Origin: a virus
Reading direction: 5' to 3' (one strand)
DNA length: 64,000 bases
Virus record (IMG/VR): IMGVR_UViG_3300046007_003307
Coordinates: 1 to 64,000 of that record
Shown: positions 1 through 64,000 of the stretch, one piece after another
Layout: every line of letters starts with the position of its first letter
Numbering within the stretch: position 1 is the first letter of the stretch
Translations under genes and position numbers: made by a program
The notes under the pieces: generated by a model
Seen by the model: only the letters and a program-made list of their open reading frames with translations
Database searches by the model: none
What the model was told of the DNA's origin: nothing

Positions 1-1171
1 CTGCTCCAGCAAAGTTTAGTGTTGTAGCAACTGTATTATATAAGTCCTGCGTTGTTTGTGAGCCAACTACAGTCGGGTTGTTAATCGTTAGTGTGCCAGT
101 TGTAGCACCAATATCAATAGTTGTTGCCGCACCAGCAAAGTTTACTGTGGTAGCATCTGTATCAATTAAATTAAATGTAGCCGCTGTGGTAGTTAAATCA
201 CCACCGTTAACAGCAACATCTCCTACAGTTGTAAAGTTACCAGTACCTGATAAGTTTGCTACTAGTGTTGTAGCACCATACCATTTAAAGTTAAATGAGT
301 CACCATATTCCGGAACGCTCGTCCATAATGTTGCAGAATCGATACCAATAGCGTAATCAACTGTGCTACCACTTAGTGCAGGATAAAGAACTACTTTAGT
401 ACCATCGGTTCTTGTAGTAAATGCCGGAGCACCTGTGCCGTTTGTGTTCCAATCTATACGATTGCTGGTGCTACCGTTTAGGTAAATTTGGCCATCACCT
501 GTTGTAGCACTACCAGCACGTGTAGTAACTATTTGCCCAGGTGTTGTTACAGTAGCATTGTTTAAGGTTAGTGTACCAGTTGATGCACCAATACCCAAGG
601 TAGTTGCAGCACCAAATGCGCTGATTGTAGTAGCATCAGTGTTTAATAGATTAAATGTAGTGGCAGTTGTGGTTATATCGCCGCCATTAACTGCTAGATC
701 GCCAGTTAATGTAAGATTGCCGGCGCCAATATCATCTATTGTTGTAATGCCAGCGACTGTAAGATTACCAACTTTTAAGTTAGCAAATCCGCTGTTGTCA
801 ATAGTGGCGTAGCTTGTGCCAGTTTCAGTTGTATAAGTGAGTTCAAATTGGTTATCATTTTCGTTCCAAATCAACGCTGTGCTGGTTTGATTACCACGAT
901 TGAATATTAGACCAACATCGTAACTGTTTGTTCCAGTAAACGCATTGTTTAGGACAATTAATGGATCGTTAACATAAGTGTTGGTACTTGCTACAGTAAG
1001 GTAACTACTAGCACCTTGAACTGTTAGATTACCAGTAATGGTAACATCACTGGCTACTGTTAGATTAGCATTAAATAAGCTACCTACAATAGATCCTGGA
1101 ACAATCTTGGTGTTAGCAAGGATCGTTGAATCCGTAATCTGATTATTCTTAATTCTGGTTAGAACTGCCAT
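1..1171 (-). CDS. Tail-fibre-like structural protein, 3' end outside window
   Basis: Reading from an ATG at 1171 the frame stays open to the window edge, giving 390 residues of a protein that begins MAVLTRIKNNQITDS. The body is made of short Ser/Thr/Gly/Asn-rich beta segments (units such as ITGNLTVQG and TTATTFNLLNTDATT), typical of T4-like phage tail and whisker fibres. A segment near residues 45-120 (GNLTVQG ... IVLNNAF ... WNENDNQFELT) has clear paralogues in the ORF at 12333-12914 and in the S74 fibre at 6627-11555, so this is a shared fibre domain. It is the last gene visible in the minus-strand fibre cluster. I infer a virion fibre or receptor-binding role; no catalytic motif is visible. 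The C-terminus, and so any adhesin tip, is not in the window. Confidence 0.75.
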   Translation of the reverse strand, partial: MAVLTRIKNNQITDSTILANTKIVPGSIVGSLFNANLTVASDVTITGNLTVQGASSYLTVASTNTYVNDPLIVLNNAFTGTNSYDVGLIFNRGNQTSTALIWNENDNQFELTYTTETGTSYATIDNSGFANLKVGNLTVAGITTIDDIGAGNLTLTGDLAVNGGDITTTATTFNLLNTDATTISAFGAATTLGIGASTGTLTLNNATVTTPGQIVTTRAGSATTGDGQIYLNGSTSNRIDWNTNGTGAPAFTTRTDGTKVVLYPALSGSTVDYAIGIDSATLWTSVPEYGDSFNFKWYGATTLVANLSGTGNFTTVGDVAVNGGDLTTTAATFNLIDTDATTVNFAGAATTIDIGATTGTLTINNPTVVGSQTTQDLYNTVATTLNFAGA

Positions 1172-1315
1172 AGGTTAAAACTCCGCTTATAATTATTAGT
1201 ATATAGTAAACTGAATGGTAGCGGCGGTTCCATATTCCCCTGAGCTGGCACAGTTTGTTATATGTATTTAGTTGAGATTTGAGATTTTAAGTTTGGTGAT
1301 TTATATAGTTTTATA

Positions 1316-1432
1316 TTAGCGCAACTCATACCAAAATAACTGGGTGGCTGATGTACCAGTTGAAGTAACTATGTAAGTTGACCCTGTTTGTATATTATGT
1401 AGTACGTCTGGTGTTACCTGTGTTAATGCCAT
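1316..1432 (-). CDS. 38-residue mini-ORF carrying the MALTQV fibre N-terminus
   Basis: ATG at 1432, stop at 1316-1318, 38 codons. The first 15 residues (MALTQVTPDVLHNIQ) are identical to the N-terminus of the 250-residue ORF at 3198-3950, and the DNA upstream of both start codons is nearly identical as well. After that the sequences part: this copy ends after STGTSATQLFWYELR. It is either a very short expressed fibre adaptor or what remains of a fibre gene that lost its body. Its position, downstream of a 131-residue-type gene, matches that of the longer copy, so it is the last member of a duplicated cassette. Function unknown. Confidence 0.5.
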   Translation of the reverse strand: MALTQVTPDVLHNIQTGSTYIVTSTGTSATQLFWYELR

Positions 1433-1440
1433 AGTTATTC

Positions 1441-1460
1441 TCTGTTATAGTGTATTTACT
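1441..1460 (-). promoter_or_regulatory. T4-type late promoter (extended form)
   Basis: The minus strand reads AGTAAATACACTATAACAGA just upstream of the mini-ORF start at 1432. It matches the extended late box seen before many structural genes here (31711, 38990, 19994 and others) and is almost the same as the copy at 3961-3980. There is no -35 box, as expected for gp55-dependent promoters. Confidence 0.5.
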
Positions 1461-1501
1461 ACTTTTGCTGGGTTAATATTGATCATTTTCCCTGTGAATA
1501 T

Positions 1502-1509
1502 TATTTATA
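1502..1509 (-). promoter_or_regulatory. T4-type late promoter box TATAAATA
   Basis: Exact TATAAATA octamer on the minus strand in the non-coding gap between the 131-residue ORF and the mini-ORF. With the box at 1441-1460 it gives two candidate late start sites for the last fibre genes. Confidence 0.45.
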
Positions 1510-1517
1510 GTACATTT

Positions 1518-1604
1518 TTACATGTGGCCTTCTGCAAATATGTTTACAAATACTGTATCATCTTCTAGTGCTTCAATTTCGTGCCATTCCTTATTATACT
1601 GCGG
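1518..1604 (-). pseudogene. Protein-like fragment in the +1 frame after the 131-residue ORF
   Basis: Just past the stop of the ORF at 1594-1989, the +1 frame reads PQYNKEWHEIEALEDDTVFV and then NIFAEGHM before a stop at 1518-1520. The alternation of charged and hydrophobic residues looks like real protein, and resembles the final strands of a cupin barrel (a weak resemblance). It has no start codon of its own. It may be the 3' remnant of a lost gene or a C-terminal extension reached by frameshift; I see no slippery site that would support frameshifting. Confidence 0.3.
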
Positions 1605-1989
1605 CAAGTTTTGCCTCTTCAGTTATTTTCTTTTCAGCAATTACAGTAGGATAGTCTAGTTCACCAGCAATAATTTGTGCCTTTAATGCTTCTAATACTA
1701 GGCGTGCTTTATTTTGCTCTACTCTTTCAGAACGCAACAATGAACGCAATTTATCACGGTATTGGTATTGAGCTATTGTCTGAACATCTTCATCACTCAT
1801 ATCCCAGGGTAAATTTTGCGTGTCTGTATTAATATGTTGTGCTAGATTATCAGGAATAGCGTCGGTTGGTAAACCAGTAAGCATCACAGTATAGTTGTCT
1901 ACATTTATTTGGTATTGATAGACTTCCTTTTCTCTGTGGTATGCGTTTGTTACTAAAGTATCTAAATGTTCATCTTGTGTTACTATCAT
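1594..1989 (-). CDS. 131-residue tail-fibre-region protein (intact copy)
   Basis: ATG at 1989 preceded by an AGGAGA-type ribosome site. The product is small and helix-rich, with a charged C-terminal half (RSERVEQNKARLVLEALKAQ is the most recognisable stretch) and no membrane segment or signal peptide. Size, position directly after an adhesin gene, and charged helical character resemble the small fibre-assembly or accessory proteins that follow fibre genes in many tailed phages, but I do not recognise the family for certain. A truncated second copy of its C-terminal half lies at 4047-4215, next to the paralogous adhesin. That linkage suggests the protein works with the MPLPSSG-type adhesins, for example as a dedicated chaperone or adaptor; this is inference. 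Confidence 0.6.
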   Translation of the reverse strand: MIVTQDEHLDTLVTNAYHREKEVYQYQINVDNYTVMLTGLPTDAIPDNLAQHINTDTQNLPWDMSDEDVQTIAQYQYRDKLRSLLRSERVEQNKARLVLEALKAQIIAGELDYPTVIAEKKITEEAKLAAV

Positions 1990-2010
1990 GGTTATTTCTC
2001 CTATTAAAAT

Positions 2011-3198
2011 TTAAATGTAGTTAACAGCTAGTCGGGAGCTATTAGTAGGTGCATTTGCTGGGTCGGCATATTTAGCTCCGAATCCATTGGACCAAACGTA
2101 TGCCTGCATAATACCGCCAGTGCCTTGGTATTGATACGCACAAAGCACTATTACGGTTTCTGAAATATTAAATCCGACGGAGCTAACTTGGTCCATCCCG
2201 TAATTGAGGTTTATTGGCGTCACTGGGTCGGCATATTTACTGCCAAATCCGTTGGACCAAGCGTATACAGTTACAAAAGGGAAGTGATTGTGACCAACAG
2301 CTATAGCATTTCCTGAAGGGCTAAATGTAGCGTTCCATGCACTGCCTTGGGGTGACCATAATGGGTTTGAGCCTATTGGCGTCGCTGGGGCGGCATATTT
2401 ACTGCCGAATCCATTGGACCACGCCCATACATGTATATATGGTGCTATGTTAGCTACGGGAACGGCCAGAGCAGTCCCTTGCGGATTAAAGGTAATTGCT
2501 GATAGGTTATTGCCTGATCCTAGCTGAGTTGGACTGGTATATTTACTGCCAAATCCACTAGAAAAAGACCATGCTTCGACGTAACTCCGCTGGACCATTG
2601 CTAGCACAGTTCCTTGCGGATTAAAGCACACACCTTGCCCACGGGCACCAAGTGGCAGCGATGCCGGATCGGCATATTTAATTCCAACTCCAGTAGTATT
2701 AGACCAAGAGTATGCAGATATCCTTATACCTGTAGTGGAAGCAACAGCTATTGCATCATCCGAAGGAGTAAAGGCTATAGTAGTAACAATAGTCGGTGGT
2801 GGTGTTGCTGGGTCGGCATATTTACTTCCAAATCCGCTGGACCAAGAGTATGCAACTATTCCCGGAGTTCCAGATTGTACGACTGCTATTGCTGTGCTCG
2901 AATGAGTAAACTTTAACGATCCCGGAGAAGATAATGCTGCCGACGGGTCGGCATATTTAGCGCCGAATCCATTGGACCACGGCCATGCATATACATACGG
3001 TGCCAAAGCCGACGACATAGCTATCACTGTTCGTAAGTTACTTTTACCAAATCCGTTGCTCAAAGTAATACGGCCGCTGGCTATTTCAAATAAGGTTCGC
3101 ACAGCACTATCACTTAATTTGCGACTAGTGTTAGCTGCAACACCAAGTTCTACGTTGATGTCACTGAATTTAATTACACCACTGGATGGTAACGGCAT
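2011..3198 (-). CDS. Receptor-binding protein with seven-repeat (propeller-like) body
   Basis: 395 residues. The N-terminal ~55 residues (MPLPSSGVIKFSDINVELG ... SDSAVRTLF ... GFGKSN) match the N-terminus of the glycine-rich adhesin at 5669-6625, so this is a shared attachment module. The rest is seven copies, about 50 residues apart, of a unit that ends in a motif like AWSNGFGSKYADP and is preceded by a hydrophobic segment like FSPSGNAIAVG. That is the WD40-like pattern 'position in space, then value of a strand', and seven units fit a closed seven-bladed beta-propeller. Its ATG overlaps the stop of the upstream gene (TAATG at 3198-3200), so the two are translationally coupled. I infer a tail-tip receptor-binding protein; the fold is predicted only from the repeat pattern. 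Confidence 0.7.
   Translation of the reverse strand: MPLPSSGVIKFSDINVELGVAANTSRKLSDSAVRTLFEIASGRITLSNGFGKSNLRTVIAMSSALAPYVYAWPWSNGFGAKYADPSAALSSPGSLKFTHSSTAIAVVQSGTPGIVAYSWSSGFGSKYADPATPPPTIVTTIAFTPSDDAIAVASTTGIRISAYSWSNTTGVGIKYADPASLPLGARGQGVCFNPQGTVLAMVQRSYVEAWSFSSGFGSKYTSPTQLGSGNNLSAITFNPQGTALAVPVANIAPYIHVWAWSNGFGSKYAAPATPIGSNPLWSPQGSAWNATFSPSGNAIAVGHNHFPFVTVYAWSNGFGSKYADPVTPINLNYGMDQVSSVGFNISETVIVLCAYQYQGTGGIMQAYVWSNGFGAKYADPANAPTNSSRLAVNYI
2060..2990 (-). repeat. Seven ~150-bp coding repeats (propeller blades)
   Basis: On the plus strand a ~40-bp core beginning GGGTCGGCATATTTA, or close variants, recurs seven times (near 2060, 2223, 2390, 2535, 2665, 2813 and 2945). The cores encode the ADP-YKSGFG-NSW motif of the adhesin. 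Cores are well conserved at DNA level while the segments between them differ, as expected if blades are gained, lost or shuffled by recombination. Confidence 0.8.
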
Positions 3199-3950
3199 TA
3201 CGGGGTTCCAAAGCCTGCTATGTCGCCAGTGACAGTTACGGTACCTGAGGTGTTCAGGCTCATTTTAACTGCGCCATTGTAGGCAAAATATAAACTAGTA
3301 CCAGTTTCGTAAATCTGCCAACCCGTGAATTTAACGTTGGCACTGGTTGTAACATTGCCAGTGAATGTGGCTCCACTTAAATCAGCCTTACTTGCAATTT
3401 GTCCAGACTGTGTTGCAGCATTGCTAGTTAGAGTAGCAATACTACCAGCTTGTACTCCAGCATTGGCTGTCCATGCAGTAGTAACTGCGTCAACATAACC
3501 TTTCATGTTGGTGTTGGCTGTGGTTATCGATGAACTAGTAGTTGATATTTGTCCATCAACATAACCTTTCATGTTGGTATTGGCCGTAACTATTGCAGCA
3601 TTAGCACCCGTAATTGAACTACTTACTGTAGTGATTTCATTTGATTGTATAGTATTGGCTGCATCAACATAACCTTTCATGTTGGTGTTGGCTGTAACTA
3701 TTGCTGCATTCGCTCCAGCAACTGAATTACTAACGGTTGTAACTGCTGATCCTAGCGCATAACTGGCGGCTGCTGTTCCGCCAAGGAAGCTGGCATTATT
3801 TGCTAGACTAGCAGTTCCTGTAAAATTAGTTGCAGTTACATTACCTGATGTGATATTACCAGTGACCGATAGGTTACTTAGAGTACCTACTTGGGTAACA
3901 TTACTTTGTATATTATGTAGTACGTCCGGTGTTACCTGTGTTAATGCCAT
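3198..3950 (-). CDS. Tail-fibre adaptor/shaft protein, MALTQV type
   Basis: 250 residues starting MALTQVTPDVLHNIQSN. The N-terminal ~15 residues are shared with the mini-ORF at 1316-1432. Residues ~20-60 carry fibre beta motifs (LSNLSVTGNITSGNVTATNF). The middle holds three repeats of a helical unit (GANAAIVTANTNMKGYVD) that also occurs several times in the S74 fibre at 6627-11555, in places almost identical at DNA level. The C-terminal ~60 residues are again beta-rich and end GDIAGFGTP. No S74 chaperone or catalytic motif is present. It is coupled to the propeller adhesin downstream by a start/stop overlap, so it may form the shaft or attachment point for that adhesin (inference). Confidence 0.7.
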   Translation of the reverse strand: MALTQVTPDVLHNIQSNVTQVGTLSNLSVTGNITSGNVTATNFTGTASLANNASFLGGTAAASYALGSAVTTVSNSVAGANAAIVTANTNMKGYVDAANTIQSNEITTVSSSITGANAAIVTANTNMKGYVDGQISTTSSSITTANTNMKGYVDAVTTAWTANAGVQAGSIATLTSNAATQSGQIASKADLSGATFTGNVTTSANVKFTGWQIYETGTSLYFAYNGAVKMSLNTSGTVTVTGDIAGFGTP

Positions 3951-3960
3951 AGTTATTCTC

Positions 3961-3980
3961 TGTTATATTGTATTTAACTA
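3961..3980 (-). promoter_or_regulatory. T4-type late promoter (extended form)
   Basis: The minus strand reads TAGTTAAATACAATATAACA shortly upstream of the ATG at 3950. The leader from this box to the start codon is nearly the same as the one before the mini-ORF at 1432, so promoter and leader were duplicated together with the coding start. Confidence 0.5.
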
Positions 3981-4046
3981 AAAGTTTTACATTACACCCG
4001 TTTAATATCAACTATAATATAGGAACACTTAAAGACAGTCTTTTAC

Positions 4047-4215
4047 CTAACTATTTGCAGCTACTTTAGCGTCTTCTACAATCTTCTTTTCAGCAATTGC
4101 GGTTGTGTAATCTAATCCACCAGCAATGATTTGTGCTTTTAATGCCTCTAATACAAGTCTAACTTTATTTTGTTCTACTCTTTCGGAACGCGGGCAATGT
4201 CTTATCTTATTATGT
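4047..4215 (-). pseudogene. Truncated second copy of the 131-residue protein
   Basis: The minus strand reads NKIRHCPRSERVEQNKVRLV, then LEALKAQIIAGGLDYTTAIA, then EKKIVEDAKVAANS and a stop at 4047-4049. This aligns without gaps to the C-terminal half of the intact protein at 1594-1989 (DKLRSLLRSERVEQNKARLV and onward). The N-terminal half is missing: upstream of about 4215 the sequence becomes the 3' end of the AMP-binding ORF and the frame meets a stop. No good ATG remains, although a TTG near 4223 could in principle give a ~58-residue product. It marks the edge of the AT-rich insert. Confidence 0.7.
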
Positions 4216-5067
4216 AGCAATTATATTATCATATTTCAATGGTATTCCATTTGCTTTATAAAACCCCAATGTTTCTGTGGAGCCTTCCCCATTAAGAAAG
4301 GCCGCACCTTTTAATTGATTAATCGGTGCAAAGCCAGCATTGACTGCCAACCTTACGCCTGTGAATTCCTCATCTTTAATAAATTCAAAATGACGCGGAG
4401 TTCCAGCAAAAATACTTGGCTTATATGTGTTTATATAATGGCATAAATTTAATTTTGATGGACTAGCATCCAATAAAATTGCGGTTATATCATTTTTTAA
4501 TGCAACACAAATTGATAATGCAAAACCGTATGCGTGTGTTATTTTTTCCGCACAAAATAAACTTCTATCATTTGTATCCAAAAGCAAATCCCCCATATAT
4601 TCGCCCACATTTAACAATGTTTTTGGCGTATGCGAAATGAATTTTGGGGCGCCTGTTCTGCCTGATGTATGAAAAACAATACATTCTAAATCTTGCTCAA
4701 AATCTAATTGAGTTTCAATTGGCTTGAAATTTGAATAATCTATTTCATTTGCAATGATTAAAGAATTTTCAAATTTTTTTTTGGCTTGATTTAAAGTATT
4801 AAAATTATGCTCAACGCCACATTTCCCCGAACCTACTAAAACTGGGATGGCACCAATCCACATTGAACCAAATATAGCAATCGGTAAAAAAGCCGTATCA
4901 GGCAGTTTTATAATAATAAAATTGCCCTTTTGGATATTTAAAAATTTTAAATAATTAGCAAATTTTTTAATTGATAAAAAAATTTCATCACTTGAATGTG
5001 CCCCATTTTTATCAATAAAACATGGGTTGTTTTTATTGGTTAAAAAAAATTGTGAAATGAAATTCAT
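4210..5067 (-). CDS. AMP-binding (ANL) ligase-like protein, N-terminal part only
   Basis: 285 residues, starting at an ATGA overlap with the upstream stop. Motifs of acyl-/aryl-AMP ligases appear in the right order: a hydrophobic A2-like stretch (GSMWIGAIPV, ~88-97), the phosphate-binding A3 loop (HTSGRTGAPKFISHT, ~152-166, with Arg where Ser/Thr is usual), an A4-like segment (THAYGFALS, ~196-204) and an A5-like NGEGSTE near 257-263. The ORF then stops about 20 residues later. Full-length enzymes are about 500 residues and carry the hinge and catalytic Lys in a C-terminal domain absent here, so adenylation would be incomplete. Composition is far more AT-rich than the flanks. It looks like a captured 5' gene fragment, or an N-domain reused for binding. 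Its stop abuts the remnant at 4047-4215. Confidence 0.65.
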   Translation of the reverse strand: MNFISQFFLTNKNNPCFIDKNGAHSSDEIFLSIKKFANYLKFLNIQKGNFIIIKLPDTAFLPIAIFGSMWIGAIPVLVGSGKCGVEHNFNTLNQAKKKFENSLIIANEIDYSNFKPIETQLDFEQDLECIVFHTSGRTGAPKFISHTPKTLLNVGEYMGDLLLDTNDRSLFCAEKITHAYGFALSICVALKNDITAILLDASPSKLNLCHYINTYKPSIFAGTPRHFEFIKDEEFTGVRLAVNAGFAPINQLKGAAFLNGEGSTETLGFYKANGIPLKYDNIIAT

Positions 5068-5672
5068 TGTATCAATTTTACATTTGATGAAATTTGATTT
5101 TTATTTATAAAACAAGCAAAAATTGATGGCTTAAATATATTTTCATTAACTATGTTATTGATAATTTCAATTGCTTCAATTTTTGAATTGGCTTGAATAT
5201 GGGTGCCAGTCCATAAATTAAACACTTGAAAAATTCCATCATTTTCATACGTTTCTATTGAATCAACACCGCACCATTCAACATCATTATTTTCATGATA
5301 TTTTACCAAAGCGACTGAAGTCATTTTTTTGTATTTTTCAAATATAGATTCATAAATGATTTTTTGATTTTTTTTTGCTTCATTTAAAGTATTAAATTTT
5401 TGTTCAATTTCCAATACTTGGTTGTAAATAAAATAATGACTTACAGCATAACTTTCATTCCAATAATCCCAAGCATTGGTTGAATTAAATAAACTTTCCC
5501 ACCATTTCAACGCTTCTTGGTCCTCTGTTTCTAAAGCTATATTGAAAACCTCATTATCTGTTTTCCCAGTCAACGGCTCATTTAATGAATTTTTACCATT
5601 AAAAAAATCCAAACCTTCTTGGCAAATTTCAACATCAGCTAATTTAATTAGATCTAAATTTACAGTTCTCAT
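5064..5672 (-). CDS. Unrecognised 202-residue protein in AT-rich insert
   Basis: Starts at an ATGA overlap with the stop of the glycine-rich adhesin and ends in an ATGA overlap with the AMP-binding ORF, so all three are translationally coupled. I do not recognise the family. It is acidic and aromatic-rich, with no signal peptide or membrane helix. There seem to be two internal repeats of about 32 residues: one ends near FNTLNEAKKNQKIIYES (~93-109), the other contains IQANSKIEAIEIINNIV (~158-174); each is a short strand followed by an 'EA' helix. The downstream AMP-binding ORF carries a similar FNTLNQAKKKFENS stretch, so the two may share ancestry or a partner. Strong AT bias, as in its downstream neighbour, suggests they arrived together. 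Confidence 0.6.
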   Translation of the reverse strand: MRTVNLDLIKLADVEICQEGLDFFNGKNSLNEPLTGKTDNEVFNIALETEDQEALKWWESLFNSTNAWDYWNESYAVSHYFIYNQVLEIEQKFNTLNEAKKNQKIIYESIFEKYKKMTSVALVKYHENNDVEWCGVDSIETYENDGIFQVFNLWTGTHIQANSKIEAIEIINNIVNENIFKPSIFACFINKNQISSNVKLIQ

Positions 5673-6625
5673 GATACAGCCCCATAAACACGAGTTGTAT
5701 TACCGCTTGTCCAAGTAACAGTGTATCCATTAAGCGCGACTGCTTTGCCACCTGCTCCACCAGCATATCCACTCGCCGCTGCACCCCCTGCCGCCCCCCA
5801 GCCGCCACCACCGCCGCCGCTAACGGCTGCGCTGCTTATGCCCCCACCGGCATTTGCGCTACCGCCAGCACCACCACCAGCAGTGCCACCAGCACCACCT
5901 GAGCCGGCAAATATACGGCCACCGCCACCGCCGGGATACCCTGTGGTAGATTTGCCTGAACCAGCTTGCCCACCACCGCCACCGCCGGCGCCGCCACCTT
6001 TACCGCCTGAGGCGCCACCTGTTCCATTTGTACCGGCAGAGCCGACGCCGCCACCTACTCCGCCACCACTTTGCTGGCCAGCGTTACCGCCGCCAGCACC
6101 GCCACCACCTTGGAAAAAGCCCCCGCCACCACCGCCGCCGCCAATATAAGCAGAAGCATTCGTATTATTTATTGTCACGATTGAACCAAGGCTTATGGCA
6201 TTTCCACCGGCTAAACCTGTATATGGTGCTGTTGACGTGCCACCAGCACCACCCATTCCAGCAATAAATCCATTGTTAATGATAGTTAAGCCGCCAGGAA
6301 AACTTCCGGTGGTTAATGCAGGAGTTCCCGTAGAAGTGGAATAAATCCAAACTCCCGAACCGATAGTGATTGTTGCGGCAGTAGAACCATCCCATCCATT
6401 CGCTAAAGCCCAAGTTCTTAAATTCAAATTGGTTTGATTTGATGAAATGGTTGCCAAGAACGCATTTGACTTACCATAGCCAACATTCATTGCTATAGCA
6501 CCACTGCTTACTCCAAATAGTGTTCGTACCGCACTATCATTTAATGATATCTGTGCGGTGGCGGTTAAGCCAAGTTCTACGTTGATGTTGTTAAAGGATA
6601 TCGCACCACTGGATGGTAAAGGCAT
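5669..6625 (-). CDS. Glycine-rich tail adhesin, MPLPSSG type
   Basis: 318 residues. The N-terminal ~55 residues (MPLPSSGAISFNNINVELG ... SDSAVRTLF ... GYGKSN) match the propeller adhesin at 2011-3198. Residues ~60-120 form a beta segment (SGVWIYSTSTGTPALTTGSF then INNGFIAGMGGAGG). Residues ~125-290 are dominated by poly-glycine runs (GGGGGGGG, GGAGG), and the protein closes with a short strand-rich tail (GYTVTWTSGNTTRVYGAVS). Long glycine-rich tips are known from T4-group distal adhesins, where polyglycine helices display hypervariable loops, so receptor binding is the likely role. It begins two bases from the end of the S74 fibre gene and is coupled to the insert ORF downstream. The proline-rich frame on the opposite strand is its shadow. 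Confidence 0.75.
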   Translation of the reverse strand: MPLPSSGAISFNNINVELGLTATAQISLNDSAVRTLFGVSSGAIAMNVGYGKSNAFLATISSNQTNLNLRTWALANGWDGSTAATITIGSGVWIYSTSTGTPALTTGSFPGGLTIINNGFIAGMGGAGGTSTAPYTGLAGGNAISLGSIVTINNTNASAYIGGGGGGGGFFQGGGGAGGGNAGQQSGGGVGGGVGSAGTNGTGGASGGKGGGAGGGGGGQAGSGKSTTGYPGGGGGRIFAGSGGAGGTAGGGAGGSANAGGGISSAAVSGGGGGGWGAAGGAAASGYAGGAGGKAVALNGYTVTWTSGNTTRVYGAVS

Positions 6626-6626
6626 G

Positions 6627-9600
6627 TTACTTGTCCTTTATTTGTTGCTCTAGCAAGTGGACCTGTTGTTGTAGTTCTTTAATAGCCGCAAACGCTAGGG
6701 CACACATCTTTTCATAGTCAACAGCCAAGTAGCCATCTTCTCTAGTGCGCACTGCTTCGGGTAACACCTGCTCAACGTCTTGTGCTATAACACCAAAGTC
6801 AGCTTTACGCATAAAGTAGTCATCTAAGCCACCGTGATCGGCAATGTATTCATCAGTCCAATCGAATAGTTTACCACCAATAGCTGTAACTTTAGCTAGT
6901 GCGTCGGGTATGTCACGCACATTTTCTTTTAAGCGTGAGTCCGAACTGTAGTAAGCTGTGATGTTGTTAGTGGCACGTATTTCACCACTAGTTCCACTTG
7001 CGGCTGTACCTACACCAAGACTTGAAACTTGAGTGCTTGAGTTTGGCACTGCGCTGATATAACCATTTGGATTGGTACTGTTGTACGGAGTGTAACCAAG
7101 TGCAGTAGTAACTTGACCTGACGTTATACCAGTTAAGTAGCCACTTGGGTTTGTGCTGTTATAAGGAGTAAATCCTAGTGCAGTAGTAACTTGACTAGAA
7201 GTAATTGCACCAACTAAATTTGTAGCACTTACGTTGCCGGCTGTAATATTTCCGTAGAAGGTAGCAGTAGAGCCGACATGTGTATTTGCATAGAGTATGC
7301 TCCACCAAGCTGATGTGCTACCTAAGTTTACGCTTACGTTAGCATTAGGTACCGGAGCACCACTTACTGTTAAACCAGTTAATGTACCAACACTAGTAAC
7401 ATTGGTCTGGGCCGCAGTTGTTAATGTTCCGGTTAAGTTAGTAGCACTTAGGTTATCTGCACCGACATTACCTGTAAATGTTCCGCCAATTGATGTTAGG
7501 TTGCCAATTCGTAAGTTACTATAAGTAGCGTTAGTAAAGTCAATTGTTGTAGTAGGTTCTGCTGCTACATTAGCAAATAGTTTCCAAACGCCGTCTGTGG
7601 CATCACGCACAAAGCCAGTGTGTTGATATCCAGGATTAGTAAACGAACTTACGATACCGATATCTAATACATCACCGGAGTTGTCATCGGCTAGATATAT
7701 CAGCGAGTCAGCAATACTTAGATTGTTGGCATTAAATATTGTTTCAGTTCCAGCAACTTGTAAGTTACCGCTGATGTAAACATTTCCACTAAAACTTGCA
7801 CCACCACTGACTACTAGTGCGCCGGTTCCTTCTCCGGTACTTTGTGTTGTATCAGTAACACGCAGATTACCACTGGTCGATACGTTGCCTGTGAATGCTG
7901 CTCCTGCCAGTGCAGCTTTTTCTGTGTCTAATTCTGCCAGGGCATCTTGAACTGTAGTTGAACTAATTGTTCCAACCGGACTACTGTAGGTTGCATTAGC
8001 ATAGACATTATAATCTGTATATGCGTCAACTTCTGCTAATACTACAGTTCCGCTAGTAACTCCTGTAGATAGTGTAACTGCTGAACTATTTGTTTCAGTA
8101 TAGGCACTGTCAAACTGTCTAACACCATTGATGTATATGCGTAACTGTCCTGCACCCGGAGTGTATGTGATTCCAGTGTATACAGTTTGTCCTGAAGTAG
8201 CAGTAAAATAAGTTCTACTGGTGCTGATAGTTGTACCAACTACGCTGCCTCCACCTGTTTCTGCACTCCAATAGTAACTGCCTTCACCTGCAGTTTTTAA
8301 TACGTAGCCACTGACTTCACCACTGGGTAATAGATTGTTTAATGCAGAACTAGTACTTGTTCCACCTGTACCACCAGATGATATAGCCAGTGCAGATGTT
8401 AACGATATATTTGGTGCGGCCAAGGCGCCAGTAAATGTTGCACCCGATAATTGTGCATAGTTGTTTTGTATAGTTGCTAATGTGCCTGCTTGTGCTCCAG
8501 CATTGGCCGTTAGAGTTGAATTTATTGCATCAACATACCCTTTCATAGCTGTGTTAGCAGTTACAATTGCAGTATTAGCACCGGTTACACTATTACTAAT
8601 GGCTGTAATTTCATTTGATTGTATAGTATTGGCTGCATCAACATAATCTTTCATTGCTGTGTTGGCTGTAACTATTGCAGCATTAGCACCGGTGACTGAA
8701 TTAGTAACAGTGGTAATCTGCTCATCAACATAGCCTTTCATTGCTGTGTTGGCTGTGGTTAATGAACTTATGTTTCCTGTATAAGATGGTAAGTATGCCG
8801 CTACATTTGTGTCAGTATACCCTGCTGGCAAGCCGGTTAGTTGACTGCCATCACCTATGATGTAGTCTGCACTAACATTTCCTGTGATCGTTAACCCATC
8901 ACTGCCAAATTTACCTACATTGCCGCCGGCAATAGAAACATTTACAAAGTCATCAGTTGCTTTGACCTGCGTGGTATTTGCAATAAGTATAGTCGGATCA
9001 ACATCTGATGTTAGATTAATCGGAGTAGGGCTACCCGCAGGAGTAAAACTCAATGCATTGTCGACTACTTTAAGCAGTGCACCACCAATATGAATAGTAC
9101 TGCCACTCATGTACAGGTCGCGCCACCACATTGAATCAGAACCCAGATCATATGTGACATTTGCTGTTGGTATTAAATTACCGGTAATATTGACATTACC
9201 AGTAGATAATTCTACTTTAGACGTAGGTCCGTAGGTCAGTGATCCTATAGAAACTGCGCCAGCAACAATATGTCGAATTTCAATAATATCAGTATCTTGC
9301 GGAGTTTCTGTGAATGTTATTACATTACCAGACATATTATATGATGTAAATGGTTGTTGCATTGTACCGTTGATACTAACTAGCAACCCGTCTGGAGTAG
9401 CCGAGGTTGTTAAATTATAGCTTGCAGTTAGTCCATCAGGGTAGACAGTTTCTGATGTAATTGTAGCTGCGCCCGGGTATGTCCATTCTGCGCCAGTCCA
9501 GTATTCCACAGCATCATTGTCAGTGTTAAAACGTATGTACCCTATCTCAGGATTTAGAGGACGAGTAATTACATTTCCAACAGGAATGCCCAGTGCATCG

Positions 9601-11555
9601 GATCCAACAATTTGTACAATGCCTGTATTCTGTGCATCGATGTATATATTTCCACTTGATGAAATTGTGTTATCAACTATTGATATGTTACCAATATTAA
9701 CAGTATTGTAAAATGTTGATGCATTAGCTGTTATATTTGCAATTAATTCTGAATCAAGGGTAATTTCTAATCTACTATTATTAGTTTCATCTATTAGATT
9801 TACTAGACTATCACCAATGACTAGGCTATTTGCAGCACCACTTAATGTTGTTGTTAGATAGTTTAATGTAACTACATCCTGTGCGCTAACTGGATCAGCA
9901 ACGTCAGATATAACACTACTATTAGCAAAAATATAACCATTAGTTGGTGCTATTGTTAAGTTAGCCACTGTTGATATAGTTGTATCAGTAAAGGTTACAT
10001 TACCGACTTGAGTAAGAGTAATGTTAGCAATATTTGTAATGCGGCCTTTGCTGTCTACAGTAATTTTAGGAATTCTATCCCATGTTTCATCATCTGCAGC
10101 ACCATATGTGCCTGCAGTAACACCAGTGTCTGCTAAAGTTAATGCAATATTTGAAACATTACCACTGCCAGTAGCATCACCAGTAACTGTAATTGTAGTT
10201 TCTTGAGTTACAACACGAATATTACTTTCATAGATCTCATCAGCATTGATAATACCGGCTGTTGTAGTTCCTGTGATACCTAAATTTCCACTAATAGAAA
10301 TGCTATCAACTGAGATGTTGCTTAAATTTGTTATGTTAGGCTGATTGCCTGTAAGTAATGTGCCAGTGATTGTGTTGGCTGTTATGGTGTTAGCAGTAAT
10401 GTCTGTTCCGTTAACATTACCAGTAATACTAATATTTCCACCAATGGAAATGCTATCAACTGTAATATTTCCTAAATTAGAAATATAAGGTTGATTAGTT
10501 GTAAGTATCGTGCCATTTAAATTAGTTGCATTAATTGTATTAGCGTATACTGCACTCCACCATGTATCGGCATAACCAATATTACCAGCAATGTTACTTG
10601 TTGGTACAATAGAGCTTTGCGCAATGATATTTCCACTGACTGTTAATGCTGATAATGTGCCCAATGATGTAACATTAGTTTGGCTGGCCGTCAATAGTGT
10701 GCCAGTTAGATATGTACCACTAACATTGCCTGCGCCAACATTACCTGTTACGTCTAGTGATATTAATGTACCTAAAGATGTAACATTAGGTTGTGCATTA
10801 GTCGCTAGTGTGCCGGTTAATACTGTACTTCCACTTGCACCGATGCTAGTAACACCGGATAATGTTGTGATGTTTGGTTGAGCACTTGTTAGCAATGTAC
10901 CTGTTAAGTATGTACCACTGACATTGCCTGCACCAACATTACCTGTTACATCGAGAGCAGTTAATATACCTGTTGATGTTATGTATGGTTGTGCTTGAGT
11001 TAGTAATGTACCAGTTAAATATGTACCACTAACATTGCCTGCACCAACATTACCTGTTACATCGAGAGCAGTTAATATACCCAGTGATGTTATATTTGGC
11101 TGTGCTGATGCAGTTACCGTAGTTGCCGATCCAATTACATTGCCGGTGATATTACTTATTATATTGCCTGCATCAATATTACCAGTGACTGATAGGTTGC
11201 CTAACGTACCTACTGTGGTTATATTAGTTTGTATAGCTGTGGTTAACGTACCAGTGATATTTGTACTGGTAATATTGCTAGTATAAAGGTTTCCGCTATA
11301 GATATTGCGCCAATATTTATTAGTCGCACCAATATCGTATGTTAAATTAGCTGAGGTTAATATATTGCCGGTTGTTACAAGAATGTTCCCAGTAACTTCT
11401 AATGATTCTTGGGGAGATGCCGTGTTGATACCAAGACGAAAGTTAGTAAAATCTAACTGTAATAATGTGTCACTGTTGGTAGTGAAGCCTAGATCAAGAC
11501 CTTGTCTATCTAGATTTCCTAACAGTGCTGCCCCGGGTACACGACCTATTGCCAT
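6627..11555 (-). CDS. Long tail fibre with C-terminal S74 intramolecular chaperone
   Basis: 1,642 residues. The N-terminal start is MAIGRVPGAALLGNLDRQG. Most of the body is repeated beta segments of the kind TGTLLTSAQPNITTLG and VTGNVGAGNVSGTYL, with a helical GANAAIVTANTAMKGYVD repeat region near residues 930-1020. Residues ~1537-1642 form a peptidase S74 / endosialidase chaperone domain: SSDSRLKENV at the cleavage site (candidate Ser1540 and Lys1543 dyad), FGVIAQDVEQVLPEAV, then a C-terminal coiled coil. Such domains drive trimer folding and then cut themselves off. This is probably the main long fibre of the virion; it is the largest gene in the fibre region and lies directly upstream of the glycine-rich adhesin, which could form its tip. 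Repeats make it prone to length variation. Confidence 0.9.
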   Translation of the reverse strand: MAIGRVPGAALLGNLDRQGLDLGFTTNSDTLLQLDFTNFRLGINTASPQESLEVTGNILVTTGNILTSANLTYDIGATNKYWRNIYSGNLYTSNITSTNITGTLTTAIQTNITTVGTLGNLSVTGNIDAGNIISNITGNVIGSATTVTASAQPNITSLGILTALDVTGNVGAGNVSGTYLTGTLLTQAQPYITSTGILTALDVTGNVGAGNVSGTYLTGTLLTSAQPNITTLSGVTSIGASGSTVLTGTLATNAQPNVTSLGTLISLDVTGNVGAGNVSGTYLTGTLLTASQTNVTSLGTLSALTVSGNIIAQSSIVPTSNIAGNIGYADTWWSAVYANTINATNLNGTILTTNQPYISNLGNITVDSISIGGNISITGNVNGTDITANTITANTITGTLLTGNQPNITNLSNISVDSISISGNLGITGTTTAGIINADEIYESNIRVVTQETTITVTGDATGSGNVSNIALTLADTGVTAGTYGAADDETWDRIPKITVDSKGRITNIANITLTQVGNVTFTDTTISTVANLTIAPTNGYIFANSSVISDVADPVSAQDVVTLNYLTTTLSGAANSLVIGDSLVNLIDETNNSRLEITLDSELIANITANASTFYNTVNIGNISIVDNTISSSGNIYIDAQNTGIVQIVGSDALGIPVGNVITRPLNPEIGYIRFNTDNDAVEYWTGAEWTYPGAATITSETVYPDGLTASYNLTTSATPDGLLVSINGTMQQPFTSYNMSGNVITFTETPQDTDIIEIRHIVAGAVSIGSLTYGPTSKVELSTGNVNITGNLIPTANVTYDLGSDSMWWRDLYMSGSTIHIGGALLKVVDNALSFTPAGSPTPINLTSDVDPTILIANTTQVKATDDFVNVSIAGGNVGKFGSDGLTITGNVSADYIIGDGSQLTGLPAGYTDTNVAAYLPSYTGNISSLTTANTAMKGYVDEQITTVTNSVTGANAAIVTANTAMKDYVDAANTIQSNEITAISNSVTGANTAIVTANTAMKGYVDAINSTLTANAGAQAGTLATIQNNYAQLSGATFTGALAAPNISLTSALAISSGGTGGTSTSSALNNLLPSGEVSGYVLKTAGEGSYYWSAETGGGSVVGTTISTSRTYFTATSGQTVYTGITYTPGAGQLRIYINGVRQFDSAYTETNSSAVTLSTGVTSGTVVLAEVDAYTDYNVYANATYSSPVGTISSTTVQDALAELDTEKAALAGAAFTGNVSTSGNLRVTDTTQSTGEGTGALVVSGGASFSGNVYISGNLQVAGTETIFNANNLSIADSLIYLADDNSGDVLDIGIVSSFTNPGYQHTGFVRDATDGVWKLFANVAAEPTTTIDFTNATYSNLRIGNLTSIGGTFTGNVGADNLSATNLTGTLTTAAQTNVTSVGTLTGLTVSGAPVPNANVSVNLGSTSAWWSILYANTHVGSTATFYGNITAGNVSATNLVGAITSSQVTTALGFTPYNSTNPSGYLTGITSGQVTTALGYTPYNSTNPNGYISAVPNSSTQVSSLGVGTAASGTSGEIRATNNITAYYSSDSRLKENVRDIPDALAKVTAIGGKLFDWTDEYIADHGGLDDYFMRKADFGVIAQDVEQVLPEAVRTREDGYLAVDYEKMCALAFAAIKELQQQVHLLEQQIKDK
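10704..11115 (-). repeat. ~102-bp near-identical coding repeats in the S74 fibre
   Basis: Units starting near 10704, 10912 and 11014 share long identical stretches (plus strand: a run through ACATTGCCTGCACCAACATT and TACCTGTTACATCGAGAGCA). The last two are directly adjacent, 102 bp apart, and encode 34-residue LTALDVTGNVGAGNVSGTYL-type units. Such repeats allow fibre length to change by slippage or recombination. Confidence 0.8.
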
Positions 11556-11593
11556 TAACTAACTCCTATTTTAATATTTAGCTAAGGAACAGG

Positions 11594-12010
11594 CTATACT
11601 GTAGTGCTTGCAATATTGTGTAGTACTAATATAACTGCGCCACCAGTAGGCACACTTGTAAAATGTATATTTGTTGTTCCATTGAATGTGTAGTTAATGC
11701 CAGGATTTTGATATACAGTATTTAAAAATACCAATACCTGTGCCTCTTGTCCAGAATTATACGTTTTAGACATAGTAAAATCAGAAACTATATTATCACC
11801 AGCTAGGGTGTCTTTAGTAATAGTAACATCGCCTTCTTTAGCTACTGCGTTCCATACACTACTATTATAGAATTCTAATTTGCCTGTTGAAGTATTATAA
11901 CGAGTTTGCCCTACAACTGGCACATCTGGCCCAATTGAACTTGATCCAACTGGCACACCTAATGCATAGCTACCTGTTTTAAATACTGTATTTTTAAGTA
12001 AGCGTCCCAT
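11594..12010 (-). CDS. Small fibre/whisker-like structural protein
   Basis: 138 residues starting MGRLLKNTVFKTGSYALGVP. Two beta-rich parts are visible: an N-terminal segment with GQTRYNTSTGKLEFYNSSVW, a motif common in phage fibre and whisker proteins, and a C-terminal segment (VLVFLNTVYQNPGINYTFNG) of the kind found in fibre knob or adaptor domains. Both have paralogous stretches in the S74 fibre (GYIRFNTDNDAVEYWTGAEW and LLVSINGTMQQPFTSYNMSG), so this looks like a stand-alone version of an internal fibre domain. It follows the 11.6-12.9 kb set of small structural genes with almost no spacing. Probable virion protein; exact position unknown. Confidence 0.6.
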   Translation of the reverse strand: MGRLLKNTVFKTGSYALGVPVGSSSIGPDVPVVGQTRYNTSTGKLEFYNSSVWNAVAKEGDVTITKDTLAGDNIVSDFTMSKTYNSGQEAQVLVFLNTVYQNPGINYTFNGTTNIHFTSVPTGGAVILVLHNIASTTV

Positions 12011-12322
12011 TTACATTCCTACGTAACTAACTGTTGCTGTTATTGCTGAATTTGCTGATGCTGCGGCTCGCAATGTATCACCGTTGGCTAATACAATTTT
12101 TTCCATATCAACAACAAAAGTATCATTACTTTGTATTTGAACACTTTTGTAAATTTGTACGTCACTGTTAATTGTTGTTGTACCGCTAGGCACTGCATAT
12201 AAATCAAATGTTTTAGCAGTAGCATCTGTGTTGCAAAAGTACATAACTGATACTACAGTATTGCCTGAACTGACATATACGTTTGATACCACTGTTGTTA
12301 ATAAGGTGTTAGAAATTGCCAT
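12011..12322 (-). CDS. Small beta-rich structural protein
   Basis: I place the start at the ATG at 12322 (MAISNTLLTTVV), giving 103 residues, because AGGATT lies at the right distance upstream; a longer frame to 12355 would overlap the preceding gene. The sequence is a regular series of strands (TVVSVMYFCNTDATAKTFDL, then DTFVVDMEKIVLANGDTLRA) ending ATVSYVGM, which suggests a single beta-sandwich. Similar small sandwich proteins sit among virion genes in many T4-like aquatic phages. Its stop is adjacent to the start of the next gene (12010). Function inferred from context only. Confidence 0.6.
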   Translation of the reverse strand: MAISNTLLTTVVSNVYVSSGNTVVSVMYFCNTDATAKTFDLYAVPSGTTTINSDVQIYKSVQIQSNDTFVVDMEKIVLANGDTLRAAASANSAITATVSYVGM

Positions 12323-12332
12323 TGTGTTAATC

Positions 12333-12914
12333 CTATAATAGTATTGAAAAAGCAAATGCTCGCTTTTTCGTAATTAGTTCTTCGTTAACGGCTTCACCAT
12401 TAACAACATATACTCCACTTGCACCAGCGCCAGGAGTTGCTGCATATACTACAGTAGCGCCAGCGACTGCTGTTGGTGCAACTGCGGTATTATTAATTTG
12501 TATATTACCACCAAATTTTACATTTCCTACGTTTGCTAAAATTGTATAGCCATTAGTATTTAAATTGCCACCAAGTGCAGGAGCTAAATCATCTATTAAT
12601 ATTGTGCTACCACTGGTTGACGATGTTATAACTGAGTAAGTCGATCCATCATTGGTCAACTCCCATTTGTTAATTGACTCATTCCAGCGTAACGCAACGT
12701 TGGCTAATGAGCCACGAGCAACAGCAATACCAGCAGTACCTAATGTAACGCCAGCGCCTGTTTCACCATCATTGAGAACAATAACATTATCTTTTAACGT
12801 AGTGTTAGTTGTTTCGATTGCAGTTTGTGAACCTTGTACTGTTAAATTGCCTGTGATGATAACATCTGTGGTGTCAATTGTGTACGAGGTGTTAAGTTTT
12901 TTAACAGCGGCCAT
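12333..12914 (-). CDS. Fibre-domain structural protein
   Basis: 193 residues starting MAAVKKLNTSYTIDTTDVI. The segment GNLTVQGSQTAIETTNTTLK ... NVIVLNDGETG ... RWNESINKWELTNDG is the same fibre domain seen in the ORF at 1-1171 and in part in the S74 fibre. The second half (LAPALGGNLNTNGYTILANV) is another common fibre motif. It ends in a basic, hydrophobic tail (ITKKRAFAFSILL). It is the first gene after a terminator that ends the capsid transcript, so it likely starts its own late transcript with the two small genes downstream. Virion protein by similarity to neighbouring fibres; no catalytic residues. Confidence 0.65.
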   Translation of the reverse strand: MAAVKKLNTSYTIDTTDVIITGNLTVQGSQTAIETTNTTLKDNVIVLNDGETGAGVTLGTAGIAVARGSLANVALRWNESINKWELTNDGSTYSVITSSTSGSTILIDDLAPALGGNLNTNGYTILANVGNVKFGGNIQINNTAVAPTAVAGATVVYAATPGAGASGVYVVNGEAVNEELITKKRAFAFSILL

Positions 12915-12930
12915 TTAAATATCCTAGTTT

Positions 12931-12943
12931 CTATTATTTATGC
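12931..12943 (-). promoter_or_regulatory. Probable late promoter, CATAAATA form
   Basis: The minus strand reads GCATAAATAATAG about 20 bases upstream of the ATG at 12914 and just after the terminator at 12964-12994. It differs from the T4 late box TATAAATA at one position. Confidence 0.4.
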
Positions 12944-12963
12944 TAATTGTAGATAGTATAGTC

Positions 12964-12994
12964 AAAAAAATAACAGCCGAAGCTGTTATTTTTA
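12964..12994 (-). terminator. Intrinsic terminator with UUCG tetraloop
   Basis: On the minus strand a 9-bp perfect stem AATAACAGC/GCTGTTATT encloses a TTCG loop closed by C-G and is followed by seven Ts. It lies 13 bases past the stop of the ORF at 13007-13954 and separates capsid from fibre transcripts. Confidence 0.85.
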
Positions 12995-13006
12995 CTTTGA
13001 CTAAAA

Positions 13007-13954
13007 TTAGTCGTTTGATGAAATTTTAACTGTTGTGCCTGCTACTGCAGCACCGGTTGAAGTCCATCTAGCATGGCTGTTTGCAGTAAACTGTACACCT
13101 GCACTATATCCGTCAACTGCTGCTGGGAATAATAATGCAGTACGTGATTCAAGTTTACCAACCAAGTAAGCACCGTTATCAGAATCAAATGCTGTAAGGG
13201 TCATTTCGCCTGCGGCTGTTGGGCCATTAGCGGCAACAACTTGCGCTACTGTTGGACTATTAACACCATTAACCCCTGTTGGAACTAAACGAACTACCGC
13301 AGTACCGTCAGTATTAGTAACTCTGTAACGACGTGATGAACGTTGTGAAACGATATCAGCTAGTGAACCAATTGTAGCACCAGTAATCCATGCATTAGCT
13401 TGGATTGTATTAGCTGTAACTGTAGTTGCAGCTAAAACTGCTGTTAATGAACCTGCAGATCCAATATCACCAAAGCTAATTAATGTTGTACTTGTTGCGC
13501 TAGTATTAGCGGCACTCATTGTAACATTACCTGTGCCGATAGCTGTGATTGTAGTAGTTGCTGCAAATGCTGTATTTGCGGCCATACCGACAAATAAACC
13601 TACAGTAGTTGAAACTGTTAGTACATTTGAACCAGTGATACCACCGCCAGTTACAACAACGTTAGCTGGTTTAACTAATGTAATTACCGGTGCAGTTGTG
13701 TAACCAGTACCTGCTGTTGTAACACTAGCTGTATCGATACGACCGTTAGCTGTACTAACTGCATCGACTGTCACTCTGGCAACTGTGCCACCGATTGGGC
13801 TAAGTGCCACTGTAGCTGTTAAACCTTGTGAGTAGTTTGTACCACGGTTTGTGTAAGTAATACTCGAAATACCTTCACCACCTGCAGCACTGTATGTTAA
13901 ACCATCATTAACATTATCTGAACCAAAAAACTTTTTCTTAATAGGACGTCCCAT
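13007..13954 (-). CDS. Virion protein next to major capsid gene (possible head decoration)
   Basis: 315 residues beginning MGRPIKKKFFGSDNVNDGL, with an AAGGAGA ribosome site before the ATG. The middle is Ala/Thr/Val-rich and strand-rich (GTGYTTAPVITLVKPANVVV), a pattern found in phage surface and decoration proteins; a short basic stretch (SQRSSRRYRV, ~203-212) precedes the C-terminal domain. It sits alone between two strong terminators, directly downstream of gp23, with its own late-type box. A single gene beside gp23 under separate late control suits a protein made in many copies, such as a head-decoration protein, but fibre-type roles are not excluded. The GTGY ... AP repeats also resemble a motif in the giant ORF at 42426-55940. 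Confidence 0.55.
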   Translation of the reverse strand: MGRPIKKKFFGSDNVNDGLTYSAAGGEGISSITYTNRGTNYSQGLTATVALSPIGGTVARVTVDAVSTANGRIDTASVTTAGTGYTTAPVITLVKPANVVVTGGGITGSNVLTVSTTVGLFVGMAANTAFAATTTITAIGTGNVTMSAANTSATSTTLISFGDIGSAGSLTAVLAATTVTANTIQANAWITGATIGSLADIVSQRSSRRYRVTNTDGTAVVRLVPTGVNGVNSPTVAQVVAANGPTAAGEMTLTAFDSDNGAYLVGKLESRTALLFPAAVDGYSAGVQFTANSHARWTSTGAAVAGTTVKISSND

Positions 13955-14035
13955 TTGTTTCTCCTTGTATAGTTAGCGTTCTAACGCCTACGCAGTGGGT
14001 TACTGCATAAACTCTCATTCAAGAGCGAACAAATA

Positions 14036-14043
14036 TATTTATC
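14036..14043 (-). promoter_or_regulatory. Probable late promoter, GATAAATA form
   Basis: The minus strand reads CGATAAATATAT between the gp23 terminator and the ORF at 13007-13954, leaving a leader of about 75 nt. One mismatch to TATAAATA. Confidence 0.45.
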
Positions 14044-14065
14044 GTTTTTAATTTTTATAGCCAAC

Positions 14066-14090
14066 AAAAAAGCCCCTTACGGGGCTTTTT
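14066..14090 (-). terminator. Intrinsic terminator after gp23
   Basis: Perfect 10-bp stem AAAAAGCCCC/GGGGCTTTTT with a four-base loop, T-run on both strands, 28 bases beyond the gp23 stop codon. It ends the capsid operon transcript and could also work on the plus strand. Confidence 0.85.
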
Positions 14091-14117
14091 ATTTTCATAT
14101 CCTACTAAGAATAAATC

Positions 14118-15296
14118 TTATTGGAATGATAAGTTTGCTACAGTGATTTTTTCTAAGTAGTCAGCTGCATTACCAAGAGATGATGCAGTGTTACTTAATT
14201 CAACATAACCATAACGTGTCATAAAGCCCACTACTGGTTCAAAAGTAGCTGGATCTAACACAACGCCACTGCTCATTAATGGAACGTATGGGCAGTAGAA
14301 CGCTGCTGCGTCTGATTCTGAAGAACCTTTGTAACCAACCAACACTGTGTCGTTTGAAGCGTATGTGTTAACATAGATCTTCATAGCACTATTTAAAGTA
14401 CCAACGAATTTTGTGTTTGTAGGAGCTTCAAATGTACCTTCTGTACTACGAGCAAAAGCTGAAGTAGTTGCAGATTGTAACACTGTTAAAGCTGATGGAC
14501 TTACAACAGCCCAGTTACCAGCGCCACGACGTGTACGTTGTGCAATTTTGTTAGCACTACGGTTGATTAAAACAGCTAAAGCAGCGTGTTCGTCACCAAC
14601 GAATGTAGCAGTACCAGAAACAGTAGCTTGGTTGTAGTTGTCAGTTGCTGTAGAAGCTAATGCTGCCAATGAACCTAGAACTTCTTGGTCAATTTCAACA
14701 GTAATTTCTTGAGCCAAAGCTGCCATGATTTCTGCTTCAACATCTAAACCGTGCATAGATTGTGCATCTTGCGCAGCTTCAAATGTCCAACGAGCAGACA
14801 ATTTACGTGTTTTAGCTTCAACAACTTGTTTCAAGATTTGAACGTTGATACGGTTACCTGGAACACCTTCTAGTGAGCTAGTTGAAGCTGCTGCACCTGT
14901 TGATGTTTTGCTTGAGTAAGCTGTAGCAATGTTGAATGGGCTTAATGCTTCTTGGCCTGGAGTTGCTGCGTCGCCGCCTAATGAACCAGCAGCTTGTGAA
15001 TCTGCATAACGCACACGTAATGTGTGAATTTGTGCAACTGGACCAGTCATTGGTTGTACGCCAACGATTTCGTTAGCGATAACTGTTGGCATTACACGAC
15101 GAATTACTGGAAGAATAACGCGGTTTAGTGTAGCAACATTACCTACTGCTGTTGCACCAGCTGAAGCGTTTTCAACTAAGTGTTTACGTGTGTTTTCTAA
15201 GATTACGGACATTGTAGAACGTTTTGAACCTTGTAGACCTTCTAACAGGGCATCCTTAGTTTCGTTCCAACGGCCTTCTAATAGTTGGGTTGTCAT
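14118..15296 (-). CDS. 23: Major capsid protein gp23
   Basis: 392 residues. The stretch LNRVILPVIRRVMPTVIANE followed by IVGVQPMTGPVAQIHTLRVRY is the T4 gp23 signature for the HK97-type capsid fold, and the length is near that of the cyanophage homologues, shorter than T4's 521. The N-terminal ~65 residues are helical and removed in T4 by gp21; sites of the LLE|G kind occur at residues 5-8 and 17-20, and ILE or LVE sites near 33 and 42 are further candidates. It is the last gene of the gp20-21-22-23 block, in T4 order, 30 bases after gp22 and followed by a strong terminator. A weak TATAAAAG box lies just upstream, so gp23 may also have its own late transcript. Confidence 0.97.
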   Translation of the reverse strand: MTTQLLEGRWNETKDALLEGLQGSKRSTMSVILENTRKHLVENASAGATAVGNVATLNRVILPVIRRVMPTVIANEIVGVQPMTGPVAQIHTLRVRYADSQAAGSLGGDAATPGQEALSPFNIATAYSSKTSTGAAASTSSLEGVPGNRINVQILKQVVEAKTRKLSARWTFEAAQDAQSMHGLDVEAEIMAALAQEITVEIDQEVLGSLAALASTATDNYNQATVSGTATFVGDEHAALAVLINRSANKIAQRTRRGAGNWAVVSPSALTVLQSATTSAFARSTEGTFEAPTNTKFVGTLNSAMKIYVNTYASNDTVLVGYKGSSESDAAAFYCPYVPLMSSGVVLDPATFEPVVGFMTRYGYVELSNTASSLGNAADYLEKITVANLSFQ

Positions 15297-15326
15297 TTCT
15301 TTATTTTCCTTTTATAAGTTTTTGTA

Positions 15327-16427
15327 TTACTTTAGCCCTGCTAAACGTTTTAGTTCAACAACGTTGTTGTTGGTTTCTAAATTTACTGTTTTAGCAGATT
15401 TATCACCAGTTACTTCTACACGACTCTCAGCTAGTACAGACTTTTCAGCCTTTACCGGTGCTTGTGAATTGTTTAAAACTGCTGGTAGATACTTGTCGTA
15501 TGCAGATTGCAATTTTGCTGTTTGCACACCTTCGAGTAGGCTGGCCATTACGCCGGCTTTCTCTTTATTTAATGTTTTTAGTAATCCATTAAGTGTGTCC
15601 TTACGGTTAACACTTTCAGTAATTACACGTACTTCACGGTTTTTTGACTCAACTAATGCTTGTTTTTCCGCAATTACTTTTTTGCTTTCAGCTAAATCAG
15701 CTTTAACAGCTTCAATAGTTTGATGCAATTTAGCAATTTCTTTGTTCTCATTTAAATGAGTTACTGAGAATTCGCTAGCAAATGCTTCGAATAAGCGACG
15801 ACCAAACATGTTCTCACGAGCACTTTGGATGTCTTCTTTTAATTGGGTCAGTTCTGTGCCTAGATTTTGTGCTACTGATTCTTTAACAAGTTTAGCTGAA
15901 CGTGCAACAAAAGCTTCTTGTAGTTTTGCTAATTTTTCTTTAGCTTCTGCTACTAGTTTAACTTTAGTTTCAACAACTGCTTTCTTGTCAGCATCGAACT
16001 CTTTGATTTCTTCAGCTAACGCTTTGATAACAAATTTTTCTAACTTAGCAGTTGCTTCGTTTTGAACTTTGCGATCTGTGCGTAATTCTTTGATTTCTTC
16101 AGCTAATTTATTAACTAAAAAGTTGTTAAATTTGCTGGCGCTTTCAACCATGTGACGTTTAAATTTCACGCGGTCTTCTGCAAGAGCTTGTTTCTCATTG
16201 GCGAACTCATTAAGTTCGGCAGTAAGACTTTCAGTAACCATTTTGTCTAGAGCTTCAACCATTACTTGTTTGTCATGAGTGTAGCGACCTGCAAACTCTT
16301 CGCGCAATTCTGCACGAACTTGTTCACGAGCCTCATTAATTTGTGATTCCCAAGCTTCGGTAATAGCTGCTTGAGTATCTTCGTTAATGATGCCACTATC
16401 TAACAATGGCTTGATAGCTGTTAACAT
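15327..16427 (-). CDS. 22: Prohead scaffolding core protein gp22
   Basis: 366 residues, almost wholly helical, Lys/Glu/Ala-rich with heptad-like spacing (LAEEIKEL, KAVVETKVKLVAEAKEKLAK), as expected for the T4 scaffold that fills the prohead. Position between gp21 and gp23 agrees with T4 order. The C-terminal part holds two VTGDK/VELKRL-type stretches near the end, a region where exotic T4-like scaffolds are most alike. Several LxE sites (LLEG near 286-289) are candidate gp21 cleavage sites for scaffold destruction during maturation. Starts nine bases from the gp21 stop, with a GGAGATC ribosome site. Confidence 0.9.
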   Translation of the reverse strand: MLTAIKPLLDSGIINEDTQAAITEAWESQINEAREQVRAELREEFAGRYTHDKQVMVEALDKMVTESLTAELNEFANEKQALAEDRVKFKRHMVESASKFNNFLVNKLAEEIKELRTDRKVQNEATAKLEKFVIKALAEEIKEFDADKKAVVETKVKLVAEAKEKLAKLQEAFVARSAKLVKESVAQNLGTELTQLKEDIQSARENMFGRRLFEAFASEFSVTHLNENKEIAKLHQTIEAVKADLAESKKVIAEKQALVESKNREVRVITESVNRKDTLNGLLKTLNKEKAGVMASLLEGVQTAKLQSAYDKYLPAVLNNSQAPVKAEKSVLAESRVEVTGDKSAKTVNLETNNNVVELKRLAGLK

Positions 16428-16436
16428 ACTGATCTC

Positions 16437-17078
16437 CTATTTTAATTTTAAATCTTTAATCAAGCGTGTAACCTGCTCTTTTAAATATTTTTGTACCTTT
16501 TGATCTGCGCTAGCTTCTTTTGCCATTTCGAATACCTTGTGTCCGCCACGCATATTCAACAGTCCTTCGTAAATCGCTGTTGGGTATGCATTAGGAGCAC
16601 TAGGTTGCGCAACTACATCTACTGTGACTATTTCAAAGTCACTCACTTGGCCGTTACTTTCGCTAACGTTGCCGCTACCTCTAGAACTAACACCAAGTTT
16701 AACTCCACTTTCCAACATTGTTTCTACTAACTTACCCATTGGAGTAGGGAGAACCTTTAATTTACCAAAGCCGTTAGGACCGTCCATCCACATATCTGTA
16801 ATCATGTGACTTACACGGTCCAAATTAATTTTCAAATCATCTGGGTGATCTACTTCGCCTAAGACGCTGTAGCCACCCTTGATTTGTTCATTAATGTTTG
16901 TTACGGCATTGCTAATTTCATTTACTGGATACACTCGTTCGTTGTGGTTTTTAACGCCACCTTGAATGAATATGCCTTTCATATAAAGATTCTTACCTTT
17001 ACCGTCATGACTATCTTCTGTCAGAATTTCCATTCTAGCATTGTCAAAGGTTAAGTTTTCTTTTAAGTATGAAGCCAT
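16437..17078 (-). CDS. 21: Prohead maturation protease gp21
   Basis: 213 residues, the usual length. Peptidase family S77 features: GGYSVLGEVDHPDDLKINLD places the catalytic His at residue 78, and LGVSSRGSG puts the nucleophile Ser at 131 or 132. Both are intact. An acidic or charged C-terminal helix (residues ~175-213) is probably removed by self-cleavage as in T4. The enzyme cuts scaffold and capsid proteins inside the prohead. It lies upstream of gp22 with 9 bases between and downstream of the acidic core-type protein at 17093-17881. Confidence 0.95.
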   Translation of the reverse strand: MASYLKENLTFDNARMEILTEDSHDGKGKNLYMKGIFIQGGVKNHNERVYPVNEISNAVTNINEQIKGGYSVLGEVDHPDDLKINLDRVSHMITDMWMDGPNGFGKLKVLPTPMGKLVETMLESGVKLGVSSRGSGNVSESNGQVSDFEIVTVDVVAQPSAPNAYPTAIYEGLLNMRGGHKVFEMAKEASADQKVQKYLKEQVTRLIKDLKLK

Positions 17079-17092
17079 TGTAGTATCCTAAA

Positions 17093-17881
17093 TTATTTTG
17101 CTACTGGACTATTTGTACTTGTTGGTGCTTGTGCAGCAGGTGCTTTTTCTTTCTTAGCAAATGCATTACCAGCTTTACCACCAGGAACATTAATATTACC
17201 CATGTTATTTACTGTTGGTTTTTTAACTGTACCACCGTTCTCTGTACCACCGCGTACGATGTTAGCAGATGAACCGCCCATATCATTTTTCTTAGCTACT
17301 GTAGATTGTTTGTTGTCAGCACCTTCAGTATTTGATGGAGCAGCTACTTTTTCTACATATTCACGAACGATAGATTCTTCAACTTCTTCTTCTTCGTCTT
17401 CTTCTGTGTCACATTCTTCAGCTTCCATGAATTCAGCTGGCGCTTCTTCTTCGCCGCCAAACATATCAGCATGCTCTGGTTCGTTTTCTTCGCCAGCCAT
17501 TAAAGCATCAAATTCAGCTTTAAGTTCGTCTAATGCTGACTCTAAATCATCAACACGTGTTTCAACGTCGCCGTGCTCTTCTTCATGTGAATCTAAATCA
17601 CCTGAGTTGTCGAAATCGTTTTCTATTTCGCTGTCATCGCTGTCCATTTCAAATTCGCCAGCGCCTTCTTCATCTTCTTCGCTGATACCTTGTTCATCGA
17701 TAGTAACTTCATCCATGTAACCTTGTACTTTGTTTCCGCCTACTTCGTCTAAATCTGTTTCGTCGATTAGGCTTTCATAAATGTCACGTGATTTCTCAAC
17801 AACGATGTTGTGGAATAATTCGCGAGCCTTATCAGTTTCATCATTAATGATGTGTTCTATTAACTGTTCATACTTGTTCAT
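17093..17881 (-). CDS. Highly acidic probable prohead core protein
   Basis: 262 residues. The central part (~50-175) is a near-continuous run of Glu and Asp with a short coiled-coil-like segment (VDDLESALDELKAEFDALMA, ~107-126); the C-terminal ~85 residues are instead Asn/Gly/Lys/Ala-rich and low complexity. There are no catalytic motifs. Placed between portal and protease genes, where T4 has the small core proteins gp67 and gp68, it is probably an internal scaffold or core component, rich in sites gp21 could cut (inference from place and composition). The plus-strand serine-rich frame is a shadow. Upstream lie ~110 bases holding a GTAAATAATATT late-like box. Confidence 0.6.
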   Translation of the reverse strand: MNKYEQLIEHIINDETDKARELFHNIVVEKSRDIYESLIDETDLDEVGGNKVQGYMDEVTIDEQGISEEDEEGAGEFEMDSDDSEIENDFDNSGDLDSHEEEHGDVETRVDDLESALDELKAEFDALMAGEENEPEHADMFGGEEEAPAEFMEAEECDTEEDEEEEVEESIVREYVEKVAAPSNTEGADNKQSTVAKKNDMGGSSANIVRGGTENGGTVKKPTVNNMGNINVPGGKAGNAFAKKEKAPAAQAPTSTNSPVAK

Positions 17882-18008
17882 AAAGAACTCCTTAAATTGT
17901 GTCTGTCTAGGTGAGATTTACGTTACGTAATATCTCTGTAATATTATTTACTGGTTTATTGAAAAATTGAAGTTAAATGCGTGTTTTTTGATTGATTCTT
18001 GTTGATAA

Positions 18009-18233
18009 CTACCCCAGTGGAGCAACTTCCGCCGGTTTGTATTGTGATCTTACTCGTTCTAAATCTTGCTCTTTTTCTAATCTACGTACATCATTCATAA
18101 TACGTAAACGATGCAACTGTGTTAATGTTAATTTAGTTTTACGCAGATCAGACAACTTTAAAGGAGTGTTATCCTCTTTTTCAGTCTGGTGCTGTTGCAC
18201 TAATTCAGAATTAAATATTTCAAGTAGATTCAT
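18009..18233 (-). CDS. Small conserved protein between gp20 and gp21 (gp67/68 position)
   Basis: 74 residues starting MNLLEIFNSELVQQHQTEKE. The middle (LKLSDLRKTKLTLTQLHRLR, then IMNDVRRLEKEQDLERVRSQ) is a basic helix pair; this 'KPKLTL...LRxMRD' style segment is seen in small proteins between portal and protease genes of aquatic T4-like phages. T4 has gp67, a prohead core protein, at this place. It starts about 20 bases after the gp20 stop with AGGTAAATAATATT in front of ATG. Likely a core or head-assembly protein; not proven. Confidence 0.55.
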   Translation of the reverse strand: MNLLEIFNSELVQQHQTEKEDNTPLKLSDLRKTKLTLTQLHRLRIMNDVRRLEKEQDLERVRSQYKPAEVAPLG

Positions 18234-18253
18234 AATATTATTTACCTAAAATA

Positions 18254-19969
18254 TTATAAACCTGGAGGTGCTGTAGGTGTTACTGGTACTGCTGGCTGAT
18301 TTCCTGTTGCAGGTAATGCACCTGGTTCTACTCCTGGAGCTGGTTCTGCAGTTAAATCAGGCATTTCTAAATTACTCATGTCACTTTCAATTCCAGCTGG
18401 TGTAACATCAACTGCACGTAATCCAGCATCAGTATCAGCCACACCAGGAGTTTCGTTATGCTCTTCATCCCATAAATCACTGTTACGTTGCATTTCTTCT
18501 TCGCTCAGATCTAAATAACGCTCTAATAGGAAACGTTTACTTAGATAAGGTGTTTGCTCCAATGATGTAAATGCCTGTATACGTGCCGCATCTACTTCTG
18601 CTTGGCGATATTTGGCAAAGTTTTGTGGTTCATTAAAGCGCAATTCAAATAGCTGACCATCAATGTTAATGCCTCTCCAACGCATGAACATTTTAAACTC
18701 GTTGTCTAGTTTTTCAACTATCATAGTTTGTAAACGCATACAATATTGATTAAAACGCCATTCTTGGATTAGTGCTGTAGTCGACTTACCGTCGTTAAAT
18801 GTAGATGAACTGTCATCACTGCCCGTGGGCAAATAGCTGCTAGGAATACGCAAGCCACGGAACATTTTGTTAGTGAAGAAACGTAAGTCTGTAATTTCAC
18901 CTAAGTTACTACCGCCTGGTAATGGCTCAACGCTTGATCCACGACCTTCTGCGGTTACTGGAAAGAAAAAGTCTTCATTTGTGCTTAATGGATTGTAAGT
19001 AGCATCCATCATATTTTGTCCGCCACCTGTTTGTGTAGGTATACGACGTTGATGTACTTCATTTTTAATACGATCCACAAAGGCCATGGCCATGTGTGTG
19101 GGCATATTACCTACGTCAATTTTAAATACACGACGTTCCGGTGCACGTTGTACACGATAGATAATAATAGCGTCTTCTAACAGTTCTTTTTGTTTAAAGA
19201 TTTTAAATATGCTTTCAAGAATACTAGTACCAAAAGGCCAGTTTACATCTAAGCCCTCTGTTAGACTAATATGCACTACATGTTCTGCATCTAGCACTGC
19301 TTCGTTTTGCGCATGACTAAAGCGTGAACCGCCACTATACGGAACATTTGGTTGTACGTATGAACCGGAACCACCGCTACCACCTTGTTGCGGGTGATTT
19401 GTGTAGGTATCGCTCGAGCTTAATGCTGTCGCAGTTAAGTTTTGAAAGTTAAGATTAAGATTTTTAATTACGTATTGTTCTGGCTCTTTGCCTTCTGCTT
19501 CGTTAACAATAACTTTGATTACACTGCCCATTTCTGTCCAGTATAATTTAAATGTTTCTGGATCACGTAAGAATACTTGATCACCATATTTTAATGTATT
19601 ACGTACAAGTTTAAATAGACGTTTGTTTAATTGATTTAGATTAACCCATTGTAGCAGTTGATCTTTAAGTAGTTTAACTTCGTTGTCTGTTGGTTTTTCT
19701 TTAAAGAATAAATCAAAGCCTGTGCCATTTTCTGTATTTGGCTGTGTGCAGAATTCTGCAATAATATCAAGAGCAGCATTAACTTCACTGTCCATGTCCA
19801 TTTGTTCATACTGATTGTAACGCTCAGTACGATTTGGATGGCCAATATACACTTCGGGCAATTGGCTTTGATAGTTACGATAGCTCGGATCTGCAGAATT
19901 GTTAATTCCACTAATTGGACTTAGTTGTCCGCCAGTGTTTGCAGTTCGGAAGTGCTTTTTCCATGACAT
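18254..19969 (-). CDS. 20: Portal vertex protein gp20
   Basis: 571 residues, close to T4's 524. The order of conserved segments fits T4-type portals: SQLPEVYIGHPNRTERYNQY, MDMDSEVNAALDIIAEFCTQ, DAEHVVHISLTEGLDVNWPF, YRVQRAPERRVFKIDVGNMP, and IPSSYLPTGSDDSSSTFNDG. The dodecamer forms the head entry channel, nucleates prohead assembly and docks terminase and neck. A Gly/Ser-rich insert (QQGGSGGSGSYV, ~195-206) and a Pro-rich C-terminal tail are local features. It heads the capsid operon, with an exact late box 25-32 bases upstream. Confidence 0.96.
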   Translation of the reverse strand: MSWKKHFRTANTGGQLSPISGINNSADPSYRNYQSQLPEVYIGHPNRTERYNQYEQMDMDSEVNAALDIIAEFCTQPNTENGTGFDLFFKEKPTDNEVKLLKDQLLQWVNLNQLNKRLFKLVRNTLKYGDQVFLRDPETFKLYWTEMGSVIKVIVNEAEGKEPEQYVIKNLNLNFQNLTATALSSSDTYTNHPQQGGSGGSGSYVQPNVPYSGGSRFSHAQNEAVLDAEHVVHISLTEGLDVNWPFGTSILESIFKIFKQKELLEDAIIIYRVQRAPERRVFKIDVGNMPTHMAMAFVDRIKNEVHQRRIPTQTGGGQNMMDATYNPLSTNEDFFFPVTAEGRGSSVEPLPGGSNLGEITDLRFFTNKMFRGLRIPSSYLPTGSDDSSSTFNDGKSTTALIQEWRFNQYCMRLQTMIVEKLDNEFKMFMRWRGINIDGQLFELRFNEPQNFAKYRQAEVDAARIQAFTSLEQTPYLSKRFLLERYLDLSEEEMQRNSDLWDEEHNETPGVADTDAGLRAVDVTPAGIESDMSNLEMPDLTAEPAPGVEPGALPATGNQPAVPVTPTAPPGL

Positions 19970-19993
19970 AGTTATATTCTCTTTACGATAGTG

Positions 19994-20001
19994 TATTTAT
20001 A
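19994..20001 (-). promoter_or_regulatory. T4-type late promoter for the capsid operon
   Basis: Minus strand TATAAATACACTATCG; exact TATAAATA followed by the ACACTAT extension also seen before fibre and baseplate genes. Located 25 bases upstream of the gp20 ATG, just outside the end of the tape-measure gene. Confidence 0.7.
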
Positions 20002-20003
20002 GC

Positions 20004-22571
20004 TTAATAGCTGTTCTGCAATATTCCTGACGATATAGCATTATTTTTTTGCATTGTAGTTAAAATACTTTGCAACAGAGTAATTTGTTGTTGTTCTGCT
20101 GGATTAGCAGTAGCAGAAGGTTTTTCCATAGCTTTTTTAAGTGCTTCAGCATTAGTAGCCGGTATACTATGTAATTTTGCCTGTTCAGCGGCTAACTGTT
20201 GTGCTGACACACTAGTCAACGGTTTAGGTGCAGTTGATTGAGTAGTTGCTCCGGTAGCAGCTGCTGCAACTGTGCTTGCAGCAGACTCGTCTTTCATAAT
20301 GGCTTTGCCTAATTTCTCGCCACCTTCACTACCACCCCAGTATCCTAATGCTCCGCCTATTAGCCCGCCAACTACTGTACCCACTGGTCCTGCTACTAGT
20401 GTACCTAATGCGGCACCAGCTGTGGCACCACCCCAAGCTCCACCGGCGCCTAATGCGGCACTACCAACTATACCGCCTTCTTTTTCGCGTTTTTGACCTT
20501 TGGTTAATGTTGCATCATTTTCTGTATCGTAGATATCACTTGCGGCCATAGCAGTTCCAAATACTGCACCAGCAATACCACCAAATTTTCCAAACGTCTT
20601 TGCACTGCTAAGAGCAGATGATGCAGTAGGAGCTTTGGCAAATTTACCCGAGGCATCACGATAACGGCCATCTTTATCGTATCCACCTGCGCCTGGGCCG
20701 CCTATACCACCTGGCATACCTTTTAGTCCTTTAAGCAACGACGGACCTACTAGTTGCAACACTCCAAGAATTGGTGCCGCCAATGAAAGTAGTAAAGATT
20801 TCCACGGATTGTTTTCAACCATTGTAGCTAAACTATCTAATGATTCTACAGCTTTAAAGGCAGCTTCGTATGATGCTTGAAGAGCTGTACTAAATGAATC
20901 TAAATGGGTTAATGCAATTGCTTGCATTCTTACTGCCATTTCTTGTTGTTGTGCCATTAATTCAACAGCTACGCCGCCTGCGCCTTTTGCTCCTGCGGCT
21001 TGTTCAGCAGCTATTTTAGCTCTTTCTTCTTCGGATTTTGCAAAATTTGCTGAATATTGAGTTGCTCTTAAATTTATAGCACTTGCAGCTTGCGCATCGG
21101 CACTAGTTGCCATTGCCATGCCTTTATTTGCCATTGCAGCATCGTGGGTCGATTGCATAGTGTCTTTTTGTAATCGAGCTGTTTGTTCCGCAGACAGTGT
21201 GCCATCTTGTGCTGCTTTAAATGTTTTAGTATTAAACTCAGCAATGCCTCTATTAGTTGCTTGTGCTATAGCAAGGTCTTTACTAATAACACTACCGTAA
21301 ATCATATTTTCACGGAATGCTCGTTGCTGATCAGCATTCATGTTCATCATCGCATCATTGATGCGTGCTTGTTCAGTAGCCGATTTGCCATCTAATATCT
21401 GTTGGAATGCTAATGTATCGTTATCTTGGCGAAGTTTTTCTTGCTTAGATTTTGTATCTTCTCCGGTTAGATCAGACAGCACTTTCATATTTTTTGCATA
21501 TTCTTGAGTCTGTGCTGCTATTTGTTCGTTTGATGCATTTAGTCTTCTCGAAGGACCAGCCATAATAGCCATTGTTGTTGCATACGCATCGGCTTGTTCT
21601 TCTAAGCCCATGCCCAGAGCAAACATTCCGTTACGTGCTGCATCGCCGCCTTTTTGCATAGCAGCAGCCATACGTTTACTGCCTTCTGCTACTCCAAGAC
21701 CCGATCTTGCAAAAGTATCTCTATTTTGAACAACTACTTTAGAAAACTGTTCTAATTTCATACCGGCACTTAATGCAGTATCGGTCATGCTGATCATACC
21801 ACCACTATATACTGCTCCAACTGCTGACATCGATTGGAACCCAGCGATTAGTTCCTTAGTTTGTGCAAGCATAAACCCAATACCTGCTTTAGCTAGTTCG
21901 GATACTGTATTGCTTAATGCACCTAGTGCTTCACCTGCGATTGTGGCACCAATGCCAAATTTACCTACATTGCCGCCGGCACCAGCTGTTGCAGCACCAA
22001 ACGATTTCAAAGCGTTTGCGCTACCTTGATTGGCAGTGTTAACTAGATCAACACCAGCAGTCATCATCGATGTAGCTACGTCAAATGAATCACCACCGCG
22101 TAGTGCTGTAGTAGTTGCACCTTTAAATGCATTAGCGGCACCAACAGTTAGTACCCCAGCCATGTTCCACATGCTGTCTTTTAATGCTGCATGAGCTTTA
22201 TTACGAGCATTTAGTGCTTCAAGATCAGCCTTGGCATCAAGTAGAGCTTGCTTTTTACCTTGATCTGACGTTTTATTAACTTCGTCTCTGAGAGTATTTA
22301 ATTGGTCTGATAATTCTTCGGCACTAACTTCGCCTTTGTTGATGCTCTTTTTAAGATCATCCATAGATTTTTTGATTTCAACAGCCGATTTTTTCATCGT
22401 ACTATTGAATTTATCAACACCACCTGCTAACTCTAATATCTTTTTCTTGGCTTCAACCCCAGAGAGATTCATTTTTTTAGCAACATCTGCATAGATCTCC
22501 ATTTGAGCTCGTGCTTTTTCTGATGCATTAGCAAGGGCTTCGATCCTCTGGTCTAATTCTTTTTCATCCAT
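20004..22571 (-). CDS. 29: Tape measure / baseplate hub-tail tube protein (gp29 role)
   Basis: 855 residues. The N-terminal third is charged coiled coil (ERIEA-type heptads, MDDLKKSINKGEVSAEELSD). Around residues 200-260 and 585-625 are hydrophobic stretches (GIGFMLAQTKELIAGF; LLLSLAAPILGVLQLVGPSL), and 690-770 is a Gly/Ala glycine-zipper region (VGTVVGGLIGGALGYWGGS) that could insert into a membrane. This mix of long helices with a few hydrophobic segments is the hallmark of tape-measure proteins, which set tail length and leave with the DNA. T4 gp29 is shorter (~590), so a longer tail is possible. It is transcribed away from gp26 from a shared palindromic late promoter. The assignment rests on composition and context. 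Confidence 0.8.
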   Translation of the reverse strand: MDEKELDQRIEALANASEKARAQMEIYADVAKKMNLSGVEAKKKILELAGGVDKFNSTMKKSAVEIKKSMDDLKKSINKGEVSAEELSDQLNTLRDEVNKTSDQGKKQALLDAKADLEALNARNKAHAALKDSMWNMAGVLTVGAANAFKGATTTALRGGDSFDVATSMMTAGVDLVNTANQGSANALKSFGAATAGAGGNVGKFGIGATIAGEALGALSNTVSELAKAGIGFMLAQTKELIAGFQSMSAVGAVYSGGMISMTDTALSAGMKLEQFSKVVVQNRDTFARSGLGVAEGSKRMAAAMQKGGDAARNGMFALGMGLEEQADAYATTMAIMAGPSRRLNASNEQIAAQTQEYAKNMKVLSDLTGEDTKSKQEKLRQDNDTLAFQQILDGKSATEQARINDAMMNMNADQQRAFRENMIYGSVISKDLAIAQATNRGIAEFNTKTFKAAQDGTLSAEQTARLQKDTMQSTHDAAMANKGMAMATSADAQAASAINLRATQYSANFAKSEEERAKIAAEQAAGAKGAGGVAVELMAQQQEMAVRMQAIALTHLDSFSTALQASYEAAFKAVESLDSLATMVENNPWKSLLLSLAAPILGVLQLVGPSLLKGLKGMPGGIGGPGAGGYDKDGRYRDASGKFAKAPTASSALSSAKTFGKFGGIAGAVFGTAMAASDIYDTENDATLTKGQKREKEGGIVGSAALGAGGAWGGATAGAALGTLVAGPVGTVVGGLIGGALGYWGGSEGGEKLGKAIMKDESAASTVAAAATGATTQSTAPKPLTSVSAQQLAAEQAKLHSIPATNAEALKKAMEKPSATANPAEQQQITLLQSILTTMQKNNAISSGILQNSY

Positions 22572-22626
22572 GGTTTTAACCTATAAATATAGTATATCAA
22601 TTATATTTATAGGAATTAAACCATGG
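22568..22626. promoter_or_regulatory. Palindromic divergent late promoter pair
   Basis: The 59 bp between tape measure and gp26 form an imperfect palindrome: CCATGGTTT at one end, AAACCATGG at the other, and CCTATAAATATA facing TATATTTATAGG inside. It holds TATAAATA on the plus strand at 22582-22589 and on the minus strand at 22604-22611, plus both ribosome sites and both ATG codons. The predicted start sites fall close together near 22596. Confidence 0.75.
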
Positions 22627-23477
22627 CTCAAATCAATAACGCAAATCCGTTGGCTAAACACTTTCGCCAACCTGCGCTGTATATCAAGTTAACCAGTGAA
22701 GGTCGGTTTTGGAAAGAAGGCTCATTGGAACTACCTGTAACAGGCGAACTTCCTGTATATCCAATGACCACTAGAGATGAAATTACACTACGCACACCAG
22801 ATGCACTGATCAGTGGTACTAGTGTAGTCGATGTTATACAAAGTTGCTGTCCAAGTATTAAAAACGCTTGGGATATGCCTAGCGTTGATGTAGACACTAC
22901 ATTAATTGCTATCCGTATTGCTAGTTACGGTCCTACAATGGCTATCGGATCAACTTGCCCTGAGTGTGGAACAGAACACGATTATGATGTAGACTTAACT
23001 GCTACCTTAGGTTCCGTATCGATGCCAGATTATTCAAAAACTGTTGAACTACCCGATGGATTATCTGTTAGCCTTAAACCATTGACCTATGCTCAAATTA
23101 GCAAATCCGGTAACACTGTGTTTGAAGAAGAAAAGTTAATTCAAACACTGGCAGATCCAGATCTTGATGCCGAAGTTAGAAAAGTTAGATACACCGAACA
23201 TATTAGTAAGATGGTTGAATTAAACATTGAAACTATAACTAATTGCACAGCAGCTATTACCACAGAAGACGGTGATATTGTAACAGACACAAAATTTATT
23301 AGAGAGTACTACACAAATTCTGAATCAACTGTGTTGCGTACAATACAACAGACAATTGAAGAATTAGCTAAGGCAATTAGTATTAAACCAGTTGATGTAG
23401 TATGTACTGAATGTTCAAAAGAATTTAAATTAGCCATTGATTTCGACTACGCAAGTTTTTTCGCTCGCGGCTTTTGA
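22623..23477 (+). CDS. 26: Baseplate hub protein gp26 (T4 baseplate family), zinc-ribbon type
   Basis: 284 residues with two CxxC pairs typical of this family: CPECG near residues 118-122 and CTECS near 260-264, likely one structural zinc site. SLELPVTGELPVYPMTTRDE near the N-terminus matches the conserved part of the gp26/gp51 family of hub-assembly proteins. In T4 these act early in central hub assembly, with the tape measure gp29. Here gp26 is the divergent neighbour of the tape measure gene and shares its promoter. Near the 3' end the coding sequence has a canonical -1 slippery heptamer, followed by a 72-residue ORF in the -1 frame, so a longer gp26 form of about 356 residues is predicted. 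AGGAAT precedes the ATG. Confidence 0.88.
   Translation: MAQINNANPLAKHFRQPALYIKLTSEGRFWKEGSLELPVTGELPVYPMTTRDEITLRTPDALISGTSVVDVIQSCCPSIKNAWDMPSVDVDTTLIAIRIASYGPTMAIGSTCPECGTEHDYDVDLTATLGSVSMPDYSKTVELPDGLSVSLKPLTYAQISKSGNTVFEEEKLIQTLADPDLDAEVRKVRYTEHISKMVELNIETITNCTAAITTEDGDIVTDTKFIREYYTNSESTVLRTIQQTIEELAKAISIKPVDVVCTECSKEFKLAIDFDYASFFARGF
23456..23462 (+). promoter_or_regulatory. Candidate -1 ribosomal frameshift site (T TTT TTC)
   Basis: In the gp26 frame the codons read AGT TTT TTC, giving the heptamer T TTT TTC four codons before the TGA. A -1 slip leads straight into the ORF at 23474-23692 via RSRLLTLDNDAIVEL. Downstream are a 5-bp hairpin (ACGAT GCT ATCGT, 23487-23499) and an alternative 7-bp stem (ATCGTAG 23495-23501 with CTACGAT 23515-23521) that might stimulate slippage. 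Confidence 0.6.
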
Positions 23478-23692
23478 CCTTAGATAACGATGCTATCGTA
23501 GAATTGCTTGATTCCTACGATAAAGAGTCAAAAGCCTTTAGAGAAGAAGCGTTACGTATGTGTTGGTATATGCGTGGTGGTTTAAGTTACGAAGATGCAA
23601 TGTTTTTAACACAGCAAGAAAGAGATATTATCGGAAAGATTATTAAAGATAATATGGAAACGACCCAAAAAAGTGGCCTCCCGTTTTTTTAA
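23474..23692 (+). CDS. Hub/tail assembly chaperone extension, -1 frame of gp26
   Basis: 72 codons from a TTG that overlaps the gp26 stop (TTGA); no ATG until codon 29 and no good ribosome site. The sequence is helical and acidic, with LDSYDKESKAFREEALRMCW, YMRGGLSYEDAMFLTQQERD and a Lys-rich tail ending GLPFF. A small helical domain of this kind after a larger protein, next to the tape measure gene, recalls the T domain of lambda-type tail chaperones gpG/gpGT, which is made by -1 frameshift. I think frameshifting at 23456-23462 is a better explanation than independent start, but stop-restart at TTGA is possible. It could also correspond in function to gp51. A terminator follows immediately. 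Confidence 0.65.
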   Translation: MTLDNDAIVELLDSYDKESKAFREEALRMCWYMRGGLSYEDAMFLTQQERDIIGKIIKDNMETTQKSGLPFF

Positions 23693-23696
23693 TATT

Positions 23697-23720
23697 AAAG
23701 CACATTTATTGTGCTTTTTT
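23697..23720 (+). terminator. Intrinsic terminator after gp26 operon
   Basis: Stem AAAGCAC/GTGCTTT with a 7-base loop and a run of six Ts, four bases beyond the stop of the 72-codon ORF. Read on the minus strand it gives a similar hairpin with a poorer T-tract, which could also end the RNA transcribed from 24338. Confidence 0.75.
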
Positions 23721-24338
23721 ATTGACTATGATATACGTAAGCTAAGGTCATTATAAGAGCAAAAGACATTTAAGTACATTTAAGGAATGTCTAAAGACAT
23801 TCGCATTTCGCTTGCGCTCATGCCTTTTCTTCTAATCTAATTAATCTAATTTACTTTGATATGTACTGTAATGCTTTTGACTTTAGAACTGCTTCATCCA
23901 GATTATAGTCATACTTCACCCATTACAGGCAAAGTAAAACAGAGCGACTTCATCCGAGTGCTTCATCATACTAACTAAAAGAGATTATATTCATTTACAC
24001 GGAAGCGGTCGCCCTGTACTCCCTACTCTTGCTTCTTGCGACGGTTGATGCATAATCCGTAGTTAGCCAAACTATGTCATCATATGGGTTGTATCTTTTT
24101 CACAGTGCCCAAATCATTCGGTTTTTACACCTAATTTTTATATTGTTGATTCGCTTTTTATAGCACAATACACGGTCGCCATTCAGTGTGTAGTCTAGTC
24201 TACACGTTCCACGTGCGGCCATTACGCGAGCACGATCTCCTCTGAATACAGAACTTAATCTGCAATAGGGCTTTTAACTACATTTACTGCTGAGTTGGAA
24301 TTTGTTTCTGTGAGAGTGACTTGGTGTCTAGGAGCTAT
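23721..24338 (-). ncRNA. Candidate ~600-nt structured non-coding RNA
   Basis: About 650 bp with no plausible reading frame on either strand, exceptional in this compact genome, preceded by a 17-bp-spaced sigma70 promoter on the minus strand. Self-complementary elements in the predicted transcript include GTGTAG/CTACAC (24188-24205), CACGT/ACGTG (24203-24215), GTCGC/GCGAC (24007-24042), a GCAA-tetraloop hairpin (23800-23822) and GAATGTC/GACATTC (23784-23801). A GATGAAG-type motif (GGATGAAG, TGATGAAG, GGGTGAAG) occurs four times between about 23890 and 23970. No tRNA, tmRNA or RNase P signature was found. Size, own promoter and phage setting recall the large phage-associated RNAs GOLLD and ROOL, but I cannot assign it. 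Both ends are estimates. Confidence 0.6.
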
Positions 24339-24344
24339 GTGTTT

Positions 24345-24373
24345 ATTGTAATACGTTTAGTGTTGTTGGTCAA
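24345..24373 (-). promoter_or_regulatory. Sigma70-type promoter for the candidate RNA
   Basis: Minus strand: -35 TTGACC (24368-24373), 17-bp spacer, -10 TACAAT (24345-24350). Predicted start near 24338. The -35 box contains the TGA stop codon of the SegE-like gene. There is no late box, so host polymerase with a vegetative sigma factor should read it. Confidence 0.7.
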
Positions 24374-24810
24374 CTGGTTTTATTAATTTTTAAATCTTTT
24401 ACGGAACCCTTGCCTAATTTAATTTGTATAATACCATTGTAGTTATCTTCTCTCAACAGTACTTCTTCCATAAATTGATAATGCGCTTCCATGTAGTTAG
24501 TTTCACCACGACTTAGACATAGATGTATAATTTCGCGTTTAAACTGTTCCTTGCCTAAAGCTAGGATATCTGCTACTAGTCGACTCGAAGAACCCCAATA
24601 GTCTTTCCAATCAGTTTCAATTGTTTCTAGACGTTTGTTCTTCTTGCCTTTTAACGGTGGTCTTTTTTTGATAGTTTTAAAATACTTACGGCCAACATAA
24701 TCGTAGCCGTTAGTAAGGTTGGTTATTCTATAAATGAAACCGTAGTATGCACCAATATCCTCAGAGTCAAATATTACACCATTGTACGTCCAAGGATATT
24801 CGTATGTCAT
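24370..24810 (-). CDS. SegE-like GIY-YIG endonuclease-type protein
   Basis: 146 residues. GAYYGFIYRITNLTNGYDYV followed by GRKYF supplies both halves of the GIY-YIG motif (GFIY and YVG), and the family-typical segment DWKDYWGSSSRL, KREIIHLCLSRGETNYMEAH (with the conserved Glu) follows. That combination matches the SegE-like putative endonucleases common in T4-like phages. Such proteins are relatives of homing nucleases; some cut DNA at intergenic sites, most are untested. No intron flanks it. Its 3' end carries the promoter of the candidate RNA and its 5' end is 7 bases from the histone-like gene. Confidence 0.8.
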   Translation of the reverse strand: MTYEYPWTYNGVIFDSEDIGAYYGFIYRITNLTNGYDYVGRKYFKTIKKRPPLKGKKNKRLETIETDWKDYWGSSSRLVADILALGKEQFKREIIHLCLSRGETNYMEAHYQFMEEVLLREDNYNGIIQIKLGKGSVKDLKINKTS

Positions 24811-24817
24811 ACGTTAT

Positions 24818-25003
24818 TTATTTTGCAGCCGCTGCATTTTTCTTCTCTTGGATTTCTGCACGACGAGCTTTGGCCAATTTAGCCAAGTCACCTAATGCAC
24901 CACGAGCACGTGCCGCTGCGGCTTTAACACCTTTAACTTCAAATTTTTCTGATTCTGCTACGTATAATTCTACTGCTGCTAAAATATCATCATGAATTGC
25001 CAT
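24818..25003 (-). CDS. Small Hc1/histone-like DNA-binding protein
   Basis: I choose the ATG at 25003 (MAIHDDILAAVELYVAESEK), 61 residues, because AAGGAGA sits at the proper distance; the longer frame to 25039 lacks this. The second half, KGVKAAAARARGALGDLAKL then AKARRAEIQEKKNAAAAK, is Ala/Lys/Arg-rich and helical like chlamydial histone Hc1 and related small proteins in cyanophages. It probably binds nucleic acid non-specifically, for example in DNA packing or nucleoid disruption. A late-like box TTAAATACACACAAC precedes it, which suggests late expression although its neighbours are DNA-metabolism genes. Confidence 0.65.
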   Translation of the reverse strand: MAIHDDILAAVELYVAESEKFEVKGVKAAAARARGALGDLAKLAKARRAEIQEKKNAAAAK

Positions 25004-25020
25004 GTTTACTTCTCCTTGTT

Positions 25021-25035
25021 GTTGTGTGTATTTAA
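25021..25035 (-). promoter_or_regulatory. Probable late promoter for histone-like gene
   Basis: Minus strand TTAAATACACACAAC, close to the extended late form AATAAATACACTATAAC, 18 bases upstream of the ATG at 25003. Confidence 0.4.
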
Positions 25036-25058
25036 CCACCCTGTATTGGATGGTAAAA

Positions 25059-26831
25059 TTAAATTACTTCTACGTCAGTACTATATGATGTAAACCCATT
25101 TTCTTTGGTTACAGTCATAATGTTATTAACTCGCCCCGCAAGTTCATCTTTATGCGAAACAAGCCAAATACTTTTCTCATGCTCTCTAGACATTTTTTTA
25201 AGTATACCCAATGAACTTTCAACTCCGCTACTGTCCATGCCGCTGTCAATAAGCTCATCAATGAATAATAAGTTAATAGGATTGTATAAACTTTCCCAGA
25301 CATCACGGAATGCCCACGATAAACTTAATATCAAGCGATTGCGTTCACCACGTGATAAGTTATCAAAGTCTAGTTCACGGCCTAACTCTGTAATTTCTAC
25401 ACTTAAATCGTTTAAGAATGTTACTGTATGTGGCAATCCTATACGATCTAAGTATTGACTTAGGCGTGCGTTTAAATGCGACAAGTTTTGATCAATAATA
25501 CGTTTACGAATAAAGCTATCTTTGTTAGTTAATAGTTTCAACAAGAAGTCTTGATGTTCTTTTAACTTAACTAGCTCGTTCATAGTAGTATAATCAGTTT
25601 CTACTAATGCAGTCTGTGTCATCTCTTCGATTTGTTCATCATATGGATCAACTTCTGTAGCCTTAGCGGCCAACTGTGTTTCTAAACTAGTAATAGAACC
25701 CTTGTGATGAAACGCATCTGCTTCTTTATCGTAATATACTCGAGGTTGCGCACCAAGAGGACCAATTTCTGTTTTAGCACCTATCAGCGCCGTTAATTGT
25801 GTTTGATCAGTTTGGTACTGTGTAGTAGCAGTTTCGAGTGATGTACGTTTAGCCGCTAACACTTCTTCGTGTTTGCTATCGTGAAAATGTTGACCGCAAG
25901 CATAACAAGTATGTGCTTCGAGGTCGGCAATTTCTTTAGTAACTTTATCTATAGTCTTTTGTTCACGGGCAATATCTGCTTCGCTACGCAAAATGGCCTT
26001 GGTCAAATCATCTAAGTCTTTACGCTGTTGGTTGTAAGCAGTAAGCGCAGTGTGTGCCGCTAGCTCTTGTTCAATATCAATTTTACGTAGTTCTGTAAGG
26101 GCATTTTGTAGTTTTACTGTGTCATCTGCATGCTTGGTAGTCCACATAGTTTGCCGGCGTTTTAAGCTGTCAATTTGCTCTTGAATACGACCATTTGCGT
26201 CGGTTATAGCCTTAATATTGAACTCTTCTTGCTGTATTGCATCCTTAGTAGCACGACCCAACTCTTTAAGTTTTTCTGCCTTTTCACTTAAGACAGTGAT
26301 ACCAAGTAGCTGTTCAATAATTTCACGTTGGTCGTTAGATTTAAGACTAAGGAATGGTTCGGTGTAGGTATTAAGCGCAACAATGTGTTTGAACATATTG
26401 TGCGACATGCTTAACAAACGTTCAATTTCAGCCTGTGTTTCTCTACTATCGCCTTGACTTTCGTCGGTAATTTCTTTTTCTTCATCACCTACATAAAACT
26501 TCATTATGTTTGGCTTACGACCACGTTCAATCTTATAGTCTTGCCCGTTATGTTCAAATTCAACAGTAACCAACATGTTCTTACCGTTAGTTTTGTTAAT
26601 TAAATTATCACGTTTGATATTGGTTAATGCCTGCCCAAACAGACTGTAGCTTAAGGCATTGATAATAGTTGTTTTACCAGTGCCATTACGTGCGCCACTA
26701 TCATCGCCGCCTAAGTCAACGTTAACACCTAATACTAATGTCAGGTCGTTGCGGTCAAAGTCCACAGCTTGTGTTGCATTACCAACACTCATGAAGTTCT
26801 TGACTGTAAGATTTTTTATTTTAAATGTCAT
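25059..26831 (-). CDS. 46: Recombination nuclease subunit gp46 (Rad50/SbcC-type ATPase)
   Basis: 590 residues, near T4's 560. Walker A is GARNGTGKTT (46-55). Long coiled-coil arms (~170-290 and ~320-430) flank a zinc hook CYAC near 305-310. The ABC signature NLSRGERNR is near 490 and Walker B LLFIDELIDSG near 520. With gp47 it forms the Mre11-Rad50-type complex that resects ends for recombination-dependent replication and host DNA breakdown. In many T4-like phages gp46 and gp47 are close; here two accessory genes lie between them. No clear promoter of its own; it is probably read from the one before gp47. Confidence 0.96.
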   Translation of the reverse strand: MTFKIKNLTVKNFMSVGNATQAVDFDRNDLTLVLGVNVDLGGDDSGARNGTGKTTIINALSYSLFGQALTNIKRDNLINKTNGKNMLVTVEFEHNGQDYKIERGRKPNIMKFYVGDEEKEITDESQGDSRETQAEIERLLSMSHNMFKHIVALNTYTEPFLSLKSNDQREIIEQLLGITVLSEKAEKLKELGRATKDAIQQEEFNIKAITDANGRIQEQIDSLKRRQTMWTTKHADDTVKLQNALTELRKIDIEQELAAHTALTAYNQQRKDLDDLTKAILRSEADIAREQKTIDKVTKEIADLEAHTCYACGQHFHDSKHEEVLAAKRTSLETATTQYQTDQTQLTALIGAKTEIGPLGAQPRVYYDKEADAFHHKGSITSLETQLAAKATEVDPYDEQIEEMTQTALVETDYTTMNELVKLKEHQDFLLKLLTNKDSFIRKRIIDQNLSHLNARLSQYLDRIGLPHTVTFLNDLSVEITELGRELDFDNLSRGERNRLILSLSWAFRDVWESLYNPINLLFIDELIDSGMDSSGVESSLGILKKMSREHEKSIWLVSHKDELAGRVNNIMTVTKENGFTSYSTDVEVI

Positions 26832-26844
26832 AATTTCTCATCAT

Positions 26845-27546
26845 TTATTTTGTCAGGTGCTTTTGTATATTATAATACCTTTTAGGATCATAGTCAATGA
26901 AATCACAGTTAGGTTTGACTATGGTATCTAACCATTCAAGTTGTACAGCAGAATGCGGCTGTGCCAATCCAGAGTCAAGGTCTTTGTACGTGCTAATTAA
27001 TCTAAAGCTACTTAAATCTTGGTCTATCCAAGGTAAATTTTTAACAGCAATGGCCATCGGACCGTCGAAATTAAAGTCATATGCTAGAGTAAACACAAAA
27101 GGTATATTTTTATTTTTTAATAGAGTTGATGCGGCTAACATATACGATTGACTGCGCTGAGTTGCTTGCCATTCTTTAATATATCTATTATGATATTCTT
27201 TTATATATTGATTGTTGCTGGAACTAGTAACCCACCAATCTTGATTATTAGATTGCACAATATTAAAATGATACACAGGATCGATCTTTGCCTGCTCTTG
27301 CCAAAATTCATCAGCTACTAAATCAATTCGTGCGGGTATAGTCCATTGAATAATTGCACAGTCGATATTTTCAGTTTCAATTGATTCTGCAACCTGCATT
27401 AATATCAACTCATTACTAGCACCGATTACAGATTTATTTTTAATCTGTAATGAATCCGACGTCATTAACTGTAATAACGTTGGCCATTTTTTAAAGTCGT
27501 TGTCGACTCCATTGCCGTCACTAATTGCTAATAAGGTTTTTTTCAT
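26845..27546 (-). CDS. SGNH-hydrolase-like protein, degenerate motif I
   Basis: 233 residues. The layout is SGNH-like: a first strand LLAISDGNGVDNDF then KWPTLLQLM, SVIGASNELILMQVAE as block II, DCAIIQWTIPARID as block III, and a late DYDPKRYYN region. However, the catalytic GDS of block I reads SDGNG, so the nucleophile Ser seems missing or displaced; it may bind rather than cleave. Aquatic phages carry many such uncharacterised SGNH-like genes near sugar-modifying enzymes. It overlaps the sulfotransferase-like gene by 26 bases. AT-rich compared with gp46 and gp47. The family call is moderate, the activity unknown. Confidence 0.5.
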   Translation of the reverse strand: MKKTLLAISDGNGVDNDFKKWPTLLQLMTSDSLQIKNKSVIGASNELILMQVAESIETENIDCAIIQWTIPARIDLVADEFWQEQAKIDPVYHFNIVQSNNQDWWVTSSSNNQYIKEYHNRYIKEWQATQRSQSYMLAASTLLKNKNIPFVFTLAYDFNFDGPMAIAVKNLPWIDQDLSSFRLISTYKDLDSGLAQPHSAVQLEWLDTIVKPNCDFIDYDPKRYYNIQKHLTK

Positions 27547-28414
27547 TTATTTTAATAATTGCTTGTTGTATTTGTTCAGTAGACTGAAACCAATTGCGAT
27601 AGTCATATACTGGAATTTCAATATTATATCGTTTTTCTATACAATAGTTAATATATCCCTGTTCGTGTAGATCAACTATATGAGATATATCAATATTTTT
27701 GTTATTTTCCAATGCAGATAAAATTAAATTGGCATGAAAGTATACACTAAAATATTTTGAATTAGCTGTAAACCAATCGGCTAACACTAATGTTAACCTA
27801 TCTTCATTGATTAGTTTCATACCCAACTGGTTGATTAATTTTTTTATAGTATTAATTGGCGATATTAACAACTGTTCAAAACTCAAATTGATCGTTGATT
27901 CAGTTGGCTCCCAACCATATGACCAGTTGTGATACATTAAAGTAAAATCTTCTCGCTGAGCATAATCTTCTGCGGCATCGGACCAATTGTTTTGTACATG
28001 TTCGCTGTGATTGGCATTAAGATCCTGACATACAGCTTTGATTATGCAGGTTTGATATATTATAGGTCTAACAGCAGGGTCGATTACTATGCGTACAATC
28101 TTAGCATTTGGAAATGTTAAGTTTATTTTATCGTAACAGTCGTTATTGATCCCATTGTCGCACAGGACTACTACTTTATTATTCTTTGGGTCAATGTCGC
28201 AGTGCAGTTGGTATTCAGTCGGATCCATAAAATACGTATTGGTATACATTACAATACTATGACTGTTTCCGTCTTGACTAAAAGTTAATTCGTTATTTGA
28301 TAATTTAACTGTTTGGTCTGCAAATTCACTTAATATATAGTATAGAAAATTTCCAAACCCACCAGAAGGGTAACTTATACAAATAATGTCGTTACTATCG
28401 GTGCAGAACCTCAT
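27521..28414 (-). CDS. Sulfotransferase-like P-loop protein
   Basis: 297 residues. ICISYPSGGFGNFLYYILSE (~11-30) is in the position and style of the 5'-phosphosulfate loop of sulfotransferases, though it lacks the usual Lys/Arg-Ser-Gly-Thr; INLSFEQLLISPINTIKKLI (~174-193) matches the family's 'EDLL-DP--TL--L' region before the small C-terminal domain. Substrate unknown: cell-surface glycans or a phage structure are possible. A distant glycosyltransferase relation (GGFGN as in fucosyltransferases) is an alternative. Its ATG overlaps the gp47 stop (ATGA), and with the SGNH-like gene it forms an insertion in the gp46-gp47 locus. Confidence 0.5.
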   Translation of the reverse strand: MRFCTDSNDIICISYPSGGFGNFLYYILSEFADQTVKLSNNELTFSQDGNSHSIVMYTNTYFMDPTEYQLHCDIDPKNNKVVVLCDNGINNDCYDKINLTFPNAKIVRIVIDPAVRPIIYQTCIIKAVCQDLNANHSEHVQNNWSDAAEDYAQREDFTLMYHNWSYGWEPTESTINLSFEQLLISPINTIKKLINQLGMKLINEDRLTLVLADWFTANSKYFSVYFHANLILSALENNKNIDISHIVDLHEQGYINYCIEKRYNIEIPVYDYRNWFQSTEQIQQAIIKINEKNLISN

Positions 28415-29427
28415 AGATTCCTGTAGATGTCTAACAATAAGTTAGGATTATAATGATCACTGTTAATAGCTGTTAGTTGACTAGTTACAATAGTATCGAT
28501 ACTTTCAAATTGAATATTACCTAACATAATATCTGTGCCAATGTCAGTATGCTTGACTGGGATTAATGTAAGTTCACGTAGATTATACGTACCTACGAAT
28601 GTTTCTTTAATAAACGTTGCTTCTTCGTACGAAATATCCACGTCGATGTTTACACGACAGTGCATGCCTTTTTGTAGTAGTGTTTCTGGTGTTTTTAAAA
28701 TATTACTTAGGCTATAAACACGATACTTGGGCTGATCCGGCCAAGCATGAAACGTTGGCTCATTGCCCCACTCTAATATCATCATGCCACGTTCATCGTC
28801 ACCTGCATCTGCATAGTTGTGCGGAAACGCATTGCCTACATAGGTAATATTCTTACCTGTTTGACGTTTATGAAAATGCCCACTGTATACATGATCAATG
28901 TGCCCGAAGTCTTCACGTCTAATCTCACCGTGTTCTGGCATCTGTACCATAGCATTCATGTAATAGCCTGGTAATTCAAAATGCCCAAACATATACTTGG
29001 CATTGATCTTAGGAATCTTTTTATGATCGTCGCCTACTAACCAGGGCACAATACTAACATCGCCCTCTTGATAGAAGTCGTTGATAATTTCAATGTTAGG
29101 AATATGTCTAGCCCATTCAGCTGACTGTATATCACGCTTGTCACGATAATATAAATCATGATTGCCCGGAATGAATATAACACGCTCAAAGGCTCGGCCC
29201 AACAACTCAAGTGCTGTTAGGCTGTAGTTTAACGTAATGATATTAATTGCCGCGCGGTTATTGTGCCAATCACCTAACATAAAGCAAACATCACAACCTT
29301 CTTCTTTAGCTTTGCTAATAAACCACTTAACAAAGTTTAAACAATCATCGTTGTGTGTTTGACTATTTGACTTTAAGCCAAAATGTATGTCAGTCAGAAT
29401 TGCTGCTTTTTTAAATAAATTTGTCAT
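28411..29427 (-). CDS. 47: Recombination nuclease subunit gp47 (Mre11/SbcD-type)
   Basis: 338 residues, as in T4. All metallophosphoesterase motifs are present: DIHFG (13-17), GDWHNN (52-57), GNHD (88-91), FGHFELPG near 168 and SGHFHKR near 198, so the two-metal nuclease centre looks intact. Works with gp46. It has a sigma70-like promoter immediately upstream and its stop overlaps the start of the sulfotransferase-like gene, so the downstream accessory genes and gp46 are probably co-transcribed. Confidence 0.96.
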   Translation of the reverse strand: MTNLFKKAAILTDIHFGLKSNSQTHNDDCLNFVKWFISKAKEEGCDVCFMLGDWHNNRAAINIITLNYSLTALELLGRAFERVIFIPGNHDLYYRDKRDIQSAEWARHIPNIEIINDFYQEGDVSIVPWLVGDDHKKIPKINAKYMFGHFELPGYYMNAMVQMPEHGEIRREDFGHIDHVYSGHFHKRQTGKNITYVGNAFPHNYADAGDDERGMMILEWGNEPTFHAWPDQPKYRVYSLSNILKTPETLLQKGMHCRVNIDVDISYEEATFIKETFVGTYNLRELTLIPVKHTDIGTDIMLGNIQFESIDTIVTSQLTAINSDHYNPNLLLDIYRNL

Positions 29428-29433
29428 ATAATT

Positions 29434-29463
29434 AGTATACGTGAAATAACCTTAAGTTGTCTA
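29434..29463 (-). promoter_or_regulatory. Sigma70-like promoter for gp47 operon
   Basis: Minus strand: -35 TAGACA (29458-29463), 18-bp spacer, -10 TATACT (29434-29439). The sequence TATACTAATTA recurs in the gp55 promoter. It lies in the 52-bp gap before gp47 and leaves an almost leaderless transcript. Confidence 0.5.
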
Positions 29464-29479
29464 GTGAAAGTTAGCCAAA

Positions 29480-30730
29480 TTACCTGTTGGAATGAAAATT
29501 ATCCTCGCTTAAATCTGTAATAGGATCCCAATAAGGTTGTATTAATTTAAAATATTCCGGAAATGCATCGGCGAACTTCTGCTCACGATATAAGTCCTGC
29601 CGTTTAGTCCATATTACAAATTGTTTCCATAACATAGGATTATGTTCTTGTAAAGTCAAATAACCGAGCAACTCTGTATTATTTGTCTGTGCTATTAAAG
29701 CAGTCTTGACTGATTCGGGTGCAATGTGTACTGCTAACCAAGCCGGACTGTTAACCATGTTAATATAATAAGGTCCAATTTTATCTTCAACCCATGCAGT
29801 CAATCGATCAATGGATCCTGCATTTAATACACTAACAGTAAGTGAGCCCATGGTATAAATTTCGCAATCCATGGTACCTTTAAGTCCCAGTATATGATCA
29901 GCAACTAGATTCATTTCGTCCCATTTACCTGGCCATCGCAGATACTCAAATTCTTGTTCAAGCCCGTCGATACTCATAGCAATTTCAATACGTTTGAAAT
30001 TATTCCAAGCACGTTTTAATCGTTCAGTTGGATGATTGGTACAATTGGTACTATAATACAAAGTAATGTTCTTGCTTAATCCCTGCTGAACCAGGTACTC
30101 TAATAGATCTAACTGCGTGGTATTCAAGAACGGATCACCACCAAAGAAGTCAATTTTTTCTAAATTATGGGCAATACTATAGTACTGACTAAAATCCATG
30201 TGCTTAGGTGGCAGCTTAGGGATGAATTTATTCCATTGTTCAATTTTACCATTGGATCGCTCTTCAGTCTTATATTTTTCAAGATAATATAATCCTTCGG
30301 GTGTATATGAATTAGTATCCCACCCTCCGCAACTTCTACAGGCTAAATTACATACATTACTACTTTTAAATACTGCTGTTTTAGGCCCTTGTTGCCATTT
30401 ACCACTACGAATAAAGTCCTCATAATCGTTAGGGAAATATTCAATTTGTCGCTGACGTAGACTTTTCTTACCAGAATCTTCTTCGGCCCAACAACGGTGA
30501 CAGGCACTTGGACGATCACCGTTGATAAATTCTGCCCTAAGTTGATTTAGTTCTGCACTGTCCCATCGTTGTTCTGGAGTTAGGTCACCGTGATGCCATT
30601 CGCCAGCACCAAACGCACACGGGCTATTACGCCCGTATGGGTTCTGCCTAATACTTTGAAAGGGTGCAATACAAAAATTTGCCGGAGGCGTTTCTGGTAT
30701 TAGTTGATGCAACTCAATGATTTTACTCAT
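29480..30730 (-). CDS. Twitch-type radical SAM protein
   Basis: I start at the ATG at 30730 (MSKIIELHQLIPETPPANFC), 416 residues, eight bases inside the end of gp55; a longer frame exists. The radical SAM cluster motif CNLACRSC gives Cys127, Cys131 and Cys134, followed by FFGGDPFLN (the GGE-like motif) and later SMSIDG-type strand (AMSIDGLEQEFEYLRW). The N-terminal Cys set (SPCAFGAGEWHH; ACHRCWAEEDSGKKS) could hold an auxiliary iron-sulfur cluster, as in twitch/SPASM enzymes. Members are frequent in aquatic T4-like phages, with substrate unknown; peptide or protein modification is typical of the superfamily. Coupled to gp55, which raises the question of a link to phage or host transcription proteins. 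Confidence 0.85.
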   Translation of the reverse strand: MSKIIELHQLIPETPPANFCIAPFQSIRQNPYGRNSPCAFGAGEWHHGDLTPEQRWDSAELNQLRAEFINGDRPSACHRCWAEEDSGKKSLRQRQIEYFPNDYEDFIRSGKWQQGPKTAVFKSSNVCNLACRSCGGWDTNSYTPEGLYYLEKYKTEERSNGKIEQWNKFIPKLPPKHMDFSQYYSIAHNLEKIDFFGGDPFLNTTQLDLLEYLVQQGLSKNITLYYSTNCTNHPTERLKRAWNNFKRIEIAMSIDGLEQEFEYLRWPGKWDEMNLVADHILGLKGTMDCEIYTMGSLTVSVLNAGSIDRLTAWVEDKIGPYYINMVNSPAWLAVHIAPESVKTALIAQTNNTELLGYLTLQEHNPMLWKQFVIWTKRQDLYREQKFADAFPEYFKLIQPYWDPITDLSEDNFHSNR

Positions 30731-31616
30731 CTGCTCCGTGTCCGCCACCACCCCACGAACCACCGCCTTGATTCTGTCTAGTATAACTAGGTGCAAAGTT
30801 ATTCATCTCTAAGATGTCATCACGAATGTTTTGATTACGCTTTTCGATGTTTAGCACACGGGTGAAGCTGTTAGTGATAGCTGCTGTGTAATAGGCAAAC
30901 GGATTGTCTGATTTACTTTCGTCAAACTGTAGGCCAATTTGACTTAGTTGTAATAATGCCTGACTGCGCATTTCGTCATTGTAGGTGTACCCACGCCAGT
31001 TACTACGAGTAGCATAACGTTCACATAGCTTAACAAACATATGAGCTAACTTAGCAGTCATCTGACCGTGATCTCTACTGAATTTACCAGTTTCTAAATC
31101 GCCCTTCCAGTGACTCTTGCCTACTATAACAGGAGTTAATTCTTCAGTTACTGAATAATGAAAGAATGGGGGAAAGTTTAGTTTAACGTACTTAGTAGCA
31201 CCTTTGACCTTAACTGCCGGTTCATCATATTCAGTTTCAAATAAATCCTCATCGTAAGCTTCTTGAGCTTTGGCATCGGATTTTTTCTGTTTAACTTCGT
31301 CGATAGGTATATGTTCCCATGTCATGACACGGAATACAATATCAGTTACTGGAATATTTTCCACAGGAATTGCAAATTCGTCTAATTTGCGTTTGTTACC
31401 TAATAAAAGCTCGGCTTCTTGTGCTTCTTTAGCTAACCTAGTTGCACGTGTTGCTCTTGCTTCTGCTACGGATTTTTTGTTTATTGCACTAACATTTGAT
31501 ACAATAGCATCGTATACGGTTACTTCTTTATTAATGAAGCTACAATATGCTAATTTACTTTTTGCTATTTCTTTTAATATGTCTTTGTTGTTGAGATAAT
31601 TAATTTTACGAGCCAC
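30723..31616 (-). CDS. 55: Late-transcription sigma factor gp55
   Basis: 297 residues from a GTG start at 31616 with AAGGA upstream. The C-terminal core, WRGYTYNDEMRSQALLQLSQ, SKSDNPFAYYTAAITNSFTR, then VLNIEKRNQNIRDDILEM, is the gp55 region related to sigma region 2 that recognises the TATAAATA box. The N-terminal ~150 residues are longer than in T4 (185 residues total there) and charged, as in cyanophage homologues; the tail GGGSWGGGGHGADE is Gly-rich. It redirects host polymerase to late genes. The many late boxes in this window agree with it. Divergent from the late baseplate operon and followed by the radical SAM gene. Confidence 0.93.
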   Translation of the reverse strand: MARKINYLNNKDILKEIAKSKLAYCSFINKEVTVYDAIVSNVSAINKKSVAEARATRATRLAKEAQEAELLLGNKRKLDEFAIPVENIPVTDIVFRVMTWEHIPIDEVKQKKSDAKAQEAYDEDLFETEYDEPAVKVKGATKYVKLNFPPFFHYSVTEELTPVIVGKSHWKGDLETGKFSRDHGQMTAKLAHMFVKLCERYATRSNWRGYTYNDEMRSQALLQLSQIGLQFDESKSDNPFAYYTAAITNSFTRVLNIEKRNQNIRDDILEMNNFAPSYTRQNQGGGSWGGGGHGADE

Positions 31617-31637
31617 AGTGTTTGGTTCCTTTTAATT

Positions 31638-31667
31638 AGTATAACATAATAGCATTGCACTATACAA
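31638..31667 (-). promoter_or_regulatory. Sigma70-like promoter for gp55
   Basis: Minus strand: TTGTAT (31662-31667), 18-bp spacer, TATACT (31638-31643) followed by AATTA as in the gp47 promoter. It gives a short leader to the GTG at 31616. Confidence 0.45.
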
Positions 31668-31710
31668 CCTATTTATGCGGACAATCTTTAACTGCTACTA
31701 TTTCTCCGGT

Positions 31711-31727
31711 AATAAATACACTATAAC
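31711..31727 (+). promoter_or_regulatory. T4-type late promoter for baseplate operon
   Basis: AATAAATACACTATAAC, the clearest copy of the extended late box, 15 bases upstream of the ATG at 31742. Confidence 0.6.
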
Positions 31728-31741
31728 ACAGAGGTTTTATT

Positions 31742-32980
31742 ATGGCTCTAAATCCTACAGACGCACCCGTATACGACAATAGAGGCGGATATGTACCAGG
31801 TCAAGTCGAATCCACTAATGGTGGATACGATCCTTATGCTCCACAAAACTACACTGGCGCTTATGCTCCAAGTTTTGCCGGTGGGTATAATGGCGAACAA
31901 GTATTAAGCAGTGGTGGCGGATATAATCCCAGTAACCCAAGCGCATACTTAACTGGTACAGATTCAATTGGCGGCCAAGCTGCAGTATCTGAGAATTACA
32001 ATCAGGGCGCAGATTTTAGAGGCGGTTTCTACGGAGATCAAGTTGAGGAAAGCGGCGGCGGGCATGATCCATCAAAAGATGTCAACTCCTATGAATCAGA
32101 AGCCGCAAGACGAAGCCTATTACCAGATAATGCCGCTGCGGCCGCAACAAAAAGTGATCCTTCAATAGCCATACAAGATACAAATGCTAGTTCTAGCGGT
32201 GCCGCATCGGATGATGACTGGCGAGTACGCATAAGTTTAGCAGACAAAGCAACTATCTTTTACAAAGCAAGTGGCGCAAGTCCTAATAATCTTATGGCTC
32301 CGTTAAGAGAAACTAACGGAGTTATATTTCCGTATACACCGACTATAACAGTATCGCATGTAGCTAATTACAGTCCAACTACTCCAGTACACAGTAATTA
32401 TTCACAACAATTTTACACCAACAGTGAAGTAAGTGACATTACTATCGGTGGAGAATTTACTGTACAAGGCATCGATGAAGGAAAATATTTACTAGCGGCT
32501 ATCTACTTTTTTAGATCAGCTACTAAAATGTTCTTTGGTAGTGGAGCAAATGCAGGTAATCCACCGCCAATTGTATTCTTGGATGGATACGGTAGTCACT
32601 ATTTCCCACATGTGCCTTGTGTGATAACTAACTTTACACACACTATGCCAAACGAAGTTGATTATATACAAATTCCAGTAACAACAACTACATTAACAGA
32701 GTCAACTGTTACTCCTTCGACTCCTATGAGTGTAGTGAATCAACTTGATAATCAAGGCATGCAATTTGCACCACAGTGGGGTAGTAAAAAAGCCACTGCT
32801 GAATCGACTGTATCATCTTACAAGACAGTAACATCGTCGACAAGGGTGCCAGCAGTAAGTACGATATCAATTACATTGAAACCAATATACAGTCGTAAAA
32901 ATCTGCACGATAACTTTAATCTTGATGCATTTGCCGCAGGCAGACTAATACAAACTGCTACTACAGGAGGATTCCTATAA
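31742..32980 (+). CDS. 48: Baseplate tail-tube cap/initiator protein (gp48/gp54 family)
   Basis: 412 residues. The C-terminal ~260 are the conserved part: DDWRVRISLADKATIFY, MAPLRETNGVIFPYTPTITV, SNYSQQFYTNSEVSDITIGG, FRSATKMFFG and PPPIVFLDGYGSHYFPHVPC, which fit the tube-like proteins that cap the T4 baseplate and start tube growth. The N-terminal ~110 residues are a low-complexity extension with three imperfect repeats of the form GGYxxxQVxxxxGGYDP (near residues 14, 47 and 93), not needed for the fold. Its stop overlaps the gp53 start by one base. Whether it equals gp48 or gp54 cannot be settled from sequence alone. Confidence 0.8.
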   Translation: MALNPTDAPVYDNRGGYVPGQVESTNGGYDPYAPQNYTGAYAPSFAGGYNGEQVLSSGGGYNPSNPSAYLTGTDSIGGQAAVSENYNQGADFRGGFYGDQVEESGGGHDPSKDVNSYESEAARRSLLPDNAAAAATKSDPSIAIQDTNASSSGAASDDDWRVRISLADKATIFYKASGASPNNLMAPLRETNGVIFPYTPTITVSHVANYSPTTPVHSNYSQQFYTNSEVSDITIGGEFTVQGIDEGKYLLAAIYFFRSATKMFFGSGANAGNPPPIVFLDGYGSHYFPHVPCVITNFTHTMPNEVDYIQIPVTTTTLTESTVTPSTPMSVVNQLDNQGMQFAPQWGSKKATAESTVSSYKTVTSSTRVPAVSTISITLKPIYSRKNLHDNFNLDAFAAGRLIQTATTGGFL

Positions 32981-33285
32981 TGTCAGCGGTTACCTATAGT
33001 CAAACAAGTCCATATAGCAAAACAGACTCGTATGGATTCTTTTTAGATGTCACAACATTTAGAGATATACCGGCATTGGCTGCCGATGTAGTATATAGAA
33101 TTGCTGCAACCTACAAATATCGTCCAGACTTGCTGGCATATGACCTGTATGGTGACAGTGCCTTGTGGTGGGTGTTTGCTATGCGCAATCCAAACACAAT
33201 ACAGGACCCGGTATTTGATTTCCTGCCAGGTACAACAATATTCATTCCTAAAAAAGAAACAATCATTGCGGCATTAGGATTATAG
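32980..33285 (+). CDS. 53: Baseplate wedge protein gp53
   Basis: 101 residues. YKYRPDLLAYDLYGDSALWW then VFAMRNPNTIQDPVFDFLPG and TTIFIPKK is the gp53 core, a LysM-like fold that links wedges around the hub in T4. It is about half T4's length (196), as in other short homologues of aquatic phages. It begins at the stop of the tube-cap gene (TAATG) and ends three bases before the hub gene, so the order cap-gp53-hub-gp5 is tightly coupled. Confidence 0.88.
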   Translation: MSAVTYSQTSPYSKTDSYGFFLDVTTFRDIPALAADVVYRIAATYKYRPDLLAYDLYGDSALWWVFAMRNPNTIQDPVFDFLPGTTIFIPKKETIIAALGL

Positions 33286-33288
33286 TAA

Positions 33289-36200
33289 ATGGCACTTACA
33301 AAAGCTGAAATAGCTCAGCAAGCTCAACTTAAATTAGTAAATGATTTGTCTGCTGGCACTATAACGCAAGCACAATTTCAAGCCGGAATCGCAAAAATAA
33401 ATGCACAATTGTTAAAAGAACAAGCTCCGACACAAGATACAGTAACAAATAAATTAGCATCTACACCACCTGCGCCTGCAGGATCAGCAGCGCAGATTAA
33501 TCAGCAATACACACAATATCAAGTCAAACTAGCAAATGATCTAAAAAGCGGGAAGATAACGCAGACACAATTTCAGAACGAATTCGAAAAACTAAGGGCA
33601 CAACAAAATGCAGCACTATCAAGAGTGCCCGCAGTTTCAAAAACTGAAGATGCAAGAATAGCAAATACGTCACCGGCAACCGTTGCTGATGCTACTACAT
33701 CAACTGCATCAGAAGTTACAAGTGGTGAATCAACAAAAGCAACTACAGCAAATAATAAAAAGAAAAAAGCTCCTATACCTAATCCGTTACTAGCCTACCC
33801 GTCTTATACCTACGGAATAAGTTTAGCATTACTAACAGTTAAAGAATATAATGATATTGTTAGCGATGTTAAAAATTACCAATCAAATCGCGTTATCATA
33901 GCCAGTGCAGGCAGATATAACATCGACGAAGGTGCATCAATGTTTAAACGTGCACCATTCTTTGCTGAAGATTTTTACTTTGACAATCTTAATATGACTA
34001 CGGTAATTGGCCTTAACGATCGTTCACGTTCAACTAATGCAATTAATTTTACATTTACTATTATTGAACCATACGGGGTTACCTTATTAAATCGAATTCT
34101 TGACCTTAGTGCTGATATTGGTTCGTTGAACTATATAGCACAGCCATATCTATTACAGATTGATTTCTTTGGCATGAACGACGCTGGTGAGATTGTTGGG
34201 ATTATCCCCGATCAAACAAAACGTATACCTATTCGTATTTTAAAAATGGATATAAAAGCATCTGCAAAAGGTGCAGAATATCAAATGGAAGCATGCCCAT
34301 ATAGTCATTCAGCCTATGATCTATCAACAGTTACTACGCCAGCAAACTTTGAAATAACAGCTGGCACGCTTGAAAGTTTCTTACAAAGCACTGTCGAGGA
34401 AACAGCATTTGCTGACGCAAAAAAAGAACGCGAAGGATTAATTGGCAAAAACGGTCAATTTCAACAGGGTGCCAACGGACTTCTAACAGTCAGGGGAGGA
34501 ACAGGCGAAGTTGTTCCGTTAACTGCTATAGGAAATGCAAGTGCAGAATCTACTAATTCTATTAGAGGCAAAGATGCATTCTATAAAGTAAAATCATATG
34601 GTGGCGCTATTAGTGCATATTATGCAGATCTCGCCGCTAGAGAAAAAACAACAGTTGCTGACAAATACTACTTTAAAGTTCACCCAGACATTATTAAAGA
34701 TGGTGGCACTCAATTTAATCTTAACATTGAAACATTAAGTACAGCACAAACACCCATGGCCAGCGAAGAAAACGGAATGTCTATTAGGGGCACTCCTGGA
34801 AATTTGGATCATGGTATGCGGGTATTTGCAATTAATACAGGTACAAGTATAGATCAAGTTATTGCCTTTGCAATGCGTCATACCAAGTACTTACAAGGAC
34901 AAGTACAACCAGTTTCAAAATTTAAAGACGATGCAGAATATAAAAAATATCTTGAATCACAGGCCGATGAGCCGCTGAAATGGTATAAGGTTGTGCCGAC
35001 CATAAAGTTAGGTGAATATAATATAACACAAGAAACATGGGCTCGTGAAATTACCTATCATATACTTCCGTATACAGTATACAATACAAAAACACGTGAA
35101 GGACCGCAGGGAACGTGGACTGAACCGTGTAAACTACATAACTATTGGTACACTGGAAAAAACAATGATGTACTTGATTTTAATGTTGAATTTAATGCAC
35201 TGTATTATACTGCCGTTACGGCATATAGAGAAAACTTATCTAAGACACAGAATCTATTAATAGATGAAACTACTAATGCAAAAATTACGCCGGAGTCGAG
35301 AGATGCTAATGCAGTAATGCCTCAGGGCAAGAAAAAGATTGTACTAAATTCACAACAACAATCAACAGGCGGCGCTGTAACAGTTGAAGCAATTGCACTA
35401 GCTGATATAGAAGCATCATTGTATACAACAGCCGGTGGCGATATGCTTCAGGCAAAATTAAAAATAATTGGCGACCCACAGTATATTAAACAAGATGATG
35501 TTTTTTATCCACCAGAAATGACTGTATTGTCGGATCAAGTTGATGGAACAGGAATAGAACCTCGATTAATTGCCAATGGTAGTCTACGTATGGACCAAGG
35601 TGAAATCTATGTACAGATAACAGTTAAAAGTCCAAGCGATATAGATGAAGCAACCGGGTTGATGAAGTTTGATTCTAAATATTCAACGAGTTTATTTTCA
35701 GGAATGTATCGCATATTAACTGTTGAAAGCACATTCACCGGCGGAAAATTTGAACAAACATTGGATGTGGTACGCTTACCTCGACAAACATCACTTGAAC
35801 CAAAATATCCCTCAAAAACTGCTAATAAAGAACGTGAAGTTGAAGCAGTAACTCCGGCACCAACCGATGTAGCCGCGGCTAATGTTGCATCTACTGCAAC
35901 AACAACCGGTGATGATAAAGCACCGGGTAGTGCACCAGTCGAAGATACTACACCACCAGTGCAAACTGCTGAAGAAAAGGCGTTAGCCAAAGTTGACGCA
36001 ACTGCACCAGAGACTGCAATAACTACACAAACAGAACCAGTAGCAATACCGAGCCCAGTTCCACCAAGTGCAGAGAAATTAGCATTAAAAGCTACATCAG
36101 ATCAAGCCAGAGCCGCAAGAGATCAGGCACAATCTGCAGCAAATGCTGCGTTAGATGCAGTTGCGCAAATTGAATCTAGAATTGAGACTATACGTGCTAA

Positions 36201-36408
36201 CCTTGATAGATATCCCGACAGAGTAGCACGGGGAGTATTAACACAAGCCGAAGCTGACCCATTAATTGCTAATAATCAACAATCCTTGGCTCTAGCACAG
36301 AATCAGTTAGCAACTGCACAAGCTAAGTATGCACCTTTAGATGCAGCCAATAAAGCCGCACAAACTGCATACGTTAACGCATTAGATGCATATACAAGAG
36401 CGGCTTAA
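33289..36408 (+). CDS. Large baseplate hub protein (gp27 position)
   Basis: 1,039 residues in three parts. Residues 1-165 hold two copies of a helical unit (LVNDLSAGTITQAQFQAGIA and LANDLKSGKITQTQFQNEFE), then a Thr/Lys linker. Residues ~165-840 are the folded core, with YPSYTYGISLALLTVKEYND, FYFDNLNMTTVIGLNDRSRS, NYIAQPYLLQIDFFGMNDAG and a metal-free beta character up to MYRILTVESTFTGGKFEQTL, a strand pattern like the closing segment of tail-hub barrels. Residues ~850-1039 are a Pro/Thr linker and an Ala-rich coiled coil. It lies just before gp5, where T4 gp27 would be expected, and is conserved in that place in similar phages; direct homology to gp27 is not shown. The coiled coil might reach along the tube. 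Confidence 0.65.
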   Translation: MALTKAEIAQQAQLKLVNDLSAGTITQAQFQAGIAKINAQLLKEQAPTQDTVTNKLASTPPAPAGSAAQINQQYTQYQVKLANDLKSGKITQTQFQNEFEKLRAQQNAALSRVPAVSKTEDARIANTSPATVADATTSTASEVTSGESTKATTANNKKKKAPIPNPLLAYPSYTYGISLALLTVKEYNDIVSDVKNYQSNRVIIASAGRYNIDEGASMFKRAPFFAEDFYFDNLNMTTVIGLNDRSRSTNAINFTFTIIEPYGVTLLNRILDLSADIGSLNYIAQPYLLQIDFFGMNDAGEIVGIIPDQTKRIPIRILKMDIKASAKGAEYQMEACPYSHSAYDLSTVTTPANFEITAGTLESFLQSTVEETAFADAKKEREGLIGKNGQFQQGANGLLTVRGGTGEVVPLTAIGNASAESTNSIRGKDAFYKVKSYGGAISAYYADLAAREKTTVADKYYFKVHPDIIKDGGTQFNLNIETLSTAQTPMASEENGMSIRGTPGNLDHGMRVFAINTGTSIDQVIAFAMRHTKYLQGQVQPVSKFKDDAEYKKYLESQADEPLKWYKVVPTIKLGEYNITQETWAREITYHILPYTVYNTKTREGPQGTWTEPCKLHNYWYTGKNNDVLDFNVEFNALYYTAVTAYRENLSKTQNLLIDETTNAKITPESRDANAVMPQGKKKIVLNSQQQSTGGAVTVEAIALADIEASLYTTAGGDMLQAKLKIIGDPQYIKQDDVFYPPEMTVLSDQVDGTGIEPRLIANGSLRMDQGEIYVQITVKSPSDIDEATGLMKFDSKYSTSLFSGMYRILTVESTFTGGKFEQTLDVVRLPRQTSLEPKYPSKTANKEREVEAVTPAPTDVAAANVASTATTTGDDKAPGSAPVEDTTPPVQTAEEKALAKVDATAPETAITTQTEPVAIPSPVPPSAEKLALKATSDQARAARDQAQSAANAALDAVAQIESRIETIRANLDRYPDRVARGVLTQAEADPLIANNQQSLALAQNQLATAQAKYAPLDAANKAAQTAYVNALDAYTRAA

Positions 36409-36430
36409 TCAAAAATAAGGAAAGTAATAA

Positions 36431-38569
36431 ATGGCAATAGATCACAGAGTCGGTAGTAAAGTAGTTAAGCATCTGCGCAGAGAAGATGCTGCCGCCACTA
36501 GAGTTGACCCGCACCCATACATTGGTATTGTTAAAAACAATCTTGACCCAACACGTGCCGGCCGACTACAAGTATGGGTTCCGGATTTAGGTGGCGACCC
36601 AGATGCACCATCAAATTGGCGCACAGTTAGCTATGCTAGTCCGTTTATGGGCACAACTGATATCGCATCAAAATATGCAAACAAACCCAATAGTGATAAT
36701 AAATTTGTAAATGTTCCACATACCTACGGTATGTGGATGGTGCCACCTGACATCGGTGTTGAAGTAATCGTAATATTCATCGCAGGTGACCCGTTACGTG
36801 GATATTTTATTGCCTGTGTTAACTCGCATGTCAGTAGACACATGATGCCTGGTTTAGCCAGCAGTAATAAGATTGATACATCGGGCGCATCGGCAGATAC
36901 TAAAAAATCATATCAAAATGGGATTACTGCTCCAGTAGCAGAGTATAACGAAAATGATCTTACAGCTAGATCAAATCCAAACTTTATTGACAATCCTAAA
37001 CCAATACATGAACAACAATATAGTATATTAAAAACACAAGGGTTAGATAGAGATACTGCTCGCGGCACAATTACCAGTAGTAGCCAACGTGAGAGCCCCA
37101 GTAATGTTTTTGGTATTAGCACACCTGGCCGACCGTATGCAGATGATCCGGCTAATAATCGCGAAGCATATCTTGCCAAACAAAAAGCCGGAACCTTAAC
37201 TGAAGACGATTATCGTTTTTCAACTCGTGTAGGCGGCCACACGTTTGTCATGGATGACGGTGCTGTAACGGGTGAAAATCAATTAGTAAGATTGCGTACT
37301 GCTGGTGGTCATCAGATAATGATGAATGACACTGCGACTGACAATACTTTGTATATCTCGCATAGTGATGGTACAAGCTGGGTCGAATTAACTAAAGACG
37401 GTGCGGTCAATATCTATACAAATAATGGGTTTAATGTAAGAAGTGAAGGGTCTATTAATTTACATTCAGACAATAATATAAACCTTAATGCCGCTAATAA
37501 AATAAACATGAAATCAGGCAGTAAATTTCAAATTGACTGTGGTAGTTTTAACATGTTGTCTACTGGAGTAGTTACTGTTGGAGCGAACGGTACTATAGGA
37601 CTACAAAGTGATTCACCTGTTAACATCGACGCCGCAAGTATATCAATGAAGGCAGCCGGAGATATTGCTCACACTGGTGAATTGATAAAACAAAACAGCG
37701 GCGGCGCACAGTCAGTTAATAAGCCAAAAGAAATACAAATTAATAATTTGTCGGATGTGGTACTTAATTCAACAGTTGGCTTATATACCAGCACCGGTAG
37801 TTTATCTTCGATAGTCACAGTTGCTCCTACGCACGAACCATATAGACGAAGTGCGCCATTGCCGTTTGCAGCGGCAGAATCAATTGGACAACAACCTGCT
37901 GAAACATATACAGGTAAGACTGATGCAACTAAAACAGCCGCCGGCATAGGAGTTAAAAATCCAGCCACCGAAGTTGATCTACGAAATCAACCTACCACTG
38001 ACTGTTCAATTGGCGGTCTAACTTCTGCACAAATGACAGCGTACTATGCAGTTATAGGTAAAAGCGAAAGCGGATCTCCCGGACGTGGTGGACAAGCAAA
38101 CGGTGAAAGCGGATATCGATGTATCAATAGTATCGGGTTCGTGGGGAAATATCAATTTGGATATCCTGCATTACAGGATGCCAAACATGTTAAAATGTCC
38201 TGCGGTAGTAATGCACAGTTACGCAACCCAAATAACTGGATTGGCAAAGACGGCATTGATAGCTTAGAAAAATTCCTAAACAGTCCAGCCATACAAGAAG
38301 CTGAGATGTGTGCTTATACCAAACGCAACTACAAAACATTATGTAATATTGGTACTGTGACTAAAGATACTCCTCTCGAAGATGTAGCGGGATTATTAGC
38401 AGTAAGTCACCTACTAGGCGCTGGCGGTGCTAAACAATGGCGCGGCGGTAGTGGTAAAACAGATGCTTTTGGTACTACCGGCGACAATTATTTTGCCAAA
38501 GGCAAATATGCTGTTGCAGTACTAGGACCAAAAATGGCCACACTAGATCAACCAATTAAATCCACATAA
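36431..38569 (+). CDS. 5: Baseplate hub/needle protein gp5 with C-terminal lysozyme-like domain
   Basis: 712 residues. Residues ~25-140 form the OB-fold (YIGIVKNNLDPTRAGRLQVW, PDIGVEVIVIFIAGDPLRGY). Residues ~255-430 are the needle: TRVGGHTFVMDDGAV, then strand repeats GSINLHSDNNINLNAANKIN as in gp5C and VgrG. Residues ~530-700 form a separate lysozyme- or transglycosylase-like domain with candidate catalytic Glu in GKSESG, then NSIGFVGKYQFGYPALQDAK and WIGKDGIDSLEKFL. In T4 gp5 the lysozyme sits between OB-fold and needle; here the muralytic domain is at the C-terminus, beyond the needle. It would pierce the outer membrane and cut peptidoglycan. Starts 20 bases after the hub gene. Confidence 0.88.
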   Translation: MAIDHRVGSKVVKHLRREDAAATRVDPHPYIGIVKNNLDPTRAGRLQVWVPDLGGDPDAPSNWRTVSYASPFMGTTDIASKYANKPNSDNKFVNVPHTYGMWMVPPDIGVEVIVIFIAGDPLRGYFIACVNSHVSRHMMPGLASSNKIDTSGASADTKKSYQNGITAPVAEYNENDLTARSNPNFIDNPKPIHEQQYSILKTQGLDRDTARGTITSSSQRESPSNVFGISTPGRPYADDPANNREAYLAKQKAGTLTEDDYRFSTRVGGHTFVMDDGAVTGENQLVRLRTAGGHQIMMNDTATDNTLYISHSDGTSWVELTKDGAVNIYTNNGFNVRSEGSINLHSDNNINLNAANKINMKSGSKFQIDCGSFNMLSTGVVTVGANGTIGLQSDSPVNIDAASISMKAAGDIAHTGELIKQNSGGAQSVNKPKEIQINNLSDVVLNSTVGLYTSTGSLSSIVTVAPTHEPYRRSAPLPFAAAESIGQQPAETYTGKTDATKTAAGIGVKNPATEVDLRNQPTTDCSIGGLTSAQMTAYYAVIGKSESGSPGRGGQANGESGYRCINSIGFVGKYQFGYPALQDAKHVKMSCGSNAQLRNPNNWIGKDGIDSLEKFLNSPAIQEAEMCAYTKRNYKTLCNIGTVTKDTPLEDVAGLLAVSHLLGAGGAKQWRGGSGKTDAFGTTGDNYFAKGKYAVAVLGPKMATLDQPIKST

Positions 38570-38588
38570 CCCTAGGATAAATATTATT

Positions 38589-38966
38589 ATGGCTATTTTA
38601 TATAAAGGTTTCTCAACAGTAGGCAGAAATAAAAAGTTTCGTCTAACTGACTTTGAGTTAATTAAACAAGATTTAATCAATCACTTTCAAATCCGCAAAG
38701 GTGAGAAGCTGATGAATCCTAATTTTGGCACTATTATATGGAACGTCTTATATGATCCGTTTACTCCTGAACTTAAAAGTGCTATCATAGCCGACATTAA
38801 AGCAATTGCTGCCTATGACCCACGTGTGTCGATCGATAATGTTATTGTTACTGAGTATGAAACAGGCATTCAAATCGAACTTGAACTACGCTATCTACAG
38901 ACAAATCAAACAAATCTAATGAATCTAAGATTCAACAATCAAAGCAGAACACTTACCGCAAACTAA
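38589..38966 (+). CDS. 25: Baseplate wedge protein gp25
   Basis: 125 residues, as usual for the GPW/gp25 family. LTDFELIKQDLINHFQIRKG, EKLMNPNFGTIIWNVLYDPF is the conserved core; the family's EPR-type motif reads NPNFG here. The N-terminal strand KGFSTVGRNKKF is also typical. gp25 binds the sheath end and the gp6 ring, starting contraction. It lies between gp5 and gp6 as in most T4-like phages; AGGATAAATATTATT before the ATG supplies the ribosome site. Confidence 0.95.
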   Translation: MAILYKGFSTVGRNKKFRLTDFELIKQDLINHFQIRKGEKLMNPNFGTIIWNVLYDPFTPELKSAIIADIKAIAAYDPRVSIDNVIVTEYETGIQIELELRYLQTNQTNLMNLRFNNQSRTLTAN

Positions 38967-38989
38967 TAAACTACGTACTTTTTTCCTTA

Positions 38990-39006
38990 AATAAATACAT
39001 TATAAC
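38990..39006 (+). promoter_or_regulatory. T4-type late promoter before gp6
   Basis: AATAAATACATTATAAC, one base different from the box at 31711, 12 bases upstream of the gp6 ATG and so very near the ribosome site. Confidence 0.5.
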
Positions 39007-39017
39007 AGGAAATTAGT

Positions 39018-42000
39018 ATGGCTATTACCACAAGACAAACCGGTTTATTAGTTGCTGAAGATTGGACTCGCGTCTATCAAACTTTCCGCAATGCAGACTT
39101 CCAAAGCTACGATTATGAAACACTTCGTAAGTCGATGATTGATTATTTGCGCTTATACTATCCGGAAGATTTCAATGACTTTATTGAATCAAGTGAGTTC
39201 ATTGCTCTAATAGATTTAATTGCATTCTTAGGACAAAGTCTAGCATTCCGCGGCGATTTAAATGCTCGTGAAAACTTTATGGACACTGCACAACGTCGTG
39301 ACAGTATTCTTAAACTTGCTAAACTAATTTCTTATAATCCTAAACGTAATATTCCTGCTAGCGGACTTTTAAAAGTTGACAGTGTAAGTACAACTGAAAC
39401 TGTCTACGACAGTAACGGTATTAATTTATCCGGTTTAGTAATTTCGTGGGCAGACTCAGCCAATGACAATTGGTACGAGCAATTTACCGCGGTGATCAAT
39501 GCAGGATTAATGTCAGCTCAATCTATAGGTAAACCTAGCAACAGTCAATTGATTAATGGTATAATCAATGACGAATATCAGATAAATTTAGTATCAAGCA
39601 TCATTGCAACCTACAGTTTTACAACTAAAATTGAAGGCACAACTACTAAGTTTGAAATGACTAGCCCAACAAGTGCCGGTAAAACTTATATATACGAAAG
39701 TGCACCTCGTCAAAATCAACCATTTAATTTACTTTACAAAAATGATAACTTGGGCAATACCAGTGCAAATACTGGATTCTTTACCTACTTCAAACAGGGC
39801 GAATTAAAATCACTTGATTTTACATTCCAAGAAAGTACACCAAATCGTGTGTATAGTGTCAATGTTGACAATATCAATAACACTGATATATGGTTATACA
39901 GTTTAAATGCACAGGGCTTGCCAAATGCCTTATGGACACAGGTTCCAGCAGTAAACAACACCAATGTTATCTATAATAAAAGTACTAATAAATCTATATT
40001 CCAAGTCAACACTAGAGCCAGTGATCAAATTGATCTAGTATTTGGTGATGGTGCCTTTGCTAACATTCCACAGGGCAATTATAGACTGTACTACCGTGTG
40101 AGTAATGGTGCTGATTATAAAATCACCCCAGATGAAATGCAGGGAATAGTTGTACCAGTTAATTATACAAGCCGTAGTGGCAGAGTTGAAACCTTGACTA
40201 TTCGTGCTAGCCTGCGCTACACTGTGGCTAATGCTAGCTCACGTGAATCGCTGGAAGAAATACGTCAGAAAGCACCTCAACAATACTATACACAAGATCG
40301 TATGGTAACAGGCGAAGATTACAACATCTTACCTTACACATTGTTCAGTAACATACTTAAAGTTAAAGCAGTTAACCGTACAAGTTCTGGTATTAGTCGT
40401 TACTTAGATGTTATTGATACAACTGGAAAATATTCAAGTACTAACATCTTTGCAGATGACGGTGTATTATATCGTGATCCGTTTGTAGGTACGTTTTCCT
40501 TTGATTATAACACAAAGAATGATATTTACAAAGCAATCTATAACAAAGTGAAACCCGTGGCGTCAGCACAAGAAACACTACATTTTTTCTATAGTAAATA
40601 TCCTACTATCGTTATCAGTGACACACAGTGGCATTATTCAACAACAGTGGCCAACGGATCGACTGGTTATCTAGTTAATGCATCAGACATCATATTACAA
40701 GTTGGTGATGTAGTTGCTAATAATAACAAATACATAAAACAAAGTTCTATAATTAAATTCTCAGCAGGCACTGGCAACTATTTTGATTCACGAAATACTA
40801 TTGTATATAATGATACTCCGAGCAAGCCAGGCGACAAATATTTTATATATGCATCAGTTCAACAGATTGTTGGTGATGGAACCAATGGGGGCCTGGGTAA
40901 TTTAGCCAATGGCTCTGGTCCGATTATCCTGGGCGAACAAGTGCCCGATGGTGCTATAGCTGTTGCAGTATATGCGGTGTTAAATACTGAATTTTCAACT
41001 GCGCTAGTGGATAGCATAGTAGGTTATGTACAGTCATATCAAGATTTTGGTCTGCGTTATGATATTGACACTACATCATGGAAATTAATATTACCTAGTA
41101 ATTTAAACACAGGTGATTTTAGTCTAACTGATGCAGGAAATACCAGTGGCGCCGCTTTAGATGCTAGTTGGTTGATCCGTTTTAAAACAGTAGGACAAAC
41201 TTACACTGTGCTATATCGTGGACTTAATTATGTATTTGAAAGTGTAAAAGAAACTAATTTCTACTTTGACAATACAGTTAAAGTGTTTGACCCTAAAACA
41301 GGTCTTACTGTACATGATAACATTAAAGTATTAAAGGTAAACGCCAATCCCGATGATTCAAATCCTCTAGCATTGGATTATACATGGTACATTTATAAAA
41401 ATATTATTGAAGTTGATGGTTACGAAAATCCTAATAAAATATTAGTTACGTTTTCTGATATAGATACCAATGGTATATTAGATAATCCAGAATTGTTTGA
41501 ATTAATTGTTAGCCCGGATGTTGATAGCAATAGCAAATATGTATACTTTCAAGCAACCTATGGATATGATAATTTTGTTACACAAACGCTTGTCAGCAAC
41601 GATCTTATCAATTCCTCTTATGCAACCCTGATAGCAGCGCAGGCAGTTAGTCAAACTTGGCCTATTGGACAATTATTTTATATTGCAGCTGAGAATAAAT
41701 TTTATCAGTCTGATGCAACCTACGTATTATCTGAGGTAACCGGATATACTGCTAAAGTTGGTCGTCAAGATATATATTTCCAATATCGTCATAATAGCCC
41801 TAACTATCGTCGTATCGATCCAAGCCCAAATAATATTATTGACTTGTATCTATTAACAAAACAATACGCCACTGATTATACTGCATGGATACAGGATACT
41901 ACAGGTGTAGTCGCTGAGCCAACGGCTCCAACCGTTGATGCATTGAGTACAGAGTTTAGTAGTTTGGAAAATTATAAAAATTTAACAGATACTATCATTT

Positions 42001-42395
42001 ATAACCCTGCTAAATTTAAACCAATATTTGGCGCCAAAGCAGCAATTTCATTACAGGCAACATTTAAAGTGGTAAAAAATACAAGTATAGTGGTCAGTGA
42101 TAATGATATTAAAACTAAAGTCATTGATGCAATTAACAGTTACTTTGATGTAGCTAACTGGGACTTTGGTGAAACATTCTACTTCAGTGAATTGAGTGCG
42201 TACCTGCATAGTGTGCTTGCACCTAATATTGCAAGTATCACTATTGTTCCATCGAGTGAAACTGGCACATTCGGTAGCCTACTACAAATCAATGCAAACT
42301 ATAATGAAATTATTGTAAGTGCTGCAACTGTGGACAATGTACAGATTATTAGTGCAATCACCGCAGCGCAAATCAACCAAACTGTATTGGCTTAA
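39018..42395 (+). CDS. 6: Baseplate wedge protein gp6
   Basis: 1,125 residues against T4's 660. The N-terminal region TFRNADFQSYDYETLRKSMI, FNDFIESSEFIALIDLIAFL, GQSLAFRGDLNARENFMDTA, RRDSILKLAKLISYNPKRN is strongly T4-gp6-like. The gpJ-like core follows, with DQIDLVFGDGAFANIPQGNY and VTGEDYNILPYTLFSNILKV near 330-450, and the C-terminal NSYFDVANWDFGETFYFSEL near 1040-1060. About 400 extra residues (~620-1010) form an insertion not found in T4. Two gp6 per wedge make the ring that reorganises on contraction. Next in line is the giant ORF. Confidence 0.93.
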   Translation: MAITTRQTGLLVAEDWTRVYQTFRNADFQSYDYETLRKSMIDYLRLYYPEDFNDFIESSEFIALIDLIAFLGQSLAFRGDLNARENFMDTAQRRDSILKLAKLISYNPKRNIPASGLLKVDSVSTTETVYDSNGINLSGLVISWADSANDNWYEQFTAVINAGLMSAQSIGKPSNSQLINGIINDEYQINLVSSIIATYSFTTKIEGTTTKFEMTSPTSAGKTYIYESAPRQNQPFNLLYKNDNLGNTSANTGFFTYFKQGELKSLDFTFQESTPNRVYSVNVDNINNTDIWLYSLNAQGLPNALWTQVPAVNNTNVIYNKSTNKSIFQVNTRASDQIDLVFGDGAFANIPQGNYRLYYRVSNGADYKITPDEMQGIVVPVNYTSRSGRVETLTIRASLRYTVANASSRESLEEIRQKAPQQYYTQDRMVTGEDYNILPYTLFSNILKVKAVNRTSSGISRYLDVIDTTGKYSSTNIFADDGVLYRDPFVGTFSFDYNTKNDIYKAIYNKVKPVASAQETLHFFYSKYPTIVISDTQWHYSTTVANGSTGYLVNASDIILQVGDVVANNNKYIKQSSIIKFSAGTGNYFDSRNTIVYNDTPSKPGDKYFIYASVQQIVGDGTNGGLGNLANGSGPIILGEQVPDGAIAVAVYAVLNTEFSTALVDSIVGYVQSYQDFGLRYDIDTTSWKLILPSNLNTGDFSLTDAGNTSGAALDASWLIRFKTVGQTYTVLYRGLNYVFESVKETNFYFDNTVKVFDPKTGLTVHDNIKVLKVNANPDDSNPLALDYTWYIYKNIIEVDGYENPNKILVTFSDIDTNGILDNPELFELIVSPDVDSNSKYVYFQATYGYDNFVTQTLVSNDLINSSYATLIAAQAVSQTWPIGQLFYIAAENKFYQSDATYVLSEVTGYTAKVGRQDIYFQYRHNSPNYRRIDPSPNNIIDLYLLTKQYATDYTAWIQDTTGVVAEPTAPTVDALSTEFSSLENYKNLTDTIIYNPAKFKPIFGAKAAISLQATFKVVKNTSIVVSDNDIKTKVIDAINSYFDVANWDFGETFYFSELSAYLHSVLAPNIASITIVPSSETGTFGSLLQINANYNEIIVSAATVDNVQIISAITAAQINQTVLA

Positions 42396-42407
42396 ATACT
42401 ATATAAC
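42392..42407 (+). promoter_or_regulatory. Probable late promoter before the giant ORF
   Basis: TTAAATACTATATAAC overlaps the gp6 stop codon and ends 18 bases before the ATG at 42426. A variant of the extended late box. Confidence 0.4.
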
Positions 42408-42425
42408 ACTTGAGATTATAACGAC

Positions 42426-45400
42426 ATGGCGACAAAAAAGACTTCAAATTTTCTTCCTACCATATTTCAAACCGATACTAACAATAAGTTTTTGTCGGCA
42501 ACAATGGATCAGTTAGTAACTGAGCCAAATTTAAGAAATATACACGGCTATATCGGAAGAACATTTGCTCCAACTTATAAAAGTAAAGACAGCTATGTAA
42601 TCGAAAATTCAGCTGAAAGACAAAAGTATCAACTTGAACCAGGTATTGTTGTTCGCAATGATCGACAAGAAATTACATTTTTTGCCAGTTATACTGATCT
42701 GTTAAACAAAATTGAATATTATGGTGGGCTAACTGCAAACCATGATAGATTATTTGACGACGAATATTATAGCTTTGACCCACAAATATCATTTGATAAA
42801 TTTATTAATTTTAGTCAATACTACTGGCTTGCAGATGGTCCAAACGCTGTTGATGTTAACACCAGCGGAGTTGATTTAGAAAAAACCTATAATGTTGTTC
42901 GTAATGTAAGTTCGTCTCGTTACGAGTTTACATCTACTAGCCCGACAAAAAATACTCTTACTCTAGCACGTGGTGGCCGATACACATTTGAAGTTGATCA
43001 ATTGGGTAATCAATTCTGGATACAAACTGAATTAGGTGTAGATGGTCTAGTAAATGCAACTCCGACAGTTAGTACACGTGATGTATTCGGAGTTATTAAC
43101 AACGGTGCAGACTCGGGTACAATTACATTTAATGTGCCGCAGGCAAGTGCCCAAGACAGATATGTGTTAATGAATGTAGTGGCCAACGTAGAGTACGCAG
43201 TGCCTCTTGCCTATGCTGATATACAAAATCATACTGTTAGTCAATTCCTTGCTGCGTTTCCAGGCTATGCAGGTGTTGCTACTCAACTCAACGGTAAAAC
43301 TGCAATATTCATTGATCAAAATTTATTAACAAACCGTGGTGAAGAAGCATGGACTGTACCTAATGTTTACGATGGCAACGGTGATATTGTGTCTGGCTAT
43401 AATGCCGGCGAGGTAATACCCGAGGCACAACGTTACGGAGTTTGGCGTGTACAATTTGCAGACAGTGGTGATATCAACGATCCATTAATTCGATTGGCCT
43501 GTGTACAAGATGTACAAATCAACGAAAAGGTCTATATCAGATCTGGTGTAGTTAATGCCAATAAAGAATTCTTTAAAGATTATGATGGATTTTTTCATGT
43601 TGTTCCTGTGATATCAAGTATACAAGATACTTTGTACTTTCAAGATGGTAACAATCCGTCTATCTATGGTACAATTAAACTAGTTGATATCGCTGGCTGG
43701 TCTATAGATGTTGAAAATGATATTTTAGGAAAAACTACATACACCAGTCCCAATGGAGTGGTATTTACTAGCGGATTGAAAATAAGATTTGGTACTGATG
43801 CTATCCCAGCAACATATCAGGATAAGGAATATTATGTAGAAGGAGTAGGGTCTGCTACAGGCATACAATTAGTTGATACAACATTATTAGTTACACCTGA
43901 ACCCTACAATGATGAGATTATCACTAATTATCCATTGAATAGAATTAGTTTAAGTGCAGTTACTACAGATGTAATCCCTGCAGGTACTGTTATTAACATT
44001 GGCACTATTGAAGTTGAAGTATATTATGAAGTTACAGTTGGATCTTTGTACATTGTTACATTGAGCGATGTATCTTCAATAGTAAATGGATCGGCTATAA
44101 CTGGAACAGGCATTGCCAGCGGAACATCAGTAATCAATACACGTCGAGACACTGTGTATCCAGAATATATTACCATTAACAGAGCTAGTGTAGATTTAAA
44201 TGCATGGTCGAGAAATAATCGATGGTTCCATCGAGATATAATCACTGCCACTGCTACCTATAACAATGAACAATATATATTTGACCAAGACCTTCGCGCA
44301 CGTCGTCCAATTGTACAGTTTGAATCAGACCTGCAATTGTTCAATTACGGCAGGATTGGAAAAGCACCAGTTGATATATTAGATACTACAACACAAGATG
44401 CATTTAATAATTTGAATGGACAGGTATTTTCTGTAGCGTTTGGAGTCACATTATTTGATGGCATGCGAGTTATATTTGCCAACGATGTTGATCCGTTGGT
44501 TCGTAATAAAATTTTTGTACTTAATTTAGTGCAAACTGCAATTGATGGTGAAGGATTATTAACTGGGCCCAAATATATAAATTTAAATCCAGCTGCCGAT
44601 GGTGCAGTTGAAACTTACGATTCTGTAGTTATAACTGATGGTGTTTACAAAGGCACTCAGTGGTGGTACAATGGTGATACTTGGATAGCTAGTCAGCAAA
44701 AAACTAGCCTACAACAAGATCCGTTATTTGACATGTACGATAGTGCTGAACAGAGTTTTTCGCTTTATCCGTTGAGTACGTTTACCGGCACACGATTATT
44801 TGGCTACAACAGATCAAGTACCGGCACTATTTCTGATTCAGTATTGGCCTTTCCGCTGACTTACACATCATTCCAAACTCAGGGAAATATTGAATTCATC
44901 AATTACTTTGATACTGATACGTTTAGTTATGTAGCTAATCAAACTCAACTTACTGAACGAATTGCCACAGGGTTCCTACATCAAATAGTAGATAGATACA
45001 CATCACTACCAAAAAATAATTGGAATACAGTTACTGAAAAAAATAATCAATATCAATTGATTACCTATGTATACGATGGTATTAATAGTCCATTTAAAAT
45101 TGATGTCACTGTACCAGATGCAGTTACGATACCATATGTTAAAGTTTATAAAAATAATGTATTCTTAAAAACATCTCAATGGACTTTAACAAATGGAGCA
45201 TTGACATTATCCACTGCACCTACTATAGGTGATAAGATCGACATTCTAGTCTATAGTAATGAAGTAAGTGCGCTTGGGCAATACCAGATACCAAAAAATC
45301 TAGAGCTCAATGCACAAAATACTGATTTATCAACATTGACATTGGGTCAAATCAGAAATCACCTAGTGGAACTAAGTCAAAATAGTACAGAGTTAGTGGG

Positions 45401-48400
45401 TGATGTACTCAGTGATAGTAATCTTAGAGATATTGAGATTAAATCACAAGGCGGCACCATATTACAACACAGTGCACCTTTATCGAATGCAGCATTATTT
45501 TTAGTAAATGACAGCACAAACTTTATTGACGCCGTTCGTTACGCACAGCAAGAATATGCTAGATTTAAAAATAAATTTTTAGAGTTAAGTGTAACTTTGT
45601 CTGGCATACAACCGACTGATCCTGTGGCCAGTGTTGATTTAATCATAACCGAAATTAATAAGATTAAAAACAGTACGTTCCCTTGGTATTACAGTGACAT
45701 GATACCGTATGGTACATTAAAAAATATTGTCAATGGCGTGGGCTATACAATATTTGACCCATTGGTTCGTTCATATGAAATTACTACAACATTCGATGCC
45801 CGTGCATTAAGTAATAAAGCAGTACTTGTTTATTTAAATGATGTACAGTTAATAATAGATATAGATTATACATTTGATACAGATCGTCCAGCAATAACGT
45901 TTACCGACACTGTTACTTTGGAAGTTGATGACAATGTTAAAATTGTAGAATATGCAGATACTAATGGATCTTATGTACCAGAAACTCCAACTAAGTTAGG
46001 GTTATATCCTAAATTTATTCCTGAGATCTTTTTAGACGATACCTATCGTACATCCATTAATGTTATTCGCGGCCACGACGGTAGCATAACACCAGCATTT
46101 GATGATTATAGAGATGAATTTTTATTAGAGTTAGAAAAACGTATATACAATAACATCACGCTGCGTGATATCGGTAGCTATCAAGACATTTATAACGTAA
46201 TGCCGGGTAAATTTAGAAATAATGATTATTCGATAAATGAAATAAATCAATTAACGTCTAAGAATTTCCTTATATGGATAGGCAATAATAAAATTGATTT
46301 CACAGTCAACGACACATTTGACAGCAATGATCCCTTTACATGGAATTACAGCCGTTTTGTGGATCGAATTGATAGTGAAGCATTACCAGGTAGTTGGAGA
46401 GCATGCTATCAATATTTCTATGATACATTACGTCCGCATTTAACTCCGTGGGAGATGTTGGGTTTCTCTACCATGCCATCATGGTGGGTAGAAGAATACG
46501 GTCCTGCACCTTATACTGGCGGCAATAAATTACTATGGGACGACCTAGAAGCTGGATTGATTAAACAAGGTACTCGCGCAGGTATAGATACAACCTTTGC
46601 ACGCCCTGGATTGTCAGAAGTTATACCAGTTGATGCAAACGGATTTTTATTAAGTCCGGCAGCAATAATGACTGCATCATTTAATGCTACTCATGCGGCA
46701 ACTGCATGGGCAGTAGGACAACAGGGACCGGTCGAAACAGCGTGGCGCCACAGCAGTGACTTTGCGTTTGCTGTACAACAAGCACTGGCATTGGCTAAAC
46801 CAGCCAAGTATTTTAGTCTATTAATGGATGTGTCACGTTATTCAAAAAATACTATGTTGGAGCAATATGTAACTGATACCAATGATCACATTAAACAAAC
46901 ATCACTGACATTCAATGGTGACACATCAGCTGGCACTGTGGTTAGAACCGCCGGTTATATAAACTGGATTGCTGACTTTTTAATACATCAAGGTGTAGAT
47001 CCTGCTACTGTTATTACTCCGCTGATATCACATTATCAAATTAATCTTGCATATAAACTGGCCGGATTTAGTGATCAAAAATATCTACAAATTTTAGCAG
47101 AACAAAGTTCACCGACCAGTACAAATGATAGTATTATTGTACCAAATGAAAATTATAATGTACATTTGTATAAATCGACGCCTGTTGACAAACTAGTCTA
47201 CAGTGGTGTGATTATTGAAAAGACCACAAATGGCTATAGTGTACGTGGGTATAATTTAGCTAACCCGTACTTTACTATTATTCCAAGTGTGATAAATTCA
47301 AATGCATACAAAATTACTGTATTAACTAATTCAGTAACAGTGTTTAAAGATTATCAAAACTTAAAATTAACCGTACCTTATGGGTATGAGTTTAATAGCC
47401 AACAACAAATAGCTGATTTCTTAATTAGCTACGAAAGATATTTAATGGCGCAGGGTTTTACCTTCAATGACACAGATGAACAACTAGGCGAAACACGCAA
47501 CTGGAAACTATCAACTAAAGAATTCTTATTCTGGGCACAGCAAGGTTGGGCACCGGGCAGTATCTTAGTATTATCACCGGTGGCTAACACAATAAATGCA
47601 GTTACAGTTGGTGCAATCACTGATGCAATTACTGATAGTCAGCATGGTTCAAAAGTATTAGATCAAAATTTTGCCTTGGTTAAAACTACAAATTACAATG
47701 TGTTACGTAGCCCAACTGCATTTAAATTAACATTGACCAATGATGCAGTTATTGGCTATATTGAATTAAATCTAGTACAATACGAGCATGTGTTAATTTT
47801 TGATAACACCACAGTGTTTAATGATATCATTTACAAACCTGAACTTGGTAATAGACAATACAGGTTAAAATTGATTGGACAAAAAACCGCAGACTGGGAT
47901 GGCAGTTTAAGTGCGCCAGGCTTCATCTACAATTCTGGCAACATAGATGCGTGGTCCAGTAATAAAGATTATTTAAAAGGTGACCTAGTACAATATAAAA
48001 ATCAATATTATGTTGCATTGAATAATGTTACTCAAACAACTAATGCTGAATTTGCCTTTGCTTATTGGAAACAAATTGCCGCAAGTGAAATTAAAAAAGG
48101 GCTATTGCCAAACTTTGCCACCATTGCTGCTAAATCTCAGGTATATTATGATTCATATACAAATTTTAAAGATGCGGATCAAATCAACTACAGCCATGGA
48201 TTAATTGGATTTAAAACACGTCAATATCTGTCAGATCTTGGTTTAAGTGATACGACACAAATTGAATTATACAAAGGATTCATTAAACAAAAAGGTTCTG
48301 CTAATGCAATTAATCAATTGACCAGTGCAGAATTTAATAATTTAAGCAGTGCCATAAATTTCTATGAAGAATGGGCAATACGTGTGGGCGAATATGGTGC

Positions 48401-51400
48401 ATTAGATACAAACCCATACGTGGAAATTGCACTCGATGAAAAAGCATTTTCAGTTAATCCTGCAACTGCTACATTTGTAACTGATTCCAGCAGTGACGGT
48501 GTAACTACATTTAACAAATCACAATTATATAAATCAACCGAGCAGTATAACGGAATTATTGCATTAGATAGAGATGCACAAAGTGATTACAATAACGATA
48601 TCACTACTGCTGGATATGTAAATATCGATGATGTTGATACTACTATATTTGATCTAGCCAACTTCACTGATTTGAACAATCAATTATCTGCAATCGGTAC
48701 TGGCTATACTATATGGTGTGCAAAAGACTTTTCGCAAAACTGGAATGTATATCGAGTAACAGAAACTGATAATACAGTTACATCAGTGGCTAACTCGTTA
48801 GATGGATATGTAACATTTACCACCACTAATCCTCATGGATTGGTTGCTGGCGACATATTTTTAGTTCGTAGTTTTGCCACTGAGTTCGACGGCTTCTATC
48901 AAGTCGACAGTGTAATAGACCTTGATAACATATTAGTCAGATACGCAGGTGACACTTCACAACTAACTACCTTAGATGGCGACGGCATGTTGTTTATTCT
49001 AGACAGTGTACGTTTTAACTACATGGAAACTGCACGTTTATATACGCCGCCGCATCAATGGAAAGTCGGTGAAAAGATTTGGATCGATGAAGATGCGGAA
49101 ACTAATGCTGTACAAGGCCAGCCATTTGGTACGCAACCAAGCGGTACATGGAAAGTATACGAAAAAACACACCCATGGGAAATGGATCAACGTCTAGTTA
49201 AAACCAATGATATGTACATTACATTTAGTAATGTGGCACTGGCCAATGCAACTAGTACATTAACCATTGGCGGAAATGCTGTGACTAATATCACAACTAT
49301 TACAGGTAATGCAGTGGGCATTATATCAAATTTCCTTACTAGTAGTAATGCATCTAATGTAAGCACAAGTCAGATAGTTAGTACTAATAATATATTTCCA
49401 GCAAACACTACAGTATCTTCATTAACAACTAATAATGAATATTCTGCAAACATAGGCTACGGTCAAGCATTAAAAATGATTGACAACATCGAGCAAACTA
49501 TTTTTGTCGGTACCACTTTGTATGCAAACTTATCTGTTTCTACTAACACAGGTGCAGTAAATGTATTTGATAAAAATACTTCAAATGTCTATACTGAATC
49601 GACAACTATAACACCTGATGGTGCAAATACATTTACTTACGGTTCGCACATTGATACAGCAGTTGATCCGTTCATTGATGATGGAGTTGCCGGAAGAGAA
49701 ACGTTAGCAGTTAACGCACCAACAAGTTCTGGTGCCGGCGGCGCCGCTAATGTTGGTTTAATCTATACCTATAATAAACTTGAAGGCGAAACTGTATGGA
49801 ATAGAGGACAGGTTATTACAGGCAATGTTAGTGCTGTCGATGGACAGTTTGGCTATGGCTTTGCGTTTGATGAGTTAGGCCACTGGTTGTATGTTGGCGC
49901 TCCGTACGAAGCAACTCCAAAAGTGTATGTATATGGCTTACAACGCTTTGTAACTAAAGCTACGGGAAATGTTACTACATCTGGTTCTGTATCTACAATA
50001 ACAGTACCATTTACACCCGAAGTTACTAATGATGCAAATGCACTAGTTGTGACTAGCTCAACACGTACATACATTCCAAATATTGATTACACATTATCTG
50101 GCACAACTATAACATTTATATCTGGAAATGTTAATGGTACACTAACAATTTCACAAGGTCCGTACTACACATTAGTTAAAACTATTAACGGACCGGCGGG
50201 CAGTGAATTTGGTTTTTGTATTGATGCTAGTTTAAACGGTGCACAACTTGGTGTTGGCGCACCAGCTGACAGTGTAATTGGCTCTAGTGGCGACTTGCTC
50301 GATGAAGCCGGCGCAGTATACGCATACGATCGTGTTATCGAAGCATTTACCAGTACAACTGGTACAGTGTATACCACAGTAGAAACAATTGCACCTGTGT
50401 ATAAAGTAACTGTTGACGGAATTGAATTGCCTCGCAGCGAATATACTGCAACCCCGGGAACTAATACAGTTACATTAAATGTTCCATTAGGTGTTGGTAA
50501 AGTTGTCAATGTTGAAACAAATGAATTTACTCTATTAGAAAGATTGATTGGCATTGACAGTTTAGATGGTAGTCTAAATGCTATTCAAGAAGGTGCACGA
50601 TTTGGTACAGCCCTGACTATCTGTTCAAACAACTGCGCATTCTATATTGGTGCTCCTTATTATAATGCCGGTACAATTTACAATACTGGTGCAGTATGGA
50701 AATTCCATAACAGAGGAACCTTGTACGGTACTAACACAGGCTATACACAAAATCCAACGTTTACTCCAGGCAATACAATTCGACTAGATAACTTCCAAAT
50801 TACTGTGACTGGTACAAGTTTAGATAGTTTAATCGAAGATATTAATGATGCTAACCTATTAGGTATCACCGCAGTTAATGAAAATGGATACTTAAGATTA
50901 GACAGTGATAAAACTGTAGCTAAAAATCGCTTACGTGTCTTATCAGGCAGTGGTACAGTGTATGAAGATGCAGGCTTGGCTATATTTGCGTTCATGCAGA
51001 TTATTGTTAACCCATATCGTAGTAACAATGAATATTTTGGTACTAAAGTTATCTTGGCTCGCAATGCATACATGCTGGTTATTAGTAGTGAACGTGGAAC
51101 AACAAAACATTATGCTACATTTGATGCGCATACAGACTTATTATATCCTAACGCACCTGAATATATTATTGACACTGACCCAACCAGTCTAACCTATAAC
51201 GAATTAATAGTAAATCCAGAACAATATCTATTAGATTCAACTAGCACACTGCACAATATTAACACAACACTCGATGATGATTCTACAGCACTATTAGACG
51301 AAGTTAAAGCAAGTGGTAGTGTTTACACATATGAATTATATGATGACCCACGTGACCATGTTGAGAATCCAGGACGTTATGCATTCTGTCAACAACTCGA

Positions 51401-54400
51401 TCCAACAGATTTAAACTCAGGCGACGGATTTGGCGCGGCATTTGATGTAATCGGTGGACATATTGTAGTAAGTGCACCAACTGATGATACTACTATAGAA
51501 AATGGTGGCAGTATCTACTTGTTTAACAATCCGACTGGTCGTCGTGGTTGGAGTTTAATTAGATATCAAGAGCCACGTGTAGACATCGAATCAGTTACTA
51601 GAATGTATCTATACAGTAATTTAACAAATACTATTTTAACATCATTGGAATTCATTGATCCTGCCAAAGGCAAAATCCTCGGTCGTGCAGATCAGGAAAT
51701 ATCATACAAAACTGGCTATGATCCGGCAATATACAATCGCGGAACAAACACCGCAGTTAGCCTAAACGATAATATATTCTGGAGTACTACTCAAGTTGGT
51801 GAAGTGTGGTGGAATCTAAGTCAACTTAGTTACATAGATTATGAGCAAGATACATTAACATATCGCAGTATTAATTGGGGTAATTTATTCCCTGGATCAA
51901 CTGTGGAAGTGTTAGAGTGGGTAGAAAGTATATATCTACCTAGTGCTTATGTTGCCAACGGTGGTGATGGCGTGCCTAAATATGCCGATGATAGTGCTTA
52001 TGTTGAACTTGTTTATGTTGATCAAGTTACTAACATTATTAGTATTAAATATTTCTACTGGGTCAAAGATAAAACAACTGTTGATCCAACTAACGAAACT
52101 AGACAATTGACCACAACATCAATACAGGATATAATACAAAATCCAAAAAATCAAGGCATTCCGTATGCGGCAGTTATACAGAATAATTCAGTTGTTGTAT
52201 ATAATGTAGCTGATTATCTGTCTGCGCAAACTACTATATTGCACCTTGACTATAATACAGTTAAGAATACTAATATTATTCATAGTGAATATGAACTAGT
52301 ACAAAAAGGAAATGCAGATAGTATAATATCTCCTAAGATTATTAATAAATTAATTGATAGTCTGGCTGGTATCGATATACTGGGTGCAGAGGTGCCTGAC
52401 CCAACACTAAGCGTTGCTGATAAATTTGGCTTAGGCACAAGACCACGTCAGGCTATATTTGCTGACAGAATTGCTGCCTATGCTAACTTAGTAGAATATG
52501 CTAACAGTATTTTGATAACTAAACCGATTACAAGAAACTGTGACCTAACTACTATTAGTTCAGCTGAAGCAGAGCCTAGTTTTAAATTGGGAGAGTACGA
52601 TTTAAAAATTGAAACAGAAATAGAATTAGATTATCTCGATGTGGCATTATTAACCGCAGGATACAAAGTTTTAGTAAATCAAGATACTACCCAGGATAAT
52701 TTATGGGTATTATATGAATTGTCTGCGGATAAAACTTGGACCGCTATTAGAACACAAAGTTACAAAACCGACTTGTATTGGGATTATGTTGATTGGTATG
52801 CGCCCGGTTATGGTACAGATACTCAACTTGAATATGTAGTTGACACATTAACTGATGCATTAAAATTACCAGTAGCAGTCGGCGATGATGTTTTAGTCAG
52901 AGTTGCCAACGGAGTCAATCGCGGATGGAATTTACTTGTTCTCAATGGCAATAATCAATTTGATGTAGTCGGTATACAAGACGGAACTATTCAATTAAAA
53001 ACATCAAATGGTAATTTTGTTAACAATAAAACCCCAACTACTGAAATTCGTTATATAATTACTGCACTTAAAGATGATATTTTTGTTGGCGAGTTAGACA
53101 CAGAATTTAATAAATTATTCTTTGTAATGATTAACTATCTATTCAATGAACAAAAATATGTTGACTGGATATTTAAAACTAGTTTTATTAGTGTATCGCA
53201 TAAATTGCGTTCACTATTACAATATCCTAATTATATTAAAGATAATCAAACGTATTATGAAAGTTATATTACTGAGGTTAAACCGTATTCAACTAAAATA
53301 CGTGAATACTCTATTAACTATGACAGTACTGATGAATTTGCAGGCAGTGTAACTGACTTCGATCTATCTCCATATTACGATACGGATACTAAAATATTCC
53401 GTAGCCCTAGTGGTGAAGATGTAATCAAAGACGAGGCTCTATGGCAAACTGACACATACAATCAATGGTATGCAAATAGAAATCATCGTGTTGAAAGTAT
53501 CGTAGTAGAATACGGTGGAAGTGGCTACACATCAGAACCGATAGTTACTATTGTCGATGGTGGACTTGCAGCCACAGGCGCAACTGCCCGTGCAATTATT
53601 GATTTTGACTCAGGCGCAGTAACTAGCATTGAACTTTTAACATCTGGCAGTGGATATTATATAACACCGACCGTGATTATTAATGGTGGATGCACTATAC
53701 CTGCAACTGCGTATGCAATACTTAAAAACAAACAAGTTAGAAGTGTTAATACAACATTAAAATTTGATAGAGTTAGTTACACTAGTTCTGTGCAGGAATG
53801 GGCCGCTAACACTGCTTATACTGCTGGTGATATTGTAACTCATGTGGGTTCACTGGCCGGTGCTGTTCGTCATGCATTTATAGTAAATGCAAACATAACA
53901 TCGGGATCTACGTTTGTACACACTGAGGATTATACACGATACAGTTCGGCTAATTTTACCAATGCAAATGATCGTATTGTAGGATACTACGAACCAACTG
54001 CTGCCATGCCTGCAATCGAAACGATTAATAAAGATATTACAATCGCGGCCTCTGTCACAAACTCCAATGTATTATTTGTAACAGCCACTCCTGGATTGCA
54101 TAAAAATATGACTATTAGCAGTAATTCTGCTAATGCAACAATAATCACTGAAGCAGTATCTGGAATATTATTATTAAGTGGTAATATCTCTGCCAACGTC
54201 GGTGATTATTTAACTCAAACCAGGGTATCAAACATATATAATGTTACTAGCAATGTTGCTACATCATATTGGGCAAATGTATTTGTAACAGCTAATGTAC
54301 AGATCCTCACAACTCTGCCTGCAATATTTGGAAATATAACCAATGCATATCGTGTAGGCGCATACTTAACTGAGCATGAGTTTAATTTAACCGATGTTAT

Positions 54401-55940
54401 TAGTATTGTTGATAATTCAACAATCACAACTACTAGCGTTTACCCACAGGCAACTAATCTGACAGCATTAAAATTAGAACGCCCCCAAACACAAACTCAG
54501 GGCAATGTTCTAATTGCATCTTATAGAAATATGGGGCAATTACTACGCGGCATTGATTATCCGGGGGTACAAGTACAAGGAATCGAATTTAATCAAGCTC
54601 CGGAATTTGATGGAGCAACACCATTTGATAACGGCTTGTTTGATAATATTCAATACGATGTTGACGGCTTGCCTATGCTAGATGATGCTGCTGTTGACAC
54701 AATTATACAGAGTAACTATACCGATTTAGCTCTTGGTACACGTGCTGAAGATATCGATGTTGTCGGTGGTGCGTATGTTGATGCATACAGTTCACATGCT
54801 CCAGAAGAAATGGTTCCTGGTATTGTATTTGACACACTAGACATGCAGGTCTATACTAAAATTAACGGTAATGTTGATGTAATTGCCTATAGAATGTTTA
54901 GTAATATGATGCGTGAAGAAAGTTATTTACGTATTGCTGATGCACATGCAACAACACTTGCTTCTAATTTAGCAATAACCGACACTACAATTGTTGTGGC
55001 AGATGCAAGTAAGTTAACTGCACCATTTATCGACACAGTAGGATTAGGACAAATTGCTATCCCTGGCGTGATATTTATTAATGGTGAACGTATAACTTAT
55101 TACACACGTAATCTATTAACAAATACACTTGGGCAAATACGTCGAGGCACACAAGGTACAGGTACACCAGCACTTTACACTGCTGGAACACTTATAACTG
55201 ATGGTAGCATTGATCAACTTGTGCCAAATGTAGTTTCTAATATTTCACTTAGCACAATTACACCATATACGGTAACAACAACTCGTTCGTACTATCTTTC
55301 ATTAACTGGTAACGTAAGTGCCAATGTTGGTGATGTAATAACACAATCTGTATCTGGTGCGTCGATGACAGTAGCTGGTATTGATTCAGTTGCAAGAGTG
55401 TTGTTGGTTATACGCAATAATACAAATAGTCTAACATATCAAAATAATGATGTAGCTCTAAGTGGAAATGTTACTGTAACTGCTGGTGATTATATAACAC
55501 AATCATCGACTGGTGCTAATTTAACAGTATTAACAAGCGGTGCTAATGTTAGCAACATTTCATTAAGTTACTATGGAATTACAACATTAACTACTGGTAA
55601 AGCTGGTAGTAATATTGCAATTAATGGATCTAATGTTGCAATCTATCCAACTACAATAACTAGCAATGTATCACTTAGTTCAGCGATAATAATAAATGGA
55701 ACAAGCACAGGTAATGTGTATCCATTAAGTATTGTGCCGGTTGGTAGAAACGATGCTGGCAACCCATTTGTTGATAGCAACGGTAACGTAACTATTGTAG
55801 CTAATATATCATTGCATACAACCAACGTATGGTATAATTTAGGTAGCGGAGTAGCAACAGATGGGACAGGATTTAATGGAGCAACAACTGAGCAAGTGAC
55901 ATTCTTAAAAGCTAGCACAGCAACATTAATCGCACCTTAA
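42426..55940 (+). CDS. Giant baseplate/tail structural protein, 4,504 residues
   Basis: A single 13.5-kb frame, over a fifth of the window. The N-terminal ~1,700 residues (LPTIFQTDTNNKFLSATMDQ, INFSQYYWLADGPNAVDVN, PWEMLGFSTMPSWWVEEYGP) resemble the large ORF that follows gp6 in aquatic T4-like phages, where T4 has gp7, so a wedge role is likely. Further modules: a CBM5/12-like carbohydrate-binding pattern near 1840 (WSSNKDYLKGDLVQYKNQYY) and again near 3790 (WAANTAYTAGDIVTHVGSLA); about six FG-GAP units between ~2337 and ~3030 (for example FGYGFAFDELGHWLYVGAPY); GSGY-AP repeats near 3700; and three LSGNVSANVGDYITQ-type units near 3917, 4297 and 4340. So a baseplate core seems joined to a surface-binding arm. 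No frameshift or stop is seen. Confidence 0.8.
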   Translation: MATKKTSNFLPTIFQTDTNNKFLSATMDQLVTEPNLRNIHGYIGRTFAPTYKSKDSYVIENSAERQKYQLEPGIVVRNDRQEITFFASYTDLLNKIEYYGGLTANHDRLFDDEYYSFDPQISFDKFINFSQYYWLADGPNAVDVNTSGVDLEKTYNVVRNVSSSRYEFTSTSPTKNTLTLARGGRYTFEVDQLGNQFWIQTELGVDGLVNATPTVSTRDVFGVINNGADSGTITFNVPQASAQDRYVLMNVVANVEYAVPLAYADIQNHTVSQFLAAFPGYAGVATQLNGKTAIFIDQNLLTNRGEEAWTVPNVYDGNGDIVSGYNAGEVIPEAQRYGVWRVQFADSGDINDPLIRLACVQDVQINEKVYIRSGVVNANKEFFKDYDGFFHVVPVISSIQDTLYFQDGNNPSIYGTIKLVDIAGWSIDVENDILGKTTYTSPNGVVFTSGLKIRFGTDAIPATYQDKEYYVEGVGSATGIQLVDTTLLVTPEPYNDEIITNYPLNRISLSAVTTDVIPAGTVINIGTIEVEVYYEVTVGSLYIVTLSDVSSIVNGSAITGTGIASGTSVINTRRDTVYPEYITINRASVDLNAWSRNNRWFHRDIITATATYNNEQYIFDQDLRARRPIVQFESDLQLFNYGRIGKAPVDILDTTTQDAFNNLNGQVFSVAFGVTLFDGMRVIFANDVDPLVRNKIFVLNLVQTAIDGEGLLTGPKYINLNPAADGAVETYDSVVITDGVYKGTQWWYNGDTWIASQQKTSLQQDPLFDMYDSAEQSFSLYPLSTFTGTRLFGYNRSSTGTISDSVLAFPLTYTSFQTQGNIEFINYFDTDTFSYVANQTQLTERIATGFLHQIVDRYTSLPKNNWNTVTEKNNQYQLITYVYDGINSPFKIDVTVPDAVTIPYVKVYKNNVFLKTSQWTLTNGALTLSTAPTIGDKIDILVYSNEVSALGQYQIPKNLELNAQNTDLSTLTLGQIRNHLVELSQNSTELVGDVLSDSNLRDIEIKSQGGTILQHSAPLSNAALFLVNDSTNFIDAVRYAQQEYARFKNKFLELSVTLSGIQPTDPVASVDLIITEINKIKNSTFPWYYSDMIPYGTLKNIVNGVGYTIFDPLVRSYEITTTFDARALSNKAVLVYLNDVQLIIDIDYTFDTDRPAITFTDTVTLEVDDNVKIVEYADTNGSYVPETPTKLGLYPKFIPEIFLDDTYRTSINVIRGHDGSITPAFDDYRDEFLLELEKRIYNNITLRDIGSYQDIYNVMPGKFRNNDYSINEINQLTSKNFLIWIGNNKIDFTVNDTFDSNDPFTWNYSRFVDRIDSEALPGSWRACYQYFYDTLRPHLTPWEMLGFSTMPSWWVEEYGPAPYTGGNKLLWDDLEAGLIKQGTRAGIDTTFARPGLSEVIPVDANGFLLSPAAIMTASFNATHAATAWAVGQQGPVETAWRHSSDFAFAVQQALALAKPAKYFSLLMDVSRYSKNTMLEQYVTDTNDHIKQTSLTFNGDTSAGTVVRTAGYINWIADFLIHQGVDPATVITPLISHYQINLAYKLAGFSDQKYLQILAEQSSPTSTNDSIIVPNENYNVHLYKSTPVDKLVYSGVIIEKTTNGYSVRGYNLANPYFTIIPSVINSNAYKITVLTNSVTVFKDYQNLKLTVPYGYEFNSQQQIADFLISYERYLMAQGFTFNDTDEQLGETRNWKLSTKEFLFWAQQGWAPGSILVLSPVANTINAVTVGAITDAITDSQHGSKVLDQNFALVKTTNYNVLRSPTAFKLTLTNDAVIGYIELNLVQYEHVLIFDNTTVFNDIIYKPELGNRQYRLKLIGQKTADWDGSLSAPGFIYNSGNIDAWSSNKDYLKGDLVQYKNQYYVALNNVTQTTNAEFAFAYWKQIAASEIKKGLLPNFATIAAKSQVYYDSYTNFKDADQINYSHGLIGFKTRQYLSDLGLSDTTQIELYKGFIKQKGSANAINQLTSAEFNNLSSAINFYEEWAIRVGEYGALDTNPYVEIALDEKAFSVNPATATFVTDSSSDGVTTFNKSQLYKSTEQYNGIIALDRDAQSDYNNDITTAGYVNIDDVDTTIFDLANFTDLNNQLSAIGTGYTIWCAKDFSQNWNVYRVTETDNTVTSVANSLDGYVTFTTTNPHGLVAGDIFLVRSFATEFDGFYQVDSVIDLDNILVRYAGDTSQLTTLDGDGMLFILDSVRFNYMETARLYTPPHQWKVGEKIWIDEDAETNAVQGQPFGTQPSGTWKVYEKTHPWEMDQRLVKTNDMYITFSNVALANATSTLTIGGNAVTNITTITGNAVGIISNFLTSSNASNVSTSQIVSTNNIFPANTTVSSLTTNNEYSANIGYGQALKMIDNIEQTIFVGTTLYANLSVSTNTGAVNVFDKNTSNVYTESTTITPDGANTFTYGSHIDTAVDPFIDDGVAGRETLAVNAPTSSGAGGAANVGLIYTYNKLEGETVWNRGQVITGNVSAVDGQFGYGFAFDELGHWLYVGAPYEATPKVYVYGLQRFVTKATGNVTTSGSVSTITVPFTPEVTNDANALVVTSSTRTYIPNIDYTLSGTTITFISGNVNGTLTISQGPYYTLVKTINGPAGSEFGFCIDASLNGAQLGVGAPADSVIGSSGDLLDEAGAVYAYDRVIEAFTSTTGTVYTTVETIAPVYKVTVDGIELPRSEYTATPGTNTVTLNVPLGVGKVVNVETNEFTLLERLIGIDSLDGSLNAIQEGARFGTALTICSNNCAFYIGAPYYNAGTIYNTGAVWKFHNRGTLYGTNTGYTQNPTFTPGNTIRLDNFQITVTGTSLDSLIEDINDANLLGITAVNENGYLRLDSDKTVAKNRLRVLSGSGTVYEDAGLAIFAFMQIIVNPYRSNNEYFGTKVILARNAYMLVISSERGTTKHYATFDAHTDLLYPNAPEYIIDTDPTSLTYNELIVNPEQYLLDSTSTLHNINTTLDDDSTALLDEVKASGSVYTYELYDDPRDHVENPGRYAFCQQLDPTDLNSGDGFGAAFDVIGGHIVVSAPTDDTTIENGGSIYLFNNPTGRRGWSLIRYQEPRVDIESVTRMYLYSNLTNTILTSLEFIDPAKGKILGRADQEISYKTGYDPAIYNRGTNTAVSLNDNIFWSTTQVGEVWWNLSQLSYIDYEQDTLTYRSINWGNLFPGSTVEVLEWVESIYLPSAYVANGGDGVPKYADDSAYVELVYVDQVTNIISIKYFYWVKDKTTVDPTNETRQLTTTSIQDIIQNPKNQGIPYAAVIQNNSVVVYNVADYLSAQTTILHLDYNTVKNTNIIHSEYELVQKGNADSIISPKIINKLIDSLAGIDILGAEVPDPTLSVADKFGLGTRPRQAIFADRIAAYANLVEYANSILITKPITRNCDLTTISSAEAEPSFKLGEYDLKIETEIELDYLDVALLTAGYKVLVNQDTTQDNLWVLYELSADKTWTAIRTQSYKTDLYWDYVDWYAPGYGTDTQLEYVVDTLTDALKLPVAVGDDVLVRVANGVNRGWNLLVLNGNNQFDVVGIQDGTIQLKTSNGNFVNNKTPTTEIRYIITALKDDIFVGELDTEFNKLFFVMINYLFNEQKYVDWIFKTSFISVSHKLRSLLQYPNYIKDNQTYYESYITEVKPYSTKIREYSINYDSTDEFAGSVTDFDLSPYYDTDTKIFRSPSGEDVIKDEALWQTDTYNQWYANRNHRVESIVVEYGGSGYTSEPIVTIVDGGLAATGATARAIIDFDSGAVTSIELLTSGSGYYITPTVIINGGCTIPATAYAILKNKQVRSVNTTLKFDRVSYTSSVQEWAANTAYTAGDIVTHVGSLAGAVRHAFIVNANITSGSTFVHTEDYTRYSSANFTNANDRIVGYYEPTAAMPAIETINKDITIAASVTNSNVLFVTATPGLHKNMTISSNSANATIITEAVSGILLLSGNISANVGDYLTQTRVSNIYNVTSNVATSYWANVFVTANVQILTTLPAIFGNITNAYRVGAYLTEHEFNLTDVISIVDNSTITTTSVYPQATNLTALKLERPQTQTQGNVLIASYRNMGQLLRGIDYPGVQVQGIEFNQAPEFDGATPFDNGLFDNIQYDVDGLPMLDDAAVDTIIQSNYTDLALGTRAEDIDVVGGAYVDAYSSHAPEEMVPGIVFDTLDMQVYTKINGNVDVIAYRMFSNMMREESYLRIADAHATTLASNLAITDTTIVVADASKLTAPFIDTVGLGQIAIPGVIFINGERITYYTRNLLTNTLGQIRRGTQGTGTPALYTAGTLITDGSIDQLVPNVVSNISLSTITPYTVTTTRSYYLSLTGNVSANVGDVITQSVSGASMTVAGIDSVARVLLVIRNNTNSLTYQNNDVALSGNVTVTAGDYITQSSTGANLTVLTSGANVSNISLSYYGITTLTTGKAGSNIAINGSNVAIYPTTITSNVSLSSAIIINGTSTGNVYPLSIVPVGRNDAGNPFVDSNGNVTIVANISLHTTNVWYNLGSGVATDGTGFNGATTEQVTFLKASTATLIAP

Positions 55941-55946
55941 GTATAC

Positions 55947-55961
55947 GGTAAATACAATAAC
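55947..55961 (+). promoter_or_regulatory. Probable late promoter, GGTAAATACAATAAC
   Basis: Variant of the extended late box in the 49-bp gap after the giant ORF, 28 bases before the next ATG. Confidence 0.4.
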
Positions 55962-55989
55962 TGTTAGTAGGATTGAAATAAATAAGTAT

Positions 55990-56664
55990 ATGGATAAAAA
56001 AATGCAAGATTTAACAATGAAAACACAAACAACTACTGCACCAGCTAAACAACCTGATGAGCGTGGTGGTATACACCTTCAAGGTCATATTAAGATATTT
56101 GATCCTGAGACTAATGAAGTGTACGTAAACAAACGCAACGCTATTCATTATGAAAATATGAGTGAAGCAATTGCACAAAGTTTAAGTAATAAAGGCACAC
56201 AATTTATTACTGAAATGCATTTTGGTAATGGCGGTACTACAGTTGACCCCACTGGTGTTATTACATACTTGCCTACAAACACCAACGTACAAAATGCTGA
56301 CTTGTATAGTCCACAATATTTTAAGATTATCGATGACACAAATGCTGCCAACGGTGACCCATTGCGTAATAAAATGGTAATTATACACACTCCTGGACAG
56401 ATCTATAGTGACATTATTGTAAGTTGTTTATTAGACTACGGCGAGCCTAGCGGTCAAGCTGTGTTTGACAACAGTCAAGACTTGAACGGTCAATTTGTCT
56501 TTGACGAACTGGGCCTAAAAGGATTTACATCGTCGGGTGAAGGACTTGGTAAACTATTGACACACGTGATTTTTAGTCCGGTGCAAAAATCCTTAAACAG
56601 ATTGATTCAAATTGATTACACGGTGCGCATACAAACACTGACTAATTTAAGTACTACTGCATAA
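55990..56664 (+). CDS. Conserved virion structural protein
   Basis: 224 residues. Start uncertain: ATG at 55990 lacks a close ribosome site, with further ATGs at codons 5 and 10. The conserved-looking core is GIHLQGHIKIFDPETNEVYV, NKRNAIHYENMSEAIAQSLS and FITEMHFGNGGTTVDPTGVI, which I associate with baseplate-region structural proteins of exotic T4-like phages. It is compact and beta-rich, without repeats, signal peptide or catalytic motif. It sits between the giant protein and the two fibre-type genes, a place where wedge gp8 or gp10-type linkers would be expected, so it may connect a fibre to the baseplate (inference). Confidence 0.6.
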   Translation: MDKKMQDLTMKTQTTTAPAKQPDERGGIHLQGHIKIFDPETNEVYVNKRNAIHYENMSEAIAQSLSNKGTQFITEMHFGNGGTTVDPTGVITYLPTNTNVQNADLYSPQYFKIIDDTNAANGDPLRNKMVIIHTPGQIYSDIIVSCLLDYGEPSGQAVFDNSQDLNGQFVFDELGLKGFTSSGEGLGKLLTHVIFSPVQKSLNRLIQIDYTVRIQTLTNLSTTA

Positions 56665-56677
56665 CTAGGATAATAAA

Positions 56678-58045
56678 ATGGCGTATATAATAAGAAAAAC
56701 AAACGGAACAACACTTGGTACTATCCTAGATGGTACTGTAGATACTGCGCAGACTAGTTTAACATTAGTTGGTCGTAACTACAGTAACTACGGTCAGATA
56801 ATGACTGATAACCTAGTATCATTACTTGAAAATTTTGCCTATGACATTGAACCAAGCAATCCATTAAGTGGGCAATTGTGGTGGGACACATCGGCTAAAT
56901 TATTAAAAGTATACACTGGTACATATTTTAAAATTATCAGTAGTGCCACTGCGCAGAATAGTGATATAGTTGGTGCACCATCGACAGTAGTCGCAGGCGA
57001 CATATGGTGGGATACCTATGCTGAACAACTATACGTATATGATGGCACAACTCCGTATGATGTCGATGGCTGGAAATTAGTTGGCCCAGTATGGAGCAAA
57101 GTAAACGGCAAGAGTGGTGCATTGTGGGAACAAATTACAGACACTGGTTCTGCAATTCATAATGTTGTATCATTATACATAGATGGCACCCGCACAGCAA
57201 TTATCAGCCAAGATAGTGAATTTACTCCAGGAACTGCGATTACTGGCTTTACCTCTATTAAAACTGGACACAATTTACGTAGTACTCAAACACTTTGGGG
57301 TACTGCTAATAATGCTAGTTACTTAGGTGGTGTTATTGCTAGTAACTATTTCCGTACAGATATTAACAATAGTACTACTGGTAATCTACGTATTGTAAAT
57401 GATAGTGGCATTACTATTGGTGCAGGATTAGATTTAACATTATCTGTATCTGGTGTAGATGCATCGATAACAAATAATTCCGACGGTGATATTAATCTAG
57501 TTACAAACAGTACAACGTATCTAACAGTTAATGGTGCAACCGGAGTCGTTGAAGTGGCTGCTGACCCAACTACAACATTGGGTGTTGCTACAAAAAATTA
57601 CGTTGACAGTAGTTTTGTTGATGCAACTTTAACAGGAGTATCAACTGCAATTACTATGCCAGCATCAACAGCAAATACTGCGATTGCTACTACAGAATTT
57701 GTCGTTAATAATTCTGGTTTCTTAAAAAATAAAATATATCAAGCTAATAGTTTCTTAGAAATTATTGATAGTGGAACAGGTAGTGCAAATTTAGCAATAG
57801 ATGGCACTAGTGTAATGACTGCTAGTGCAAGTGGTGTAAATTTACTCGCGGGTGCAACAGCAGCAACGCAGGCACAGACATATACCAGTACAGGTAATGC
57901 TGCAGTTGCAACTACACAATATGTAAGAACAGCCGGAGCATGGTGGGACGGCAGTGCTAAATTTGTTAGTACAGATGCACCTGAGCTCGGAGTCAATGAC
58001 ACTGGATCACACGATGGCGATTTTTGGTTCCAATACACAGCTTAG
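56678..58045 (+). CDS. Fibre-type structural protein A
   Basis: 455 residues. The first ~210 residues are paralogous to the next gene: LTLVGRNYSNYGQIMTDNLV, SLLENFAYDIEPSNPLSGQL then WWDTSAKLLKVYTG, and later TAIISQDSEFTPGTAITGFT. This looks like an attachment domain shared by both. After it come fibre repeats (DITNNSDGDINLVTNSTTYL, LGVATKNYVDSSFVD) and the end GDFWFQYTA. AGGATAA precedes the ATG. No S74 chaperone. The two tandem paralogues may form different tips, or a heterotrimer. Confidence 0.7.
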   Translation: MAYIIRKTNGTTLGTILDGTVDTAQTSLTLVGRNYSNYGQIMTDNLVSLLENFAYDIEPSNPLSGQLWWDTSAKLLKVYTGTYFKIISSATAQNSDIVGAPSTVVAGDIWWDTYAEQLYVYDGTTPYDVDGWKLVGPVWSKVNGKSGALWEQITDTGSAIHNVVSLYIDGTRTAIISQDSEFTPGTAITGFTSIKTGHNLRSTQTLWGTANNASYLGGVIASNYFRTDINNSTTGNLRIVNDSGITIGAGLDLTLSVSGVDASITNNSDGDINLVTNSTTYLTVNGATGVVEVAADPTTTLGVATKNYVDSSFVDATLTGVSTAITMPASTANTAIATTEFVVNNSGFLKNKIYQANSFLEIIDSGTGSANLAIDGTSVMTASASGVNLLAGATAATQAQTYTSTGNAAVATTQYVRTAGAWWDGSAKFVSTDAPELGVNDTGSHDGDFWFQYTA

Positions 58046-58049
58046 AACA

Positions 58050-58066
58050 GATAAATAATACATAAT
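58050..58066 (+). promoter_or_regulatory. Probable late promoter, GATAAATAATACATAAT
   Basis: Late-type box in the short gap before the second fibre-type gene, 11 bases from the ATG at 58078, so the leader would be minimal. Confidence 0.4.
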
Positions 58067-58077
58067 AGGTAAAGATA

Positions 58078-59343
58078 ATGTCATATACAGTAACCACAAC
58101 AGCCGGCGCAACACTTACACGTATTACGGATGGTACGATTAATAATACCGTTACTAGTTTAACTTTAATCGGTAAAAACTATGCCGGATACGGGTTGTTC
58201 CTTAATGAAAATTATGTTAAGTTACTTGAAAATTTTGCAAACACATCCGAGCCGTCATACAGTCTTGATGGTCAACTATGGTATGATTCTACTAATAAAA
58301 TAATTAAATTACGTAGAAATTCTTTGTGGAAAGCACTTACAGCAAGTACAAGTAGTTCTACAACTCCAGTGGATAACTATGTTGGCGATTTATGGTGGGA
58401 CACTATTGTTTCACAACTCAAGGTATGGAGCGGAATAGAATGGGTAGCCATCGGACCAGCATATACATCGGCAGTAGGAACATCGGGCGCACTAGTTGAA
58501 ACAATCTTAGACAGCAGTTCGATTAGCCATGTGGTTGTTAAATTTTATATTTCAAACACTGTGATTGCTGTATTGAGTAAAGATAGTGAATTTACACCCC
58601 AAACATCAATTACTGGATTCACTACCCTTAAACCAGGATTAAATCTAATTAGTTCAACTTCATTGACTGGAGTACAATTTACCGGTAATGCTAGTAGTGC
58701 TCTGACACTTAATGGTGTTTCATCATACTTACGCAGTGATATTGATGCCACAGCTACTGGGAATTTAACCGTAGCCGCAGGATTGAATGTAAGTAGTGAT
58801 TTAGAAGTTCGCACTCTTAGTGGTACTGTTAGTTTAACTAATGTAACAAATAATGGTGATTTGAATTTATGGGTTAATAAAGGTGGTGTAAATACCAAAG
58901 CCATCGGCATTAACGGTACAACGGCCGCAGTTACCTTACCTGGCAGTTTAGTTGCACAAGGTACAGCAAGTGTTACTGGTAATTTAACTACAACTGGCTA
59001 TACATTAAGTCAAGGCATTACTATTGCATCAAACCATATATTACCAAACGCAACTAATACAATTAATATTGGTGCAAGTGGCACTAAATTTGCTAACATG
59101 TATGTTACTACATTAACAGGTAATGTAACAGGTAATTTAACAGGTAATGTAACAGGTAATTTAACAGGAAATGTAACGGCAACCAACGTAACTGCCAGCG
59201 GCTACGTAAAAAATGCTGTATATGCAACAACTGTTGCACGTGATGCAGCAATAACTTCACCTACAGCAGGCATGCAAGTATTTGTAACTGCTGGCACAAC
59301 ATTTTATGGATATACCGGTTCTGCGTGGGTAGCATTAAATTAG
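58078..59343 (+). CDS. Fibre-type structural protein B (paralogue of A)
   Basis: 421 residues. N-terminal ~200 residues match protein A (LTLIGKNYAGYGLFLNENYV, KLLENFANTSEPSYSLDGQL, VIAVLSKDSEFTPQTSITGF). The second half differs and is fibre-like, with HILPNATNTINIGASGTKFA and a perfect short-period repeat TGNVTGNLTGNVTGNLTGN near 345-366. The C-terminus SPTAGMQVFVTAGTTFYGYT then GSAWVALN is a module often found at the end of phage fibres. It follows A after a 32-bp gap and precedes another structural gene. Likely tail fibre or whisker. Confidence 0.7.
   Translation: MSYTVTTTAGATLTRITDGTINNTVTSLTLIGKNYAGYGLFLNENYVKLLENFANTSEPSYSLDGQLWYDSTNKIIKLRRNSLWKALTASTSSSTTPVDNYVGDLWWDTIVSQLKVWSGIEWVAIGPAYTSAVGTSGALVETILDSSSISHVVVKFYISNTVIAVLSKDSEFTPQTSITGFTTLKPGLNLISSTSLTGVQFTGNASSALTLNGVSSYLRSDIDATATGNLTVAAGLNVSSDLEVRTLSGTVSLTNVTNNGDLNLWVNKGGVNTKAIGINGTTAAVTLPGSLVAQGTASVTGNLTTTGYTLSQGITIASNHILPNATNTINIGASGTKFANMYVTTLTGNVTGNLTGNVTGNLTGNVTATNVTASGYVKNAVYATTVARDAAITSPTAGMQVFVTAGTTFYGYTGSAWVALN
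59113..59178 (+). repeat. 24-bp tandem repeat in fibre protein B
   Basis: The unit TTAACAGGTAATGTAACAGG plus TAAT occurs 2.7 times without interruption and encodes alternating LTGN and VTGN. Being a multiple of 3, gain or loss of units changes fibre length in frame. Confidence 0.9.
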
Positions 59344-59345
59344 TA

Positions 59346-59388
59346 TATAAATATTTTTTAATAATATATTATAATAAATACATAAAGT
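59346..59388 (+). promoter_or_regulatory. Two candidate late boxes before 59411
   Basis: Exact TATAAATA at 59346-59353, touching the stop of the previous gene, and AATAAATACATAAAGTG at 59373-59388. Either would give a short leader for the gene at 59411. Confidence 0.5.
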
Positions 59389-59410
59389 GTAAACAGTTAA
59401 GGAAATAAGA

Positions 59411-60352
59411 ATGGCATACGCATCGGCTGGCTTAATACAAGCTACAGACTATAACTATCTAGCATGGGGCGGCACTCAAGGTACCTATACCAATGTTACT
59501 AAAAACATTGCGTATGTTATGGGTGTAGGCACAGGTGCCACAGGATACGGACAGACTATTAGTGCAATCAATACAGTCTCTGCCGCTGGAACAGTAACAG
59601 CCACACAATGGAGTGGATTACTAACACTACTTAATGGCGCATTGGGACATCAAAGTGGTGCAGGTGCACAATTAAGTGGTAACTATACTGCTGGACAGAC
59701 TATTACATATTTTGCCAACGTAGCAACTGCGGTGACAACAATTAATACAAATGCGGCTTTATACAGTGCGCAAGGTGCTACAACTACTGGTGCTAACTTT
59801 GATGCAACTGTATCTAGTACAACTGGTTTAAGTAGTTATACAGTGAATCGTGTGGTAACTTTTGCTAGTGCGGATGCAGCACGTTATTTCTTTAATGCAG
59901 GTGGACAATTAAATTTAAGATTAAGTACAGTTAACTCAGCTGATAGTGGAGCAGAAAACAGTTTTGCTAGACTAGTAACTGGTTTGGGCGGCGTTGGATT
60001 TAAAAATACTACAAACACTGGTCGCACTGGGTCTGGTATTACCTTAAATACCAACAATACAGCACTTGGTTATAGAACTAACGTACTTAACACACCGGCT
60101 ACTATAGTGCAAGTAACTGATACCACAGCAAGTTACACAGCAAGCACTGGGTATTTACAAGTGTATACAAGCAGTAGTGACACTACTAACGGCTCAAACG
60201 GATTAAACGTAGTTTTCCGCACTGTGTTCACTGTTGCTGACAAAACTTGGGATGATACATTAAGTTTAACCTACAGAATGGCAGTTGATATTGTATTCCC
60301 AGAATCAACATACTTAACAACTAACTCATGGGGTACACCAACCATTTCATAG
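59411..60352 (+). CDS. Structural protein, probable tail/fibre component
   Basis: 313 residues. The N-terminal part ATDYNYLAWGGTQGTY, VMGVGTGATGYGQTISAINT and VTATQWSGLLTLLNGALGHQ recalls a family of virion proteins found in several myoviruses of aquatic bacteria, with a helix-rich N-terminal attachment part. The C-terminal ~180 residues are beta-rich (NRVVTFASADAARYFFNAGG, then TYRMAVDIVFPESTYLTTNS). AAGGAAATAAGA before the ATG. It is the last late gene here: its stop touches the next promoter and a terminator follows. I cannot say where in the virion it belongs. Confidence 0.6.
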   Translation: MAYASAGLIQATDYNYLAWGGTQGTYTNVTKNIAYVMGVGTGATGYGQTISAINTVSAAGTVTATQWSGLLTLLNGALGHQSGAGAQLSGNYTAGQTITYFANVATAVTTINTNAALYSAQGATTTGANFDATVSSTTGLSSYTVNRVVTFASADAARYFFNAGGQLNLRLSTVNSADSGAENSFARLVTGLGGVGFKNTTNTGRTGSGITLNTNNTALGYRTNVLNTPATIVQVTDTTASYTASTGYLQVYTSSSDTTNGSNGLNVVFRTVFTVADKTWDDTLSLTYRMAVDIVFPESTYLTTNSWGTPTIS

Positions 60353-60381
60353 TTGACAACTTAATACAAATGTCTTATACT
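60353..60381 (+). promoter_or_regulatory. Near-consensus sigma70 promoter
   Basis: TTGACA (60353-60358), 17-bp spacer, TATACT (60376-60381). The -35 box starts on the base after the stop codon of the preceding gene. Predicted start near 60388, inside the left arm of the terminator hairpin at 60382-60412. Drives the glycosyltransferase-type genes. Confidence 0.85.
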
Positions 60382-60412
60382 ATAGGTAAGTTATTTTGAC
60401 TTACCTATTTTT
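60382..60412 (+). terminator. Intrinsic terminator interleaved with the promoter
   Basis: Perfect 10-bp stem ATAGGTAAGT (60382-60391) with ACTTACCTAT (60399-60408), 7-base loop, then Ts to 60412. It ends the late baseplate/fibre transcript. RNA begun near 60388 would lack the first six bases of the stem and should escape termination. Confidence 0.8.
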
Positions 60413-60428
60413 ATGGCTAATTACTATT

Positions 60429-60746
60429 ATGACAACAGAAATTACTCAACTAGTTGCTCAAATTAAACAAGCAACGGATTATCAAACCAACAAACGCATA
60501 CTTAAAGAAAAAATACAAACGGATTTACATGTTCCGTATAACAATGGACTCTTTAAAGTAACACCGGAACTTATAGCATTCCTATCAACTTGGACTGCTG
60601 ATACTTTATATCTTGAAGATACCTACGAAAATCCTATAGAAATACAACGACTAGCATTTTTAGAATTGTGTCGGCAACACTATCAACAAGTTATGAACGA
60701 ATGGCATATTCAATATGACGAAATCCGACGTGCCCGCAAAGTCTAA
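60429..60746 (+). CDS. Small conserved phage protein, function unknown
   Basis: I take the ATG at 60429 (MTTEITQLVAQIKQATDYQT), 105 residues; the longer frame from a TTG at 60396 would start in the terminator. It is soluble, helix-rich, with a middle segment PYNNGLFKVTPELIAFLSTW, LEDTYENPIEIQRLAFLEL and a C-terminal helix with many charged residues (QVMNEWHIQYDEIRRARKV). T4-like phages of aquatic hosts often have a protein with this kind of segment; I recognise no activity. First gene under the sigma70 promoter, overlapping the next by 32 bases. Confidence 0.6.
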   Translation: MTTEITQLVAQIKQATDYQTNKRILKEKIQTDLHVPYNNGLFKVTPELIAFLSTWTADTLYLEDTYENPIEIQRLAFLELCRQHYQQVMNEWHIQYDEIRRARKV

Positions 60747-61491
60747 AGGTGTTGTATTATTTGCTGTTAACACTGCCACAGTCGATTATGTTCGAATCGC
60801 TGAGCAGGCCGCACGTTTAATTAAACATACTCTAAACTTACCTACTACCATTATCACAGATCCGGGCGTACCTAGTTTAAGTAACTATCGCACCGGCCAT
60901 GCTGGCGGCACAGAATGGAAGAACGGTGGCAGATATCGTGCGTACGAACTTAGTCCCTATGATGAAACTATCTTACTTGACAGTGACTACCTACAGTTAG
61001 ATACAAGTTTATTAACCATACTCGAAACCACTGTCGATTATAAGTTAATGCACTACAACCAAAGCCCTCAACAGTCAATGTCGGGCAACATGGGTCAGTT
61101 AAGTTTAGATTATGTATGGGCCACTGCTATAACATTTAAGCGTACAGATAAAACACAAATGTTATTTGATCTAGTTGGTCGTATCGAACGTAACTATGCT
61201 TACTATCAAAAACTATATCACTTAAGAGAACGTAATTTCCGCAATGATTATGCGTTTGCCATTGCCAACAACATTATTAATGGGTACACTACTAACACTA
61301 CACAAAGTATACCTTTTACCATGTTAACCTTGGATAAACTAATTAAAAACATTGAAATAACAGGCGAAAAGATGATTATACGCGAAGAAAATTCTGCACA
61401 TGTCATTGCCCTGCAAAACATACACGTAATGGATAAAGATTATTTGCTTAGTGAAAAGTTTGATCAATTGGTGGACACAGTATGCGCATAA
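60715..61491 (+). CDS. GT-A glycosyltransferase-like protein 1
   Basis: 258 residues. GVVLFAVNTATVDYVRIAEQ (~11-30) is a nucleotide-binding first strand and helix, and DETILLDSDYLQLD (~83-96) provides the DxD metal/nucleotide-sugar motif of GT-A folds. It is about 25-30% like the next gene in the same regions, so the two arose by duplication. Substrate unknown: phage DNA sugar modification, capsid glycans or host surface sugars are all possible. It begins inside the preceding gene and overlaps the next by 10 bases, so the operon is tightly packed. Confidence 0.6.
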   Translation: MTKSDVPAKSKGVVLFAVNTATVDYVRIAEQAARLIKHTLNLPTTIITDPGVPSLSNYRTGHAGGTEWKNGGRYRAYELSPYDETILLDSDYLQLDTSLLTILETTVDYKLMHYNQSPQQSMSGNMGQLSLDYVWATAITFKRTDKTQMLFDLVGRIERNYAYYQKLYHLRERNFRNDYAFAIANNIINGYTTNTTQSIPFTMLTLDKLIKNIEITGEKMIIREENSAHVIALQNIHVMDKDYLLSEKFDQLVDTVCA

Positions 61492-62339
61492 CACCACATC
61501 AAGCACAGCAGGGGTTTATGACCATTGCGCAGAATACAGCAGAGGTTGATTACTTACAGCTTGCTTACGTACAAGCAATGAGTATTAAACTGACCATGCC
61601 TGGCAGTTCGTACGCAGTAGCAGTTGATAAGAATACACTTGAACAGGTAACAGAACAACATCGAAAGGTGTTTGATTATGTAGTTACTATTGACAATGAC
61701 CTAGCCCAAGACGAAACTTGGAAGTTATCAAATGAATGGCAGGCATTTTATCTCACACCATTCAAAGAAACAATTAAACTCGAAAGTGACATTGTATTCA
61801 CTAGAAGTATTGCGCATTGGTGGACTGCTTTTAGATTAAAGAATGTTGTACTAAGCACAGGATGTAGAGATTATCAGCAAGAGTTAAGCGCATCACGAGA
61901 ATACAGAAAGTTATTCGACGATAATGAATTGCCCGATACTTACAACGGGCTAATGTATTTTAGATACAGTCGTGAAGCCACTGAATTCTTTATGTTAGCA
62001 GAACAAATATTTAAAAATTGGGCCTATCTACGTGACAACGTATTACTTAACTGTCGCGATGATAATCCTACTACCGATGTTGTTTATGCTCTAACTGCAA
62101 AGTTACTTGGTGTAGAAGATTGCACATTGCCCAGCTTAGATTTTATTAATTTTGTACATATGAAGCCGGCAATTAACGCATGGACCAGTACACCCTGGCC
62201 TGAGTTAGTTGTATGCGAAACAGACTTACCAATGATACGTATTGCCAACACCAATCAATATCACCCCATACACTATCATGAAAAGTCCTGGGTAACACCT
62301 GAATTAATCAAGGAGTATGAACATGAACTCTTTAAGTGA
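61482..62339 (+). CDS. GT-A glycosyltransferase-like protein 2
   Basis: 285 residues. GFMTIAQNTAEVDYLQLAYV (~11-30) aligns with the first strand of protein 1, and KETIKLESDIVFTRSIAHWW (~94-113) places ESD where protein 1 has DSD. The middle DTYNGLMYFRYSREATEFFM and a C-terminal FINFVHMKPAINAW are also characteristic of GT-A proteins that read sugar acceptors near a His. The changed DxD (ESD) may weaken metal binding. Overlaps its neighbours on both sides. Substrate unknown. Confidence 0.6.
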   Translation: MRITPHQAQQGFMTIAQNTAEVDYLQLAYVQAMSIKLTMPGSSYAVAVDKNTLEQVTEQHRKVFDYVVTIDNDLAQDETWKLSNEWQAFYLTPFKETIKLESDIVFTRSIAHWWTAFRLKNVVLSTGCRDYQQELSASREYRKLFDDNELPDTYNGLMYFRYSREATEFFMLAEQIFKNWAYLRDNVLLNCRDDNPTTDVVYALTAKLLGVEDCTLPSLDFINFVHMKPAINAWTSTPWPELVVCETDLPMIRIANTNQYHPIHYHEKSWVTPELIKEYEHELFK

Positions 62340-62673
62340 ATTTGAAAAAGCATTGGCCATGCTCAAACCCATTGTAGAAGAAGTTAAAGAATATAGATTG
62401 CACTATGATGAACTTGGAATCATTACAATGTGTACAATGATCAATCACCCAACGGATACTAACTATATTGTTGTTAGTCGAGATGAATATGACAACTATT
62501 TCCGTTATACAATTGTAGATAATAAGCTGAAAAAGATTGACAACAACCCTGGTTATCGTGTACAATTAGCTAGTAGTACCACTGGCTACGCCACAGTAAA
62601 GAAACATGCAGGAATACTAATAGAACCAACTGACACCTATCAGGATATAGAATACTATGACACAAATCGTTGA
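62323..62673 (+). CDS. Small conserved phage protein, function unknown
   Basis: 116 residues from the ATG at 62323, chosen because AAGGAG ends seven bases before it; an ATG at 62317 is too close to that site. The sequence EEVKEYRLHYDELGIITMCT, DTNYIVVSRDEYDNYFRYTI, VDNKLKKID is strand-rich and resembles a small family found in T4-like marine phages near glycosyltransferase-type genes. It overlaps the preceding and following genes by 17 bases each. No catalytic motif is evident. Confidence 0.55.
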   Translation: MNSLSEFEKALAMLKPIVEEVKEYRLHYDELGIITMCTMINHPTDTNYIVVSRDEYDNYFRYTIVDNKLKKIDNNPGYRVQLASSTTGYATVKKHAGILIEPTDTYQDIEYYDTNR

Positions 62674-63553
62674 TATAGCAGATTTAGCCTGCATCTATCT
62701 AAGCTACGATGAACCTAAGAAAGAAGAATTTTGGATCAAGATTCAAAACATGGTTCCGTGGGCTAAACGTGTAGATGGGGTTAAGGGCAGTGATGCTGCC
62801 CACAAAGCCGCGGCGGCTGCCAGCGACACCGAACGCTTTGTATTAATAGATGGCGATAACTTGCCCGATCCAGAATTCTTCAACCTGCAACTTACACTGG
62901 ATGATACCAATCGAGATGTAGTATTCCGTTGGAAGGCTCGTAATCACATCAACGGACTTATGTACGGCAATGGTGGCATGAGTTGTTGGACCAAGGACTT
63001 TGTCAACAACATGCGCACACACGAAGCCAGTGATGGTGCAGATGATACAGCTATCGAGTTTTGCTTTGACCCACGCTATTGGGCAATGAATGATTGCTAC
63101 AGTACAACATACCCAAATCAAAGTTCATATCAAGCCTGGCGAGCTGGATTCCGTGAAGGTGTTAAGATGTGCTTGGATCGTGGCACAAAGCCAAGCCTTG
63201 GTGAATTTGAGCGACGTGTACACGCACGCAACTATGATCACTTGAGCATATGGCACAATGTGGGCATGGATGTAGAGAATGGTGACTGGGCTATGTATGG
63301 TGCTAAACTAGGCACATATATGACCATGATTACGGATTGGGACTACAGAGAAGTACAGGACTTTGATGCACTGAATCGTATCTGGGAGCAAAACAAAGTA
63401 TTAAATCTAGTAGAAGAATGTAACGAAATGTCACATACATTAAGTGTAAAATTAGGATTGCCTGCTCCGCATTTTACAGCGGCGCAGAGTAGATTTTTCA
63501 AACATCACTACAAGAGCGTATTTAAGAACAAAGGTATAATGTCGAGAGAATGA
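62657..63553 (+). CDS. Glycosyltransferase-like protein 3
   Basis: 298 residues. The start ACIYLSYDEPKKEEFWIKIQ, the cluster VDGVKGSDAAHKAAAAASDT and ERFVLIDGDNLPDPEFFNLQ (~60-80) follow the GT-A layout, with DGD as DxD-type motif. GNGGMSCWTKDFVNNMRTHE and the WRAGFREGVKMCLDRG helix look like an acceptor side. It differs from proteins 1 and 2 and resembles other large-phage proteins annotated as glycosyltransferases. Its TGA overlaps the start of the SGNH gene (ATGA). Confidence 0.6.
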   Translation: MTQIVDIADLACIYLSYDEPKKEEFWIKIQNMVPWAKRVDGVKGSDAAHKAAAAASDTERFVLIDGDNLPDPEFFNLQLTLDDTNRDVVFRWKARNHINGLMYGNGGMSCWTKDFVNNMRTHEASDGADDTAIEFCFDPRYWAMNDCYSTTYPNQSSYQAWRAGFREGVKMCLDRGTKPSLGEFERRVHARNYDHLSIWHNVGMDVENGDWAMYGAKLGTYMTMITDWDYREVQDFDALNRIWEQNKVLNLVEECNEMSHTLSVKLGLPAPHFTAAQSRFFKHHYKSVFKNKGIMSRE

Positions 63554-64000
63554 GATTACACGATACTAATTTAGTAAAGTATTTTTCATATATCCCAGAA
63601 GTTTGGCGAACTTATCCTGTTTATCCATATAATTTCATTGATCGAAATTCAAATACATTAGTGGTTACCATTGGTGACAGCTGGACATTTGGTGCTGATA
63701 TTTGTCTAGATGATTATGCAATGTCTCAGGAAAGATTAGACAAGATGTATGGAAACATCGTTGCATCTAACTTGGGTGCCGACTTCTTAAGCCTGGGACA
63801 GAGTGGTACTTGTAATTTATATATAATTAATAAAATAACAGAATTAGACACCCTTATTCCGCAATTGGATTATACTAATATTATAATCATATGCACATTT
63901 ACCGAAGCATGTCGAACATTCGATGGACCGTTTGACAAACACAACGATTATGTCACGTGGTTTAGTAACCAAACATTTGATTCAGTTGATAAGTTTGATT
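63550..64000 (+). CDS. SGNH hydrolase, 5' part only
   Basis: Starts at an ATGA overlap and runs off the window; 150 residues seen. TLVVTIGDSWTFGADI (~35-50) is a clear SGNH block I with nucleophile Ser in GDSW; GADFLSLGQSGTCNLYIINK supplies block II Gly with GQSGTCN, close to block III. This family includes esterases and O-acyl hydrolases acting on sugars; next to three glycosyltransferase-type genes it could modify or unmask glycans. The Asp-His end is outside the window. A different protein from the degenerate SGNH-like ORF at 26845-27546. Confidence 0.75.
   Translation, partial: MRLHDTNLVKYFSYIPEVWRTYPVYPYNFIDRNSNTLVVTIGDSWTFGADICLDDYAMSQERLDKMYGNIVASNLGADFLSLGQSGTCNLYIINKITELDTLIPQLDYTNIIIICTFTEACRTFDGPFDKHNDYVTWFSNQTFDSVDKFD

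What the first reader, a model, noticed from the sequence alone, without database searches (positions are those of the whole stretch)
23721..24373. Gene-free ~620-bp block with its own promoter: candidate large phage RNA
Seen: no plausible ORF on either strand for about 650 bp in a genome where genes normally overlap; on the minus strand TTGACC-17 bp-TACAAT right at its border; numerous hairpins (7-bp GAATGTC/GACATTC, 6-bp GTGTAG/CTACAC, 5-bp CACGT/ACGTG, GCAA-capped stem) and four GATGAAG-like motifs. Known: large ornate RNAs such as GOLLD and ROOL occur in phages and are of similar size. Inference: a stable structured RNA transcribed early by the host sigma factor. It is not recognisable as tRNA, tmRNA, 6S RNA, RNase P RNA or a group I intron.
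Basis: partly seen in the sequence, partly recalled or inferred. Interest (0 to 1): 0.85.

Follow-up and report, generated by a model that had tools for sequence, protein, structure and literature searches.

The report
New large structured phage RNA family
The gene-free block encodes a large folded RNA, absent from the RNA family catalogue, that recurs in many uncultured phages and, overlooked and in several copies, in known giant phages of E. coli, Salmonella and relatives; it carries two identical seven-letter words that change together from phage to phage.

Summary
The gene-free block is real, and it encodes a conserved structured RNA on the minus strand (about 24271-23785; from about 24338 if the promoter-like site is used). 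In 45 aligned relatives a structure with two pseudoknots pairs in 82.8% of cells, with 287 double changes against 113+-10 in shuffles and 45-97 in slid controls. No Rfam family fits. In most contexts the RNA lies between gp46/SegE-like genes and the convergent baseplate-hub gene.

Cultured RaK2-related jumbo phages (BF, XbC2, Munch, 121Q, CBB, GAP32 checked) have a divergent homologue in the same gap. The BF gap sequence matches 31 phage records, with 4-5 places in each.

Unexpectedly, two direct repeats of 7 nt flank a hairpin. The word differs among phages, but both copies are identical in 123 of 133 cases anchored independently (permutation mean 17, maximum 29; 18 of 24 distinct pairs). I found no complementary partner in the RNA or in the genomes searched. 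Best reading: a trans-acting RNA scaffold presenting a twin binding site to a phage-specific partner. That it is an RNA family is near certain; the twin-site mechanism is inferred (about 0.45). Expression was not testable here.

The parts
23785..24271 (-). Conserved body of the RNA (about 490 nt)
   Evidence: Alignment with L010, L015, L016, L018 and L017; model R1 match 23960-24112 minus (the window's own sequence, as L001, was in the model)
24345..24373 (-). Promoter-like TTGACC-17-TACAAT; overlaps the stop codon of the SegE-like gene
   Evidence: Coordinates; conserved in close relatives, absent in L017; not family-wide
24209..24237 (-). 5' domain stem GTGC..GCAC (TCGG..CCGA in L010)
   Evidence: Compensatory change
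24188..24205 (-). 5' domain hairpin GTGTAG..CTACAC (GTATAG..CTATAC in L010)
   Evidence: Compensatory change
24085..24112 (-). P5 hairpin, stem UGGG/CCCA, conserved loop CACUGUGAAAAAGAUACAA
   Evidence: Helix 1: 95.0% of cells paired, 3 of 4 pairs with double changes
24051..24076 (-). P6 hairpin (approximate borders); its loop CUAACUA forms pseudoknot PK1
   Evidence: Helix 2, 69.9% paired (window-like rows are offset by two columns); PK1 helices 3 and 4, 72.4 and 86.7%
23971..23979 (-). PK1 3' strand UAGUUAG, just after P9
   Evidence: CTAACTA is the commonest longest pairing there (16 of 108)
24001..24044 (-). PK2 (GUCGC with GCGAC) and P8 (GGGAG/CUUCC), with the P9 5' strand between
   Evidence: Helices 5 and 7: 93.3% and 100% paired
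23978..24032 (-). P9 (AGAG/CUCU) closing P8 and hairpin P10
   Evidence: Helix 6: 96.7% paired; P10 helix 8: 71.1%
23948..23959 (-). Repeat copy 1: ACUC-GGAUGAAG
23912..23936 (-). P13 hairpin between the repeats
   Evidence: Helix 10: 92.4% paired, 7 of 10 pairs with double changes
23892..23904 (-). Repeat copy 2: AAUCU-GGAUGAAG
23785..23824 (-). 3' module: GAGCGCAAGCGA hairpin, then GAAUGUC-UUUA-GACAUUC hairpin
23697..23717 (.). AAAGCACAATAAATGTGCTTT inverted repeat between the RNA and the convergent hub operon, terminator-like
   Evidence: Sequence
24370..24810 (-). SegE-type GIY-YIG protein, immediate upstream neighbour
   Evidence: PF19835 E=1.2e-34; its cluster in 90 of 128 contexts
22623..23477 (+). 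Baseplate hub gene, convergent neighbour
   Evidence: PF12322 E=8e-19, phrog_150; its cluster in 92 of 128 contexts
25059..26831 (-). gp46/SbcC-like recombination nuclease subunit
   Evidence: phrog_77 E=4e-105; its cluster in 82 of 128 contexts

Best explanation
The block encodes a large, stable, trans-acting noncoding RNA of a lineage of T4-related large phages (the window's relatives and RaK2-related jumbo phages). Shown by comparison: the minus-strand transcript folds into a 5' domain, the P5 hairpin, a core of two pseudoknots (the P6 loop pairs with the segment after P9; GUUGA pairs inside the P8 hairpin), hairpin P13 between two identical 7-nt words, and a 3' two-hairpin module. Shown: the word varies between phages but both copies change together. 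Inferred: the folded core is a scaffold holding the two words as twin docking sites for two copies (or two halves) of one phage-specific partner, a protein or another RNA, so a change in the partner forces the same change in both sites. Inferred: it acts in trans as an RNA or RNP during infection, because in the window lineage no gene follows it in the same direction, the jumbo paralogues have their own promoter-like site, and the five paralogues of a genome share nearly the same word.
For: Covariation: 82.8% of cells paired against 71.7 in shuffles and at most 47.2 slid; 287 double-change cells against 113 and at most 97. Strand: P8 G-U pair in 45 of 45. Copies anchored without using identity: 7 of 7 equal in 123 of 133, permutation mean 16.9, maximum 29 of 2000; 18 of 24 distinct pairs; position 8 equal in only 49 of 133. 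Three identity column pairs rank 2nd to 4th of the APC-corrected MI pairs. On a tree built without these columns each of three positions changes at least 9-13 times; independent pairs on supported branches go the same way (3 of 3, 2.9 of 3 on average, 4 of 4; too few for a significant sign test one by one). Jumbo phages: same gap beside the hub gene in six records; model hits E=1.4e-4 to 0.018 at the right place and strand for 5 of 15 paralogues; a 7-bp PK1 in seven different sequences at nearly fixed places; PK2 GUUGC/GCAAC in BF becomes GUUAC/GUAAC in CBB and GAP32; the same repeat layout.
Against: No transcript was observed; no RNA-seq was at hand. In Serratia phage BF four of five paralogues lie just upstream of a same-strand gene, which would also suit a leader RNA. 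The two words are only slightly more unpaired than average (0.47 and 0.53 against 0.41; 108 sequences). No partner was found: no consistent complement in the RNA, no convincing third covarying column, no enrichment in the held loci or genomes, no conserved context. Ten of 133 anchored pairs and 6 of 24 distinct pairs are not identical. Two of five structure measures are weak (pairs with double changes 33 against 29.5, 30 of 500 shuffles; further pair types 94 against 86.7, 15 of 500), and helix P12 is only 56.5% paired. Jumbo homology by model score alone is modest: about 10 bits, E 1-3, in the wider search, and 10 of 15 paralogues lack a right-place hit below E 0.2.
Confidence: 0.5

Rival explanations
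1. Guide RNA: both 7-nt words base-pair with the same complementary sequence in DNA or RNA, for example an RNA that brings together two DNA sites sharing a 7-bp overlap (in the manner of IS110 bridge RNAs, recalled), or a regulator with two identical seeds.
For: Strict identity of a freely varying short word is what pairing to one target predicts; identity stops after 7 nt; nuclease genes (SegE-like, endonuclease VII, gp46) flank the locus.
Against: No consistent complement within the RNA, nearby or at a conserved genomic place. The flanks are nearly constant (ACTC before copy 1 in 142 of 148, ATCT before copy 2 in 139 of 148, a search that selects for identity), unlike programmable guide arms. 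No recombinase among the 8 neighbours scanned.
Confidence: 0.2
2. RNA-only multimer or cage, in the style of GOLLD and ROOL: the RNA assembles with itself and the repeats are quaternary contacts.
For: Similar size, phage origin and pseudoknots; ROOL env-120 is 659 nt and forms a nanocage, and OLE has a symmetric A-A contact between chains (PMC12286853, passages).
Against: No match to GOLLD or ROOL (none). Two identical words in one chain are not complementary to each other, so simple kissing does not explain them.
Confidence: 0.12
3. Leader RNA controlling the downstream genes (attenuator or riboswitch), secondarily orphaned in the window lineage.
For: In BF four paralogues precede a same-strand gene; BF_93k, BF_174k and BF_259k have a hairpin plus T-run between the two words.
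Against: Downstream genes differ between the BF paralogues. The copy beside the hub gene faces a convergent gene in the window and in BF. The T-run hairpin is missing in BF_30k and BF_335k and in the window.
Confidence: 0.12
4. The direct repeats serve ribosome hopping or RNA excision, as matched take-off and landing sites or cut sites around P13.
For: Identity within a molecule, a hairpin between, and a codon-like reading of the words by eye.
Against: No frame is open across the core in 108 of 108 relatives (although runs of up to 122 codons occur); sequence after copy 2 varies widely (40 of 108 rows seen).
Confidence: 0.05
5. Ordinary intergenic DNA or a decayed gene.
For: Unremarkable folding energy.
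Against: Covariation and wide conservation.
Confidence: 0.01

Closest known systems
ROOL RNA (Rfam RF03087)
   Same: Large (574 model positions), phage-encoded, multiple pseudoknots (PMC12286853, passages seen)
   Different: No ROOL match in 12 records (its control genomes did not ring either) nor in cmscan at E up to 1-10. No tRNA in the window, whereas ROOL often lies near tRNA islands. I recall no co-evolving direct heptamers in ROOL.
GOLLD RNA (Rfam RF02032)
   Same: Large phage and prophage RNA; a conserved 3' region with a variable 5' region (PMC12286853, passages seen)
   Different: No match over cut-off in 10 records; best E 9.84.
IS110 bridge RNA (recalled, no call)
   Same: Two segments of one RNA sharing a short identical core
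   Different: No recombinase seen among the neighbours scanned, shared word 7 nt, nearly constant flanks; not a member on current evidence.
TGAAACG...TATA promoter class of phage CBB (PMC5259590, passages seen)
   Same: 9 of the 10 BF and XbC2 paralogues have TGRAAC ahead of TATAAT
   Different: The passages seen describe promoters, not these RNAs; the text has no 'noncoding', 'non-coding' or 'intergenic'. Munch paralogues mostly have TGGGAC or TGAGAC instead, or are not covered.

Membership tests
GOLLD | Match to RF02032 covariance model | tested here: not met
   0 of 10 records over cut-off, best E 9.84; no hit
ROOL | Match to RF03087 covariance model | tested here: not met
   0 of 12 records (where no control genome rang); none
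GOLLD/ROOL-type cages | RNA-only homo-oligomer | not testable with these tools
   Needs native gels or cryo-EM
tRNA/tmRNA | ARAGORN or Rfam match | tested here: not met
Group I/II intron, RNase P, 6S, HEARO | Rfam model match | tested here: not met
   No match at gathering score in the window; the 7 matches up to E 10 in 23600-24500 are other families, all far below their gathering scores
This RNA family (window relatives) | Covariation of P5, P8/PK2, P9, PK1 and P13 | tested here: met
   further loci not used for the model match it
This RNA family (jumbo-phage members) | R1 match at the homologous place, PK1, PK2/P8 and twin repeats | tested here: met
   5 of 15 paralogues E<=0.018 at the right place; PK1 of 7 bp as longest match at the place in 15 of 17; 5-7 nt repeats in 15 of 15 by eye and in CBB and GAP32
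IS110 bridge RNA | Adjacent recombinase and programmable loops | tested here: inconclusive
   No recombinase among the 8 window neighbours scanned; no target found

The most novel reading that the evidence does not exclude
A new class of phage RNA machine with two identical, freely re-programmable 7-nt recognition arms on one pseudoknotted scaffold, reading the same phage-specific sequence or partner twice, for example an RNA-guided system that joins or compares two sites with a common 7-nt core.
Probability: 0.2. Interest if true: 0.95.

Novelty: categorically new. Interest (0 to 1): 0.85.

Why it matters
A large RNA conserved across a lineage of large phages, with about five copies in each of three cultured jumbo genomes examined, seems to have been missed: of the 31 matching records 21 have nothing annotated under the best match, 9 have hypothetical proteins drawn over it and 1 has no annotation. 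The concerted change of two identical heptamers (identity, not complementarity) is an unusual co-evolution signal, in my judgement, and points at an unknown partner. A phage listed with E. coli K-12 MG1655 as host (Sharanji, OR545507) carries it, so expression, structure and partner can be tested in a laboratory strain.

Tried and rejected
Rejected: coding region (stop-free runs up to 122 codons exist, but no frame is open across the core). Rfam families: the weak matches listed, the best at E 0.02 and 0.05 (BSnc120 in L019 away from the RNA, rli47 in the window), are far below gathering scores. Presence in bacterial genomes: the pattern hit 16 stretches in genome contigs; 11 of 16 matched R1 only over the pattern itself (model positions 93-115, one to 131; E 0.02-0.4) and 5 not at all. 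I first searched RF01998 as GOLLD from memory; it is group-II-D1D4-1, and I then searched RF02032.

Unsupported: complement of the word inside the RNA or a third covarying column; enrichment of the word in the rest of the held loci (forward 102 against 100+-9, reverse 53 against 67+-9) or in genomes; a conserved target context across six phage records (36 cross-record pairs, 4 with the word inside the best aligned part, none at the same offset); a replication origin at a GC-skew extreme; a family-wide sigma-70 promoter; ribosome hopping (codon reading by eye). The complementarity control for PK1 in the jumbo set was weak as a statistic (own mean 7, swapped 6.3, shuffled 5.8), since paralogues share sequences; the evidence there is place and changing sequence. 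PA5oct has a weak R1 hit beside its hub gene (E 0.061); Sinorhizobium phage Phosso none (best E 2.6).

Literature: eight searches, of which I saw only listings (several capped far below the number of papers found), showed no paper on this RNA; the library lacks most subscription papers, and one paper looked up by DOI was not held.

Rows dropped: of 92 cluster representatives 79 were kept (10 dropped by hand for insertions, truncation or unclear borders, 3 not parsed), of which 45 entered the alignment after length and similarity thinning. Independent anchoring succeeded for 133 of 154 hits. My motif search missed CBB and GAP32 because their PK2 differs; reading them showed the homologue.

Full report
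What was checked. The window is part of a 105,119-base IMG/VR virus record. Between the SegE-like GIY-YIG gene (24370-24810, minus) and the convergent baseplate-hub operon (22623-23692, plus) lies a stretch without a plausible gene. Folding energy alone says little; Rfam at gathering score and ARAGORN find nothing, and the weak Rfam matches up to E 10 in the block are far below gathering scores.

Relatives. Hub-gene relatives in IMG/VR gave 36 loci. Where aligned, the block is 91.8-100% identical in near relatives and 73% in L017; its core is recognisable in L019, L025, L026, L027 and L034. In L010 two stems change on both sides. In 128 distinct contexts the cluster of the window's hub protein occurs in 92, of its SegE-like protein in 90 and of its gp46-like protein in 82 (clusters named by length and order). 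The RNA core pattern occurs once in each of 14 phage records, and the model finds one strong match in each of five records searched whole or nearly so (one further match at E 0.97).

Structure. On 45 sequences a hand-built structure with two pseudoknots, drawn from the L208 row, was counted: 82.8% of 2267 cells pair (shuffles 71.7+-0.5; slid 42.4-47.2), 287 cells change on both sides (shuffles 113+-10; slid 45-97). Two other measures exceed shuffles only slightly (30 and 15 of 500 shuffles reach them). P5, P8, PK2, P9 and P13 are over 92% paired; PK1 72-87%; P6 and P10 about 70%, P6 partly because window-like rows are offset; P12 (56.5%) is not established. A G-U pair kept in all 45 sequences shows that the minus strand is the folded one. 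Model R1 matches 26 of 50 sources at E<0.01, some of which were used to build it; among those not used are L030, L042, L049, L084, L178 and weaker, distant matches near the hub gene (L020-L024, L028, L029, L036).

Cultured phages. The hub protein's cultured relatives are jumbo phages, many of them RaK2-related. BF, XbC2 and Munch have a gap of about 680-800 bp without annotated genes at the same place, as do 121Q, CBB and GAP32. The BF gap matches 31 phage records, 143 places, 4 or 5 in each. BF, XbC2 and Munch each hold five paralogues, all on one strand of the record. A pattern of the pseudoknot core is found in 6 of 10 jumbo records, including RaK2 (which lacks the hub-side gap), with no reversed-control hit; CBB, XaC1, Atu_ph07 and Phosso had none, though CBB and XaC1 do carry the RNA. 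R1 scores 5 of 15 paralogues at E 1.4e-4 to 0.018 at the homologous place, the others weakly, and in the wider search BF and XbC2 only about 10 bits. PK1 is 7 bp, in seven different sequences, 20-23 nt before copy 1 in 15 of 17 RNAs. P8 keeps pairing while changing (GGGAG/CUUCC, GAGAG/CUUUC, GUGAG/CUUAC, CUGG/CCAG), and PK2 is GUUGC/GCAAC in BF but GUUAC/GUAAC in CBB and GAP32. All 15 paralogues have TATAAT at their 5' side; 9 of the 10 in BF and XbC2 have TGRAAC ahead of it, like the promoter class described for CBB (PMC5259590, passages).

The twin heptamer. Two direct repeats flank P13. A search for an identical word of 6 nt or more succeeds in 148 of 154 hits (it selects for identity and at least the L225 word is spurious). 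Anchored without using identity, 123 of 133 are identical over 7 nt (permutation mean 16.9, maximum 29) and 18 of 24 distinct pairs, while position 8 agrees in only 49 of 133. Three identity column pairs are among the four strongest covarying pairs of the alignment. The word changes at least 28 times on a tree built without it (14 words among 45 rows), and the copies go together. In jumbo paralogues the words are CGUCAG, CGUCAA(G) or UGUCA, and the AYC flank changes in step, by eye. No consistent complement was found in the RNA and no target in the genomes searched.

Reading. The RNA family is established by comparison; expression and function are not. The most economical mechanism is a scaffold with two equal docking sites for one phage-specific partner. 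A guide function is the main rival. Membership of GOLLD and ROOL was tested and not met; the resemblance to them is one of scale and setting.

Limits. Homology of window-type and jumbo-type RNAs rests on synteny, topology, motifs and modest model scores together. Literature coverage is open-access only and seen as listings. The RNA's ends and a family-wide promoter are not established.

Noticed in passing
L008-L011, L013, L018 near the hub gene: Close relatives carry about 750 extra bases between the 72-aa gene and the RNA (break near window 23694-23744), an indel next to the RNA's 3' side.
   Followed up: no
window 24818-25039, minus: A 73-aa protein with a histone H1-like Hc1 match (PF07432, E=2e-9) between the SegE-like gene and gp46.
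   Followed up: no
window 27521-28414, minus: A protein with a sub-threshold sulfotransferase match (PF13469, E=2e-5).
   Followed up: no
L387 6525-8039: PA5oct has a stretch of 1.5 kb beside its hub gene with only very short annotated genes, a TTGACA-17-TATAAT-like site and a weak R1 hit (E 0.061), perhaps another relative.
   Followed up: partly
L294 7223-8238: Sinorhizobium phage Phosso has a 1-kb gap without annotated genes near its hub gene with GC-rich inverted repeats; R1 does not match it.
   Followed up: partly
L319, L324, L329: In one jumbo paralogue class repeat copy 1 itself forms the stem of a hairpin followed by a run of about eight T, like an intrinsic terminator.
   Followed up: no
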